From NCBI RefSeq assembly GCF_024713945.1, contig NC_134684.1:2647001-2711000 (forward strand): a stretch of 64,000 nt of DNA, read 5' to 3'. Origin of the DNA: Dermatophagoides farinae. Its lineage: Eukaryota > Arthropoda > Arachnida > Sarcoptiformes > Pyroglyphidae. Below the pieces are notes generated by a model, which was not told where the DNA came from, did no database searches, and was given only the letters and a program-made list of their open reading frames with translations. Shown here piece after piece: positions 1-64,000 of this stretch; the first letter of the stretch is position 1, and each line of letters begins with the position of its first letter. The position numbers and the translations under genes are program-made.

Positions 1-1928
1 TTTTTATATTTTATTTTCACATTTCAAATCGTAATTGTCAATGTTGATTTGAACCTGTGTTTGATGACATTGTGTACACCTGTGTGTGTGTGTGTGTGCA
101 CATCTTATAATTGTACATTTTGTTGTTTTTTTTCTGTACGCTCGTACTTGTTATCTTTAATTTTTTATACCTCTGTGATATAGCTAGGCACACAATATGT
201 TTCAAGAGATTTTGATCTCAATTCTTAATGTTGGTGGCAGTGGTGGCAGGTAATCTTTGACCCTTAAACACACACACACACACCACTTACTGTGAGCCAT
301 CACAATCATCATTGTCTATGTCATTACTATTGTCAGGATAGAAAAGAAAAAACCGTCCTAACCGTTACCGAATTCTTTTCTCGATTACAGAAATGAACTT
401 TTCACTAATCATTATCGTAGACATTCTTTTCATTCCATAAGATTTTTTTTTCTTTCTTTTTGATTTTCCAGCTGTTTTATCAACGAAAAAAAAAAACAAA
501 GAACGAAAGAACGAATTCAAATGGGCCCGCAAAATTTAAAAATTATCGCTGCTGATAACATGGCAAAAATCAGCTTTCAGTATCTTATTCATTCTTAGTA
601 CATATTATAAATATATCGAGCTTCTGTGCATCGATTTTCATTTTCATTTTTGTTGTTGTTCTGTAAGCACCGTTTATTTTGGATACCCAAATTTGATTAG
701 CGAATTGAATTGTATCTTATCATTTGGATTTTTTTTTCTTTTTTTTTGCTTTACTATTGAATTAATTAATTGATTTATTATTCGATTAATATTTAGTATC
801 TATCTAATATATTAATGATCAATAATCGATTGATTTGTTTGTAACAAAAAAAAAAAAAATGAAAAAAATGCCGACAATTATTGGCCAAATAGTTGACCCG
901 TTTGATTAATTGATTGATTGATTGATTGACAATTGATGCCGCAATAAAAAAAAATTGACGTATATCACAAATCATTTTCACTCATCATAAACTCACACAC
1001 ATAACAACAGCAGCAGCAAAAAAAAAAATTGGTGATAAAATTAAAAAAAAAAAAATTTTTGTTTTCGATTGTCTGGTTTATCACCATCATCAATATATAT
1101 TATTATTATTATCGTTGTACTTAATAAATGATGATGATGATAATCATAATTTGATGATGGCAATTTCGGCTTTTTTTGATCATCAATTTTTTTTCATTCG
1201 ATTTTAATCAGAAACAAAAAAAAATGAAGAAAAAAATTTATGCTTTCTAATGAGATTGCTGCTGTATTCTGGCTGTAGTTGTTGTTGTTGTTGTTGTTGT
1301 TATTGATGTTGTTTTTTTTCTCTTACTTGGCTTACCGTTATCAGGGCAATAAATATTTGTATATGTAGATAGATAGATTTGGAAATTGGCTGCTGGCTTT
1401 TTTTTTTTTTTTTTTTGTTTTGTTTTTTTCACTGATAATTGCATTGAAAATTCAGTTTTGTAGTTTGTGACAAATTCAATTAGATTTTTTTTTTTTTTTG
1501 CTACAGAAATTATTCTGTTCAATTAGATATTAGAATCGATTCCTGTGTTTTTTTTTTGTTTACTTATTTAACTGACTGAATTCTTGGCTAATCAGATATG
1601 GCTAATCAAATATTTACAACTGTAGCAAAAATTAATAATTCTAATAAATGTACACAATTATCATCAAACAACAATCATCATGATCATGATCATCATCATC
1701 ATAATTATCAAATCAAAATTGCATTTCATGATAGAAATAATAATAATAACAACATACATTACTCACTGGGTGTTTATTTGATGATTGGCTGAAGCTTATA
1801 ATCTATCTATATATCTATTATATATATCAACTATTATAAACTATTTGGTTTTCTTCTGTTTTGACTCATTGCTTTGGTCGGAAAATTTTCTTTGAAGTTT
1901 CATCAAATCATCAAATGTTGACGCCAAC

Positions 1929-1959
<31 letters not shown>

Positions 1960-2747
1960 ACCATAATAATAAAATATTTTATTTTATATATTGGCCAATA
2001 ACCATAAGGATCAAGTTGTTTTAATCCAAACATTTATTTGTATTTGTGTGTGTGTGTGTGTGTCCAGGCATTTTTTTTCCATCATCAGAACATGACAACG
2101 TTGATGATCATAGAATAGGAAATTTGCAGAAAAAAATCTGTGATTGTGTTATTATCAAAAGAGAAAAAAAAAATTTTTTTTCACTGTTTTTTTTTGGCGT
2201 CATCATCATCACCATTATTATCATCATGACAAATTATATGAGTTTAATGTTATAAACACACACACATAAACGACAATATTTATCACCATCATAATGATGA
2301 TGATGATGATGATATTAATAAACAAATTCAAAAAAAAAACGAAAAAATCAAAATTATTCATCTGTGGGCAATATGCATTCAATATGTATTCACATTATCA
2401 TTTTCAATGTGATAAAATAAAAAAAAAAATTAAATATCAAAACATGTACTACTGCAATTTGATTGTTTAATTATTAATTAATTGATTGATTGATTGATTG
2501 ATTATTGCTGCGAAATACACATGCTTTTGCAAATATATACCGGAACAGTAGAGTGAGTGTGTGTGTGTGTTTTTTTTTAAATTTTATTTTCATTTATGCT
2601 CAACAAGTATCCCTCTCTATTTTTGCAATTATTGATTTTTATCATTTTTTTTTTGTATGAATTTCCCACACTATTTTTGGTTTTTTTTACATTACACATC
2701 ATCATTTAGCATCTTTTACTGCTTCTACTACTACTACTACTACTGCT

Positions 2748-2777
2748 ACTCATCATCATCATCATCATCATCATCAT
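2748..2777. repeat. (CAT)n microsatellite
   Basis: About ten uninterrupted CAT units follow a CTA-rich trinucleotide run. The same trinucleotide recurs throughout the window, including inside genes as His, Asp or Ser runs. Confidence 0.9.
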
Positions 2778-4520
2778 AGTTATTAGCAATCGCAAATATT
2801 AAAGGAAAAAAAACAAAGAAAGAATGAAAAATAGACGAACAAATACTTGAACAAAAAAAGAATCAATAAAGACTGTGTGTGTGAGAAATCAAATATCGTT
2901 TAATTATCACTTTTTTTCTGTTGATGTATAAATAAAAAAAAAGAAAGCAAATTCTATGTATAAATTGTCGGTGGACAAAAAAAAATTCATATTTGTTCAG
3001 TATTTTCTTGGTTTTTTTTTTGCTTTCTTTTCGATTCTGAATGATCAAGATTTGTTTGCACATGCATCCATTGTATAAATACACGATATTCATCTTTGTT
3101 TGTTTGCATATAAATGCGACATTTGTCGTTATGTAAATTTGCATCTACCAAGATTTCTAAAATTCAGAAATTTTGATTTGATTTGATATGATTTGGCTTT
3201 TTCTTCTGATCATCATCTTACTGAGAGAGAGAGGGTAATTGGATCCACATTTACCATAAAAAATGAATGAATGATGATGATGAATTAGTATAATCGAAGC
3301 AAAGTCGGTTTTTTTCCTGGCTAAAATATCAAAAGATTCAAGCCAGTCTTCAGCCGCGACAGGTACTATTGGTTTGAGAATTCAATTTCCTGATTGTGAT
3401 GTTTAGATTTAACAAATCAAAAAAAAAAAAAATGCACGAAATCAATTGACCAAAGACCAGAAAAAAAATCCAACGAGAAACATAATCCAAAATAAAATCT
3501 AACATGATTTTCATTGAACAGTATACCAACAACAACAACAACAACAACATGTTACCATCATTGTAAAATCGTAAATGTTTTTTTTTCTTTCTTTCTAGTA
3601 GGGGTTATAAACCGACAAACAGAGACAACGAATATATAAAAAAAATCCAACAAGCCGACAAACCAAAGCCGCGCTAGTTACACAGGTAAAAAAAAACAAT
3701 AACAAACAGAAACAACAACAACAACAACAAAAACGGCAAGAATCAAAATTTTTTTTTGTTTTGTTTCTTTGCTCAAAAGATATTTTAAGCCAAAGAATTG
3801 AGCTCGTGTGTGTGTGTGTGTGTGTGTGCTCACGACCGTTCAATCTATAAAATCTTTTTTTTTCAAAGCTAAAACCATCAGGTTAAGTAAACGTAATGAT
3901 TTTATGACACCTGATGATTTTGAATCATCAATGATGATGATGATGATGAGGATGATGATGATGACTGATTGGCTGACTTTTGTCGCCAAACAAAAAAAAA
4001 TCTTTTTTTCTGGCTTCTGAATAGCCGATTTTTTGTTTCTTGTAACTGTCTACCTTATTGTAGCTGTCTTTTTCTGTGTTTGAAGCAATTTTTTTTTGTC
4101 TCTTATTGCTTGTTATTACATGGATTTGGATTGGTTATCTTGATTTTGTTTTTTTTTTTTTTAAACCCCGCCATTGTTTTTAACATCAATGATGGTCAAT
4201 TTTAACTTGTTTTTTTTTTGATTGAATTTATTTCTCATTTGACCAAAAAGATCGGATTGAATGTAAATTTTCCACGTAAATGGAAATTGAATATAAGATA
4301 ATTATAAACGTTTCGGTTTTTTTTTCAGGCTTAAATTTTATTTCATATCCATTAATGTTTTGATGTTAATATGAATTCATCCATATACAAATGGATGGAC
4401 GTTGTCCAAATTGTAAATTGAAAATAAATTGCCCACCATATTCATGTCTATGTCCATGACTAAATGAATCCATGCCATATTATCATATATGCAAAAATTG
4501 ACAACTGATATGATCAAGAC

Positions 4521-4548
<28 letters not shown>
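4521..4548. repeat. (CA)14 microsatellite
   Basis: A perfect CA dinucleotide run in non-coding DNA. It has no apparent association with a gene. Confidence 0.9.
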
Positions 4549-4551
<3 letters not shown>

Positions 4552-7036
4552 CTGTATTTATATTGGCGACAATTCTGATTAACACTATTGTAAAATTCAG
4601 AAAAAAAAAGAATTCTAATTGATTTATGATTATTATCATTGGAATATCAATATATAATCAATTATATTGTACGTGTGTTTCTGTTTTGAATAATTAAAAA
4701 TTTTTTTCCATTCAACAGAAAAAATCAATTTTGATTGATTTATCAAATCAAAATTAATAATCGTTTCATGTTTTGAAATTGAATTCAATATTTATGCCAC
4801 ATACAACAATCATCCATAGACAAACCAAGACATATGGCAGCGAAACAAAGGAAAAGAAAAAAAATTACCGCCAGTAAATTCATTTTCATAATAAATAACA
4901 ATAACATGTAATAACATGAAACAAAACAAAAAAACAAACAAACAAACAAACCGAAACGAATACGAAACACACAGGTAGATTACTATACTACCCCAACGTA
5001 CACACACACACACACACTGACACTAATATTACCTCGTTCTTGTAGCATATGATGAAGAAAACAAAATAAAACCGTGAAATAAAAAAAAAAAAAAAAATAC
5101 CGATCGAAACAGAATAAAATCTAGCACCCAAGTCGGCTTTCTTTTTCTCTCTCTCTCTTTCTCTCATTTCTGGTTCAATGTTTGTTTAGTTGCCATGTTG
5201 AGAATATGATGATGATGATGATTGAAAATATTGTTTTATTACCAATATATTGGTGTTGAATAATTACATTTTTTGGCAATCATCATCATCATCATCATCA
5301 TCAACGATAATGATGATAAAAAAAACTGTGTTCACACAGGTATGCAAACTAAAGTTATTTGGTTTTTTTTCTGTTGTTGTTGTTGTTTTTGCTGTTGTTG
5401 CCGGTGTTTGTTTATGTTATAAATTCATAACTAATAACAATCATAATTTAAATGGGTAATGATGGTGGTGGTTGTGGTGGCGGTGGTGGTGGTGTTGGTG
5501 GTGGTAACAGCGGCAATAATTGCGTTTTAATTTAATTTTTTTTAGTTATATTACTTTATGGCCCATCATCGTTCTCATGATGAAACCACCACAATGATGG
5601 CAACAACAACAAAAAAAAGTTTTCAATAATAAGCAATGTTTGTGTTTTTTTAGAATCAGAAATGAATGCATTTCCTATTTATTTGAATCCACCGGTATCA
5701 TGGCCATTATTTTACAAATTAAGATTTGTAAAAAAAAAGATAAATTAGAAAACATTGCCAAACCAGATGTATAATAATAATGACCAATATGACAGTGAAA
5801 CATACTGTTGTTTAGTGATTTATGTGATTTATAAATTATAATAAAAGGTGTGTAGTGTGTTTTTTTCCCCATTGTTGTATTATTAAAATTCAAGTTGAAA
5901 ATGTACTCAATGATCTCATAACGTAAATTAGAAATAGAAACAAATCCAAAAAAAAAACAACAACAACAAACTAACCTTTTGAGTGTTTGATGAAATTCAG
6001 TTGGCCAAATTCAAATTTCAATAGTTAGTATAACAATAATTTCTTCAATATTCAAATTTCAATAGTTCAATTTGTCTTCATCATCCGGTTAATTATTTAT
6101 TTGACATTTCATCATTTAAATCAATCATTCAAATAATGATTCCGTTGAATTTTGATTAAAATTGATTGCGAAAATAAATTGCAACACACACACACATACA
6201 CAAACAAACAAACAATATATTTGCATAATCGCTTAACCTTTGGAAATAATGATCATTTTTTTTTTTAATGGCACCAAGTCATTGATTTAGATTTATATCA
6301 AATGAAACATGGAAGAATTCAAATATCATTCGTAGGAGTTGATTCGTAATAATTCATTACAACAACAACAACAAAAAAAACTGGTTGAGATCAAATAAAC
6401 ATTCAAATTGAAACACAGATGATAGGACACACAGGAATTAGGAATTGTCTATATTGATGATGTTTGTTTCTTCGGATGACTAGAACAAAAAATCATTCGT
6501 GGATTAATTTTTGAAATTTTTTTTTTGTTGTTGTAGTGTGTTGTTTACAAGTTCATTCGATTGATTGAAACTGTAAATGGCAGCCAGCCACGTTTTCGTT
6601 GATGATGATATGATGATGATGATCAGCGTCTGTTGTTGTTGTTGTTGTATGGTCGTCACTAATCGTCTGATGATTGGTTGTGTCTGTATTTTTATTAGTA
6701 TTGACGGTCAAAATACCAGAATGAATGAATATATGTATGTGGTATATGTGGTGGTATATTACTATGATCAAATATAGTGTGGTATATGTTTTTCTTTTTT
6801 ATTTTTTTCTTCTTCACGTTGTATATTACTTACATGAACTCAAATGAATAATCTCATAGTTTAGACCGTTCGTTTGTTCATTCATTCATTCATTCACGTT
6901 TGTAAATAAATGTTCAAGTGGTATATAATGGAACATAAACACAGGCATACACACATACAAATACAAATTGCACAAAGAGATCATCAGGAAAAACCAAATT
7001 AAAATGATATAAAATATGAGCACGAATTTTTTTTTT

Positions 7037-7063
7037 GTTGTTGTTGTTGTTGTTGTTGTTGTT
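7037..7063. repeat. (GTT)n microsatellite
   Basis: About nine GTT units directly follow a T9 homopolymer. Open frames across it give only Val, Leu or Cys runs. Confidence 0.9.
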
Positions 7064-8526
7064 ACAGAATAAATAGATTCTTAAAATAGATTCAAGTTAT
7101 TGATAAAAAAAAAAACAAATCATTATCAATATGTACAATATGAATTTTTTGAATCATTGTATCAGATGTTTATTTTCTGTTGTTGTTGTTGTTGTTGTTG
7201 ATGTTATGATGATGCGGAAAGCATATTGTATACTGTGTGTGTGTATGTGTGTGTGTGTAATATCATCATCACAGCCGCAAACCAAAATCATTCCAACAAT
7301 CATCCAATCGTCAATCGTCAGCCATCACACATACACATTGGGAGAAAAAAAAAATATGAAATCATCTTTATGTGAGCATCATCATACAAGATACAAATAA
7401 ATGTACAAACATATCAAAACATATATATCTAGCTATTCAAGTATGAAAAAAAAACTTTTCTCTATCTCTCTCTCTCTCTATTTCTAATACACTTGCACAT
7501 CTTTAACCAACTGCAGTAGACACTCATACACACACACACACTTTCATATACAATATATAATCAACGATGATTCCAGAAAAATAGTGTCTATGTGTGTGTG
7601 TGCGAGTGTGTTTAGTTACTCAATGATCATAGATGACGCCTTCTTTTTTTTTGTTTTGTTTAGATTTTATTCCTCTTGTTTCTCTCTATTACTGGTTATC
7701 TATTTGGTTGTTGGATCTTTTCTTGTTATTTTGTCAGTTTTGATGTATCTGTGTGTGTGTGTGTTGCAATGCTCCCGCTTTTTTTTTACTAGTTCCTCCT
7801 GGTTACCTTAATATTATTGGTTCCCTATTCAAAATCATCATCATCATCATCAAAATTTATGGCGCCTGGATATGCTACTACTGCTGCTGACGATGATGAT
7901 GATGATGATGCAATAGTGGATAGATCCACTATCTATAGCAATTGAATTCTTTTACATTCAAATTTTTTTCTCTTTCAATCTTTGAATTTTTTTTTCTCTG
8001 TTTGTTCTGTACGATAATAATAACCAGAATTTTTTTTTATTTTGTCAGCAACAGCAGCAGCAGCAGCAGCATATAACAATGGTTCCAGTAGATGCTGATG
8101 ATCAATAATATATTCACAGAAGCGCTGCAATTGTAAAGCAAGTAAGCAAGCAAGCAGTTGCAAGTATCTATTCACATATATATATGATATGAACGTATTA
8201 TTACGGTAGCGGTACAGTTGAATTGGCTACCGCCATCTCTTTCTTGCTTGTATTCTGCATTCAGTATTTGGTGTGTGTGTGTTTGTGTGTGTGTGTTTAT
8301 GCATGCATAGGAAATGCATACATATATAAAAATGAGGAAACTAAAAAACACCAAATCGACCAACCGAAATGCTTCCGAAGAGAAGCCCAGCCCATTCACA
8401 TTCACATTCAATAACATACTATTGGTCAATAGACAATAGTAGAAGGCGTGTTTTTCTTTTTCATCTATTCTTACTTTTTCTCGTAAATAATACTCTTTTT
8501 TTCCCAGAGTTACTCAGCAGCAACAT

Positions 8527-8550
8527 TTATATATATATATATATATATAT
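8527..8550. repeat. (AT)n microsatellite
   Basis: An alternating TA run of about 24 bp. It lies shortly upstream of a 20-bp poly-A tract. Confidence 0.9.
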
Positions 8551-8741
8551 CTACTAGTCTATTGTATAACATTCGGTAAATATATTTAATACCCGATCAA
8601 AAAAAAAAAAAAAAAAAACAAAAAAACATGGTAGTTATCTAGACTAGGTATCATGTTCGTCGGTTAATCTTTTACTCCTTGTTCTGATTCTTAATTTTCT
8701 ATCCTTTTTCTTATATTATTTTTATTCACCCCAAAAAAAAA

Positions 8742-8797
8742 GATATTCGGGCTAGATCACATTTAGAATATTGTCGATTTGCATTGAATTGGCCACC
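8742..8797 (+). pseudogene. Possible retroelement coding scrap
   Basis: One plus frame reads DIRARSHLEYCRFALNWPP. This faintly resembles the S-LEY...W-P segment near the end of many non-LTR reverse transcriptases. It is followed at once by a run of about 24 A, and another A20 run lies about 120 bp upstream (8599-8618). Only some 19 residues are readable, so the assignment is weak and chance is a real alternative. Confidence 0.2.
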
Positions 8798-10544
8798 AAA
8801 AAAAAAAAAAAAAAAAAAAAACAAACCATTATAATAATAGTATATATAATCTATCTATATATCTATTGTGTGCATATTTTTTTTCAAGCGTCCGTACAAT
8901 AATGTATTGATGATGATTTGTCATAATGATCAAAAAAAAAAAAAAAATAAAAAAAAATATAAATTCTGACTATAAGTGTGCAGAAAATAGTCATATGTAC
9001 ATTGACAATACTATGTTTCAGGTTCAATGTAATTTGATGGATTTCAATGTCAAAAATTACCAATCACCAACATTAAATACATTGGAGATGGATTCATGGA
9101 AAAAATCATTTTTTTCATATATATGGTGAATAATCCATAATCTAGACGAGGGAAAAAAAATAAATATGACAAATATACGTGTGATCATAATTTCCATTGA
9201 CTATAGTGTGTAATGCAATGCAATGCAATTGAAGAGATGAAAATGAACAGGGAATAATGTGAACCAAAAAAAAAAAAAAAAATGCCATGTCAATAAATTA
9301 TATATACGTTTATTATGTCAAAAAATCCGGTTGACATTTTTTGTTTTCATTTCATTTTTTTTTTGGCCATAATCATTATCATCATAATTCGTATGAATTT
9401 TTTTTTTTTTTTTTGATCATCTTTTTTTCATTCGTTTTTTTTTCTCTTGACTAATAAATTTTCAAATCAGCGGTAAACTTAGTATGTCATTACCATACTG
9501 ATGATACAATTAATTATTTTGAGCTTCTTGTTCATCCATCGTAGAATGAAAAAGAAGAAAAAAAAGAAAAAAACTTTCAGGCTATAATGATGTTGATGAC
9601 AGCGGGGCGACAGAAGCTTGAATGGATTTTTTTTTTTTGCTCCAGGTTGAAAAAAGAAATGAAGTAGAGAGAGAGAGAGAGACCTGACAATGACAGGCCA
9701 CAAAAGACAAATGGATATCGTGTGTGTGTGTGTGTGTGTGTGCATGGATGGCGCCTATGCATTTTTTTTTGCTGTGGAATTTTTTTTTTGGCTAAAAAAA
9801 ATTCAATGCCCTCTTTTTTTTCCAAAAAAAAATCATCGAATGCGTGGATGATCAATTCGCAAAATTGGTTGCATTAGTATTTTTTTTTTTTTGTGAAATT
9901 TGTGTGTTCAATCATTGATCCTAAGAATTCATTTGTTCCTTGCGTCGGCGTTTTATATGTCATCACCATTCATTTTCATAGATTATTGCCACTAATCTTA
10001 TAAGTATTCTTTTTGAGTAGGAATAGGAATAGAAACATATTGAACAGGAAAAAAAATCTGTCAACATTCTTGCAACAAAAACAACAACAAAAAATATCAA
10101 TTCACATTTCAATCTCCATATAACATTTTTATATCGCACGTATTGTGATGACAGGATGTTTTTTTTTTTTGATTTGAAACGGAAATAAATTCCATCCATT
10201 TTGTCTAGGATATATATATTGTATCCTAGATACAATGGTAGTAGAATAACAAATGAAAACATCGTATTGAACCCTAACCAAAAAAAAGTGGGCTGTGGTT
10301 TATCTTGGTTATATAGTTTGTTTATTTGTTGTTGATTGGTTATGGTCCAAAGTATATTAATAAACAAAACACATCAGCGGCTGTTTTTCATCTGTTGAAT
10401 GCATTATCACCACCACCACCACAGCCACCACCAGTATATTTGAAGACCTTTGATCTAACCACCGAATGGACGACCAAAAAAAAAGAAAAAAAGAAATTAG
10501 ATGCAAAGGTATCTATTGCCACATATACACAAAATCATGTAACA

Positions 10545-10757
10545 TCAACAAAAAAAAAATATTAATAAGACCGACATAACAACCAGCAAAAAAAAAACCA
10601 AGTCAAACGAAGAGATTTGGCTGCCAAATCCATAATTAATTGCATTGAAAACAATCTTATGTAAATATAAGATAAAATCACCGGCATCGGCATTGACTTG
10701 ATCGACTGTAGCTAAAGCTAAAGTCATATCGAAACCGTAAAGATTCAATTGCGGCAT
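10545..10757 (-). CDS. Exon-like segment, unknown product
   Basis: I do not recognise this frame. It opens at ATG 10757 and begins MPQLNLYGFDMTLALATVDQ, then stays compositionally balanced (Asp, Asn, Ala, Gly) for about 45 residues. This is unlike the repeat-driven frames around it. After a Ser-Ser-Phe-Asp-Leu stretch it runs into a poly-T tract, where the sequence GTTTTTT could act as a weak donor. No partner exon was found within several kb. It could be one exon of a gene with a large intron, a lone pseudo-exon, or chance. The protein-like composition is seen; any coding role is inference. Confidence 0.25.
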   Translation of the reverse strand: MPQLNLYGFDMTLALATVDQVNADAGDFILYLHKIVFNAINYGFGSQISSFDLVFFLLVVMSVLLIFFFC

Positions 10758-12472
10758 TGTGCAAAGTAAATCTCAATATTATTCATCTTTTGCTTTCATA
10801 TATATATTATTTATATGGTCTCATCGAAATTGAAAATCCATCTTTGTCCAATCATGTGTATATATATTATGACTTTGGTTTAGGGTCGTCATAATCATCA
10901 TCAGCTCGTAATTTCCACACACACACACACACACACAAAAAAATCATCCAACATATATATCCAATCAACTAACAATAAAGCACGTCGCTAAATAATCAAA
11001 GAAAACAGTGAGGAAGAAAAAAAAAATTTTTTTTTCTTATTCTCTATCAAATAAAAATGTCGCTGTCGATAATGATGATGATGGTGATGGCATTTCATTT
11101 TATTTTCATATTTATTCCATTTGATGTCTTGCCGATATTCGGTTATTTTCAATCATCATCATCATCATCATTATTAAATATGCAAGTTTTTTGTCTATAA
11201 ATGTGTTTGTATGTACAATTTGCCGCCATCATAGTCAATGTGTAGACAATGATTTTATAATGAAGAATTTTTTTCTAAGCATTTAATAGGAAGCCATTTG
11301 TATTTCATGATAATTCTTTTGTTCCAATATTAATAATAATAATAATAATTTACCAATTGAATTCAGTAGAACAACGCCCATTATAATTATACTTTGAATG
11401 TAGAATGATTCTTGATTTATCTGATTGATAATTGTATTGGTTAATAATTCTTACAATGTTTGTGTAAGCAATTAATAAAAATCAAAAATGAAATGAGAAA
11501 TGAAATGAGAATCATCAGATTAATCAGACAGTAAGCGATAGAAAGAAAGGAATAAATTTCATGATTAATGATCTAAAATCACGATGATTGGCGACATTTT
11601 CTTTTTTTTTGGTTTCGTTTCGTTTTTTTTCTCTGCTATATGAGATCATTTTATTTGCCTGGATGTAGATTGGAATGATTGGTTGGGTAAATCAAGTAGA
11701 TCGATAGATATCGACAAAATCAACAATAATAATAATATTGATAATTTATCATCCATTTTTTACTCAACCAGCAACAACAAAATATTGGGCGTTTATTTTA
11801 TGTACATACAGACAAATATACACACACAAACACGCACAGTAAAACCAAGTAAAACATGGATCAACATTGATCGATCACCAATTTGTTTGGCAACTTTTTT
11901 TGGTTGACATTCGCACACACACACACACACACGGACAGAATGTATTATAATTTTGATTTGATCAGAAAATTTTTTTTTGTTGCACTTGATATGGTCGGGA
12001 AAAAATATAATAAATCGACCTAGCCTATAGACATTGAAAGTTTATGGCTATTTTTTTTGAACATCCTTGTGAAATGAAGTCATTTTTTTTGAATTTCTCG
12101 GGTTTTTTTCTGGCTGTCGTCGTCGTCGTCGTCATGTAGTGTACATAAATCATTGACTTTATTGGCACAAAATTTAGCTTATTTATGTCTTGGACAATAT
12201 TCATCACTTTCACTAATTTAGTCAATTATTCGGTGAAGCATCCTCCTCCTCCTTTCCTCATCATCCACCTTCACATGATGATCACTGGTGATGAAGTTCA
12301 AATGAATACACATCTACAGGCATCTATAGAATGAGAGCGCTGCAGCAATAATCAATTAATCAGTCTTAATTAAAATTAAGACACGATCAACGATCAACGA
12401 TGATGATGATGGCAAACATTGGGCCCTAAACTAGAAATTTATATATTAAAATGGCTGAATAGAAAAAATGTT

Positions 12473-12498
12473 TGTGTGTGTGTGTGTGTGTGTGTGTA
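12473..12498. repeat. (TG)13 microsatellite
   Basis: A perfect TG dinucleotide run in non-coding DNA. Confidence 0.9.
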
Positions 12499-13843
12499 CG
12501 ATACATTATGATAATGGTTAGTCCATTCGGATAGTCGTCTAGTTAGAAACCAAAAAAAAAAAATATTATTATTATCATTTTCACAAAATACAGCACAAAA
12601 ATGTCATTCAAACATGTGGAAAAATGCTAATTTTTTTTTTCTTGTCTGTTTTATATGTATGTTTGGTCAACAAAAAAGTGAAGAATTTAAATATTATTTG
12701 ACCAAATACGGAATGGTTGAACAATTTTTTTCCACTCTTGTTTGTTTTGTTGAGAAATTTTTTTTTCTCTTGATGTTCATTCTACTGCTGATAATTTAAA
12801 GACAAAAATTAATAAAAAAAAAATTTTTTTTTGCTCTCCCTCCCCGTCCAGTTGTATTTTACATTTTTCAATGATGATTTCGGATATGATATAACCACCA
12901 CCGTGTGTGTGTGTGTCTATCGTTCATGCCTGTAATATTTATACATTTTTTCCAACATGAACAAATCGAAATTGAAATTTACTAATTTAAATTCAATAAT
13001 TAATAACCAGAAAGACAGAGAGAGATATTGTAGGTAATAATATTAATAAAGATATCGGATATGGCAAATAGAAGCCAATGTTCGACAGACATGCATAATA
13101 GATACAAATCGTTGGTCTGTAGTAGTAGGAGAAAATAAAAATTGAATTTCAACTGAAAGCATTCACCACATATTTTTTCATTTTATCATTCCATTATCAA
13201 ATTCAAATGGCGCCATTTTGAATGTCATCATATATGCGATAATTCACATTCAATGTAATATATTCAAAAAAAAAAATAAAAAAATTCCAATCTCATCTTT
13301 CGTTATTTGGTCAGGTTGTTTTTTCTCATTTGTATGATTGTGAAAACGAGAAAAAAAAAACATTTTCTCCATCTACGATTATATTCAACTTATGACATTT
13401 TGTTTTGTTTTGTTTTGTTTTGTCTACGATATGTAAAACGATGAATGGGAATACAATAAAAAATTCACTTTTTTTTGTATCCATACAAAATTCAATTCAA
13501 TTCACAATTTTATAACATGAGAAAAATTGATTCAATTGTAATTGTTGATGGATTCACCATCACTTTATTTTTTGTAATTGAATTGAAAAAAAATGAATGA
13601 ATAACAAAATGACCATCATCATCATAATCATCATAATCATAATCAATTATTATGTCATCATAATAATATTGCAAATCATTCCTATGTTGCATCCATCCAC
13701 TTCCTTGTCCTCATTGTAATCATTGATTTATCATAAATAATAATTTTCTTTTCTTTTCTTCATAGCCAACAACAGGTTACAGATATACAGATTTTTGTTT
13801 CCCACGGTTTTCATTTGTGTACATTACGGGTTATGGCCATCGA

Positions 13844-13870
13844 TAATGATGATGATGATGATGATGATGA
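13844..13870. repeat. (GAT)n microsatellite
   Basis: About nine GAT/ATG units in non-coding DNA. Confidence 0.9.
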
Positions 13871-16800
13871 CAATCAATGAATAAATTGTCATCATATATC
13901 CAAAAAAAAAATTGATAATGATAGTGATTCAATAATTCGTGGGTGGTATGTGGAATGAAGAAAAAAAAATTCTAATTTTGTAATGATTCATTTTCAATGT
14001 TGTCCATAGATGATCTAAAAGTTTGATATTATTTACTAATTGACCAATTAATATTAGTTTTTTTTTTAAGCTAACTTGTCATTGAAAATATCATATTAAT
14101 CTCATTCATAGCTGGAATTTATTTCCAATTTACATTCTATATATAATATATAACTAACCGCAACAAATTGATCGATCGAAACATTCATTTATTATCAAGA
14201 AAAGAAAAAAAAATGGAAAAAATTTTTCTCTTAAATTGTCGACTAATGATGACGATTATAGTGATTATGAACATGAAATGAATAAGATAAGATCCTTTTC
14301 AAATGTTCATTTGTTGATAAAAACCAATGATCATTTCATGTGGAATGAAATCCAATGCAATTTGACACCATCATCATCATCAGTATGATGCCATTATGAA
14401 TGGTTTAGATTAACCAAGATGGACATTTTGATAAACAACAACATAACACCTGTAATTTTTTTTCTCTTCTTCTTCTATTCTTTTGTATGTATGTCAAAGG
14501 TCAAAAGAAATTCACATACCAAGTGAATGTTTAAGCAAAGAGAAAAAAAACACTTGTTACTTATCATTGAGCCAATATGATAGGATCAATATGGAGGCGT
14601 GTATCATCTCATTACAACAACATCCAACAACCACCCTCTATTTTTTTTAATCCATATTTTTTTTTGGAATTTATTGAAGATCATAGGTCACATACACACA
14701 CACACAGTCGTGCATAATTTCAATGTGTCATGAGAAATTGACATTGCCTGTATCTGTATTTGTGTGCCTTATTATTAATCTCAAATACAAATTGCCTCTA
14801 AATCTGATAACTGAAATTTTATATATGTCAAATAAATCTGAAAAAAAATCTGTTAAATCACCTGGAATATATATATAGAACTAAATAAAAATCTGTCTGT
14901 GTCGATTGATTTTACTTTATGATGCAATTCTATAAATTCCCCAAAAAACAAGTAAATCACTACAAAGCAATCAATCTGGCCATCTGATCATATGTCATTT
15001 TCGATTTATATTTTATTTTTTCTTGAATTCTTCTTTAATCTGACCACTTGTTGTTTGTTGACGACAAAATAATTCGATCGTTGTATGACATTAGTGGTGG
15101 TGGTGGTGTTGGTGGTACCTCTGGTTATTTTTCATGTTCCCGATTTTAGACAAATTAATTTCCATCTATTACAATCATCATCATCATGGATAGATCACTA
15201 GAATTCATTTCAGATTAATGTGATTTTTTTTTCATACTTGTCGCATGCCACAATTTTTCATCATTTATTAATTTATTATCCAACAATTTTGTGTTTTAAT
15301 CCGATTTTTCAAATTGTTCAGGCAGCGTTTCTTTTTTTTCTATTTTCACTTTGGGCGCACGACAAATCATCAAAGAATTTTATTTTCATTTTTTTTTTTC
15401 TTACTCTCATCAAAATTAAACAGATCTGGACAAACAAACAAACAAACGACAAAAAAAACCTTCAAACGATGCTCAAATTTCATCACACACACACACACAC
15501 ACATTACCAACACAATAAATGGTCCATTTTTATGGCAATTCAAAGAAGAAGAAGAAGAAAAAAAAACAGACACCATCTCACCATTTATGAATTATTTCAT
15601 CAGTTTCAGACATTCAGACAAACAGTTTCAATTTTTTTAATGGCTGACAATTAAAATTTGAATTTTTTTTTGTGTGACAAAAAAAGAAAACAAAAATTGT
15701 CATTTTTTTTCAATATTCTCAATGAATGAAACAAAGTTTCAACAAAAAAAAAAAATAAATAAAAATTTTCCTTGTTCATTCAATTGTGATATATATTGTG
15801 ATGTGTTTATGGTCCATTTCCATATTTTTGAATAATCAAAAAAAAAAAAAACAGACATTATCATCATTTAAAATGATGATAACTAAAAAAAAAGAGTTTC
15901 GTTCTAGATATAATGTGCGTGTGGTCTCTCTGAATCAAAATTCAAATGATGATTCTGTTGTTGTTGTATCTTCATTTTCTCATCATCATCATCATCACCA
16001 GTTGTTGTTCATGTGACCGGAAATTTGACCTCCCAAAGTGTTTTTTTTGTTCATATCAAAAAAAAAAAAAATAATAATGTTTGCCAGCCAACAACAACGA
16101 AAAAATAATCATTCACCTTCATTGAAAAATTTCAAATGTCAATACAAAATTTCAATTCTGGCCATAATACCAGAATAACCAAACTATTTGCCAGTCTGTT
16201 ATGGTTGTTTCCTTTCCCGTTCTCTCTTTTTCTCTCTCTCTGGTTCATTTGAAACAAAAATCATTTATTACAATCATTTTTCATCAATTTTTTTTGGTTT
16301 TATTTTCGTTCACATACAAAAAAAAAACTTTATCAATGTCGTTGTTTTTTGTTTTTCCTTTTATTTTCCATCATCATCATCAATATTGACCAAACGAACA
16401 AAAATAAAAAAAAACAAAACAAAAAATCTGGTTCATTTTGTGTTTTTGTTGTTGTTGATGTCAAAACATTATTTTTATCGATTGGCACTATTTTTTTTCT
16501 GGTTGTCATTTTATTGTAACATTTCAAATGCATGATGTTGAAGAATGAAAGAAAGAGAAAAAATGAGAGCAAAAAACTTTTAACAAAATGCCAGACACAT
16601 AATTTGAGTTGATGATAAAAGAAAAGAAAAAAAATGATCACGAGCAGCAGCAGCCTGTTTCACACACACACACACACGCATGAAAAATTTTTGAAACAAG
16701 TGGCCTTCAATATACTGGAACAACAAACTAACAAAATTGTCATCATCATTGTTTGGTTATCACCCCTCCTCCCCCCAAAAAAAAGAGAGAAAAAAACAAA

Positions 16801-19800
16801 ATAATCAAGTGTATCGGGTGCTTTATAGCTGCTGCTGCTGCTTTGCTTATGGTATATCACAAGTAACCAGTGTGATAGTGAAAAACAAATTTGTCTGAAT
16901 CAAATTACATTTAGTTTCATTGGAAACTGAAAATTCAATTTGTCTTCAGTTGATTTTCATTTTTTTTTTCAAAAAAAAAAATAGGAAAAAATTCAGAAAA
17001 AAAAATTTTAAACGATAAGATTTTTTTTTTGCAGCCAAACTTTACATATATGAAACCTTGTTGTTCGTTGAATCTTATCTTGGCCAATAATAATAATGAT
17101 GATTATTATTTGCCATTTGCCTCTCCAAAATGGTCGTGTTTTTTTTTTTGCTCTTTTTTTTCGTCATCATAGCTTGTATATATAGCAATTATTATTATAA
17201 TTCACTGCTTCTGGAATGAGATGAACTTGATGAGAAAAGTATATCTCGTGTGTGTGACACTAACCAAACTGTTGAAAATGACACATGATGTTAATGATGA
17301 TAACATTGTAAGAAAAAAAAAGAGATTATTCTAACGAATCATATCAGATCCATATGCATGCACACATACACACACATTTGAAACAGACACATTTGAATAA
17401 ATCAAATTACTAATTGTAATTGATATCATTGAATTTCAAAGAAAAATAACATATCATCAATAATGACAAAATTATTAGTATTATTATAATGTTCATGGAA
17501 ATGATGATGTACAATAATTGTAAATGATCAAAAGAAAAAAAGAAAAATTTGCATAGAAAAAAAAATGTCGAATTTAAATCCAAATTCAGATTCCTTGAGG
17601 GCAACTTCAATAAGATAACAAAAAAAAAAAAAAAAAAATATGTCCAAGTGCAAGATTATTATGTTCGGATTGTTGTTGTTGAAAAAAAAATTATTCATCT
17701 TTTAATGAGATAACCGCCATTATTAGAGAATATTCATACAAAAAAAAATTAAATTTTTTTTTTGATACGGTCAACAATGCGGATGCATGTGGACTTACGT
17801 GGAATACTTATCATACACACACACACACAGAGAGAGATTATCAAAAATTTTTTTTTCTTTGAAAAGATTCCCTGGTGATGTTATTGTTTTTATATTCAAT
17901 GTGGTCATTGCATTTTTATACGGATGTTGGCCAAACCCAACCACATTATTAGAATAACAAACACATATTCAAGAAAGAAAGAAAAAAACTTCAAGGCAAA
18001 TCTCAAGATGTAATCATGGTCATAATGCACATACAAGAGCTAGAATAATGGTCAAAAAAAACAGAACCAAAAAGAAGAAAAAAAACAATTAAAACATTTA
18101 ATAATATGTTTGGTTTTTGGTTTTTTTTTCTCTTTCTCTCTAGGTTTCTATTGGATGGACAATAAATTATTTTGGCCCTCATTCATACTTTCTTTCGTTT
18201 ACAGTTATTCAAATGAATGGAAATTCTTTTGTTCTCTTCACCAATGTGATGAATATGCTAAACCTAGCAATTAAAACATTATTCAAGTGCCAAATATTGA
18301 ATCAAAAAAAAAAACCCAGTGAGATACGTCCACCACCATCACCACCACTATTTTATACTTGTCAAACCAAAAAAAAAAATTCTCTTGTTTGATTGTACTC
18401 GTCATTGTTTAATTTTTCATCACGTTAAATGAATATACAAGGAGAAAATGAAAATCAAATTCTAGCTTGTTTTTTTTTTTTTTTGGTTTGTTGGTCCTAG
18501 GGGCTAGAGAATTTTTTTTTGAGGTTCGATTTGTTTTCATTTTTCTTATTTTTTTTTTTTGGCTTTGTCCCAGAAAAAAAAGTTATAATTATAGCCTACA
18601 TATACATTTCTTGGTCAACAAAAAATTGAATCAAAAATGGCCACATTTTTTTTTCTTTGGGCCACTTTGTTTGGGCGATGATATGGTCATTTATCCAATT
18701 GTTTGTGTGTGTGTGTGTGTGTCGGTGGTAAAAAAAGCCTCACTAAAAATTTTTTTCATAGAAATTTATTAAGGATTAATTGATGGTTACAATGATGATT
18801 ACAATGTTAATAGGTGTGTGTGGTAAATTGATCATCATCATCATCATTATCGTTGTTTATTTCGTATAGTTTTCTTTTCAGATTTTAAAAGAAAAACAAA
18901 TTTTTCGTTCTATTTGGATCACACGCCCAACATTAAAATCATATATTGGAATGCGTCATACAGTAGTCTTGGACAGACAAAAAAAAACCCTGGAAAAAAA
19001 TACATGTTTCAAATCATAGAAGTTTGAATAGCTCGAAAAAAAACCTTAAATCTCAACATCATAGCCATATTGGATCAATACATAATAATGTACATTTACA
19101 GAGAAATGAATGGAAAAAAAATATTAAAATTCAAATGAAAAAAACTCCAGTTTTTTTATGACCAAAAAATTCTTAGTAAAAAATTCACAACAATGACCTC
19201 GAACCAGAATGTCACACACACACACACACAAACACACTCCATATGCACTTGTTATTATTGAGAGATTTTCTTTCAAATTACTACTATGGTGTGACAATTT
19301 TTTTTCACTTCTTCATTATCATTGTCAATGTTATATTACATAACATGACCATTTTTTTTTGTTTTTAACACACGATGATCATATTGAAAATGATCCGATT
19401 TTTTTCCCTCCATCTTAAAAGATTTACAAAAAACGACATTTTGACACACACAAACACACACACACAGTTGATACGTTTATTTTATTTCATTTCATTTCAT
19501 TTTGTTTTCACGCGCGGTTTTTTTTCTGTTCACAAACAACAACAACAACAACAACAGAAAACATTGAAAACATTGCTTTGAATGTGGATAATGATGATGA
19601 TGATGATGGAGAAAAAAAATTGCTGCATCAAGATTCTTTGGAAAAGAAAATACTTGGTGAAAACAGAGAAATTTTCGGCAACAACAAACATTTTTGTTTT
19701 TTTTTTGAAAATAAAAAAAAAAGAAAAAGAAAATAAAAATTCTAATCATTATCATCATCATCATCATCCTCATCATGGTCATCAATGGTGACCAAATTAT

Positions 19801-22800
19801 TGTCAATAAATTTTCTTTAATGTCTTACCACTCTGACCATTTTGTTTCTCACTTTATTTTATTTCATTTTCGGTTATTATTGTCTTTAACAATTCTTTTT
19901 TTTGGTTTTTGCATCAACTCAAATTTTCAAAAAAATCAATCAACAACAACAACAACAACAACGACAACAAAAACGATGATGACGTAGTGGTTTTTTTTCC
20001 ATGATGATGACAATAAATTTCCTGAAAATGTTTCAATTACTTCGTAGAAAATGGGAAAGAAAAAAAAATTGAAATTCAAAATTTTTTTTTCCACTTGGAT
20101 CACCATTATCATCATCATCAACAGAAATGGTTAATTCCAGTTTTTTTTTCAATTTTAACAAAGTCCGGTTTCGGTCTCTGTGTGTGTGTATGATTTTTGA
20201 AAATAAAAAAAAACGAGCGAGGTGTGTCTCGTATTCAGTTCATCAGATCTGATAATGATCATCATCATCATCATCAACATCAAAACCATAACCAGGCTAA
20301 CCAGAAAAAAAACAATAATCAATTGGTTCATTTTTTCCATTTCTTGTATATATATATATATCAACAGAGAACAGAAATCCTATCACAATTGTTAAGATTT
20401 TTGTATTTAAAATTTTTTTATTTTTTTTTTACCTGAAGCTAATTAACAAAAAAAAAGAGAAAAATTTTTTCTACTCAGTAAGATAGTTTTATGTTTGTTG
20501 TTGCCTCAAACGTTTATGAACACACACACATACACACACACACACACACAAACAAAACCTGTAATTATAATCTCGATGAGAAATGAAAAATTTTTTTTTT
20601 TTTTGTTTAAATTCGTTTTTTTTTTTTTTGGTTTTTGTTTTCAGCCAGTAGCCAAACATGAACACAATATGTCCATAGAATCATCATCATCATTAGATAT
20701 TATTTTGTCCGTATAGTGGCCCATATAGTGAATCATGGTTGTGGTTTACCATTTTACCGGACTTCATGTGGTCGAGCATAAATTTTTTTTTCTATTCATT
20801 CTGATTGTTATATGCAAAACAAAAGACAAATGATCATAACGCTATAGTTGAAATAACGACAACAACAACAACAAAGTATTTTTTAATTTATACCTTGTGT
20901 TTATACATCATCATCATTTTTCAACAATTCGACAAGTAATTCAATCTGTCCTTAGGGTCTGGAATGGTTTGGAACCAGCTTCAAAAAAAAATCCCTAAAA
21001 AATTATTGAAACATCTTTAAGGCATTTCCCGGGACCGAAAAAAAAAATTTATTCGTATAATACGTTGCATCTTTTTTTGTTTTTGTTTTGTTTCTCGAGC
21101 AATTATCATCATCATTTAAATTCAAATAAACCACAATTTTGAACCACATAATCAACAATAATTTTTTTCAAATTCCAATATGATGAGAATTTTTTCTTCT
21201 TATTCCTTGGCAAAAATTTTTATTATTTCATTTTCAGTGGAAAAAAAATTTAAATGAAAATTTTGTGAAAAAAGTTTTTTTTTGCATTTCATTTTCATAT
21301 ACATACATGACATACATCGCCGATTGGCGACGTCTTGTCGACCATGTCTTTTTTTTGGTTACTGCTCTTGTCATCTTTATTTTATTTTTATTTTTTTTTG
21401 GCATATCGTGACTAGGCAGATCACATTTGTATTCGAATTTGAGTGTTTTTTTTTTTGTTGTTGTTGTTGTTTAATGTTGACGCAGCCTTTGTTGTTGTTG
21501 TTGTTGTTGTTTATGATGAAGGTCGATTATTCACGTGTGATTTATATTTATTAATATACTCAATTTGGTTGTGCTCTATGATGATGATCATCATCATCAT
21601 CCTAAGAATCATGATGATCAGTGGTTTTGTCCCTAAATGTAAAAAATTATTATCATTATTATTTGTCAACAAATCGAATCGTCGAAAATCATGATCAATA
21701 TAGGAGGTGATCATTATGATTCGTTTGAAAGAGAAATTTCATTGAAACGACAAATCATCAAAATCAACAACCATAGTGATTTCAATTCTACTAATGATTC
21801 GATTGATATTGGTTTGGTCGATGAAAAAATTGCCGACCAAACATTGATTGAACTTTCACTTAATTATCTTTGTTCTTTATACACTTGGCTTTATTATTTC
21901 TTGAAACTTTTTTTTTGGTTTGGTTTGGTTTGGTTTTGGTTTTTGGAATTGTAATCGGATATCGAGCAACTAAAATAATGTATGTCGTTAGTTAGTGGAT
22001 AAAGTCAATTCTTTTCCCCTTTTTGAAAAATAAAAAAAAACACACATATTGACATTGTAACTGGTGTGTGTCATGTCCTTGATTTTGGCCATTATCATTA
22101 TTATCATCACTATGTGTGGACAACAACAACAACAACAACAAAAAATGTTATTTGACACTTGATTTGACTTTTTTTTCATTTTGGGTGATGATCATCATGA
22201 TCATCATAATCATAATCATTGATTATGGTAAAGACCTTGATCTTTTGACGACTTTTTTATTCATCATTGACAATATATGATTCAATAGTTAAAAATCAAC
22301 CCATTATAATGGTATCCGAAGCTAATCTACAAAATGGTTACGGTAGTTGACTCTAGAGACGACGATGATGGTTTCAAATGTGGCTAGACTTATAGAAACA
22401 CACACACATACACAATGATCGAGACGGCATACCGTTTTAGCAAAAAAAAACGATAAAAAAACAAACTTTCATTTTTGTTCAGTTTATTTCGAAAAATTTG
22501 ATCGCAAAACAAAAAAACAGAAGAAAACAACAAAACGGCTTCTGTGTCCCAGATTCCATCCATGTGTCGGTGTATGTGTGTGTGTGTGTGTCTGGAACTA
22601 ACAAACTTTAACCAGGCTATAGCCCGTAAAAAAAATGAAGTACGAAAGCCGAAAACAAAAAAAAGAAAAGAAAAAGAGGGCGAAACATGTCGTCGTTTTT
22701 TTTTCTTGGTCCAAATCATCATCATCATCATCATCATCATCGTTCATTTTGACATGTGTGTGTGTGTGTGTGTGGACACTTGCTGAGAATTCACTATACT

Positions 22801-25800
22801 ATCAATTGGTTGAATATCAATATCAATGCATATCAATATGACTATCACTTGTTGCTTTGCTCTGTTTGACTTTTTTTTTTTTGGTTTGAAAAAAGTAATA
22901 AGAAAACTAATAATAAACTAGAAAGAAATATTCATATGAATATTCTTCCAATACAAAGATGAAAATGATGATGAGGAAATTTATTTTATCGCTTTTGAAG
23001 AAGCTTATTATTTTTTTTTTTTTTTGGTGATGATCCGGGTTCAACAACAAAAAAAATAGACTGCTAATATGGCAATTCAAATTTACAATCATAATTTATC
23101 CATGAATAACCATCATTATATAAAACACAGTATACAATACAATGCAGAACAGGATTTTTATTTTCTTTTTTTTTTGGCCTCGGATTTTAATTTTGAAAAA
23201 AAAATGATGTAACTGATCCAATTTTGTTTTTATTTTCATTCATTACATGATGTGAAGTTGATGACGGATAACATCAATTGGTCAATGTTAATTTGCATTG
23301 GGTTTGGTTAAGAATCCAAATCCAATCTTAAGAACCGAAAAAAAATGAAATCCATTTATTCATATTGTATGTCATTTTAATAGTGGAAAAAAATTCATGA
23401 ATTTAACAACAAAAACAACAACAACAACAACAAAAAACTAAACTGTCAGACGGCGCCGTAAAGCTAATTAAAATGGTCAATACAAAAGCAAAAAAAAATG
23501 CGAATTAGTTTGCCATTATGAATCAATCAACACGAAAATGAAATTGATCAAATAAGAATAATAATAATAATAAAAATTACGATTGATTAGTTCACGAGTG
23601 AATTTTTTTTTTTTTGGTCTCATTTTTCACTTGAAATCCATTCATCTATAGACAATAACCAAACACTACTACTATTGTTGTTGTTGTTGTTGTTTTTTTT
23701 TTTTTTTTTGGTTGTTGTTGTTATTGATATACTTTTCATTCAAAAATGGACACTTGAATGAGAGAAAAAAAACAAATATCTATACTAAGAACTACTTGTG
23801 TGTCACAGAAACCGGCAAATGAACAAAAAAAAACCATGACCACACAATGACGGTAACTATCATCATCATCATCATCATATACTATATGGCGTCTTTGGGT
23901 TGGATTGAAAAGCAAAGCAATGCAATGCAATGTAAAAAAAAAAATCTTTTGTATATACCACCAAACACCATTGCCGTCACCGCTTTTAAATTTGATTTTG
24001 TTGTTTCATAGCGAGAAAAAACAACAAATATACATAGACACACACACACACACACACACTTGACCTTCGCCCAGATATTATTATCCATAAGGCCTTAGTT
24101 TTTGATCTGTAGACCGCAAAAAAATAAGAAAAATTTGGTCTAGCCACCATAGCTGTTGGTGGTGGTGGTGGTGGTGATTGAAGTTGTTGTTGTTGTTTTT
24201 CATATGAAATCATATTCATCGAATTGATATTGTCTTATTATATGGGACATGATTTAGTTCAAGTGATTTTCTAAAACGATGGGGGTGTGTGCTTTTGTGT
24301 GTGTTCATTGAGATAGAAGAAAAAAGAACCGACTCATTTGTTTTTTGTTGTTGTTTGTGTTTCAATATTATACACTCTATCTCATGTGAGTCATTTAGTC
24401 ACAATTCGGATTGTCAAAAAAAAAAACAAAAAAAAGTCAAGTTCATAAAATCAAAAAAAAAGATGGCTAAATTCCAGAATAAAATTTTGGTCGGCTTTTC
24501 TCTGTTTTTGTTTTCCGAATCACCACGTCATTTGATTTGATCTCACACGAAGCAAGTGATTGCATTTCATTTTGTCATTTTTTTGTTTGTTTGCTCGTCT
24601 TGTGTGCACGATATTTATCAATTCAAAGAATCAAATTCATATCAGATGAAAAGAAGGGTGAACAAAAAAAAACACTGAGGTCTTTCTTTTTTTTTTTTTT
24701 GGCCGCAATCGAAAACTGATCGATCATTGTTTTAACTACATTAGTATCAACAGCCGGTTAGCGGTATCACTATGTGCACCATTAACCTTGTTGATGATGA
24801 TAGCGATCATTATCAAGAGAAAAAAAACCGATGATCATCTGGTTTGATTCACAAAAAAAAAAATTTTCGATTATTGACACAACGAATCATCAATTCGGTC
24901 TATACTTATTATCATCATCATCATCATCGTCATCATCCACCTTGATAATTGACCATTTTTGAAGTTTTTTTCTCTTTGACACAAAATATCAATTGAAATG
25001 GCCTCTAATTTTTAGCTCCATCATTTGGAAATTTGATAATCGATTGTGTATTTTGGCTGATTTTTTTTATTTTTTTGCTTAAGGACAAACAACATTTCAA
25101 AATTGACGTTTACTCGTCATTCACTCATATTTTCATTCATACATAATAATAGGATACATGTTCATAAACACATACATACACACACACATTAAATCCAGAC
25201 ATAGAACCAAAATGAATATTATGTCTGAATCTATGTGCGATTTTTTTTTGCCATTTTGGCCAGGTAACGTAATCGATTGGAAAAAGAGAGAAAAAAATAA
25301 TTTTCATTGAAATTGAGCAATGCAAATACACAGTGAATGTGTGTAGTATATAATTCAATTAACACTTTCCGTGCGTATTTTTTTTATATTTTTCTTTTTT
25401 TTTTTGACCATCGGTTCCCAAGGTACCAATCAACTGATCATCATTAACTGAACATAGTACAACGGAAATGGCCTATTAAGGACATTTAGTTTGCCACTGG
25501 TATTCTGTTATACATTGACCGACGTCATTAGTGTCATTCAATGATCATCGAACTGGTCAACCAAAAAACAAAAAAGAAAAAAGAAAATGAAAAGTTAATC
25601 ATTGACTATGGTTTCTTTCTCTTTCATTTACTCATTCATCGATTCAATTTGAATTCATTCATTGAATTCAATTCATATATACAAACAAGATATATATAGA
25701 GTGATTGAAAAAAAAAGTTTACTAATGAAATTTTAATGGAATCAACTATGAATGAATGAATGAATGAATGAAACTTATGTGGTTCACACGCACAAACACG

Positions 25801-26151
25801 ATCTACAAAAAAAATGGCAAAAAAAAGACCTCTCTATGATTATGTCAGCGGTGTTCGATTGCTTAACTCTTCCTTTCATTTGTGATTCTTTTTTTCATTC
25901 ACCGCAAAATAAAAAAAAATCGTCAAAAGCACGAAATTTGATTCCAATGAAACAAAAAAAAAAAAAAAAAAAATTAGAGCTTCACAATTTGATACCAGAA
26001 AATTTACTCATTTTAATGGACACCGACATGGCCTTGAACACAATCGATGATCATTGATGGTGGGCTAGGCCTACAAACAATCCTTCAAGATTAGCTTTTC
26101 CAATGAATTTGTGACAACAACAACAACAACCAAAAATCAACATTTACCCAA

Positions 26152-26184
<33 letters not shown>
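26152..26184. repeat. (CA)16 microsatellite
   Basis: The longest perfect CA run seen in the first half of the window. Confidence 0.9.
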
Positions 26185-26186
<2 letters not shown>

Positions 26187-28703
26187 TGACCAATTTTTCA
26201 AGATAACTGTTATTTTACGATATGTGTGATAATAATCGAAGTGGAAAAAAAATCGAAATTCTAAAAATAAACTCAGAATAGGCCGGTAGCCACAGTAGAG
26301 AATATAGATAATTAATAGTTCAGTTATCATCCATCATATATATGATTGAAGATTCTCAACGAATAAAAACAAAAACAGGCCGATATAATCAATACTAATG
26401 GCGGTAGCTATAAGATTTATCAATAATATGATCATAATATATCAATAGGAAAAATAAAAATGATAACAACAAGTGGCCACCCGAATGTTTTCTGATTGTT
26501 TTTTTTTTTGTTGATAGAAAAAAAAGACAAGTGAAGATAATTAAATTAGCAGAATGGCATTTTTGTTAAAGAATCAAATTTAAAAGTAAAAAAATGAATA
26601 CATTGGCTACATATATTCTATCATGATTGAAATCAATCAAAATATGTTCATGGCCATCATCATCATTATCATCATCGTTTGAAAGTTTATAACAGTGAGG
26701 ACCGCGCCCATATTTATGGTTTAAAATTTATTATTGGAAAAAACCATAAGGCCACAAGGTTATCATCATCATAACCAATGGATAATGATAATGATGATGA
26801 TAATGCTTACCATATGGTCTTTTCTTGTCATGATATGGTATGTTTTTCTTATTGCAACAACAAAAGAACCAATTATAACACCTTCCGATTTTTGTTTCCA
26901 CTGCCATTAACCATAGTATTTTGGTATTCAAACAATCAAAATTGATTGAATGAATAATTGAAAGTGAAGGTCAGATTTTTCCAGTGTTTTTGTCTTTTGA
27001 AAGTTCAAAAGGCTAGTTTTTCGTTTTTTTTTCTGGAATTCTATCGTTCGAGCTATTCTGAACACCTTATTTGAATACTAATAACGGTGTATATGTGAAT
27101 ATCATTCATTCTGATGCTTTTTTTCACACATTTTTGTTTCATTTCCGATGTTAATTTATAAATATAATTCAAATTGACAATATCTCACATTGGAATTGGC
27201 GGGATTCTTTTTTGTATTTTTTTTTTTTGTTTTGTTTCTTATCAAAAACAAATTTTTCTTTCCTGTCTTATTTCTTAGATTTTCTGTTTGTTTGTTTCTT
27301 TTATTTGTGAATTTAGCCGGCATACAAAAAAAAAATTTCCAATGAAAATTGTTGAAAACAAATTTGAAATTATTCAAATTCCAAACCGCACCCGAAACAG
27401 AAACATATAAACTATTCATTTTCAATTTTCAAATGTCTCTGTGTTTTTTTTTAGTCATTCTTGGTTAGTTTGTTTGTATATATTTCGATTTCATTCAAGA
27501 AATTTTTCTTTTTTTCATTCATTTTTAAAATCATTATCATTGAAGGCGTCACATTATCGTATGAAAATCAAGATTTTTTTTCTTTTTCTTCTTCTTCATC
27601 GTCTTTCATTGAGAGACCTCACTCACTCACTCACTCTCGTCAAGCGTTGATTGACTACTTTAGGTGTGATGATATTTCAATCATCAACATCATCATGATC
27701 GTCATCAGAATCGGCATCTTATTTTACTATTTAATGGTTCATAAGGTCAAATGTCAATTAAACATCATCGACTATGATGATATAGATCAGATTTTTGATC
27801 AATTTCATCATTTTCACGGCTGAATGCACAAATATTGTCTATTTTTTTTAAACAAAACTATTCATTCATTCTTCAAAATAAATGTTAAAGCAATACGAAG
27901 TGAACAATTTAAAAATTTCAATTCACAGAAGCGATCATTATTATTATTATTATTATGTTTTTTACTACTATTAAATACAATGATGCTATCAACATTACTA
28001 TTATTATATCAGACATCATTTACGTTTCCGGTCTGGCTCGTGCTCATGTTATTGTTACACACACATACACACGCACAACCACTATGGTCATTCATTGACC
28101 ATTATCGATAATCATTGGTATGAAGTATCCATAAGACAAATCATAATTTGTTTTTTTTTCATTTATTGTTTTTCTCTTCATTCATTCATATATCGTAAGA
28201 ATAATGGAATTTTAAAGGTACCAAAAAAAAAACATTCAAAACCCGCAAACATTTAAAACATTATAATTTATATTTATTATTATTCCGGTCATCGATGAAA
28301 AAAAGTTTTTTTTTTATTTTTGGTTTCGTACGATAAGATCTAAATAGTCTAAATCAAAGTTGACACAACTATAGTAAAACGATCAGAGACGTTATAAACT
28401 TTTTAGGCATGAAAAAAATTCTACCACGTGGCTAAGGTACAAATTTTTTTTTTTTTTTTTGATTCACCAGACTTGACCAGACATCTGAACATTTGCCATT
28501 TGATTTCTAAAAATTTCAAATTCTCATCTCTACATCGTAAAAAATCATTGATCTATTTTCCTATCTATCAGCCAACTAGAAAAGGTGATTTGCAGCTGCA
28601 TTGAACAGAAATTAAAAAAAAGTGTGTCACACACACACACACACACAAACAGACCTGACCTGTGACCAGACAAATTTATTTATTGGTGTAAAAATATTTG
28701 ACT

Positions 28704-28723
28704 TTATTTATTAGTTTTTTATT
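28704..28723 (-). promoter_or_regulatory. Candidate poly(A) signals of the odd-family gene
   Basis: Reading the minus strand, AATAAA occurs at 28718-28723 and again at 28704-28709. These lie about 125-145 nt beyond the last codon of the gene at 28849. Position and sequence fit a polyadenylation signal, but AATAAA is common in AT-rich DNA. Confidence 0.4.
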
Positions 28724-28848
28724 TGAAATTTGTTTTGGTTTTGTTACAAAAAAAAGACAAGCATGTACATAACGAAAATAAAAAAAAATTTTATACACGA
28801 TAAACGAAACGATATTTTTGAAAATTTTAAAATTTTCAATTTTCCACA

Positions 28849-30771
28849 TCAATAATTACGTGCAACAAGTGACTCAATTGAATTATATTGATGAATTGTT
28901 GATGGTTGCGATTGTGATTGATTAGACGTAGTTGTTGTTCCTGTTGTTGTTGTTGTTTTGATCAATGATTTTTGGCCATCCAACAACAATTGTTGACATT
29001 GAATCGTATTCGACATAGAATGTATGAGCATATGTCGTCTAAGATCACAGTTACGGACGAAATTCTTTACCACATTTATCGCAATTAAATGGTTTAATAT
29101 CTGTATGTGTTAGTAGATGTGTTTTTAAATTTGATCGTTGATTAAATCCACGTCCACATAAATGACATTTATGTGGTGACATTTCTTTATGTAAAATTTT
29201 ATGTACAGCCAATGTACGTGATTGACAGAATCCTTTACCACATTCAGTACATTTGAATGGTTTTTCTTTTGAATGAATAAATCTATGTGATGATTACAAC
29301 AACAACAAAAATAAAAATTTGTTTTTAGCACAGTTATTTTATTGATTAAAACAATCAAACACTTACCGATGATCACGTAAATGATCTTGTCGTCGAAATG
29401 CTTTACCACAAATGTCACAATTAAATGGCCGTTCATCTGTATGTGTTCGTTCATGTATCAATAGATTATAAGATTTAGTGAATTGTCTTTGACAGAATCG
29501 ACAGATGAATTTTTTCTTTTTACGTTTACCACCATTACTGTTATTTGCTATTTTTCTTTCACCATTATCTCCCGTAAATTGATCGCAAATCTGATTTTTA
29601 ATCTGTTGATTTGTATTAATTTTCGAATAAAGAACATCATCATCATTATCGGGCTCGGTAGCCGATTTTGCTAGATTAGCAAAATCAAATTTTCGTTTTT
29701 TCATTGGTTCAGTATGCAGTTGTGATTGTTTATCAGGATTTTGTTTAATTTTTGTCAAATTTAAAGGTGGTGGTGACATTGCAGACACGGATGATGATGA
29801 TGATGAACCATTTTCCATTGAACTTGCTCCAGGAGTATGTGGAGGTGTCAATAATAAATTCGATGATGTTGTCTCCATCAATGATTGTTTATGGTGATGA
29901 TGATGATTGAACATGGCAGCAGCCGTCATCATATGTGGATATGATGATGTAAATGGATTCATTGAAGCAACCAAATGATGGGATTGGCATTCTATTTTGT
30001 GATTTCAAAATAAAAATAAAAATAAAACAAACAAACAAACCAATGGTTATTTTAATCGATTCTTGTTTTGAAATATTTGTAATGAAAAAATTTAATAAAA
30101 CACGGATACAAACATACACACACACACACACATAATTATATGTCAAAGGTCATCGACAAAATTGATTCAAGTGTTATTTTTTTTAATTCAGAAAAAAATG
30201 TTGTAACAGATGCCACACCTTTGTGAATTATCCTTGAATATATATGTGTGTGTGTGTGTGTGTTGTAAATAAATAACAATCATTGATCATCCAATAATGA
30301 TGAACATTATAACTGTTGGTGGATATCTTAGCTACTGTATCAATGTCCACACCTAATCCTATTTGGCCTAGCCCAATAAGGTCCGGGTTCCTTGTTGGAT
30401 TTTGATTTTAAACAAATTTTTTTTTTACACTTACGATTTGTTTCATGATTATGATGGTCATGATGGTGATTTTGATGATGATTATGATTATGATTATTGA
30501 ATGAAGCCATCAATAATGATGAATATAGATTCGTCGATTGTTGTGGATGAAGATGATTTAAAATTTCAACACTTTGTTGTTGATGTTGAATTGGATGTGA
30601 TAATAATTTATCAATCGATTGTTGCTGTTGTCGTTGTGCCAAAAGATAATGTTGTAATAGAATCATATTTGCCAATGAAGATGATTGTGATGTTGATGAC
30701 GATGACGATGATATTTGATGATTTTTCATATTGATCATTGATCGATCCATTATGTTTGTATCGTTGATCAT
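28849..30771 (-). CDS. odd: Odd-skipped-family C2H2 zinc-finger transcription factor, frameshifted in finger 5
   Basis: Three exons by GT-AG and phase: 30771-30435, 29991-29367 and 29282-28849. The N-terminal half is low-complexity (Ser, Gln, His runs) with a TPPHTP element and a PPLNLTK motif like a CtBP-binding PxDLS variant. A basic KRKKKK stretch then leads into five C2H2 fingers at about residues 275-409. Finger 1 carries [14 protein letters not shown] and finger 2 [10 protein letters not shown]; the remaining fingers follow the fixed odd/bowl/sob/OSR order. These proteins are nuclear DNA-binding regulators of segmentation, leg-joint and gut development. Five fingers fit bowl or sob better than Drosophila odd (four). 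In finger 5 one extra base after CGT (about 29057) moves the frame, giving TAA at 29051-29053 (397 aa). The expected NCDLRRH continues in the next frame to 28849 (about 464 aa). This is either an assembly indel or a truncating allele. Confidence 0.9.
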
Positions 30772-33700
30772 TTTTCTTTTTGTTTATTTATTGTTTTTCA
30801 AAGTCACAAGTTGTTTGCAAAAAAAAAATTAAAGTTTTTTTTACGAATTCAAAGTTAAAACACAAAGGTAATGGTGAATATATTAGCTGTAGGGTATATA
30901 TTACTATTAGGTGCTTGTTCTGGATGGTACAAAGTCACGATCGCTACTGAAGATTGGCCATCAACTTGTTGCACTACTTATTTGGGTTTGAAAACTAGTC
31001 TTTGTGTGTGTGTGTGTGTATGCATGTATGATGTATTCTTGGCTTCAATGTGCGTGAATAGCTACTGTGAACATTGGCCAACGCCATCACCATTTCACTG
31101 TTTGCTTTATATTGAAAGTGCTATAGCTTCTGCATTAGTTTGGATTTTTTTTTTCATTCGTTCGTTGTTGTTGAAAATGAATTTTTTTTCCCACTATTCA
31201 CATTCAACCAATGAATGAATAGATACTATGGTACTGCTGCTGATGATCATGATGATGATGATAAAAAGGGACAAAAAAAAAACAAATGTACCAAACTAAC
31301 CGAAAGCAACAGTTACAGGCTCCACCTCTGGTTTTTTTTCCACATTCATAATTCAACTACTATTTTACGCATCAATGGGGCTGTGGCTAATGTACAAAAT
31401 ATTCGAACGCCCATTGTTTCGCCCATAAATAAATCCAAATAGATGGATGTTTTTGCTTCTGTTATTCAATATTCAATATCACTTGTTGATTGAACCAAAT
31501 ATTCCAACTAGGAATTTGCATTTTGGAAATTTTTGACCATGATCATTAGAAAAAAAAATGAACAGCGATTAAAGCTTACGTTGTAGAAAAAGTTGACATT
31601 ATAAAAAATCTATTTCGATTTCCGATTTTTTTTCTTTTTGGATTTTTCCGTTATCTGAGATTAAATATGGACATTGAAAACAAAAATCCCGATGTTGTTT
31701 GATTGATTGTCAAATTGATTATCATTGAATTCATTTATTCATTCATTCATAATTGATAGCAAGAAATTATTTGTCTAAACATACATTTTTGGGGATTTTA
31801 TTCACTCTTTGGCATATGCCGAAATCATAATCCGTCAATCAAAATATTATATCAAAGTAGTATTCATTTCCGTCCAAACATCAATGAAAAACAAGGAGAA
31901 AATGAAAAAAAAAATTTTTTTTTATTGAAAACTTATTGCCAATAACATAATGTAAATATGTTTCGAATTGGACAAATGTTCTAATGTTCTAAGTTCTATA
32001 ATTCCACTGAATTGATCCATCAATTTTTGGAATTTTATATTTTTTTTCTAGTTTTCTCGGGTCACACTCTGCAGGTGATTGTTTTTCATTTTTTTTTTTT
32101 TTTTTGGTTTCATTCGGCCATCATATTCATTGTAGAAACGAAATGAATTCAAACTGTGCAAAAAAAAAATGAATTGTGTAAATGAAATGACATTGTATTT
32201 TTTTTTAATGATGAGCCAGAAGAAAAAAAATTGATGGCTGCATATTATGCAAATTTTTTTTTTTTTTTTTTGATCTCAATGATGATTGGGATTTCAAAGT
32301 ATTTTTTTTTCTACTCTTGTTCCAAGTTTAGTTTTGATTGTATTCAGTTATTGCTAGGTCTTTTTTTTCTTCCTACTGGTTCATTAGATTCTATATCGAT
32401 GATGATGATGTTTTCTATACGAAAACCACCTTGAGTGTTTTGATTGATCGATCGTTTATCAATGTTAATCTTGAATATCTATGAACTGATTTTTTTTCCA
32501 TCATATGACTAGCTTTAATTGATTAGCATACTGGTTTTTTGTTTAAGATCTGACATTCAATTGAATGTTGGTTAATTGATGATGATGATGATGATGACCA
32601 GATTCAAAGATCATAGATCCTACTGTACTACACGCATACACACATGGTTTTTTTTCTTATTTTTTTTTTTATTTACATCCATGAATCATTTGAAAATGAA
32701 TTTATGAATCACAACTATCAGAATAATACTGGAACAGATTGCAAATAAATATGGCCTAAAGGTAGATGATGAAAGAAAAAAATCAGACCAGACGCGTGAC
32801 ATCGTCATCACACACATATCATACACGAATTTTTTTTCATAAGAACTCAATATATGCACACACCTGGTCTAGTAAGATAATAAACCCAAAAAAATGATGG
32901 CCATATGGTTTTTCATTTATAAATATGATGATCATCATCGATATGATATGATCAAAGTCTGGACATATTGATCCAAACATGAACCATTATTTTACGTCAC
33001 GTTGGTTCATTATTACTTTGGCAAAAAAAAAAAAAAAAACACAAGACAATGTGATCAATTATGAATGGCACGATTGTATAATTTTTTGCTACTGACAATT
33101 ATTTTACGGAAGGAAGGAAACAATCTTCATGGACCTTGTTTATTCCAGAGAATGGTAGAATTTATTATCTCTCTGAGTGTGTGGTTGTGCAAATTTCAAT
33201 CCAATATTCGTATCGACCGAAGCATCTGGATTTTTTTCTTTTTTCATTAACAAGCAACGGTAGTTAGTTGTAAAAAAAATGTGAATAAAAATCGTGACTT
33301 ATTTATATATACAGCATTGGTGAACATCTGAACCATTTTGTTTTGTTTTTTTTTTTTTTTTGCTTTATCAATATGATCCATCCCTTATATATATTTTTTA
33401 TGACCTGATCTGCATCTATGTGTGCAGATGTTCTATATGTATGTATTTATATGGCTAGAATGAAGATTATATCTACATGGCCTGTTTGGATGGCCAATTT
33501 TTATTTTTCAATTGATTTGATTTGTTTTTTTGTGGGAAAAAATTGAAAATTTTTTTTCTTCATGAAATCTTAATGCCATCTAGCGTGACAGATTCGAATC
33601 ATGAAATTGAAATTTTTTTATTGATAATTTTCCTAGCTACTGATCGTATTCAACTGATTAAAACTTTAAAAAAATTACTGCCGATCACTCCGAAATTATT

Positions 33701-34283
33701 GATTCGAATAATGGTTATAATTGTTTCTTTCTAAATATCGATTGTTTAATTTTTAATCATTCCATTTCATTTTCATCTTTGATATTTTTTTTCTTCCTAT
33801 TCGGTTATTGTTATTAATATCACCCATGAAATTGTTTCCGTGTTTATTTTAATGTTCACATTTTTTTCCAGGAAATAATGTAAAAAAACATTTGATAATT
33901 AAAAAGTGATCTATTTTGTATGCAAAAAAAAAACACCACATTAGGCTAGAAATTGATTATTATTTTTAAAATACCTGTCAAATTAATCGAAAAATGAGTG
34001 TTGACTAGAAATAAAAATTCAGAATGTTACATAATCATACCAAAAAGAAATCAATATATTTATTCATTATACTTGGGAAAATTGAAATTTTATGTTCTTT
34101 AAACATCATAAACATATTAAAATTTCAGAAAAAATATTGAACAAATTCATACAGGAGTACAGAAAAATTTTTATTCCAAACATTTTATCATCATTCTGGT
34201 TTATCTTGTGGAACCTAGAGGATTTAATGTCTAGAATTTTTGCCAGACATATTGATGATTGTTAATACGAAATTTGTGAAAAA
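30772..34283. other. Intergenic region between the odd-family gene and receptor copy 1
   Basis: No gene is supported. The first 400 bp upstream of the odd-family start (about 30860-31200) is less repeat-rich than its surroundings and may hold promoter or enhancer sequence. An open plus frame there (30871-31218) crosses a GT microsatellite and has no splice or family support. From about 33690 onward the DNA is the left part of the receptor-gene duplication. Confidence 0.5.
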
Positions 34284-35865
34284 ATGTATCTCAAAATCCG
34301 TCATCTATGTTATAACCATGCAAAAGAAATTTTCGAGCAATATCATACAACTGGATATCGAATCAAGCATTCAATAGAGATTACTATCACTAATTTCTGG
34401 CTCATTCGAATGTCATTAGCGATATTTAGTTATCGTAGACAAGAATTAAATTATTGGCTTTATGATCCATGTACTGTATTGTTTCATTATTTAAACCCAA
34501 ATCTTCATATTCATTATACATGTATTTTGGCCTTTATTCTGTTGACGACAATAATTGAAACATACTTTATTTTCTTCTATCGTACCAATCCATCTGTTTA
34601 TCAATATTTATATGATTTGGTAGTTGTGAATACAAAACAAATCACTCATTGTTATTATCCACAAGATATGATAACACAAATGGTGGAAAAAACATATCGA
34701 ATTAATCTTAAAATATTTCAATGCAACAACATGATATTCAGTCATACAAGTCCATTACATCATATTGGACAATTCTATTGTTGGCATATGACAAAAATTC
34801 AATTTAAACTTCAACTTAAACATTTGAATCGAAGAAAATTATCATCATTCAAATTGAAATCATTACCATATTTATCAATTAATAGTCGCTCAATGTTACA
34901 GCTTGGACTTTATTGTATGGATACGATTGTATATTATTTCCATTTTCTTATCGGTCAGTATTCTTTGATGATGATAAATTTTTATTTTTCAAAAAAATTT
35001 TTGTAGGATTTTTTTTGGTAATAGCATTGATATTCTATTATTATACAATATGGAATATTTTTCATCTTACTCATTGGTATCATCATTTATTGTTATTGGT
35101 TGAAATAGCAATCATTTTATATGATACATTTCTTACTTTTCAACTAATATGTATAATATCGACATTAAATATTTTGGTCATCATTTCATTTTGTTCAATT
35201 CAACTTGAAACAATTAATAATCTTTTAAAATGTATTCACATTCAATCATCAAATCGTTTAAAATCACAAACTTTAAATCTTTTATCATCACTTTATCTTG
35301 AACATGGAAAAATCTGTCAGTTCTATATGATAATATTCACAAAATTATATGGCAAAATGATTTTTATATTCTTGTCATTTACATTACCAATGAATGTATT
35401 ATTTTTGATTGTTTTTTGTACAAAAAATTTAAGTTGGATTGAAAAAATGCAAATCATCGCCATATTTTGTTTTCATTCATTTATTCTAATACAATCACAA
35501 TTATCATTAGCAATGCAAACTGAAGTCATTCATCGTCCAGAAAAATATTTAGTATCCATTATTCAAAATGTCACTCGTTTAAGATTAAAAATGAAACTAT
35601 CCGATTTACATTATCGCCTTACAGAAGGACCAAAATATGGACCAATCATATCGTTATTTGGTGCAATAACCAATAGAATAGTTTTAGAGGTAAAGTAAAA
35701 TGAATTTTAGTGTTGATTATACCAAATTAATTTTTTTTTTTAATTTTTCTCGAAAAAAGATGGTCAGCATTTATATTGGTTATTTATCTTTTATTCTGTC
35801 TAATTTTCAAAATATTTTCCAGTAGAAGTATAGTTTTTTAGACCATAAAAATTGTCGATATATAT
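33690..35865 (+). repeat. Duplication copy 1 (receptor gene plus flanks)
   Basis: Closely similar to 42567-44745. Similarity begins near the shared sequence ATTGATTCGAATAATGG, runs through about 570 bp of 5' flank and the whole gene, and fades some 40 bp after the stop codon. The 5' flank also shares an AATCGAAAAATGAGTGTTGA block. The 5' flank has more indels than the coding part. Confidence 0.85.
34284..35825 (+). CDS. Gustatory-receptor-like multi-pass membrane protein, copy 1
   Basis: Three exons: 34284-34953, 35007-35689 and 35760-35825, with introns of 53 and 70 bp, giving 472 aa. Several long hydrophobic helices alternate with basic loops, for example near YTCILAFILLTTIIETYFIF and around FFLVIALIFYYYTIW. 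The long open frame ends two codons into intron 2. Splicing GAG|GTAAAG to AAAAAAG|ATG adds a last helix, SIYIGYLSFILSNFQ, then TAG. A short final exon with a T/I-Y-(x)n-Q/N-F type tail after a G-x-x-x-L-F-G stretch is typical of arthropod gustatory receptors. The same exon, phase and stop are kept in copy 2, which supports it. The ligand is unknown. A mite-specific membrane family is the main alternative. An AATAAA lies at 35988-35993. Confidence 0.75.
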
Positions 35866-36045
35866 AATAATTAAGTTTCATAGATTTTATCTTTTAACAA
35901 TTTATTTGTTTAATAGAAATGTGAAAGCATACGTTGTTTATGAATATAACATACATTGTATATATATATAAATGAATTATTACATTAAATAAAAAAGTGA
36001 TAATGAAAGTCTTGAAAATTATTTTTTACTTCTTCTTTTTCTTCA
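35826..36045. other. 3' flank of receptor copy 1
   Basis: AT-rich DNA. The first 40 bp belong to the duplication; the rest is unique and contains an AATAAA at 35988-35993. No other feature is seen. Confidence 0.5.
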
Positions 36046-36233
36046 AGCAAATTTCCAAAAAAAATTAAACAAAAATTGACATTTTTCAGGTAAAAATTTG
36101 TCATTCAAACGAGAATCAATTTTGTATTCCAAGTCACAATATACGGAATAATATTCTTCAATAGTAGTAATTTCATCGCCTTCAAATTTTAAAATAGAAT
36201 CATTAAATAATTCTAAAGTAGATGAAAGAGCAT
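36046..36233 (-). pseudogene. Exon-like minus-strand remnant, unknown family
   Basis: After a TTTTTAG acceptor-like site, the minus strand reads about 62 open residues to a stop at 36046. The sequence begins NALSSTLELFNDSILKFEGD and ends in a Cys/Phe-rich tail before the stop. Composition is protein-like with A/T-ending codons, but I recognise no family. It abuts and slightly overlaps the piggyBac-like relic on the other strand, so it is probably another transposon scrap. Confidence 0.3.
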
Positions 36234-36422
36234 TCTAAAAAATTCATTCCAAACAAACCAATTCGTTTTGGTTTCAAGAATTGGTGCATGTGCGATTCTA
36301 TATTGAAACTTTTTTCAATTATGAATAACTTATATCAATACATATGCAACAGCAACACGTTGAAGAAAAAATCGATTATTCAACTGTCCATTGAAGATTT
36401 GAAAAGAAAAAAGAAAGATTAG
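36222..36422 (+). pseudogene. piggyBac-like transposase relic
   Basis: The frame begins MKEHSKKFIPNKPIRFGFKN and continues WCMCDS. This matches the H-S-x-K-x-(Y/F)-x-P-x-KP-(I/H)-x-x-GFK-x-W segment of piggyBac transposases (the DDE_Tnp_1_7 family). Downstream residues up to the stop at 36422 do not follow the family. Only about 30 residues of a normally 500-600-residue enzyme are recognisable, so it is a dead fragment. Confidence 0.5.
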
Positions 36423-36827
36423 ATTATATTTTTTTAATTTTCTGTATTACTTGTATTTCATTTCTTACTTTTATTTTTTTTCGGTTTATTAATACAATAA
36501 ATTAAATATAACTTTATCAATTTTAAAATGTCAGTTTTGCCTTTGTCCAGTTGTTGTGAATTGAATTATTATATTTATTGAATTATTGTTTATGTATTTA
36601 AGCACAATTCTTGTTGAGTCATAGCTCAGATTTCTTTTATTTTATTCTTATTAAAAAATTTGGTTATTTCGTGTTAATCCTTTGTTTTTAACACCAGTAT
36701 AGCTTTGTCATAAATCGCAATAACAGAAAATTCATTAATAAAAATAACACATTTAATGAACTGGGCGTATTAGTTTAAATTTATTCAATGAATCTGATGG
36801 AATATTCATAAGCAGAGAATTGGTAAT
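36423..36827. other. AT-rich transposon-derived spacer
   Basis: No coding match is seen. Several short AATAAA-type motifs occur. Its place between transposase and gag scraps suggests decayed mobile-element DNA, but no terminal repeats were identified. Confidence 0.4.
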
Positions 36828-36925
36828 CTGAACACATACTGATTTATGATGACGACCATCACAATTACCACATTTTATATGTGATCTACATGCCATGCTT
36901 TAATATAACAATCCGGACAACAACA
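36828..36925 (-). pseudogene. BEL/Pao-type gag zinc-knuckle relic
   Basis: The minus strand reads CRSHIKCGNCDGRHHKSVC, a signature of BEL/Pao Gag (C..C.GRHH...C). Just upstream, one base out of frame, CCPDCYIK and a following H/C supply a decayed first CCHC knuckle. The frameshift and the lack of surrounding gag mark a dead fragment. It differs in sequence from the knuckles of the young element at 38-42 kb, so it is a separate, older insertion. Confidence 0.5.
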
Positions 36926-37119
36926 AGCACGCCATCCGTTTCATTCTCTTGCTCAATCGACACGTTCATAAAGAACGTTACCCTTGATTGCTGAAAATCC
37001 GGACGTTTAGTAACCTTATAGTGTTAAAATAGTAAAAATAGTTTTACATGAGTATAAAATATGTTGTGCTGATGGTTTGTTCTATGATGATCATTAAAAA
37101 TAGAGTTTTTTCTCCAACA

Positions 37120-37133
37120 CGTTATCAGCACCA
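37120..37133 (+). other. Putative primer-binding site of a copia-like relic
   Basis: CGTTATCAGCACCA follows TCTCCAACA, which looks like an LTR 3' end. The same 14 nt lie beside the 5' LTR of the BEL/Pao element on the other strand (42136-42149). The plus-strand copia RNase H scrap starts about 100 bp downstream in the same orientation, so this may be the 5' end of an internally deleted copia-like element. See findings for the tRNA-Ile match. Confidence 0.45.
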
Positions 37134-37234
37134 TCGCATTTTGTGCTTCAGTAGAAAACTGATTTTTTATACTTGTGTTTTTTTTTGGTAAAAATATTCT
37201 ACGGTATTTACCGTTTACAATTAACAAGAGTCTT

Positions 37235-37570
37235 GTTACTGGATTCTACGACGATAGTATATATACCGATGATAGTTTTGGACAAGGTAATACTAGATAT
37301 TCAACTTCCGGTATCATTATATGCTGTGGTAAGTCAACTTTAATGTGAAAATGTAACCGACAATCAAAATTGTCTACTACTTTAAGTTGTGAAGCTGAAT
37401 CTCGGGCATTATTGGATGGCTATAATTCAATGAAACCAATGCGAGAAATATTGAATTTTCTGAATTATCTTACAAATGTTGTTTTTCGGTGTGATAATTT
37501 GTGCTTCTGTGTTCATGTTTCTCATCTCTCAACAGTAATCAACGATGACACAACTAAATCCAAAAAATGT
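37235..37570 (+). pseudogene. Ty1/copia-like RNase H relic
   Basis: The frame reads VTGFYDDSIYTDDSFGQGN, then RYSTSGIIICCG, KLSTTLSCEAESRALLDG and VFRCDN. These match in order the copia RNase H D-A-D/GD..RKSTSGY, SSTEAEY and CDNQ blocks. A TGA sits where the conserved Trp of SWKSKKQ belongs, and the Ala/Tyr of EAEY has changed. It is inactive. Its strand is opposite to the copia reverse-transcriptase scrap at 37839-38037. Confidence 0.65.
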
Positions 37571-37838
37571 TCAATTTCTATCTTTGGATTAAGTGCCATA
37601 TCACTACTGGTATGAATCAATCAAAGAGTGCTCAATCGATATGGAGTGCGAGGACTACATCGATCCAAAATTCGATTACAAGCCAAAGGATGGTTTATCA
37701 AAAAAAAAAAAAAAAAAAAATTGGTATCAATAGCACCTCAAAAGCCTCATCAAGTCTTCATTAAATTCCATGGACCGAGAAACGGTGATTAATTGTGAAA
37801 CGCCTCTTGAAATGATCAACAATCGGAGAATAACAATC
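37571..37838. other. Spacer between copia scraps
   Basis: No recognisable coding or repeat unit apart from a poly-A run of about 20 near 37700. It is probably remnant retroelement DNA around the inversion point between the two copia pieces. Confidence 0.35.
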
Positions 37839-38037
37839 TTATGATGATTTATCATTTTGTTCAAAGCCTCTTGCTCGATATCGACCATCTTCATTTATTG
37901 TATAAACCCATTTTACCCATATCACACATGTATCAGATGGTGGTTCAATCAAAGCCCATGTTTTGTTTTTCAGAAATAATCTTTGTTTTTGTAAGTCATC
38001 ATGAAACAGGGTAGTATTTTGTGTAATTGTTTTCCCC
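37839..38037 (-). pseudogene. Ty1/copia-like reverse-transcriptase relic
   Basis: The minus frame contains LFLKNKTWALIEPPSDTC, then KWVYTINEDGRYRARGFEQ. These fit the start of copia reverse transcriptase (L..N.TW.LV..P, KWV+..K.DG+.+AR...KG..Q). It stops soon after. The BEL/Pao insertion at 38038 sits just upstream of this frame, so the larger element entered an already decayed copia copy. Confidence 0.65.
38034..38037. repeat. Target-site duplication, left copy (CCCC)
   Basis: CCCC lies immediately outside the left LTR and is matched by CCCC outside the right LTR at 42396-42399. A 4-bp duplication fits BEL/Pao integration (usually 4-6 bp). Confidence 0.7.
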
Positions 38038-38280
38038 TGTAGCAAAACATGCTCAAAAGAAAAACAAACGATCGCTGATCAACAAAATGAAAACTTTATT
38101 TCATATAATTTATTAATACGATGTCTTTACCGATATAAATCATAAACATAATAATAAAGAAAAATCAATACAGCATAAAAATAAACGACGAAGAAGAAAC
38201 TCTATTCATCTTCATCACGGTCAATACTCAATTTCTTGTTAGTTAATTATCGCCACCTATCGACCGATATTTTTTCAACA
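38038..38280 (-). repeat. 3' LTR of the BEL/Pao element
   Basis: 243 bp. On the element strand it begins TGTTGAAAAAATATCGG and ends GCTACA. An AATAAA poly(A) signal lies at 38095-38100 (minus). It differs from the other LTR by one C/T change and one extra G in an A-rich run. It supplies the stop codon of the upstream ORF. Confidence 0.95.
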
Positions 38281-41200
38281 TTCCTCCCCGTTTTTTGGCG
38301 ATTTCCAAGATAGCCAATTATCAAAATTCACAGACACGGGCTTGGTTCTCCATTGACGACATCTGTCATTCATTGACTTAATTCGAAACATTATTTTTGT
38401 CATTAACATTGGAATTCGATTGCTCATCTCCTCATTGATACTTCGCTTCCACGGATCTGGGGGCACATCAATTTGTTGAAGCCATTCGTTATAACATTTT
38501 CTTTTCAGGTCGATATCGGTTACTTTCGATTTGATGGTATACAGACGTACAGCCACAGGACACTGAAATTGGTTGATATTGCGTTCAGAACGTTTTACAT
38601 TGTTCGTCACATTGGAATACAATATAAGATGTTTAGGTCGAATCATTCCTTCAATCGATTTGGCTCTAATAGCTCCATATGATAATGCGATTAATTCACC
38701 AATAACAATTTTTCGTTGGATTAAGTTTGATTTTCCATAAATTAGTGATATTATTTCGTCATCCGATACGTTTACGGCAATTCCAATCGTAACAAACGGG
38801 CTAGACGATATTCTAAATGGCCGACGGATAAAACGATAGCACATCGAATTGTCTTCTAGATTCAACCACAAAAACTGTACGTAATCCCGATGTTCCTTGT
38901 CGATTTCGATATTATGAAAAACAGATTGTATATCATTGATTATACCGATTGGTTTCATGCAAAACTTCAATAATGGTCGAACGATATCCCACAATATGAT
39001 TTCTTTAAAAATCGCTTTATTCCATGGTTGTTTTTCATCATCTCGACTAATCACAAAATGCGGTATACGATAGCTGATGTTCGGTGCTATTTTCGTCGGT
39101 TCGATTACTTCTTTTGTTTCCATATCATTCATCATTGAGCGATACTGTTTTCGCCGGTCAACGTTCATTTGCATCAACATATGATTCATCACTTCTTTAA
39201 TTTCATTGACATTTGGATCGATTTTTTCGTTGATAATCAACGGTACTTTGATTGAATATTGTTTGCTCGAATCGTCGTATTTAACATCTTCAGTTTTACA
39301 ATAGTTTGTCATAACTTTATTCATAATCAGTTTGGATTCTTTATCGACATTGTGTTCTGGACCAATTTCGTTACCGATGTTCTTGCATGATGACAATACT
39401 CCGTTCAAATTTCTTGACAATCCAAACACTGTCCAACCTAATGTTGTTCGTTTGGCCACGAGATCGATCGATAATCGTTTTTCATCTTCCAACTGTATCT
39501 TGTTGATGTTGTCCAGACCAATCAAAATATCTACCATCTTTGGTTCATCATAAAACGGAATATTTTGTTGTCGTATCAATAATTGTTGTTCATGATTTAC
39601 ACAATCGAATCGTAATGTATTTATTTTATCGTTGATGCGGAATTTCAAATGTTCGTTGCTTCCATCACAGATTGGGATCGATAATGAAACTACTTTACTT
39701 CCGGTAATAGTAGGCGTTGATTGACTTAGCGTTTCCATACAAATCGGTTCAACTTCATCGGTTCGCAATTTCCATAATTCGGCTAATCGTCGTGAAATGA
39801 ATGATGATCCTGATCCATCGTCGAACAACACTCTTACGTTACGTCCGTTAATCGTAGCCATCGTTGTCTTGTATAGACTCGTGCTGTTTTGTGTCAACAA
39901 ATTGTTTGTTACGGATTGTTTCGATGATTGATTCACATTTGACGCCGATGATTCAGCAATTTGTTTCGGTACTGTTTGATCATTACTAGCATTATTCGTT
40001 GATTCAATTTCGTTTGTCGTGGTTGGTGGAAATGATTTGGGTTTCAAATCGTTGCACAAATACGTTATATGATTCTTGTTACAGATGTCACATTTGAATC
40101 GTCGATCACAATCTTTACTGTTGTGTCGGAAACCACCACACCTGAAACACATTCGTTTATCGATAGCAATTTGTCGTCGTTCTTGTATCGTCAATGGACA
40201 ATTCTCTGTTTTATGATTACCGTCGGCGAACATGCACGTGTTTGTCGATGTAGTCATCATTACATTATTCGTCGTTCGATTTGCAACCATGCTTGGTCGA
40301 TTAGTCGATTTTACATTCAGATCACTGGACGCGATCTGCGATATAGCCGTTCGTTCTCGATCGAGGCCTGTTTTAAAGTACTGTAAGATTTGCTCCAGTG
40401 TGATAGCACGTTTATCGCCGATATGCATGAAATGTGCTCGATCGATTTTCTGTAGTAGCACGCCCACTAACGATCTCTCTTCTGAAGCGAGATTTGCGCT
40501 TGATAATGTATTTCTTATCAGTATGGTAACTTCCACTAATGCCTCCCAGTCTCGTTCTAATGGTCGCAATGATAAGAACGGCGCCTTCCGAAGTCGGTCC
40601 ACTAGCGCGGGAATTATCCGATTGGGACTGGCATAATGTTCGTCGAGTTCAGCCATTATTGAAACCATTGTGCATGTATTTGGATTAAAGCACTCGATGA
40701 TGTAGCGATCTTTGTGCGGCAGCAAATCAATGATTTCCATGATTTTATTAGCATTTCCTCTGATTTGTGGATTGTCGACGACGTAATGTTGAATCGTTTT
40801 CCGAAAAGTATGATATGCTAAAGGATCACCGTTAAATTTTTCAAGCTTCTTCGCGGCCACTTTGGCTCCGCCCGACCAGTTCGTCTGATATTGATTATAA
40901 TCCCACCAATAAGCTTGATCGTTGTAATAATAATATTGACCGTTATGATAATATGGAACGTTTGGATGTTGATAACTGTTATACGATGATGACGATGGTT
41001 GAGGATTATTTACGTACGGTGCATTCGGCTGCTGTTGTTTTTGATTATCGTTCGATGTTGATTGTTGCTGTTGTTCACTTTCGCTATTCGATGTCGATTG
41101 CTTTTGATGATGATAAATCGTATACAACGGTTGATTGTTTTCGTTACTTGACGTCGATGGTTGTGGCATTAATATTGGTGTTGCATCAGGTGGCGTGACA

Positions 41201-41724
41201 TCGATAGTATCGTATGATTGATTGTTTTGGGTAGCGCCCTCTCGTGATGGATTCGTTTCGATTGTTTTCGTTCGATTTTTCGTTACATTCAACTCGTGGA
41301 ATCGATTGACGACTTTGATTACATGATCCGCGATACATGGATATTGTTCAGCGATTCGGCTGATTTCGTTACATTTATCTTCGGTTAATTGTCGTTCAAA
41401 TTTCGTTAAATCATTCCTTTCGGAATTTCGTTCGATAACATCCATACTTTGTGCGTATTTAAACGCTAAATCCACCATCGATTTCATTTCATCAAACGGT
41501 TTCTCTTCTTCGGATGTGAACTTTCCATCCTCGATAATCAACTTACTATATTTGTAGTATTCATCGTATAATAATTTTCCCGTTTTGATTGCAGCCTTTA
41601 CTCCTTGGTGAAATATCGATATATTGTTTATACGTATCCGTTTAACCAGATCCTTTACTTCGTTCCTCAGCATTTCCGGATTTATATCGTCACCGTATTC
41701 GGTACCCGCCCTCGTAAGAACCAT
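38275..41724 (-). CDS. BEL/Pao Gag-protease with deleted reverse transcriptase (1149 aa)
   Basis: One uninterrupted frame. Order: an alpha-helical N-terminus; a Gln/Ser/Asn/Tyr-rich spacer (about 160-285); a DUF1759-like Gag region (about 287-460, from AKKLEKFNGDPLAY); zinc-binding Cys/His motifs (C497-C509, and CCHC at C526-C539 followed by CDICNKNH); a DUF1758-type retropepsin with FDDGSGSSFI (634-643); then pieces of reverse transcriptase. The first catalytic-Asp region is present (NDIQSVFHNIEI, about 930-941), as are HRDYVQFLWL and RRPF-x5-SSPF. The frame then jumps to a motif that in full elements lies well past YxDD (IYGKSNLIQRKIVIGELIAL). YxDD, most of RNase H and the integrase core are absent. 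The C-terminus reads PKNGEEC, and TGT TGA falls in the 3' LTR. A nonautonomous Gag/protease carrier is inferred. Confidence 0.85.
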   Translation of the reverse strand: MVLTRAGTEYGDDINPEMLRNEVKDLVKRIRINNISIFHQGVKAAIKTGKLLYDEYYKYSKLIIEDGKFTSEEEKPFDEMKSMVDLAFKYAQSMDVIERNSERNDLTKFERQLTEDKCNEISRIAEQYPCIADHVIKVVNRFHELNVTKNRTKTIETNPSREGATQNNQSYDTIDVTPPDATPILMPQPSTSSNENNQPLYTIYHHQKQSTSNSESEQQQQSTSNDNQKQQQPNAPYVNNPQPSSSSYNSYQHPNVPYYHNGQYYYYNDQAYWWDYNQYQTNWSGGAKVAAKKLEKFNGDPLAYHTFRKTIQHYVVDNPQIRGNANKIMEIIDLLPHKDRYIIECFNPNTCTMVSIMAELDEHYASPNRIIPALVDRLRKAPFLSLRPLERDWEALVEVTILIRNTLSSANLASEERSLVGVLLQKIDRAHFMHIGDKRAITLEQILQYFKTGLDRERTAISQIASSDLNVKSTNRPSMVANRTTNNVMMTTSTNTCMFADGNHKTENCPLTIQERRQIAIDKRMCFRCGGFRHNSKDCDRRFKCDICNKNHITYLCNDLKPKSFPPTTTNEIESTNNASNDQTVPKQIAESSASNVNQSSKQSVTNNLLTQNSTSLYKTTMATINGRNVRVLFDDGSGSSFISRRLAELWKLRTDEVEPICMETLSQSTPTITGSKVVSLSIPICDGSNEHLKFRINDKINTLRFDCVNHEQQLLIRQQNIPFYDEPKMVDILIGLDNINKIQLEDEKRLSIDLVAKRTTLGWTVFGLSRNLNGVLSSCKNIGNEIGPEHNVDKESKLIMNKVMTNYCKTEDVKYDDSSKQYSIKVPLIINEKIDPNVNEIKEVMNHMLMQMNVDRRKQYRSMMNDMETKEVIEPTKIAPNISYRIPHFVISRDDEKQPWNKAIFKEIILWDIVRPLLKFCMKPIGIINDIQSVFHNIEIDKEHRDYVQFLWLNLEDNSMCYRFIRRPFRISSSPFVTIGIAVNVSDDEIISLIYGKSNLIQRKIVIGELIALSYGAIRAKSIEGMIRPKHLILYSNVTNNVKRSERNINQFQCPVAVRLYTIKSKVTDIDLKRKCYNEWLQQIDVPPDPWKRSINEEMSNRIPMLMTKIMFRIKSMNDRCRQWRTKPVSVNFDNWLSWKSPKNGEEC
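38281..38296 (-). other. Polypurine tract of the BEL/Pao element
   Basis: On the element strand AAAAAACGGGGAGGAA directly abuts the 3' LTR. It is purine except for one C, as expected for the plus-strand primer. The tract also encodes the last residues of the ORF. Confidence 0.75.
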
Positions 41725-42135
41725 CTTCGTTCTCGTTTCGTCGTTGCGGTTTTCGATTATTCGAACGTTTAATTTCGTAGCTCGTTGATTATCGTTATTC
41801 GTTCTCGTGCTGAATCGTTCGTCGTTGTTTACGTTCGTCGTGGTCGTCGTTCATTCGTCGTCGTCGTCGTTATCGTTCGTCGTCGTTAATTTCGTTCGCT
41901 ATCGTTAATTTCGTTTGATCGTTATCGTTATCGTTCGCCGTCATTCGTCGTTGATCGTTCGTCGTCATAGATCGTCGTCGTTACCGTCGTTTGTTATTCT
42001 CGTCGTTCGTTACTTTCGTTCGTTCGTTCGTTCGTACGTTTGTCGTTCGTTTGTCGTTCGTTCGTTCGTTCGTTCGTCGTTCGTTCGTTCGTTCGTTCGT
42101 CGAAAACCAATATGTTGCTTAGCGAGGCAATCATA
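41725..42135 (-). repeat. AACG/ACG-repeat leader of the BEL/Pao element
   Basis: Between the putative primer-binding site and the ORF start, the element strand is built from ACG, AACG and ACGACG units with very few T. It is far richer in CpG than host DNA around it. Open frames on the opposite strand give Arg/Ser runs only. It probably forms the RNA leader; packaging or translation functions are possible but not shown. Confidence 0.7.
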
Positions 42136-42149
42136 TGGTGCTGATAACG
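42136..42149 (-). other. Putative primer-binding site (tRNA-Ile anticodon arm)
   Basis: Four bases (TTTA) after the 5' LTR end, the element strand reads CGTTATCAGCACCA. Its complement TGGTGCTGATAACG matches the anticodon arm of eukaryotic tRNA-Ile(AAU), recalled as TGGTGCTAATAACG. The only difference is at wobble position 34, which is inosine in the mature tRNA. No TGG-initial site for a tRNA 3' end is seen next to the LTR. Internal half-tRNA priming is known for Drosophila copia. Confidence 0.5.
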
Positions 42150-42153
42150 TAAA

Positions 42154-42395
42154 TGTAGCAAAACATGCTCAAAAGAAAAACAAACGATCGCTGATCAACA
42201 AAATGAAAACTTTATTTCATATAATTTATTAATACGATGTCTTTACCGATATAAATCATAAACATAATAATAAAAAAAATCAATACAGCATAAAAATAAA
42301 CGACGAAGAAGAAACTCTATTCATCTTCATCACGGTCAATACTCAATTTCTTGTTAGTTAATTATCGCTACCTATCGACCGATATTTTTTCAACA
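42154..42395 (-). repeat. 5' LTR of the BEL/Pao element
   Basis: 242 bp, TG...CA ended, over 99% identical to 38038-38280. It would drive transcription toward lower coordinates. Confidence 0.95.
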
Positions 42396-42399
42396 CCCC
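42396..42399. repeat. Target-site duplication, right copy (CCCC)
   Basis: Matches CCCC at 38034-38037. Confidence 0.7.
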
Positions 42400-43147
42400 G
42401 ATGACTGTTTTGAACGTTAGTGTTTTATATACTTTGTATATTATGTTCTTATTTTTTTTACTGTATATAAAATGATTGTTAATAAAATTTATTAGTTCAG
42501 TTCAATATTTTAAATTGACTGCTTCACTTATTTTTTCTTATTTCTTCTTTTGATCATCATTAAAACCCCGAAAATATTGATTCGAATAATGGTTATAATT
42601 GTTTCACCTAAATATCGATTGTTTAATTTTTATTCATTTCATTCCATTTTCGTCTCTGATATTCTTTTTCTTCTTATTTAGTTATTGTTATTAGTATCAC
42701 TACTATATATTTATTTTCATTTTCATATGTTTTTCCTAGGAATAATGTACCAAAAACAAATGATAATTAAAATGTGAACTATTTTGTATAAAAAACACCA
42801 CATTAAGCTAAAAATTGGGCGTTATTTTTTTTAAATACCAGTCAAATTAATCGAAAAATGAGTGTTGACTAGAAATAAAACTTCAGAATGTTACATAATC
42901 ATACCAAAAAGAAAGATCAATATATTCATTCATTGTACTGGGGAAAATTGAAATTTTATGTTCTTAAAACATCATCATATTAAAATTCCAAGAAAGAAAT
43001 TCAACACCAGTGTACAGAAAAATTTTAATTCCAGACATTTTATCATTATTCTGGTTTATCATATATCTTGTGGAACCAAGAGTATTTAATACCTAGAATT
43101 TTTGTCAGACTTATATTGATGGTTGTTGATACAAAATTCGTTAAAAA
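42400..43147. other. 5' flank of receptor copy 2
   Basis: The first 165 bp are AT-rich transposon-flank DNA with no coding match. From about 42567 the sequence is duplication copy 2 and corresponds to the region upstream of receptor copy 1. It probably contains a shared promoter; no clear TATA box was assigned. Confidence 0.5.
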
Positions 43148-44745
43148 ATGCATTTCAAAATCCGTCATCTATGTTATAATCATGCAAAAGAAATTTTCGA
43201 ACGATATCATACACCTGGATATCAAATCATGCATTCGATAGAGATTATTCTTTTCAATTTTTGGATCTTTCGAATGTCATTAGCGATATTTAGTTATCGT
43301 AGACAAGAATTAAATTATTGGCTTTATGATCCATGTACTGTATTGTTTCATCATTTAAATCCAAAGCTTCATATTCATTATACATGCATTGTGGCCATTA
43401 TTGTATTGACAGCAATGGTTGAAACATATTTTATTTTTTTCTATCGTACCACTCCATCTGTTTATCAATATTTATATGATTTGGTAGTCGTGAACACAAA
43501 ACAAATCACTCATTGTTATTATCCACAAGATATGATAACACAAATGGTGAAAAAAACATATCGAATTAATCTTAAAAAATTTCAATACAACAACATGATA
43601 TTCCATCATTCAAGTCCATTACATCATATTGGACAATTCTATTGTTGGCATATGACAAAAATTCAATTTAAACTTCAACTTAAACATTTGAATCGAAGAA
43701 AATTGTCATCATTCAAATTGCGATCATTACCATATTTATCAATTAAAAGTCGATCAATGTTACAGCTTGGACTTTATTGTATGGATACGATTGTTTATTA
43801 TTTCCATTTTTTCATCGGTCAGTATTCTTGTTATTTATTTTTTGATGGTGAAAATTAATTTTTATTTAAAAATTTTTTTTTAGGATTTTTTGCAATGCCA
43901 GCAATGATATTCTATTATTATACAATCTGGGATATTTTCCATCCTACTCATTGGTATTATCATTTATTGTTATTGATTGAAATAGCAATCATTTTACACA
44001 ATGGATTTCTCATTTTTCAACTAATATGGATAATATCGACATTAATTGTTTTGCTCGTCATTGCATTTTGTTCAATTCAACTAGAAGCAATGAATAATCT
44101 TCTGAAACGTATCCACATTCACTTATCAAATCGTTTACCAATCTATTCAAAATCACGAACTTTCAATCTTTTATCATCACTTTATTTTGAACATGGACGA
44201 ATTTGTCAATTCTATATGATTATATTCACAAAATTATTAGGCAAAATACTTTTAGTATTTTTGGCATTTACATTACCAATGAATGTATTATTTTTGATTG
44301 TTTTTTGTACAAAAAATTTAAGTTGGATTGAAAAAATGGAAATCGCAATCATATTTTGTTTTCATTCATTTATTCTGATACAATCACAGTTAACATTAGC
44401 AATGCAAACTGAAATCCTTCATCATCCAAAAAAATATTTAGTATCCATTATTCGAAATGTCATTTGTTTAAGATTGAAAATGAAATTATCCGATTTACAT
44501 TATCGCCTTACACAAGGACCAAAATATGGACCAATCTTATCGATATTTGGTGCAATAACCAATAGAATAGTTTTACAGGTAAAGTAAAATGAATTTTAGT
44601 GTTGATTATACGAAATTAATTTTTTTTTTATTTTTCTTGAAAAAAGATGGTCATCATTTATATTGGTTTCTTGATTTTTATTCTGTCTAATTTTCAAAAT
44701 ATTTACCAGTAGAAAAATAGTTTTTCAATAAAAATTGTCGATTAT
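42567..44745 (+). repeat. Duplication copy 2 (receptor gene plus flanks)
   Basis: Direct-orientation copy of 33690-35865. The two are now separated by about 6.7 kb of mobile-element DNA. The left junction lies near the CCCCGAAAATATTGATTCG sequence. Confidence 0.85.
43148..44712 (+). CDS. Gustatory-receptor-like multi-pass membrane protein, copy 2
   Basis: Three exons: 43148-43817, 43884-44578 and 44647-44712, with introns of 66 and 68 bp, giving 476 aa. Splice sites and phases match copy 1. The last exon encodes MVIIYIGFLIFILSNFQNIYQ and ends in TAG, conserving the IY...NFQ tail. Long stretches are identical to copy 1 (for example the YDPCTVLFH and SLPYLSI regions). It has a four-residue insertion (IYSK) in a basic loop. 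Both copies keep full open frames despite scattered replacements, which suggests both are or were recently functional. A poly(A) signal AATAAA lies at 44781-44786, next to the convergent protease gene. Chemosensory function is inferred from the tail motif and topology only. Confidence 0.75.
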
Positions 44746-44790
44746 AATGATAAACGTCATGATTCATGTCTTAAATTATCAATAAAAATT

Positions 44791-46510
44791 CTATACAATA
44801 GCATACATAACATATGTATTGATTCCGCAAAGATTTTTTCCACGTTTCATATGGAAAAATCCTTTCTCACCCCAATTACGTCCATAACTATTTTTTATTA
44901 TCCAGGAATGTTCATCCCATCCGACAATTGTAACTGCATGATTTGTTTGTTTAGAACAACTATCATTGTCGTAGACACCAGTTTTATAATGTTTCATTAA
45001 TGAATTATCCACATGAATGGTTGTATATATTGGACCAAATTCTCGTACAATATACATGATCTCTTCATCCGTCAACTCTTCTTGTTGACCATTCAGTTTA
45101 ACATATTTTCCACGTAGACAATAATCTTCGATTGTAGCTGCCTTTCTTAATCGTTCACTTTTAGGACATTCATTATCTTTAGCTTTATATGGTAATGATG
45201 TTTCCCGTGAAATACCTTCACGTCGTATCATATATTTATAAGCATCAGCACCGGTACCTCCTTTACAGCCATTATGTTTAGCACAGGCTAATATTTCTTG
45301 TTCACTTAAATCAAAATGTCGTTCACCAGTCTTATTATTGATGAGATATGCACTTTCAACATTGGCTATACTGGTAAATGCCCAACAACTACCACATTCA
45401 CCTTGAAATTTCACAGGTGTCACAACATTTGCTTCGCGCCAATCCAATTTTGTTGGTAATTTTGCACGATTTTTTACTAAACATTTTTTTGGCACCTCTG
45501 CCGCTCTTTTGGATCGATTTCCATCATTTACAGATCGATCAAATTTCTGTCTATCAGGATAATCATTTGAATTGTTTTTTTGATGATGCTTCTGCTTGTC
45601 TGCGATTTCTTGCCGATTCATTTGTGGCCTGGGATGTCGGTTAACTCCACTGAATTTATTGATGAAAGAATTCTTGCTTCGTTCATCAGAATTGTTTGTT
45701 GTTTCCACTTGATTAGTTGTTCTACGATGTTGATCTTCATTATCATCTTGTTCTGAAATTTTTTCTCCTTGCATTTTATTGAAATCTTCATCACTCTATG
45801 AAAAAAAGTTGCAAAAATTAAATTTAAACGAAAATTATGTAATTAAAATTACACACACACATACCCAATCAGAAAGATGTGTGAGTCCAAGTTGGAATCC
45901 ACCAGGTTTCACTACACAACCCAAAGTATGTTTGGCAATTCTATGCATTGAATCGAGTAGATTTTTTATACGTTCTGGAAATGGTTTACTCTCAAATTGA
46001 TCGTTGGAATAATGTCTCTATTGTAATATATTATGAATTAGATTTTCAATTTACAATTAATTTTCCACTACTTACATAGAATGATTTCACTGTTGTGAGA
46101 AATGTATTTTCAAAAATATTATGCTCTTCCTGTTCACCATTATCATCATCATCGTCATCATTCATAATCATATTGTAACAGGATTTTAATTGATCAATTT
46201 TAAATCGGCTCATATTTGGATATAATGATGAAAACATTTGATCTGGTAGTATGCCTGATCGTTTTAGCAATGAATCCACTTCATTTTGATTTTTTTCAAT
46301 CAAACTCATTATCTTTTCACGTAATGGTGACATTTTTTTCAATTTATTCAACAGATTATTTGATGCTATTTTTGTTGGTAATGTTGCCAATTTTTTAACA
46401 TTTTCTGGTGTTATATGTTTAACACCAGGTAATTTAAACAGGTCACAATGGCCATAATTAATGATGGCTAAATGAAACAAGATTAAATTCGTGATGAATA
46501 ATAATTTCAT
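44791..46510 (-). CDS. Papain-family (C1A) cysteine protease with extended pro-region, mite group-1-like
   Basis: Three exons: 46510-46076, 46017-45865 and 45795-44791, with introns of 58 and 69 bp, giving 530 aa. A signal peptide (MKLLFITNLILFHLAIINYG, cleavage near HC|D) predicts secretion. Next come about 110 residues of unknown, charged, helical sequence ending in an acidic Asp run. An I29 inhibitor-like segment follows (ERIKNLLDSMHRIAKH, then GLTHLSDWSDEDF across the exon 2/3 junction), then a basic hydrophilic linker of about 95 residues with SKR. The mature enzyme starts near KLPTKLDWRE. Active-site residues: Q327, C333 in QGECGSCWAF, H482 in NHAVTIVGWD and N498 in KNSYGRNWG (Tyr replaces the usual Trp after NS). 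ESAYL and DLSEQE recall mite group 1 allergens and digestive cathepsins. The family degrades proteins in the gut or lysosome. The pro-region is far longer than usual. Confidence 0.88.
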
Positions 46511-47045
46511 TATGATAATTATCGATTGATGAATATCGATTTAAGCTAAAGCTTTTTATATATACATACTAATAATCAGGATATAGGAAAACATTTTTAT
46601 TTTTTTTTTCGTTCGGCTTTCCTTGAAATTTTGATCCCAATCATGTTAAAATTTTTGAACAAAGTCATCGTCCTTGAATGACATTTATCACAATTAATCA
46701 GACAATTCATCTGATTTGTTGCTCAATTTGTTGATGTTTAATTGCAAAAAGCATTTTTTTTAATGTCCGGAATTTTACAATCATTAGATTCCAAAAGATG
46801 TCACTACTAACGAATTAAATTTTTGTTTACATTTTTTTTTGGCAGATTGCACGAATGTTGCCCAATCGGGCTGAAATCATTTGTTCCAAAAAAAAAGAAA
46901 AAAAATGGTAATCAATATTTAATATGGGCTTTGAAAATGAAATTTATTCCATTGCATTTAGGATCTCAATGAAAGGAAATTTTTGGTACAACAAAAATTG
47001 TAAAAACAAAAATAAACAAAACTGATTACTGAATTTTCAACCTAA
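46511..47045. other. Intergenic spacer between protease and sulfiredoxin genes
   Basis: Holds the protease promoter on the minus strand. The remainder is AT-rich with no coding signal and includes the 3' flank of sulfiredoxin. Confidence 0.5.
46551..46565 (-). promoter_or_regulatory. TATA-like box of the cysteine protease gene
   Basis: The minus strand reads GTATATATAAAAAGC about 45 nt upstream of the start codon at 46510. Spacing allows a short 5' leader. Sequence and position fit a TATA box; no start-site data support it. Confidence 0.5.
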
Positions 47046-47458
47046 TCATTGTAAATCTGGTGTTGATGAACCCATGTAGATACGAAGATCATCGGCAGTT
47101 GATTTTACCAATTTGGATCGTATTGTTTGTAGACCAAGACGTTTTGCAGCATCAAAACGATGACAGCCACCAAATGAAAAATAATGATCACCACCATTAC
47201 GTCCTTTGATCCATAATACATCGATCGGTGGTATTTGTTCAGGATTGTCCTGAAATTGAAAACAAAATCGAATCTAATCTAAACTTGTAATACGTCTAAA
47301 TTCAAATCACAAACCTTAAACGTTTGCATCAAACTTTGAACTTTATTTTCATCCAAAACGGGCGGTATTGGTCTATGTATGACCGACATTGGTACATCAT
47401 GTATTTCATTTATCTGTGCCGAATGAATACTACGATTTTCTGAATTCGATGATGACAT
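47046..47458 (-). CDS. Srx: Sulfiredoxin
   Basis: Two exons, 47458-47315 and 47249-47046, with a 65-bp intron, giving 115 aa. The protein aligns end to end with sulfiredoxin: [20 protein letters not shown], then [11 protein letters not shown], the invariant FGGCHR with catalytic C77, and the C-terminal [13 protein letters not shown]. The enzyme uses ATP to reduce Cys-sulfinic acid in typical 2-Cys peroxiredoxins, restoring peroxide defence, mainly in the cytosol. I chose the Met at 47458 ([12 protein letters not shown]) because the frame upstream of it has no ATG. The donor is GTTTGT, weaker than its neighbours but in phase. The gene diverges from a possible plus-strand gene about 210 bp away, so they may share a promoter. 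Confidence 0.95.
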
Positions 47459-47666
47459 TGTTCTTTTAATTAATCGATATCGACTGGTAATGAACAAATG
47501 ATTTTTTTTATAAAATTCATCGACTAATATGACTTTTCCCTAATAATTTTAGTGATAATATAACTACAGTTTTGCAATTTCATTAAAAATTTGAAAAAAT
47601 ATTCAAAAGACAATTCTAGAATCTTTAATGGCTTCCTACAATACAGCAAAATTTTAATCAATCAAA

Positions 47667-48455
47667 ATGGCACTTTTCGACATCATGACAATTGTGGCTT
47701 TGGCATACATCATCATCAACAATCATAGCCACTACTATTCTGCCATCATTATCATCAATGTAAAGGAAATTGTAATTGTACAAAAGAAGAACGACGTCAT
47801 CGTCGTCATGGTGAACATGTATGGATTCATGGATTTTGGACTCATTTTAGGCGCCATTTTTTCAATCGAATCTACGTTAAAATTCCAATTGGAACAACCT
47901 ATAGGTATGATGTTTTTTTTTATTTCATATTCATCTCAATTGTCATTTTTTTTTTTTGTTTATAAGTGTGTTTATGTTTTCACATTGTAAGATCGAATGT
48001 CATGTGCCGGCTATTAACATCAAAATATTCATCATTGTTATATTGGTTTTTTTTTAATTATCACCTTGACATCTTGAATCTAATATAGATTGACAAATAG
48101 AAAAAAATTTCAACAATCCTATCATTTGATTGGATTGTTGATTGATCAAAATTTTATTTTGTTTTTAGTCTTTGACTCTTATCTCCAACAATTTAATTAG
48201 TTTAATCATCATCAATTTATAATATCCGTAGCAACAACAACAACAACAAAACTTGATGGCCATGTTTATCCGTATATATTATATATTAGTATTGCATTTT
48301 TGATTGATTTTTATTTTATTTGATTGATTCAATGAACAATTTGATTAGTTATCATTCGATTTTCAGACCAAGTAAAGGAAAAAATAAAACAACTTTTTTT
48401 TAAAGAATCCTGTCCGTTTTATTATGATGATGTTTGTGCTTTAGGTACATTCTAA
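47667..48455 (+). CDS. Possible two-exon gene, unknown product
   Basis: Exon 1 would be ATG 47667 to 47904 (CTATAG|GTATGA) and exon 2 48367-48455 (TTTTCAG|AC...). In phase, this joins ...LKFQLEQPI to DQVKEKIKQLFFKESCPFYY and ends DDVCALGTF. Exon 2 has protein-like composition and A/T-ending codons. Exon 1 starts with a hydrophobic MALFDIMTIVALAYIII that could be a signal or membrane segment. However, another exon 1 frame (TAG at 47728-47730, then HYHQCKGNCNCTKEERRHRR and on) has codon use more like neighbouring genes. So the exon 1 frame is uncertain and an indel may be present. No family was recognised. Confidence 0.3.
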
Positions 48456-51400
48456 TCAAACAGGATTCAACATTTCATCGGTTTATTGATCCGTATTTCA
48501 CAATTCATTCAGTTCAATTTGATTGAGTTGAGATTTGTTTTTTTTCGAATAAAAAAACAACAAACAATTTTTTTTGATTTTTTTAAAAAAAAAACATGTT
48601 TGTCAATTTTAAATTTCACTGGAAATATGATTGCATAATATGATTAAATGAGGAAAAAATTGTAAATAATTACGTTTTGAATTTCACTTTAAGTACAAAT
48701 CGAATCGATCAACAACGAATGATGTGATTCTGTGAAAATTTGAAAATTTTTGACAATGAATTTTATTTCTTTAGAAAAGTGGGAAAAAAAACTAGACAAA
48801 GGTGAAGAAATCATCTTCAAATTATTATTAGAAAATTTTCTTTGATGAAAGGCTAAGGTTAATTGAAAAAAACAAAAAAAAATTTCAATCATCCGATTAT
48901 ATATAATCCGATAATCAAATATGTGAATGCAATCTTATCATACATGAATAATTTTGTTGTTCAAATTGTTGTGCAAATACATGTCTATTTTGTGTACTTG
49001 TGTGTGTGTGTGTTTATCTATGTAATAATAATTTCTATCAATGCAATCAATAATAGATAATTGTAGAATCATCAGTAATTGTATAAAAGATCATTATTTG
49101 TACAAACTAAAGTGAGGATGAATTCTATTCATTTTATTTGATGTTTGTAAGAAGAAAATTGATTGATTTATTGATTGATTGAAATGGAAATTAATAATAA
49201 TATAGAAATTAAGATGTTGATGTTCGACCAATGATTGATTGATTGATTGATTGATGGATGTATTGGTCATATAGATTATTTAGATAAATAAAAACATCAT
49301 TAAAAATGATGGTAATGGTGATGATGCAACTATGATCACAATGCAATCAATCAAACAAACATTAACTATTTGTGGATGAAAAATTATGATGATGGTGTTT
49401 TTTTTTGTTGTTAATTCAATTTCCGTTTGTCGTTTTCATATTGTAAATTTTTATTTATGTTGAATAATAACGATAATAATATTGATTTTAATGATATTAG
49501 AAAAAAAATATGGCGTCCATACATATTGTGTTCGTGACTTTTGAATATATGAATATTTTTGTTTGTTTATGTTTGAATTTTTCAAATGTTTGTTTATGAA
49601 ATTTTTTTTTTGTCGATATCGATAATTTCTATATCATGTTTTCATCATCATCATCATCATCATTATCGTCGTCATATATATCTAATATTAATAGTAAAAA
49701 AAAAATACGATTGTCATGTGTACGTTGACCATAAATGAAATCTATTTCTGTATATTGACAAATAAGGTTTAAATGATGGCAATATGATGATGATGATGAT
49801 GATGATCAACAGTTTGTTATGTCAACAATCTCAATGATATCATCGATATGAAAATGACATCCAAGTCCAATCTTGAATTCAATTTCCATCGATGTTGATG
49901 ACGATGTTTATGTTGATGTTGATGTTGATGTTGACAATAACAAGGAATAATTGGCTCAATTATTGACGTTTATTTTAAATTATATTCATATAAATGATCG
50001 TCATCAGATGAATTCAAAAAAAATTATTGTGTAGTTAGTGTGTTACGTCGAAATACGTAATAATCTGTAATTAATTAATTTTGTATATGATCTTTATCAT
50101 TTGTGATATTATTATGAGTGCAAAATATGGAAAGAAAAATTGAAAAAACAATTCGGTCAATGTCATCATCATCATTGATGTGTACCAAAAATATCATGTC
50201 GGATCATGCATCAGATTTATTTACAATCAATGAAACAAACAAAATAAAAATCATAGCTTCAAAAGTGTCAACCATTGTTTCTATTTCTAGGCTATATATA
50301 TATATGAATGTGTACATTTATTCTCATTCTTGTTATTTTAATGTTTGTTTTTTGATGCTACTATTTCATCTGTGTATTGTGTGAGAATAATATATTATAT
50401 ATAATATATAATATATGTGTATCGATGATTTTGCTTTTTGTTTGCACTCATAATCAAAAAAAAACTTGCTTGTCACTTGTGTATATACAGTTGTAACATA
50501 TGGCCAAATGTGAAAATTTTCATAAATAGTTCAAGAATCTTCATCATCATCATATGAATTATAATAGAAAAAAAATTGTAGTAGAGCAAATGTAAAATGA
50601 TTATAATCCTAACCAGAGCAATTAATAACAACAACAACAACAACAACAACGACAAAAATCTGAACCAAATTAAATAGGAAAAAAAACTAGCAGCATAGAA
50701 GAACTTGTTGCATCGTACAACAAGCATATTAACCATTGTCTCCATGTTTCAGTTTTTTATTTATTTTTTTTGGTATTCATTTTGTTGTTGTTGTTGTTTT
50801 TTTTTTTGAATGGATTATTTTGGACGAAAAAAAATACTCTATCATTATGGTTAATACTTCAATAAAAATTATGATTATCTGATTTGAATAATCCGATAAT
50901 TTCATGGGATATTCCATCATTTATAATTTGGACGAATGGCGAATATGTATGAACATCATCATAACCATTTTCATTTGAATTTTGTTGCAAAGCCGACGAC
51001 GACGACGACGATGATGATGATGATGATTATGTTGGATATATGATTCCAACATTTTATACAACAAACATACAATCATCATGGTGTTGATGATGGCAATGAT
51101 AGTGGTGATGGCGCCGCCATGATATTATTCAAGATTTTTTTTTCCTCTTTCTTTTTTTTTCTCACTCTTTTTTTTGTACGGTTCGGTTCGTTTTGTTTCG
51201 TCGAATTTCTTCGAATGCAACATCTTCACCAATTCGGCAAAACATACTAAACTTAACATCTCGTTTTTTCATCATCATCATCATCGTCGTCTTGGTTCGT
51301 TTGTTAAATGGTATGTTTATGATTCGATGTAAATTTTTTTGTTTTTGGCCGACAAACGGTATAATAAATTTTCATTTGCATAATAATATAAAATCATCAA

Positions 51401-53597
51401 TTTCACAACTATGAAAATTTCAGATAAACATGATGTTGTTGTCTGTTTGTGTTTGAATTTTCAATCATATGATATATCGATTTTTCATCATCAATAATAA
51501 TTGATTGAAATGAAATGTTTTCTTTTCCAACACTGATAATGATAACTGTTTTTGGAAAAAATTCAAGTTATTTAATCAATGTTTTGAATGTGATTTTTGT
51601 TTCATTCAAATTCATTCATCTTGTTGATTTGAATATGAATTTTATGTTATATTTTGAAATTCACTAGTAATTATTGACAAGTCATTGTCCTTTCATTTTT
51701 TTTGTGATTATTGACAACAGGTATGTTACCGTTATATGTTTTGGATTGTTATTATCTGAAAAATTTCATGTTATTGTCTATCAATATAATGATAATGATG
51801 ATATTTGCGAATATTTATCATTTCATCAAATGTAAATGATTTTCAAACATTTTTCATTCGTTTGTCATTTTGAAAAAATCTGAATTTTCATTTCGTTAAT
51901 ATTTGATGCTTGTGAATTGTATCATGATTTCTCTTGATGTACCGATTTGTTTTTTTTTCTATTTTTTTGTATGTATAAATTGATTATATAGGTGTCAACA
52001 GACCCTCTGTCCATCATATAATAATCATATATTAATATTAATGACGATGAAAATGAAAGAAGAAAAATTTGCAATACCATAAATACAAATATGTATGGTG
52101 GATTTCCTTCTTCATTTGAGTATTGTTTACCTTTGGACCTTTTTTCAGGCAAGATTAATCCAATATTTGATTTTTTTTTTGTTGGCTAAAGATATCACAA
52201 AATCAAATATTGATTCATTTGTTGTTTTTGCTTTGTGAATGGAAAAATTTTTTTCGCCGATCCCGGAACAAAAGAGAGCATCATTTTAGTTTTGTTGTCT
52301 ACGATTGACATTTTTATTTTGATTTTTTTTTTTGGTAACATAACTGTGATATCTATATAGCGAAAAAAAAAAATTTTCATACAGTATGATGTAATCAATC
52401 GACTTGTCTGTTTTTAATCAATTCATTCATTCATTTACTGTTTAAATTGTTTAGATAGATTTTATATGATTGTGACCAATTGTATGTCGTTCATATTTTT
52501 TTCCCGGTTTTCAATTTGTTTATCGATTTTTGACCTCTAATTGTTTGTTTGTTAGTTTGTTTGTTATATTCCTCATCATCATCATGTTTCTTTGTTCGAC
52601 CTGTTCTTAAAATAGAGAGAGAGAGAGAAAAAAAAAAACCTTCAGGTTTTTCTTTTTCTCTTTAAATTTAAATTGCATGAAAGAAAAATAAATAAAAACT
52701 TGACATTGCTCAGAGTGGTTCTTCAACTCTTTCATTCTAATGGTTAGGGGAAAACACCTTTTTTTTCTTCATACACATTTGTATGGCTGAAAGGCATATA
52801 ATTGCATAATATAACAATTATAATATTGAAATGAAACTAGTTAGATAGAAAGATAAAGATAGCCTCTTGTCATAGCAAAAATAACATTACCATTGAAAAG
52901 AATATCTGAATTATGAATTAAAATTCTCGATTTAATTTACTACTACTACTAATAATTAGATTCGGCATAAAAGGATTGGTATTCCATAAATAAATTTTTT
53001 TTATTTGATACTCCCCTTTTTGGTGATGATGAGATGAGAATTTGCATCGCATTCTTTTTTTTGGATGAATTCCAATTCTTCAAATTCATTCTATAAACGA
53101 TCTTTTTTTTGTTGACGTTAACGTTGTTGTTGTTGTTGTTGTTTATACAAAACATCATTAAAAACGTAAGAGAGGAGGGAGTATACTGTTGATAGAATTT
53201 TTTTTTCTTGTTCATTTCATTCTGATGACGAAATTGAATATTTCAATCCTAATAGAATATATGTTCATATGATGACGTTGATATTTTTAGATTTTTTTCT
53301 CCCTCTCTCTCTCTCTCTCAAAAAAAAACCAATTCTTTCTTCATCAAAGAATCATCTTTGTTACTAGCATTCGTTTTTCCTGGTCGATTATGAAATATTT
53401 GACTTATGAAAACTGAATTACTGAATAAACAAAAATTTTTTTTTTTTGAAAAAAATGAGAAAAATTTTGTTTAATCCATAAAATTTCAATATATTCTTAA
53501 TGTTTATGGCCATACAATAATGATTGCAAACATTGGCCACAAAAATTTATGTACATTTTTTTTATATAAATTGTACAAGAATCCATCTAAATGGCTA

Positions 53598-53632
53598 GTG
53601 TGTGTGTATGTGTGTGTGTGTGTGTGTGTGTG
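53598..53632. repeat. (GT)n microsatellite
   Basis: About 17 GT units with one A interruption, one of the longest in the window. Confidence 0.9.
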
Positions 53633-55195
53633 CGTCTTTATGTTTAGATTTTGATTGCAACCATTTGTCATCATACAGTTGCCTAGGTCACCTACGAAAA
53701 TATTGATGCTGACCTACAAATAGATAAATTGGCAATACAATAACCATCTGCAATCGATCAAAATTCAATTTGATAACAATGATGAAATGATTGTGCAAAA
53801 AAAAAAAAAATAGGTCCCTGGATCAAAAAATGAATGCTACATGCTAAATGTTTGTTACCCAATACCCAATTTATTTATCATGATTTCATGATAATTATGA
53901 TGATGAAATTATTGAATATAGCCATACAGTTAGGCACAAATTTTATATACACACACACACACACGCTCATAGATAGATGAAATCGGTTTCTTTTTCTCAA
54001 ACCATTTTTTGTTTTGTTTTGTTTTGTTTGATTTACTGTTGACTGATTTTTATATGAATGACATTTGTTGCATTTCGCCCTTATATATGATGGCCTCGTG
54101 ATTATGACTGAAACTATTTCGCATGTATTTATGTATTGCACATACTCAAGATAATTTAAAATCAGTTCATTTTTTTTATTTAGTGACAAATTCATAGAGT
54201 TATAAAATTAAAAACTATATCGATCATACGATCATTCTTTAAATGATTTTTTCCTTTTCCTTTCGATAATGGAAATTTTTTTTTTTTGGCATTAACAACC
54301 ACCCATTTCGATGATGATGAGATGATTGCAGATGTGTTGTTACAAAATGAACAAACAAATTTAGATAACTTATCATAAATGAAATCACATTAAAGATGAA
54401 ATCAAATTTCCATCTTTTTATTTATCAAAGGTTATTTCCAGAGAAAATTTCGTATAAATGCACTCGCACGTGCTACATATTGATGATTTGATTATACATA
54501 TGATTTGTCCATATTATATACAGAATTCACTAAATTCAATAGAAAATTTGTATTGGAATTTTTAATAGATTCTATTTTAGGCGAATGAATTCTCTTCATT
54601 ATATTTTTTTTATCGATAATCGTGATTTCAACAAATGATGATGATGATGATGATGATTGCAATTGGAAATTGAAAACCATTATATTTACAATAATTACAA
54701 CAATTGTAAATTGTATTTCATGTTTTGTTTAAAAATGAAAAAGAAAAAAGACAGACGAGCGAACCTCTTACGTAAAAAAAAGGAGTAACTAAAAAACGTA
54801 AACGCTATTTGATTATACATTGGTCGATTCGATAAAATTTCGAAATTTTTTTTTCATTTTATTTATTTATATGCAAAAAAAAAATCCACCATTTTTTCCC
54901 ATGTATATATTTCATTATGATGATCAATTTTATTCATATAACGTATAAATATTTTTTTTTTTCATTATTTCAATTTCAAAGGTTCCCAGGTTACACACAC
55001 ACACATATACATAATTACACGGTTGTTAATTAATCCATTGGCTATATATTAATTGAAAATGTGTGTGGGAGAAAGAGAGAGAGAGAGAGAGAAACAACAT
55101 AAAAAAAAGGAAAAAGAAATCAATAATCAGGTGCAATCCACCATCAAAATCATCATCACCACCATCATCATTGGCAATAAAGATAAGGATTTTTT

Positions 55196-55196
55196 T

Positions 55197-55229
<33 letters not shown>

Positions 55230-55230
55230 G
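55196..55230. repeat. (TTG)n microsatellite
   Basis: Eleven or so TTG units, about 1 kb upstream of the raw-like gene. Overlapping frames give Leu, Val or Cys runs. Confidence 0.9.
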
Positions 55231-56196
55231 ATTGGATATCATTTTTTTTGTGGACCCAAATAACAATGTTGTTATAATTATTATTATCCTTGGATTTGGA
55301 TTTGATTTTTTTTGGCTAGTAATTCCTTTGAAATTATAAATACAATACAATGATTTTAAAATTTAATGAAAAAAAAAAAAATAAATCGAATGTGAGTAAA
55401 CTCCCATCATCATTTCTATTTCTGTAATCCCGTTCTTTTTTTTCTTTTCGTTTGGGAATATTACCAGAAATAAATTAGATTTCTATTCAATTAAAAAAAA
55501 AAATGTTGATCAATCATGATTGACGAAGGTAGATTAACTTTGATTTTCTTTTTTTTTTAAATTTTTTTTAATCCAATACATCAAGTTATCATCATCATCA
55601 ACATTGGCATCAATATAATAATTTAATTGATGATGATGATTTTATTTAAAATCATTATGTCCATCCATCCATCTATCCAATCATCCATACATCGCATTAT
55701 CATCATCATCATCATTCCATATTCTTATCACGTGTGTATGATGATAACAGTGTAATATCCAGTGATTTCCATTACAAGAAGGAGTGTCTTTTTTTTATGT
55801 TCTCTTATTTTATTGTCTGTTATTAGATTTTTTTTTTGTTTTGTTTTGTTTCATTCTTCTACCTCTACATTCAAAATGAAAATTTTGATTGAGAAAAAAA
55901 GATTGAAGATTTTTTTTTTGGTAGCTGCTTATATATATAAAAAGGTTTCGTTTAGTGTCGATAAAACTTTATAATACAAATGAAACTTTCGATCTATCGA
56001 AATATATACACTGATATATTGTGAATAATAAAAGAAAAAAAAACTTAATCTGATTACATTCTTCGTTGAAAAAAAATGGCTTTAAAATTACTTTGATTTT
56101 TTTTTCTACCCATTACTTCGACCGATTTTTGGATTTTTTTTTTTTTTTAATGTTTTCTGATTGATTTAATCTGTGAAATTTTTTTTTTGTTACAAA

Positions 56197-59100
56197 ATGA
56201 GTTTAATACTAACGACCAATTCAATTCATAACCATGGTTTCAATTTTATCAGTGACGATTATCGTCACTGTGATAATGACCGCATATTGATGATGACCAA
56301 TGTGATTGATGATGATTCTCATTCAAATGATGGTGATGATGATGAAAAAAATTTTTCCAAATCATTTCAATCATCAATATTATCATTAATTGATGATGTT
56401 GATGTTAATCTACATGATAATGATCAACATGATGATGATTATCAATTTAAATTTGACAACAATGATGATTATGATTTCAATATTAATTTATAATAATAAT
56501 AATAATTTCGATCAATCTAAAGGAAAACAACTGTCACAATCATTAACATCATTATCGAAAACATCCGATAAAACATTGGCAACATTGGTTTCAACAAGCG
56601 TCAAACATCGTCATGATCATCATGGAAAAAGTATTGAAATGCCAAAAGAACAAGAAGCAATCGTTGATTGCAATCAATGTTCAACAACCACAGCAACGAA
56701 AACGTTTCTGTTCATCATCTTTATCGAAAACTTCATCATCATTTGATGAAATTAAACAACCATCAATTAACAATATCGATAACATTCAATACGAACAAAA
56801 ACAAGAACAATCAGAATCATTCATCATTAACAAAAAACAGGCAAACGTGGATAGTTGCTATTTTTCTGGAAGTGATTCTTCATTATCATCGACATCTAGT
56901 ATCGAAGATATTAATCAATCATCTATGAAAATGTCACCATCATTGCCTTTGCCATTTGTATATGGTGAATTGACAAGGTATATTTAAAAAAAACGAATCT
57001 TTTCAAATGTTTTCATTTTAATTCAAATTATTATCAATCTAGACGTTGGCATGATGCTTGGTTATTAGATAACACAAACGACAGAGGAAATATTAATAGG
57101 AAGGAAATAAACACGGCCACTGTCAAATATGATGATGATGATGATGATGATGATGATTGTGATATTAATGTTAATCATCATCATTTTATGACGAAACAAA
57201 ACTCAATTGCTTTTGACAAACAAAAATATGTACAATCCAAATCAAACAATTATAATAACAATGATGGCAATAATTGTAATAATCATAATCATAATAATAA
57301 TCCTGTTACATATCAACGACGTTTGATTAGAGATATTCAATCAAAATTTCATTTTATTGATCTTTATCCAACTGAATCACAAATTTATGAAATGATACAA
57401 TTTGCATCGAAATGTTCTCGACGTAAAACATTGCATACAATTTCTGAAGCGGCCACAACAGAAGCAATTAATGTCAAACAATCGAATAATAATAATAAAC
57501 CAGCTGAAACTGGATTAACATTTGGAGAGTTTTGTTTTTTTGCCAGTGTTTTAACAACAAATGCTCGGTAAATTGACTATCGATTTTTTTCTTTAATTGT
57601 ACAATTATTTGATAATGGATTGTTTCTTTTTTTGCTATTTAAATTAGTGCATCACATAATTCACGTCAATTCATGTCGAATCATGTGTCGCCAATTCGTA
57701 TGGAACATTTTCAACAACAAACATCCAATCATGGTTTTTCAGCTGCTGTAGCTCATTATAATAATCGTAATAGCAATCAAACACCGGGTCATTATAGTTA
57801 TCCTCATCTACGTGGTGGCTATCCTAGCCATCATCGAACTAGTCTAGTCGACGGTCATGTTAATTCTAATCCAAACAAATTTGATAGTAAGTTGTTATCA
57901 TATTAAACATCGAATTAAATTTAATTATTTTAATTCGAATTCGAATCATCAGTTTTTCTTGGCGGCTCCTGTAACCCAACACGTTGGCGTTTAGATCTGG
58001 TGATGCCCGAGTTGAAAAAGAAATGTCTCACCTATTATAATCCAGTAAGTGACTGAGATGCTTACAATGAATATACTTATATTGATTATTTATCATGAAA
58101 AACAAATTAGCAAGTCGATCATTGGGGACCAGAACTTATTGAAATGGAAAGCTATGCCAAACAAAATTCTGATGTATTATTTTTCGTTGTCGATAATCAA
58201 ACACGTGCCATTGCATCGATGATTGAAGTTGCATTTATTGCTGCATCATCGAGAAAATTGATTCTGGTCATTATTGATCTCGAACCATGGTCTGAACAAA
58301 CAACCATTGGTGATGATCATATTTGTAAAGAAGAATATGAATATTTACGTCGTGGTCGTCAATATCTTCGTGATATTGTAGAACGTGAAGAAATCCCTAT
58401 ATTCTGTGATATTTCTAAAGCTCTTCGTTCGGCTATTCAAATTCTTGATGAAAATGTTTGGCCACAAGATTTAGCTCATAGTGATGATGTCATACCAGTG
58501 AAAAATGGACGAATTTCATTGGGTGAAAAAATTATTCAAGTTAATCATGTATATAATCAATCGAGAAATTCTAAAGAAGAAGTCACGATGAAAGAATTGA
58601 GTTTTGCTTATCTTAGTTGGACACGACGAGTTATAACATCGGATTTGTTGAGACAAATCGCTAGATGGCATTTAGCTCAAAAATCATCAGATGGAAAAAC
58701 TGTTGATATACTTCCACCTTTTGATCAGATTCCATTAGATTTTAATGATTTCTGTATTATTGTATCCGAACTTGAAATGCAATGGAATCGGATGCAAAAT
58801 ATTTCTGATGAAAATGAAATCAATCAAAATATAGATTGTGATGTTGAACGAATTTCGGAAGGATCTGAAAATTCTGAAACAACTGGAAGAGATAGTTTTA
58901 CAAGTACAACAACAATTGAAACGGATTCGGATAGCTGCCGAACATTGAATTCGAAGAAAAAAACCAAATCAAAGAAAAAATCTTCTAGCAGCCATAAACG
59001 ATCATCTTCTAATGAAACTACCAATACAGTCATTAATCAAGTTGTAGAGAAAATTTCCACTCTATTCAAATCATGGGGAATAGATCCTGGCATTAATAAC

Positions 59101-60367
59101 AATAATGAACCAAATGTTAATTCTGAAAACACAAAGAAAGAAAAAAATAGAAAACATCGTAATTCTTCAAAAACAAAAAAATCAAATTCTTTGAATAGAA
59201 AAGTATTTACTAGCGAAACGGATGTAATTGAAAAATCTTATGCACCAATGTTTAATTCTCCATCAACGGCAATGATCAATCCATCCTATATGCCGCCAGA
59301 AGAATATATGATGAGATCTAGTCAATCATTGAATCAATTGAATTTGGATATCGATTATCGTAATCAACAACAACATCAACATCGTCATCATCGACAATCA
59401 TATCATTTGAATCCACCACATCAACATCATCTAAATCATTACCATCATTATCCTCCTCGTCATCGTAATTCTGTATCACCATTTCGTAAATCATCATCAC
59501 CTCGTCTTGCCTATATGGACCAATCCAATATGAACTATGAAGATCCTCATGTGAATTATCGTCGTCGTTCCTATAATCAACATCGATCATCGACAGCATT
59601 TTTACCGCCACTACATTCATCACATCGTCAGCAAACATCACATATGATTTCGTCATCATCACAAACATCAATTAATTCCATGAACGAGAATGGCTATGAT
59701 CTTTATCTTGGTGGTTATTTGGATTCAACATTGTTACAGGATAAGATTATACCATCGCTCAAGTAAGTCTAATCAGTGAATCCTTTAAATCCTTATTAAT
59801 GAAATTTACCCGTTTAATAAACAAATTACAGAAAGAATTCGATCACGTTCAGTTTGCCAAAGTTTGATAAACTAGCCAAATATGAACGTATGACACCATT
59901 AGAAGCGATAAATATTGAAAAATGTCGGCTACTTTTTTTCGTGATACCGGAGGATTCATTAGATATTTCATCAATGATTGTGGTAAGTTTTTTTTGTCGT
60001 GCATTTTCTCTATTGATTTTAATCGAAAATATTTTTCTATCATAAAAATAGGCCGCCCATTATGTTGGATTGGGCTTTCAAGTGGTACTCTGTATTCAAT
60101 ATATCGATCCGGTTAAATCAAAATTAGCTTCAAAGGTAACGATTTTTTTTATCGATTATTGATCATTTAATTAATTGTTTCTTTCCACTTGTTTCCACAA
60201 ACAAATCGACATCATTATCTTAACAGTTGAGTCCAATGGCAGTCAAAGATTATAATCGTGGTCGATCATATCTTTCGGATATGGCAACCAAATCTCATGT
60301 ACCGGTTTTCGATGATATCGATGAAGCAATTCAATGCTGTATTGATTGTTGTCTCCGTGAACGATGA
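56197..60367 (+). CDS. raw: raw-like protein with two nucleoside 2-deoxyribosyltransferase-like halves
   Basis: Eight exons by phase: about 56197-56977, 57043-57567, 57648-57886, 57953-58044, 58111-59762, 59832-59982, 60052-60135 and 60227-60367. Introns are 65-91 bp. Exon 1 is low-complexity and changes frame twice (near 56490 and 56690). Its end, LPLPFVYGELTR, joins RWHDAWLLDN. An EF-hand-like pair follows (LTFGEFCFFASVL; a second at PLDFNDFCIIVSELEM). Half one reads DIFLGGSCNPTRWRLDLVMP, then YNPQVDHWGPELIE and IASMIEVAFIAASSRKLILV. The Glu of SMIE (58225-58227) sits where the transferase nucleophile lies. Half two, after a Ser/Lys/His-rich linker, reads CRLLFFVIPEDSLDISSMIV and lacks that Glu. 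Drosophila raw restrains JNK signalling in dorsal closure; I recall the same domain there. Enzyme activity is unproven. An AATAAA lies at 60699-60704. Confidence 0.75.
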
Positions 60368-63300
60368 TATATTTCATTGCCAAATATTATTATATGAAAA
60401 TTCGAAATTCTAGTCGTTTTTTTCTGGAAAAAAAACACGCACACAGATATATACACCATCAATCTACCTGTAACTTATTCTTTTAGCTGTCGCTATTCGA
60501 TTTTTTTTCATCTATGATTTTTCATTCACATTCTTACGCAACGACAGCATATTTATTCGATTGAAGAATTGTGTTTTATTATATTTTTTTGTTATTATTT
60601 TTTTTCGCTGCTATGCTATCTATCAATGATTAAAAATTGTCCATTTTTTCTTCCATTTCATCATGTTTTAATGATTTTCATTCAAAAATCAAAAAAGGAA
60701 TAAAAAGAAAAAAAAATCAGCTTAAATCGTTAAGTTGATTCGAGTTTTTACATTTTCCAATTTCTATATTATCAAGAGAGACAGACAGGGACAAAATAAA
60801 AATGTCTGCGTAAACAGATTTTTTTTTTTGGTTCATATAACACAAGCATCATCATCATCTAGGTTTTATGCAAGAAAAAAAAGAACTGTTATTCAGTGTT
60901 CCTGGAATGTATGTTTACTCTATATTTATTTCTATTCTATGATATTATTATGATGATGATGTCACAGAGTTTTCAAATCTCTTTAGATTCAAAACTTGTT
61001 CATTCATTTCAACATACACACAGACACACACACACTCAATTTCGAATCTTTTCGATACATATTCTCTGTATACATTTTTGTGAACAAAGTTTAATTAGAG
61101 AAAAATCGAAATTCAAATGGTGATCCAAATTCTGCTGATTCATTGGATCTTTGGATGTTGTGTTGAAATTATTACTGAGTTATTCCTTTCCACTGTCCTT
61201 GTATTTTCGATGTTGTTCATCATTGTGCCAAAAACTTTCCAGTTTTTATTTTGTTTAGCTCGATTCATGGTAAATTTTCGCATCATTGCAGCAAGTTTAA
61301 TTTATTTTTCTATATATGTGGACAGAAGAAAGAAAGATTTTTGTTTTGTTTTGTTTTGTTTCTGCTTTAGAGAATTTTCATTTCATTTTTTTTTTAGATT
61401 CTCGATCCAGAGAATTCTCCGGTGACACTTGCCAACCACTATTTACTATGAAAACTGATTGTTGATGTTTCGTGGTTATTATTATTAAAATTTTTTTTTC
61501 ATTTTTTTTTATTAATTTTTTTTCACTTGTTTTTCTCTCTCGTAAATCATTGGTATCGTGGCCGTTGTATGTATGAGTGTTTCATGAATGTGAATGTCTC
61601 GATCATTTTTATCTTTTTTTTTCTTTTTTGTTTCTCTATTCAGGATTCATTTCATGGCACAATATGGACAAACATTTGATATGTCCAATTTTTTTCTAAA
61701 TGATGATAATATATTTCACCGCCATACACACTGTACAATGTTAATATGACCGGGCCATAATCATAATTCTGGACAAACAGCAGCCAATTGAATATTTTGC
61801 ATTTCGACAATCTGTGTTCACATTTATGGAAACATAAGTTATGAGGTTCTTTCCCTATTTCTTCCTCATTTCAACATTTTTGGATATTGGAATATTCTTC
61901 AAGTAGAGTGATGCGTCCCTTGTTTTTATCCATCGAATTTTATTATAATTGGCCGTCTATTTTTTTCATTTCATCTAGTTTTATCTGCTTACCGGTACAA
62001 TTATTCCGAAAATTTTTATCTTTCATTAGATTTTGTGCAAATAATCACAACAGATCATCATTATAATCTCAAGTGAAGCCAGCTACCAGAATCCTAAAGC
62101 TGTTTTTGATCCGGCATCTAATAATGATCATTTTCAATTATTAATCAACGATTGATTGCTTTTCATTATTATCAATTATTATTTAGAAATTGTTTTTCTA
62201 TTTTCTTTTCTGATGATTAATCTCAAATTTTCTTATGATGATGATTACTTGATTACAATCAATTTATAATCGAAACTTGTTAAGCCAACTTTAGGAATTA
62301 TTCTGCACGATGATGAAGAAGAGAAAGAAAAAAATGGAGAGGTGAAAGCATAAAGCATTAATAACCATTTGATGACATTCTTCATTGATCAAAAAAAAAT
62401 TTTATTATCATGTAATTTTTCATCACTTGGGAGCTAAAGTTTATTTCATTTTTTTTTTGCTGTTTGCTAGGCAAAATGGACGTAAAAAGAGAATTAATTT
62501 TCAATTTTTTTTTTTGTTGAACGAAAACTACAATTAGTTATCCAACTTTTCCAATGTAATAAAAAAAAATTGTTTCTGAAACTTTTTTTTGCCCGTATGT
62601 AATATGTAATATCAGTGAGAATCATTTTTTTTTATTCTCCACTTTTAACGACATGAAAAAATGTTTAAATTCTTGTGAATTGCAAACAGTGGAAAAAAAA
62701 GTTTGCACCCGATTCGTATGAAATTGTTAATAAATTTCATTTTTTTTTCCAAATAGAAATTTGTAAAATTGATTTGACTTTGTCAATCACAGACCAGAGG
62801 AGGAAAAAAAATCAAATACCGATAAGAAAATAAGATTTTCAAATTAGACTGAAAGCTTTATTTTTTGTTTCTCGGTAAATCATTTCAATTTTTTCCCAAT
62901 CATTTTGTGAGGACTCTACGAATGTCATTTGGACGTTTTTTTTTCTTTGTTGCTGTCAGAAATCTGCTTATCGTTTTGAATCATCATTATATGTATGTAT
63001 GTATGTCTTTTGCAATTTATTTCATTACATGACAGAACCGTGGATTCTTTATTCATCGCTAACGATAGAGATTTAGATCAGTGATCACTAATCAGTATGG
63101 CCAATTTATAAATAAAAAAAATCATGAAGAATTAAGAAATATTGGAAAAAGAAATATATCATAGATAGGTTAATTAAATTCCAACCCAATGACAGATAAA
63201 ATCCAACAACAACAACAAATGTACATCCAACAAAAAAAAATCCAACGAAAATCTCATCTTTATATTCATTTTTTCTCTGGTGTTCCACCAACGAGAATAA

Positions 63301-64000
63301 CAAACAAACAAAAAAATGATTCAATATTTAGTTTAGTCAACTTGAATCTTTAAAAATTTTTCATCATCGATGACAATATTTGGTGATGGTGATGATTTAT
63401 ATCTTTTAATTAAATCAATTCACTTTCCGATTGAAATTCCGATTGAAATGCTGTTGTTTTTTTTTGTTTTTCAACAATTCATTGAATTCTTATCATAATC
63501 TTTTCGTATGAACAGTTTGGTATGGAAAAAAAGGATTGAAATAATATTACAATATCCATTGTGATTCATTGGAAAAATTTTCCATACATTTTTTTTTACC
63601 ACTTCAGTATGTATTGTGGAAAAAAAAAATTCTTTACGGTTTTGATACAATGACAACGACACTGTTTTAGTGGTGATGATGGCAATATATTATTGTTTTA
63701 AGAAGATTGTTTTCATAAAGAGAGAAAAAAAAATTTGAAGCCAAAAAAAAAAATTGGAAAGTTTCTCCGAATCATATCATAACTATTATCTTTTTCTGAA
63801 ATAATTTTTTTTCCAGTTTTTTGCCGTTATCTTCATTCGACCAGAGACAGAACCAGGAGAACCAGATGATGTGGTTTTAATTTTTGCGGTTTTTGTCCTA
63901 AATTTTTTTTTTTCGTTTCTTCTCAACTTTATCGTCTTGTGTTTTCTTTACTGTATTTTTTTTGTGGTTGTCATCATTGTAACTGCCATGTGTGTGTGTG
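60368..64000. other. 3' flank of the raw-like gene and gene-poor DNA
   Basis: Probably 3' UTR up to the AATAAA at 60699-60704, then AT-rich DNA. Three short plus-strand islands with acceptor-like sites and protein-like frames (61398-61451, 61644-61749 and 62054-62155) are described under findings. Nothing firm is seen from 62.2 kb to the end. Confidence 0.5.

Follow-up and report, generated by a model that had tools for sequence, protein, structure and literature searches.

The window, by which we mean the whole stretch of 64,000 nt of the Dermatophagoides farinae genome that was analysed, carries an LTR retrotransposon of 4358 nt (38038–42395) on its minus strand. The 5' LTR (TGTTGAAA...CTACA, 42154–42395, minus strand) and the 3' LTR (38038–38280, minus strand) agree at 241 of the 242 bases that align, apart from one gap column, and the insertion is bordered on both sides by the 4-bp repeat GGGG of the element strand, i.e. 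by target site duplications that read CCCC on the plus strand (42396–42399 and 38034–38037). Before the 3' LTR lies a polypurine tract of 9 nt, GGGGAGGAA (38281–38289, minus strand), which is identical in a second family of elements (family B; the window element belongs to family A). The 5' LTR ends in GCTACA and is followed by the gap TTTA (42150–42153, minus strand) and then by the predicted primer-binding site (PBS), CGTTATCAGCACCA (42136–42149, minus strand), complementary to positions 27–40 of tRNA-Ile when the tRNA is taken as spliced and the inosine at position 34 is read as G. The original prediction had the coordinates, the strand and the 4-nt distance to the LTR all right. The leader and the first codons of the reading frame are made up of tandem repeats of the type CGAACGAA (41814–42102, minus strand), and these repeats align in several registers between the family A copies.

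The element has a single open frame of 1191 codons (38275–41850, minus strand), in which Pfam recognises an aspartic protease. When the frame was searched in pieces, aspartic protease families were the only ones above the Pfam cut-offs; no RT or integrase was found in the element at E ≤ 0.1, and the RT core and integrase thus went undetected. Gag-side, protease, RT-start and Pao-peptidase-side stretches were recognised through similarity to a third family, C. Five of the six pieces (191–200 aa) match the polyprotein of the family C copy on contig C7, with best E-values per piece from 1e-19 to 5e-56; the protease piece gives the strongest match (50% over 161 aa), and the first piece has no match to family C. 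The family B protein matches those of A and C in like manner. Judged from positions, the strong matches of A break off within the initial part of the RT of C and restart within the Pao peptidase stretch. Since they skip the RT-core stretch, the window element is, on its sequence, a non-autonomous BEL derivative, as family B apparently is too.

The assignment to BEL/Pao made in the original prediction is borne out through protein similarity to a family that has a Pao peptidase and an RT, with the qualification that the window element itself is non-autonomous. The LTRs (242–243 nt) and the element length fit the ranges given for Belpaoviridae, which are described with LTRs of 0.2–1.2 kb, a genome of 4.2–10 kb and a polypurine tract of about 10 nt (PMC8742986), the 9-nt tract before the 3' LTR agreeing with the last. 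What is shared with this group is thus LTR size, polypurine tract and protease, and in family C also RT, Pao peptidase and DUF5641; the polyprotein of the window element is of BEL type by way of its similarity to family C. An RT, RNase H and integrase of its own are not found in the window element, whereas family C has an RT. A Ty1/copia affiliation is not indicated, as none of the 45 RVT_2 matches in the genome falls in the window element and its protein is BEL-like.

In the 62.4 Mb of the genome (22 contigs), the 14-mer is found exactly at 12 sites, against none for the reversed 14-mer that served as control, and at 30 further sites with one mismatch, against 15 for the control. Within the window there are two exact copies and one with two mismatches, i.e. 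three against 0.21 expected. Of the 12 exact sites, 11 can be assigned to LTR elements and one is an unplaced remnant; ten lie in the three BEL-type families, nine of them with detected LTR pairs. In all four family A copies (the window, C2, C10 and C4) two LTRs were found at a distance of about 4.1 kb, and outside the window these pairs are identical at 243/243, 243/243 and 244/244 positions. The near identity of the LTR pairs shows that transposition was recent. The 14-mer is unchanged in all four copies; the invariance that had been proposed as a check is thus observed, and a different conserved site beside the LTR, which would have spoken against the prediction, is absent from them.

In family B, the copies on contigs C6, C2 and C9 give LTR-pair matches of 246–252 nt at 100%, and a fourth copy, on C3, is 81% similar to family B over 1185 nt, its LTR pair not being detected. 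In family C, the LTR-pair match of the copy on contig C6 covers 84 nt at 92%, with some shorter pieces besides, and that of the copy on C7 covers 433 nt at 100%, the latter ending 20 nt short of the PBS. The C6 copy has RVT_1, Peptidase_A17 and DUF5641 above the Pfam cut-off, and an integrase zinc finger is seen in family C only below it; the Peptidase_A17 domains of this family, at C6:411427 and C7:1596580, belong to 19 such matches in the genome. Across families A–C the gap between LTR and PBS is TTT, TTTT or TTTA (3–4 nt). When 150-nt flanks were compared between the families (E ≤ 1e-3), no match was found downstream, and upstream matches extended over at most 22 nt.

Of the two remaining exact sites, D is linked to a copia element and E is the unplaced remnant. 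Site D (contig C5) has a PBS and leader that are 81% similar over about 71 nt to a sequence that precedes a copia RT by 2.2 kb. Site E is the second exact copy in the window (37120–37133, plus strand); it directly follows ...CCAACA and has, as read by eye, a copia RNase-H-like remnant downstream. At neither site is a gap before the PBS apparent, and an LTR pair was sought for both and not found, so the LTRs of both are unproven. Near site E, window positions 36552–36683 are 95% identical over 133 nt to what resembles an LTR in a BEL copy on contig C1 (L114).

Of the 30 one-mismatch sites, 18 were inspected by eye, and none stands directly after an LTR-like end. When their 400-nt flanks were compared with eight reference family sites (E ≤ 1e-4), a comparison that is blind to LTR partners beyond about 1.5 kb, 16 gave no match and the remaining two gave matches of 16–22 nt to family A upstream and nothing more. 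A shorter form of the site, the 11-mer TATCAGCACCA, occurs at 56 genomic sites against 30 for its control. It adds little, because apart from the 12 exact sites only one of its matches, C3:896801, is tied to a copia element as judged from positions relative to RVT_2. There (L112), a shortened site, TTATCAGCACCA, follows a T run, with RVT_2 2.2 kb downstream at 899060, and matches positions 27–38 of tRNA-Ile only. This may reflect a primer that ends near the splice junction, or decay.

The host tRNAs were searched with a covariance model, which gave at least 62 matches (63 of 2453 candidates were scored, and the inventory is a lower bound); ARAGORN, run with introns allowed, recognised 59 distinct tRNAs at these loci. 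Two tRNA-Ile(AAT) genes were found, at C4:5985650 and C4:6014182, and a search for a split-gene pattern returned exactly these two loci, with 0 for its control. Both genes contain an intron of 61–63 nt between positions 37 and 38, within the stretch matched by the PBS. An intronless human-type tRNA-Ile gene used as genome query had given no match; the intron was then shown by the covariance search and ARAGORN. Introns of 10–109 nt are reported by ARAGORN for many host tRNA genes on C1–C10 (L045, L050, L053–L070), called Met, Glu, Phe, Gly, Asp, Thr, Cys, Ser and Ile among others, some of which labels may be off.

A further observation concerns the small contigs C11, C12, C14, C16–C19 and C21 (157–645 kb), on which nearly intronless tRNAs unlike those of C1–C10 were found (L009–L011, L014–L027, L029–L038 and others). 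Long uninterrupted eukaryotic reading frames lie near these tRNAs (Cpn60/TCP1, MYST acetyltransferase, WD40), and comparison of such frames with solved structures named no relative. The G+C content of these contigs is similar to that of the large ones. Perhaps they represent a second, small eukaryote in the assembly; that it is microsporidian-like is a guess.

The mature tRNA-Ile reads TGGTGCT-A34-ATAACG at positions 27–40. At the place of A34 in the gene, the complement of the PBS carries G, which is what inosine would predict, and all 13 other positions equal the spliced nuclear tRNA-Ile(AAT). The correspondence stated in the original prediction, identity to positions 27–40 except for G at 34, thus holds for the tRNA of the host after splicing, and the anticodon-arm sequence, whose lack would have told against the prediction, is present in the spliced molecule. 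The contiguous gene form TGGTGCTAATAACG, which has T opposite position 34 and would be the unedited fit, occurs at 0 genomic sites (its reversed control at 1), and the form with T at that place is also absent from the 30 one-mismatch sites; C opposite position 34 in the 12 sites follows from the construction of the search, and the T form was searched separately. These results agree with the earlier proposal that C stands opposite inosine. The edited contiguous sequence TGGTGCTGATAACG is found in the assembly at the 12 PBS-like sites only. When 40-nt stretches at the 12 sites were compared with the 59 tRNAs, a match of 14 nt was reached only with tRNA-Ile that was spliced and had I34 set to G, and 400 random 40-mers from the window reached at most 13 nt against the spliced classes. 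With the unspliced genes, 15 nt is reached by random stretches because the introns are AT-rich, and the sites reach 7–12 nt. The calculated duplex energy is −23.0 kcal/mol for G34:C, with G standing in for inosine, and −16.6 kcal/mol for A34:C. Since the gene has an intron in the matched stretch and G replaces A34, the PBS fits tRNA-Ile only as a spliced and A34-deaminated molecule.

We therefore propose, with a probability of roughly 0.8, that the site serves as PBS for an LTR retrotransposon derived from BEL/Pao, in which minus-strand DNA synthesis begins from the 5' half of cytoplasmic tRNA-Ile(IAU). The site adjoins the LTR, fits the anticodon arm and ends at nucleotide 40, where half-tRNA primers end at 39–40. 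The tRNA would be spliced, deaminated at A34 and cut after nucleotide 40, a position that we infer from where complementarity ends. Such a cut would cost the anticodon stem three of its five pairs and leave nucleotides 27–31 free to pair. The 3' OH of nucleotide 40 would then face the LTR and prime the copying of the 3–4-nt TTT(A) gap, followed by U5. During plus-strand synthesis the attached tRNA stretch would be copied back into the PBS; inosine would be read as G, and therefore C would be kept opposite position 34. Since the window element is without a detectable RT core and integrase, both would probably be supplied in trans by an autonomous BEL element that carries an identical PBS, for example one of family C.

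At the other end, none of the 12 sites extends the complementarity beyond nucleotide 27: the base that follows is T, A or G, and a C, as pairing with G26 would require, is found in 0/12, which for about five independent families could be chance alone. G26 is often dimethylated in eukaryotic tRNAs, and in retroviruses m1A58 stops plus-strand copying and sets the length of the PBS. In the same way, a modified G26 could stop plus-strand copying here and set the PBS length.

Among other explanations, the one that survives best, improbable as it is, holds that intact tRNA-Ile is anchored through an opened anticodon arm and stays uncut, priming taking place by another route (self-priming or a nick). 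Cleavage of the tRNA is indeed inferred, and self-priming is known in the Tf1/Sushi group and predicted for the plant TAR and Tcn1 elements (PMC6317226). Nevertheless, the site lies near the LTR edge, where the 3' end of the primer must be, and nucleotide 40, at which the complementarity stops, is also the one whose 3' OH is given as the cDNA start in hemiviruses (PMC1181622). Moreover, an exact genome search found no second exact 14-nt complement within these elements, which makes self-priming at 14/14 identity unlikely.

Somewhat less likely is a conventional PBS that pairs with the 3' end of a different tRNA, the 14-mer then being a conserved leader motif of another kind. Three of the four family B sites have, just downstream of the 14-mer, a 12-nt complement to a tRNA-Leu(CAG) gene end, which exceeds the maximum of 10 nt reached in this class by 400 random 40-mers. 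However, this match does not include TGG, the complement of CCA, and the tRNA-Leu gene lies on a small contig that is perhaps from another organism. The longest match to a tRNA 3' end with CCA is 7 nt in A, C, D and E, within the random range, and it is 7 nt also in the diverged B copy on C3. The 14-mer is common to families whose flanks otherwise match so little. An 18-nt PBS that fits tRNA-Arg or tRNA-Gly in the 3'-end region, as described for Belpaoviridae (PMC8742986), is not seen, and in this the elements differ from that group.

Mitochondrial and bacterial tRNA-Ile carry the anticodon GAU, so that a genuine G34 tRNA, e.g. of mitochondrial or symbiont origin, might serve as primer in place of the edited nuclear one; this is very unlikely, as the 13 other positions all equal the spliced nuclear tRNA-Ile(AAT) and the G34 sequence is confined in the assembly to the PBS-like sites. 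Chance similarity, or a repeat common to the families, can practically be dismissed, for despite the twofold number of one-mismatch sites over control the exact sites have no counterpart in the control and nearly all are tied to LTR elements, which holds for none of the 18 one-mismatch sites inspected.

Several points count against half-tRNA-Ile priming as proposed, among them the tRNA-Leu match of three family B sites, the unproven LTRs of D and E and the lower-bound nature of the tRNA inventory. A further one is the copia relative with RVT_2 at C3:896801, of which the site matches only positions 27–38. Another is that further BEL families of this genome seem, by eye, to use other sites: in three 1.2-kb stretches of such elements, TGG-starting candidate sites were seen in two, with LTR ends unverified, and nothing clear in the third.

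The use of an edited half tRNA-Ile has a precedent in plants. Elements of the Ty1/copia lineage Bianca have a PBS complementary to half tRNA-Ile of which the first anticodon base is edited from A to I, and among plant elements half tRNAs are described as exclusive to Ty1/copia lineages (Neumann 2019, PMC6317226). The PBS for an inosine-edited half tRNA-Ile is thus the same, whereas Bianca is a plant copia lineage and the present elements are of BEL/Pao type in an animal genome. In fungi, Copia-18_PHord and Helenus TRIMs use the anticodon loop of mature tRNA-Ile and of other intron-containing tRNAs (Kojima 2024, PMC10886601). They resemble the mite elements in that a PBS is common to non-autonomous and autonomous elements, and differ in being fungal and of the copia superfamily; animal Helenus elements use tRNA 3' ends as primer and resemble Gypsy (PMC10886601). 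The word inosine is absent from the main text of that paper. The hemiviruses Drosophila copia and yeast Ty5 also employ a half-tRNA primer, but take it from initiator tRNA-Met and belong to the copia superfamily (PMC1181622, PMC5371799). No report of half-tRNA priming in BEL/Pao, a group described as metazoan (PMC8742986), was found in the open-access literature searched. An animal host agrees also with a gene on contig C3 that has Ig I-set and fibronectin III domains. As far as these sources go, what would be new is the use of an edited half tRNA-Ile by BEL/Pao elements in an animal, its use by plant copia elements of the Bianca lineage being already known (PMC6317226).

In the literature examined, half-tRNA priming has so far been described for elements of the copia superfamily and non-autonomous elements linked to them. 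It is reasonably probable, though less so than the priming of the window element itself, that it arose outside Ty1/copia as well, and that several BEL/Pao lineages in one animal share the spliced, inosine-edited 5' half of tRNA-Ile with copia-like elements. If this is true for BEL/Pao, the choice of a cut tRNA would not be tied to one RT lineage. A primer common to BEL/Pao and copia-like elements would point to a pool of tRNA-Ile halves made by the host, and its sharing by two superfamilies makes host production of such a half testable. The site would furthermore be a record in DNA of two RNA processing steps, splicing and the editing of A34 to inosine, and tRNA maturation may therefore be readable from assembled genomes.
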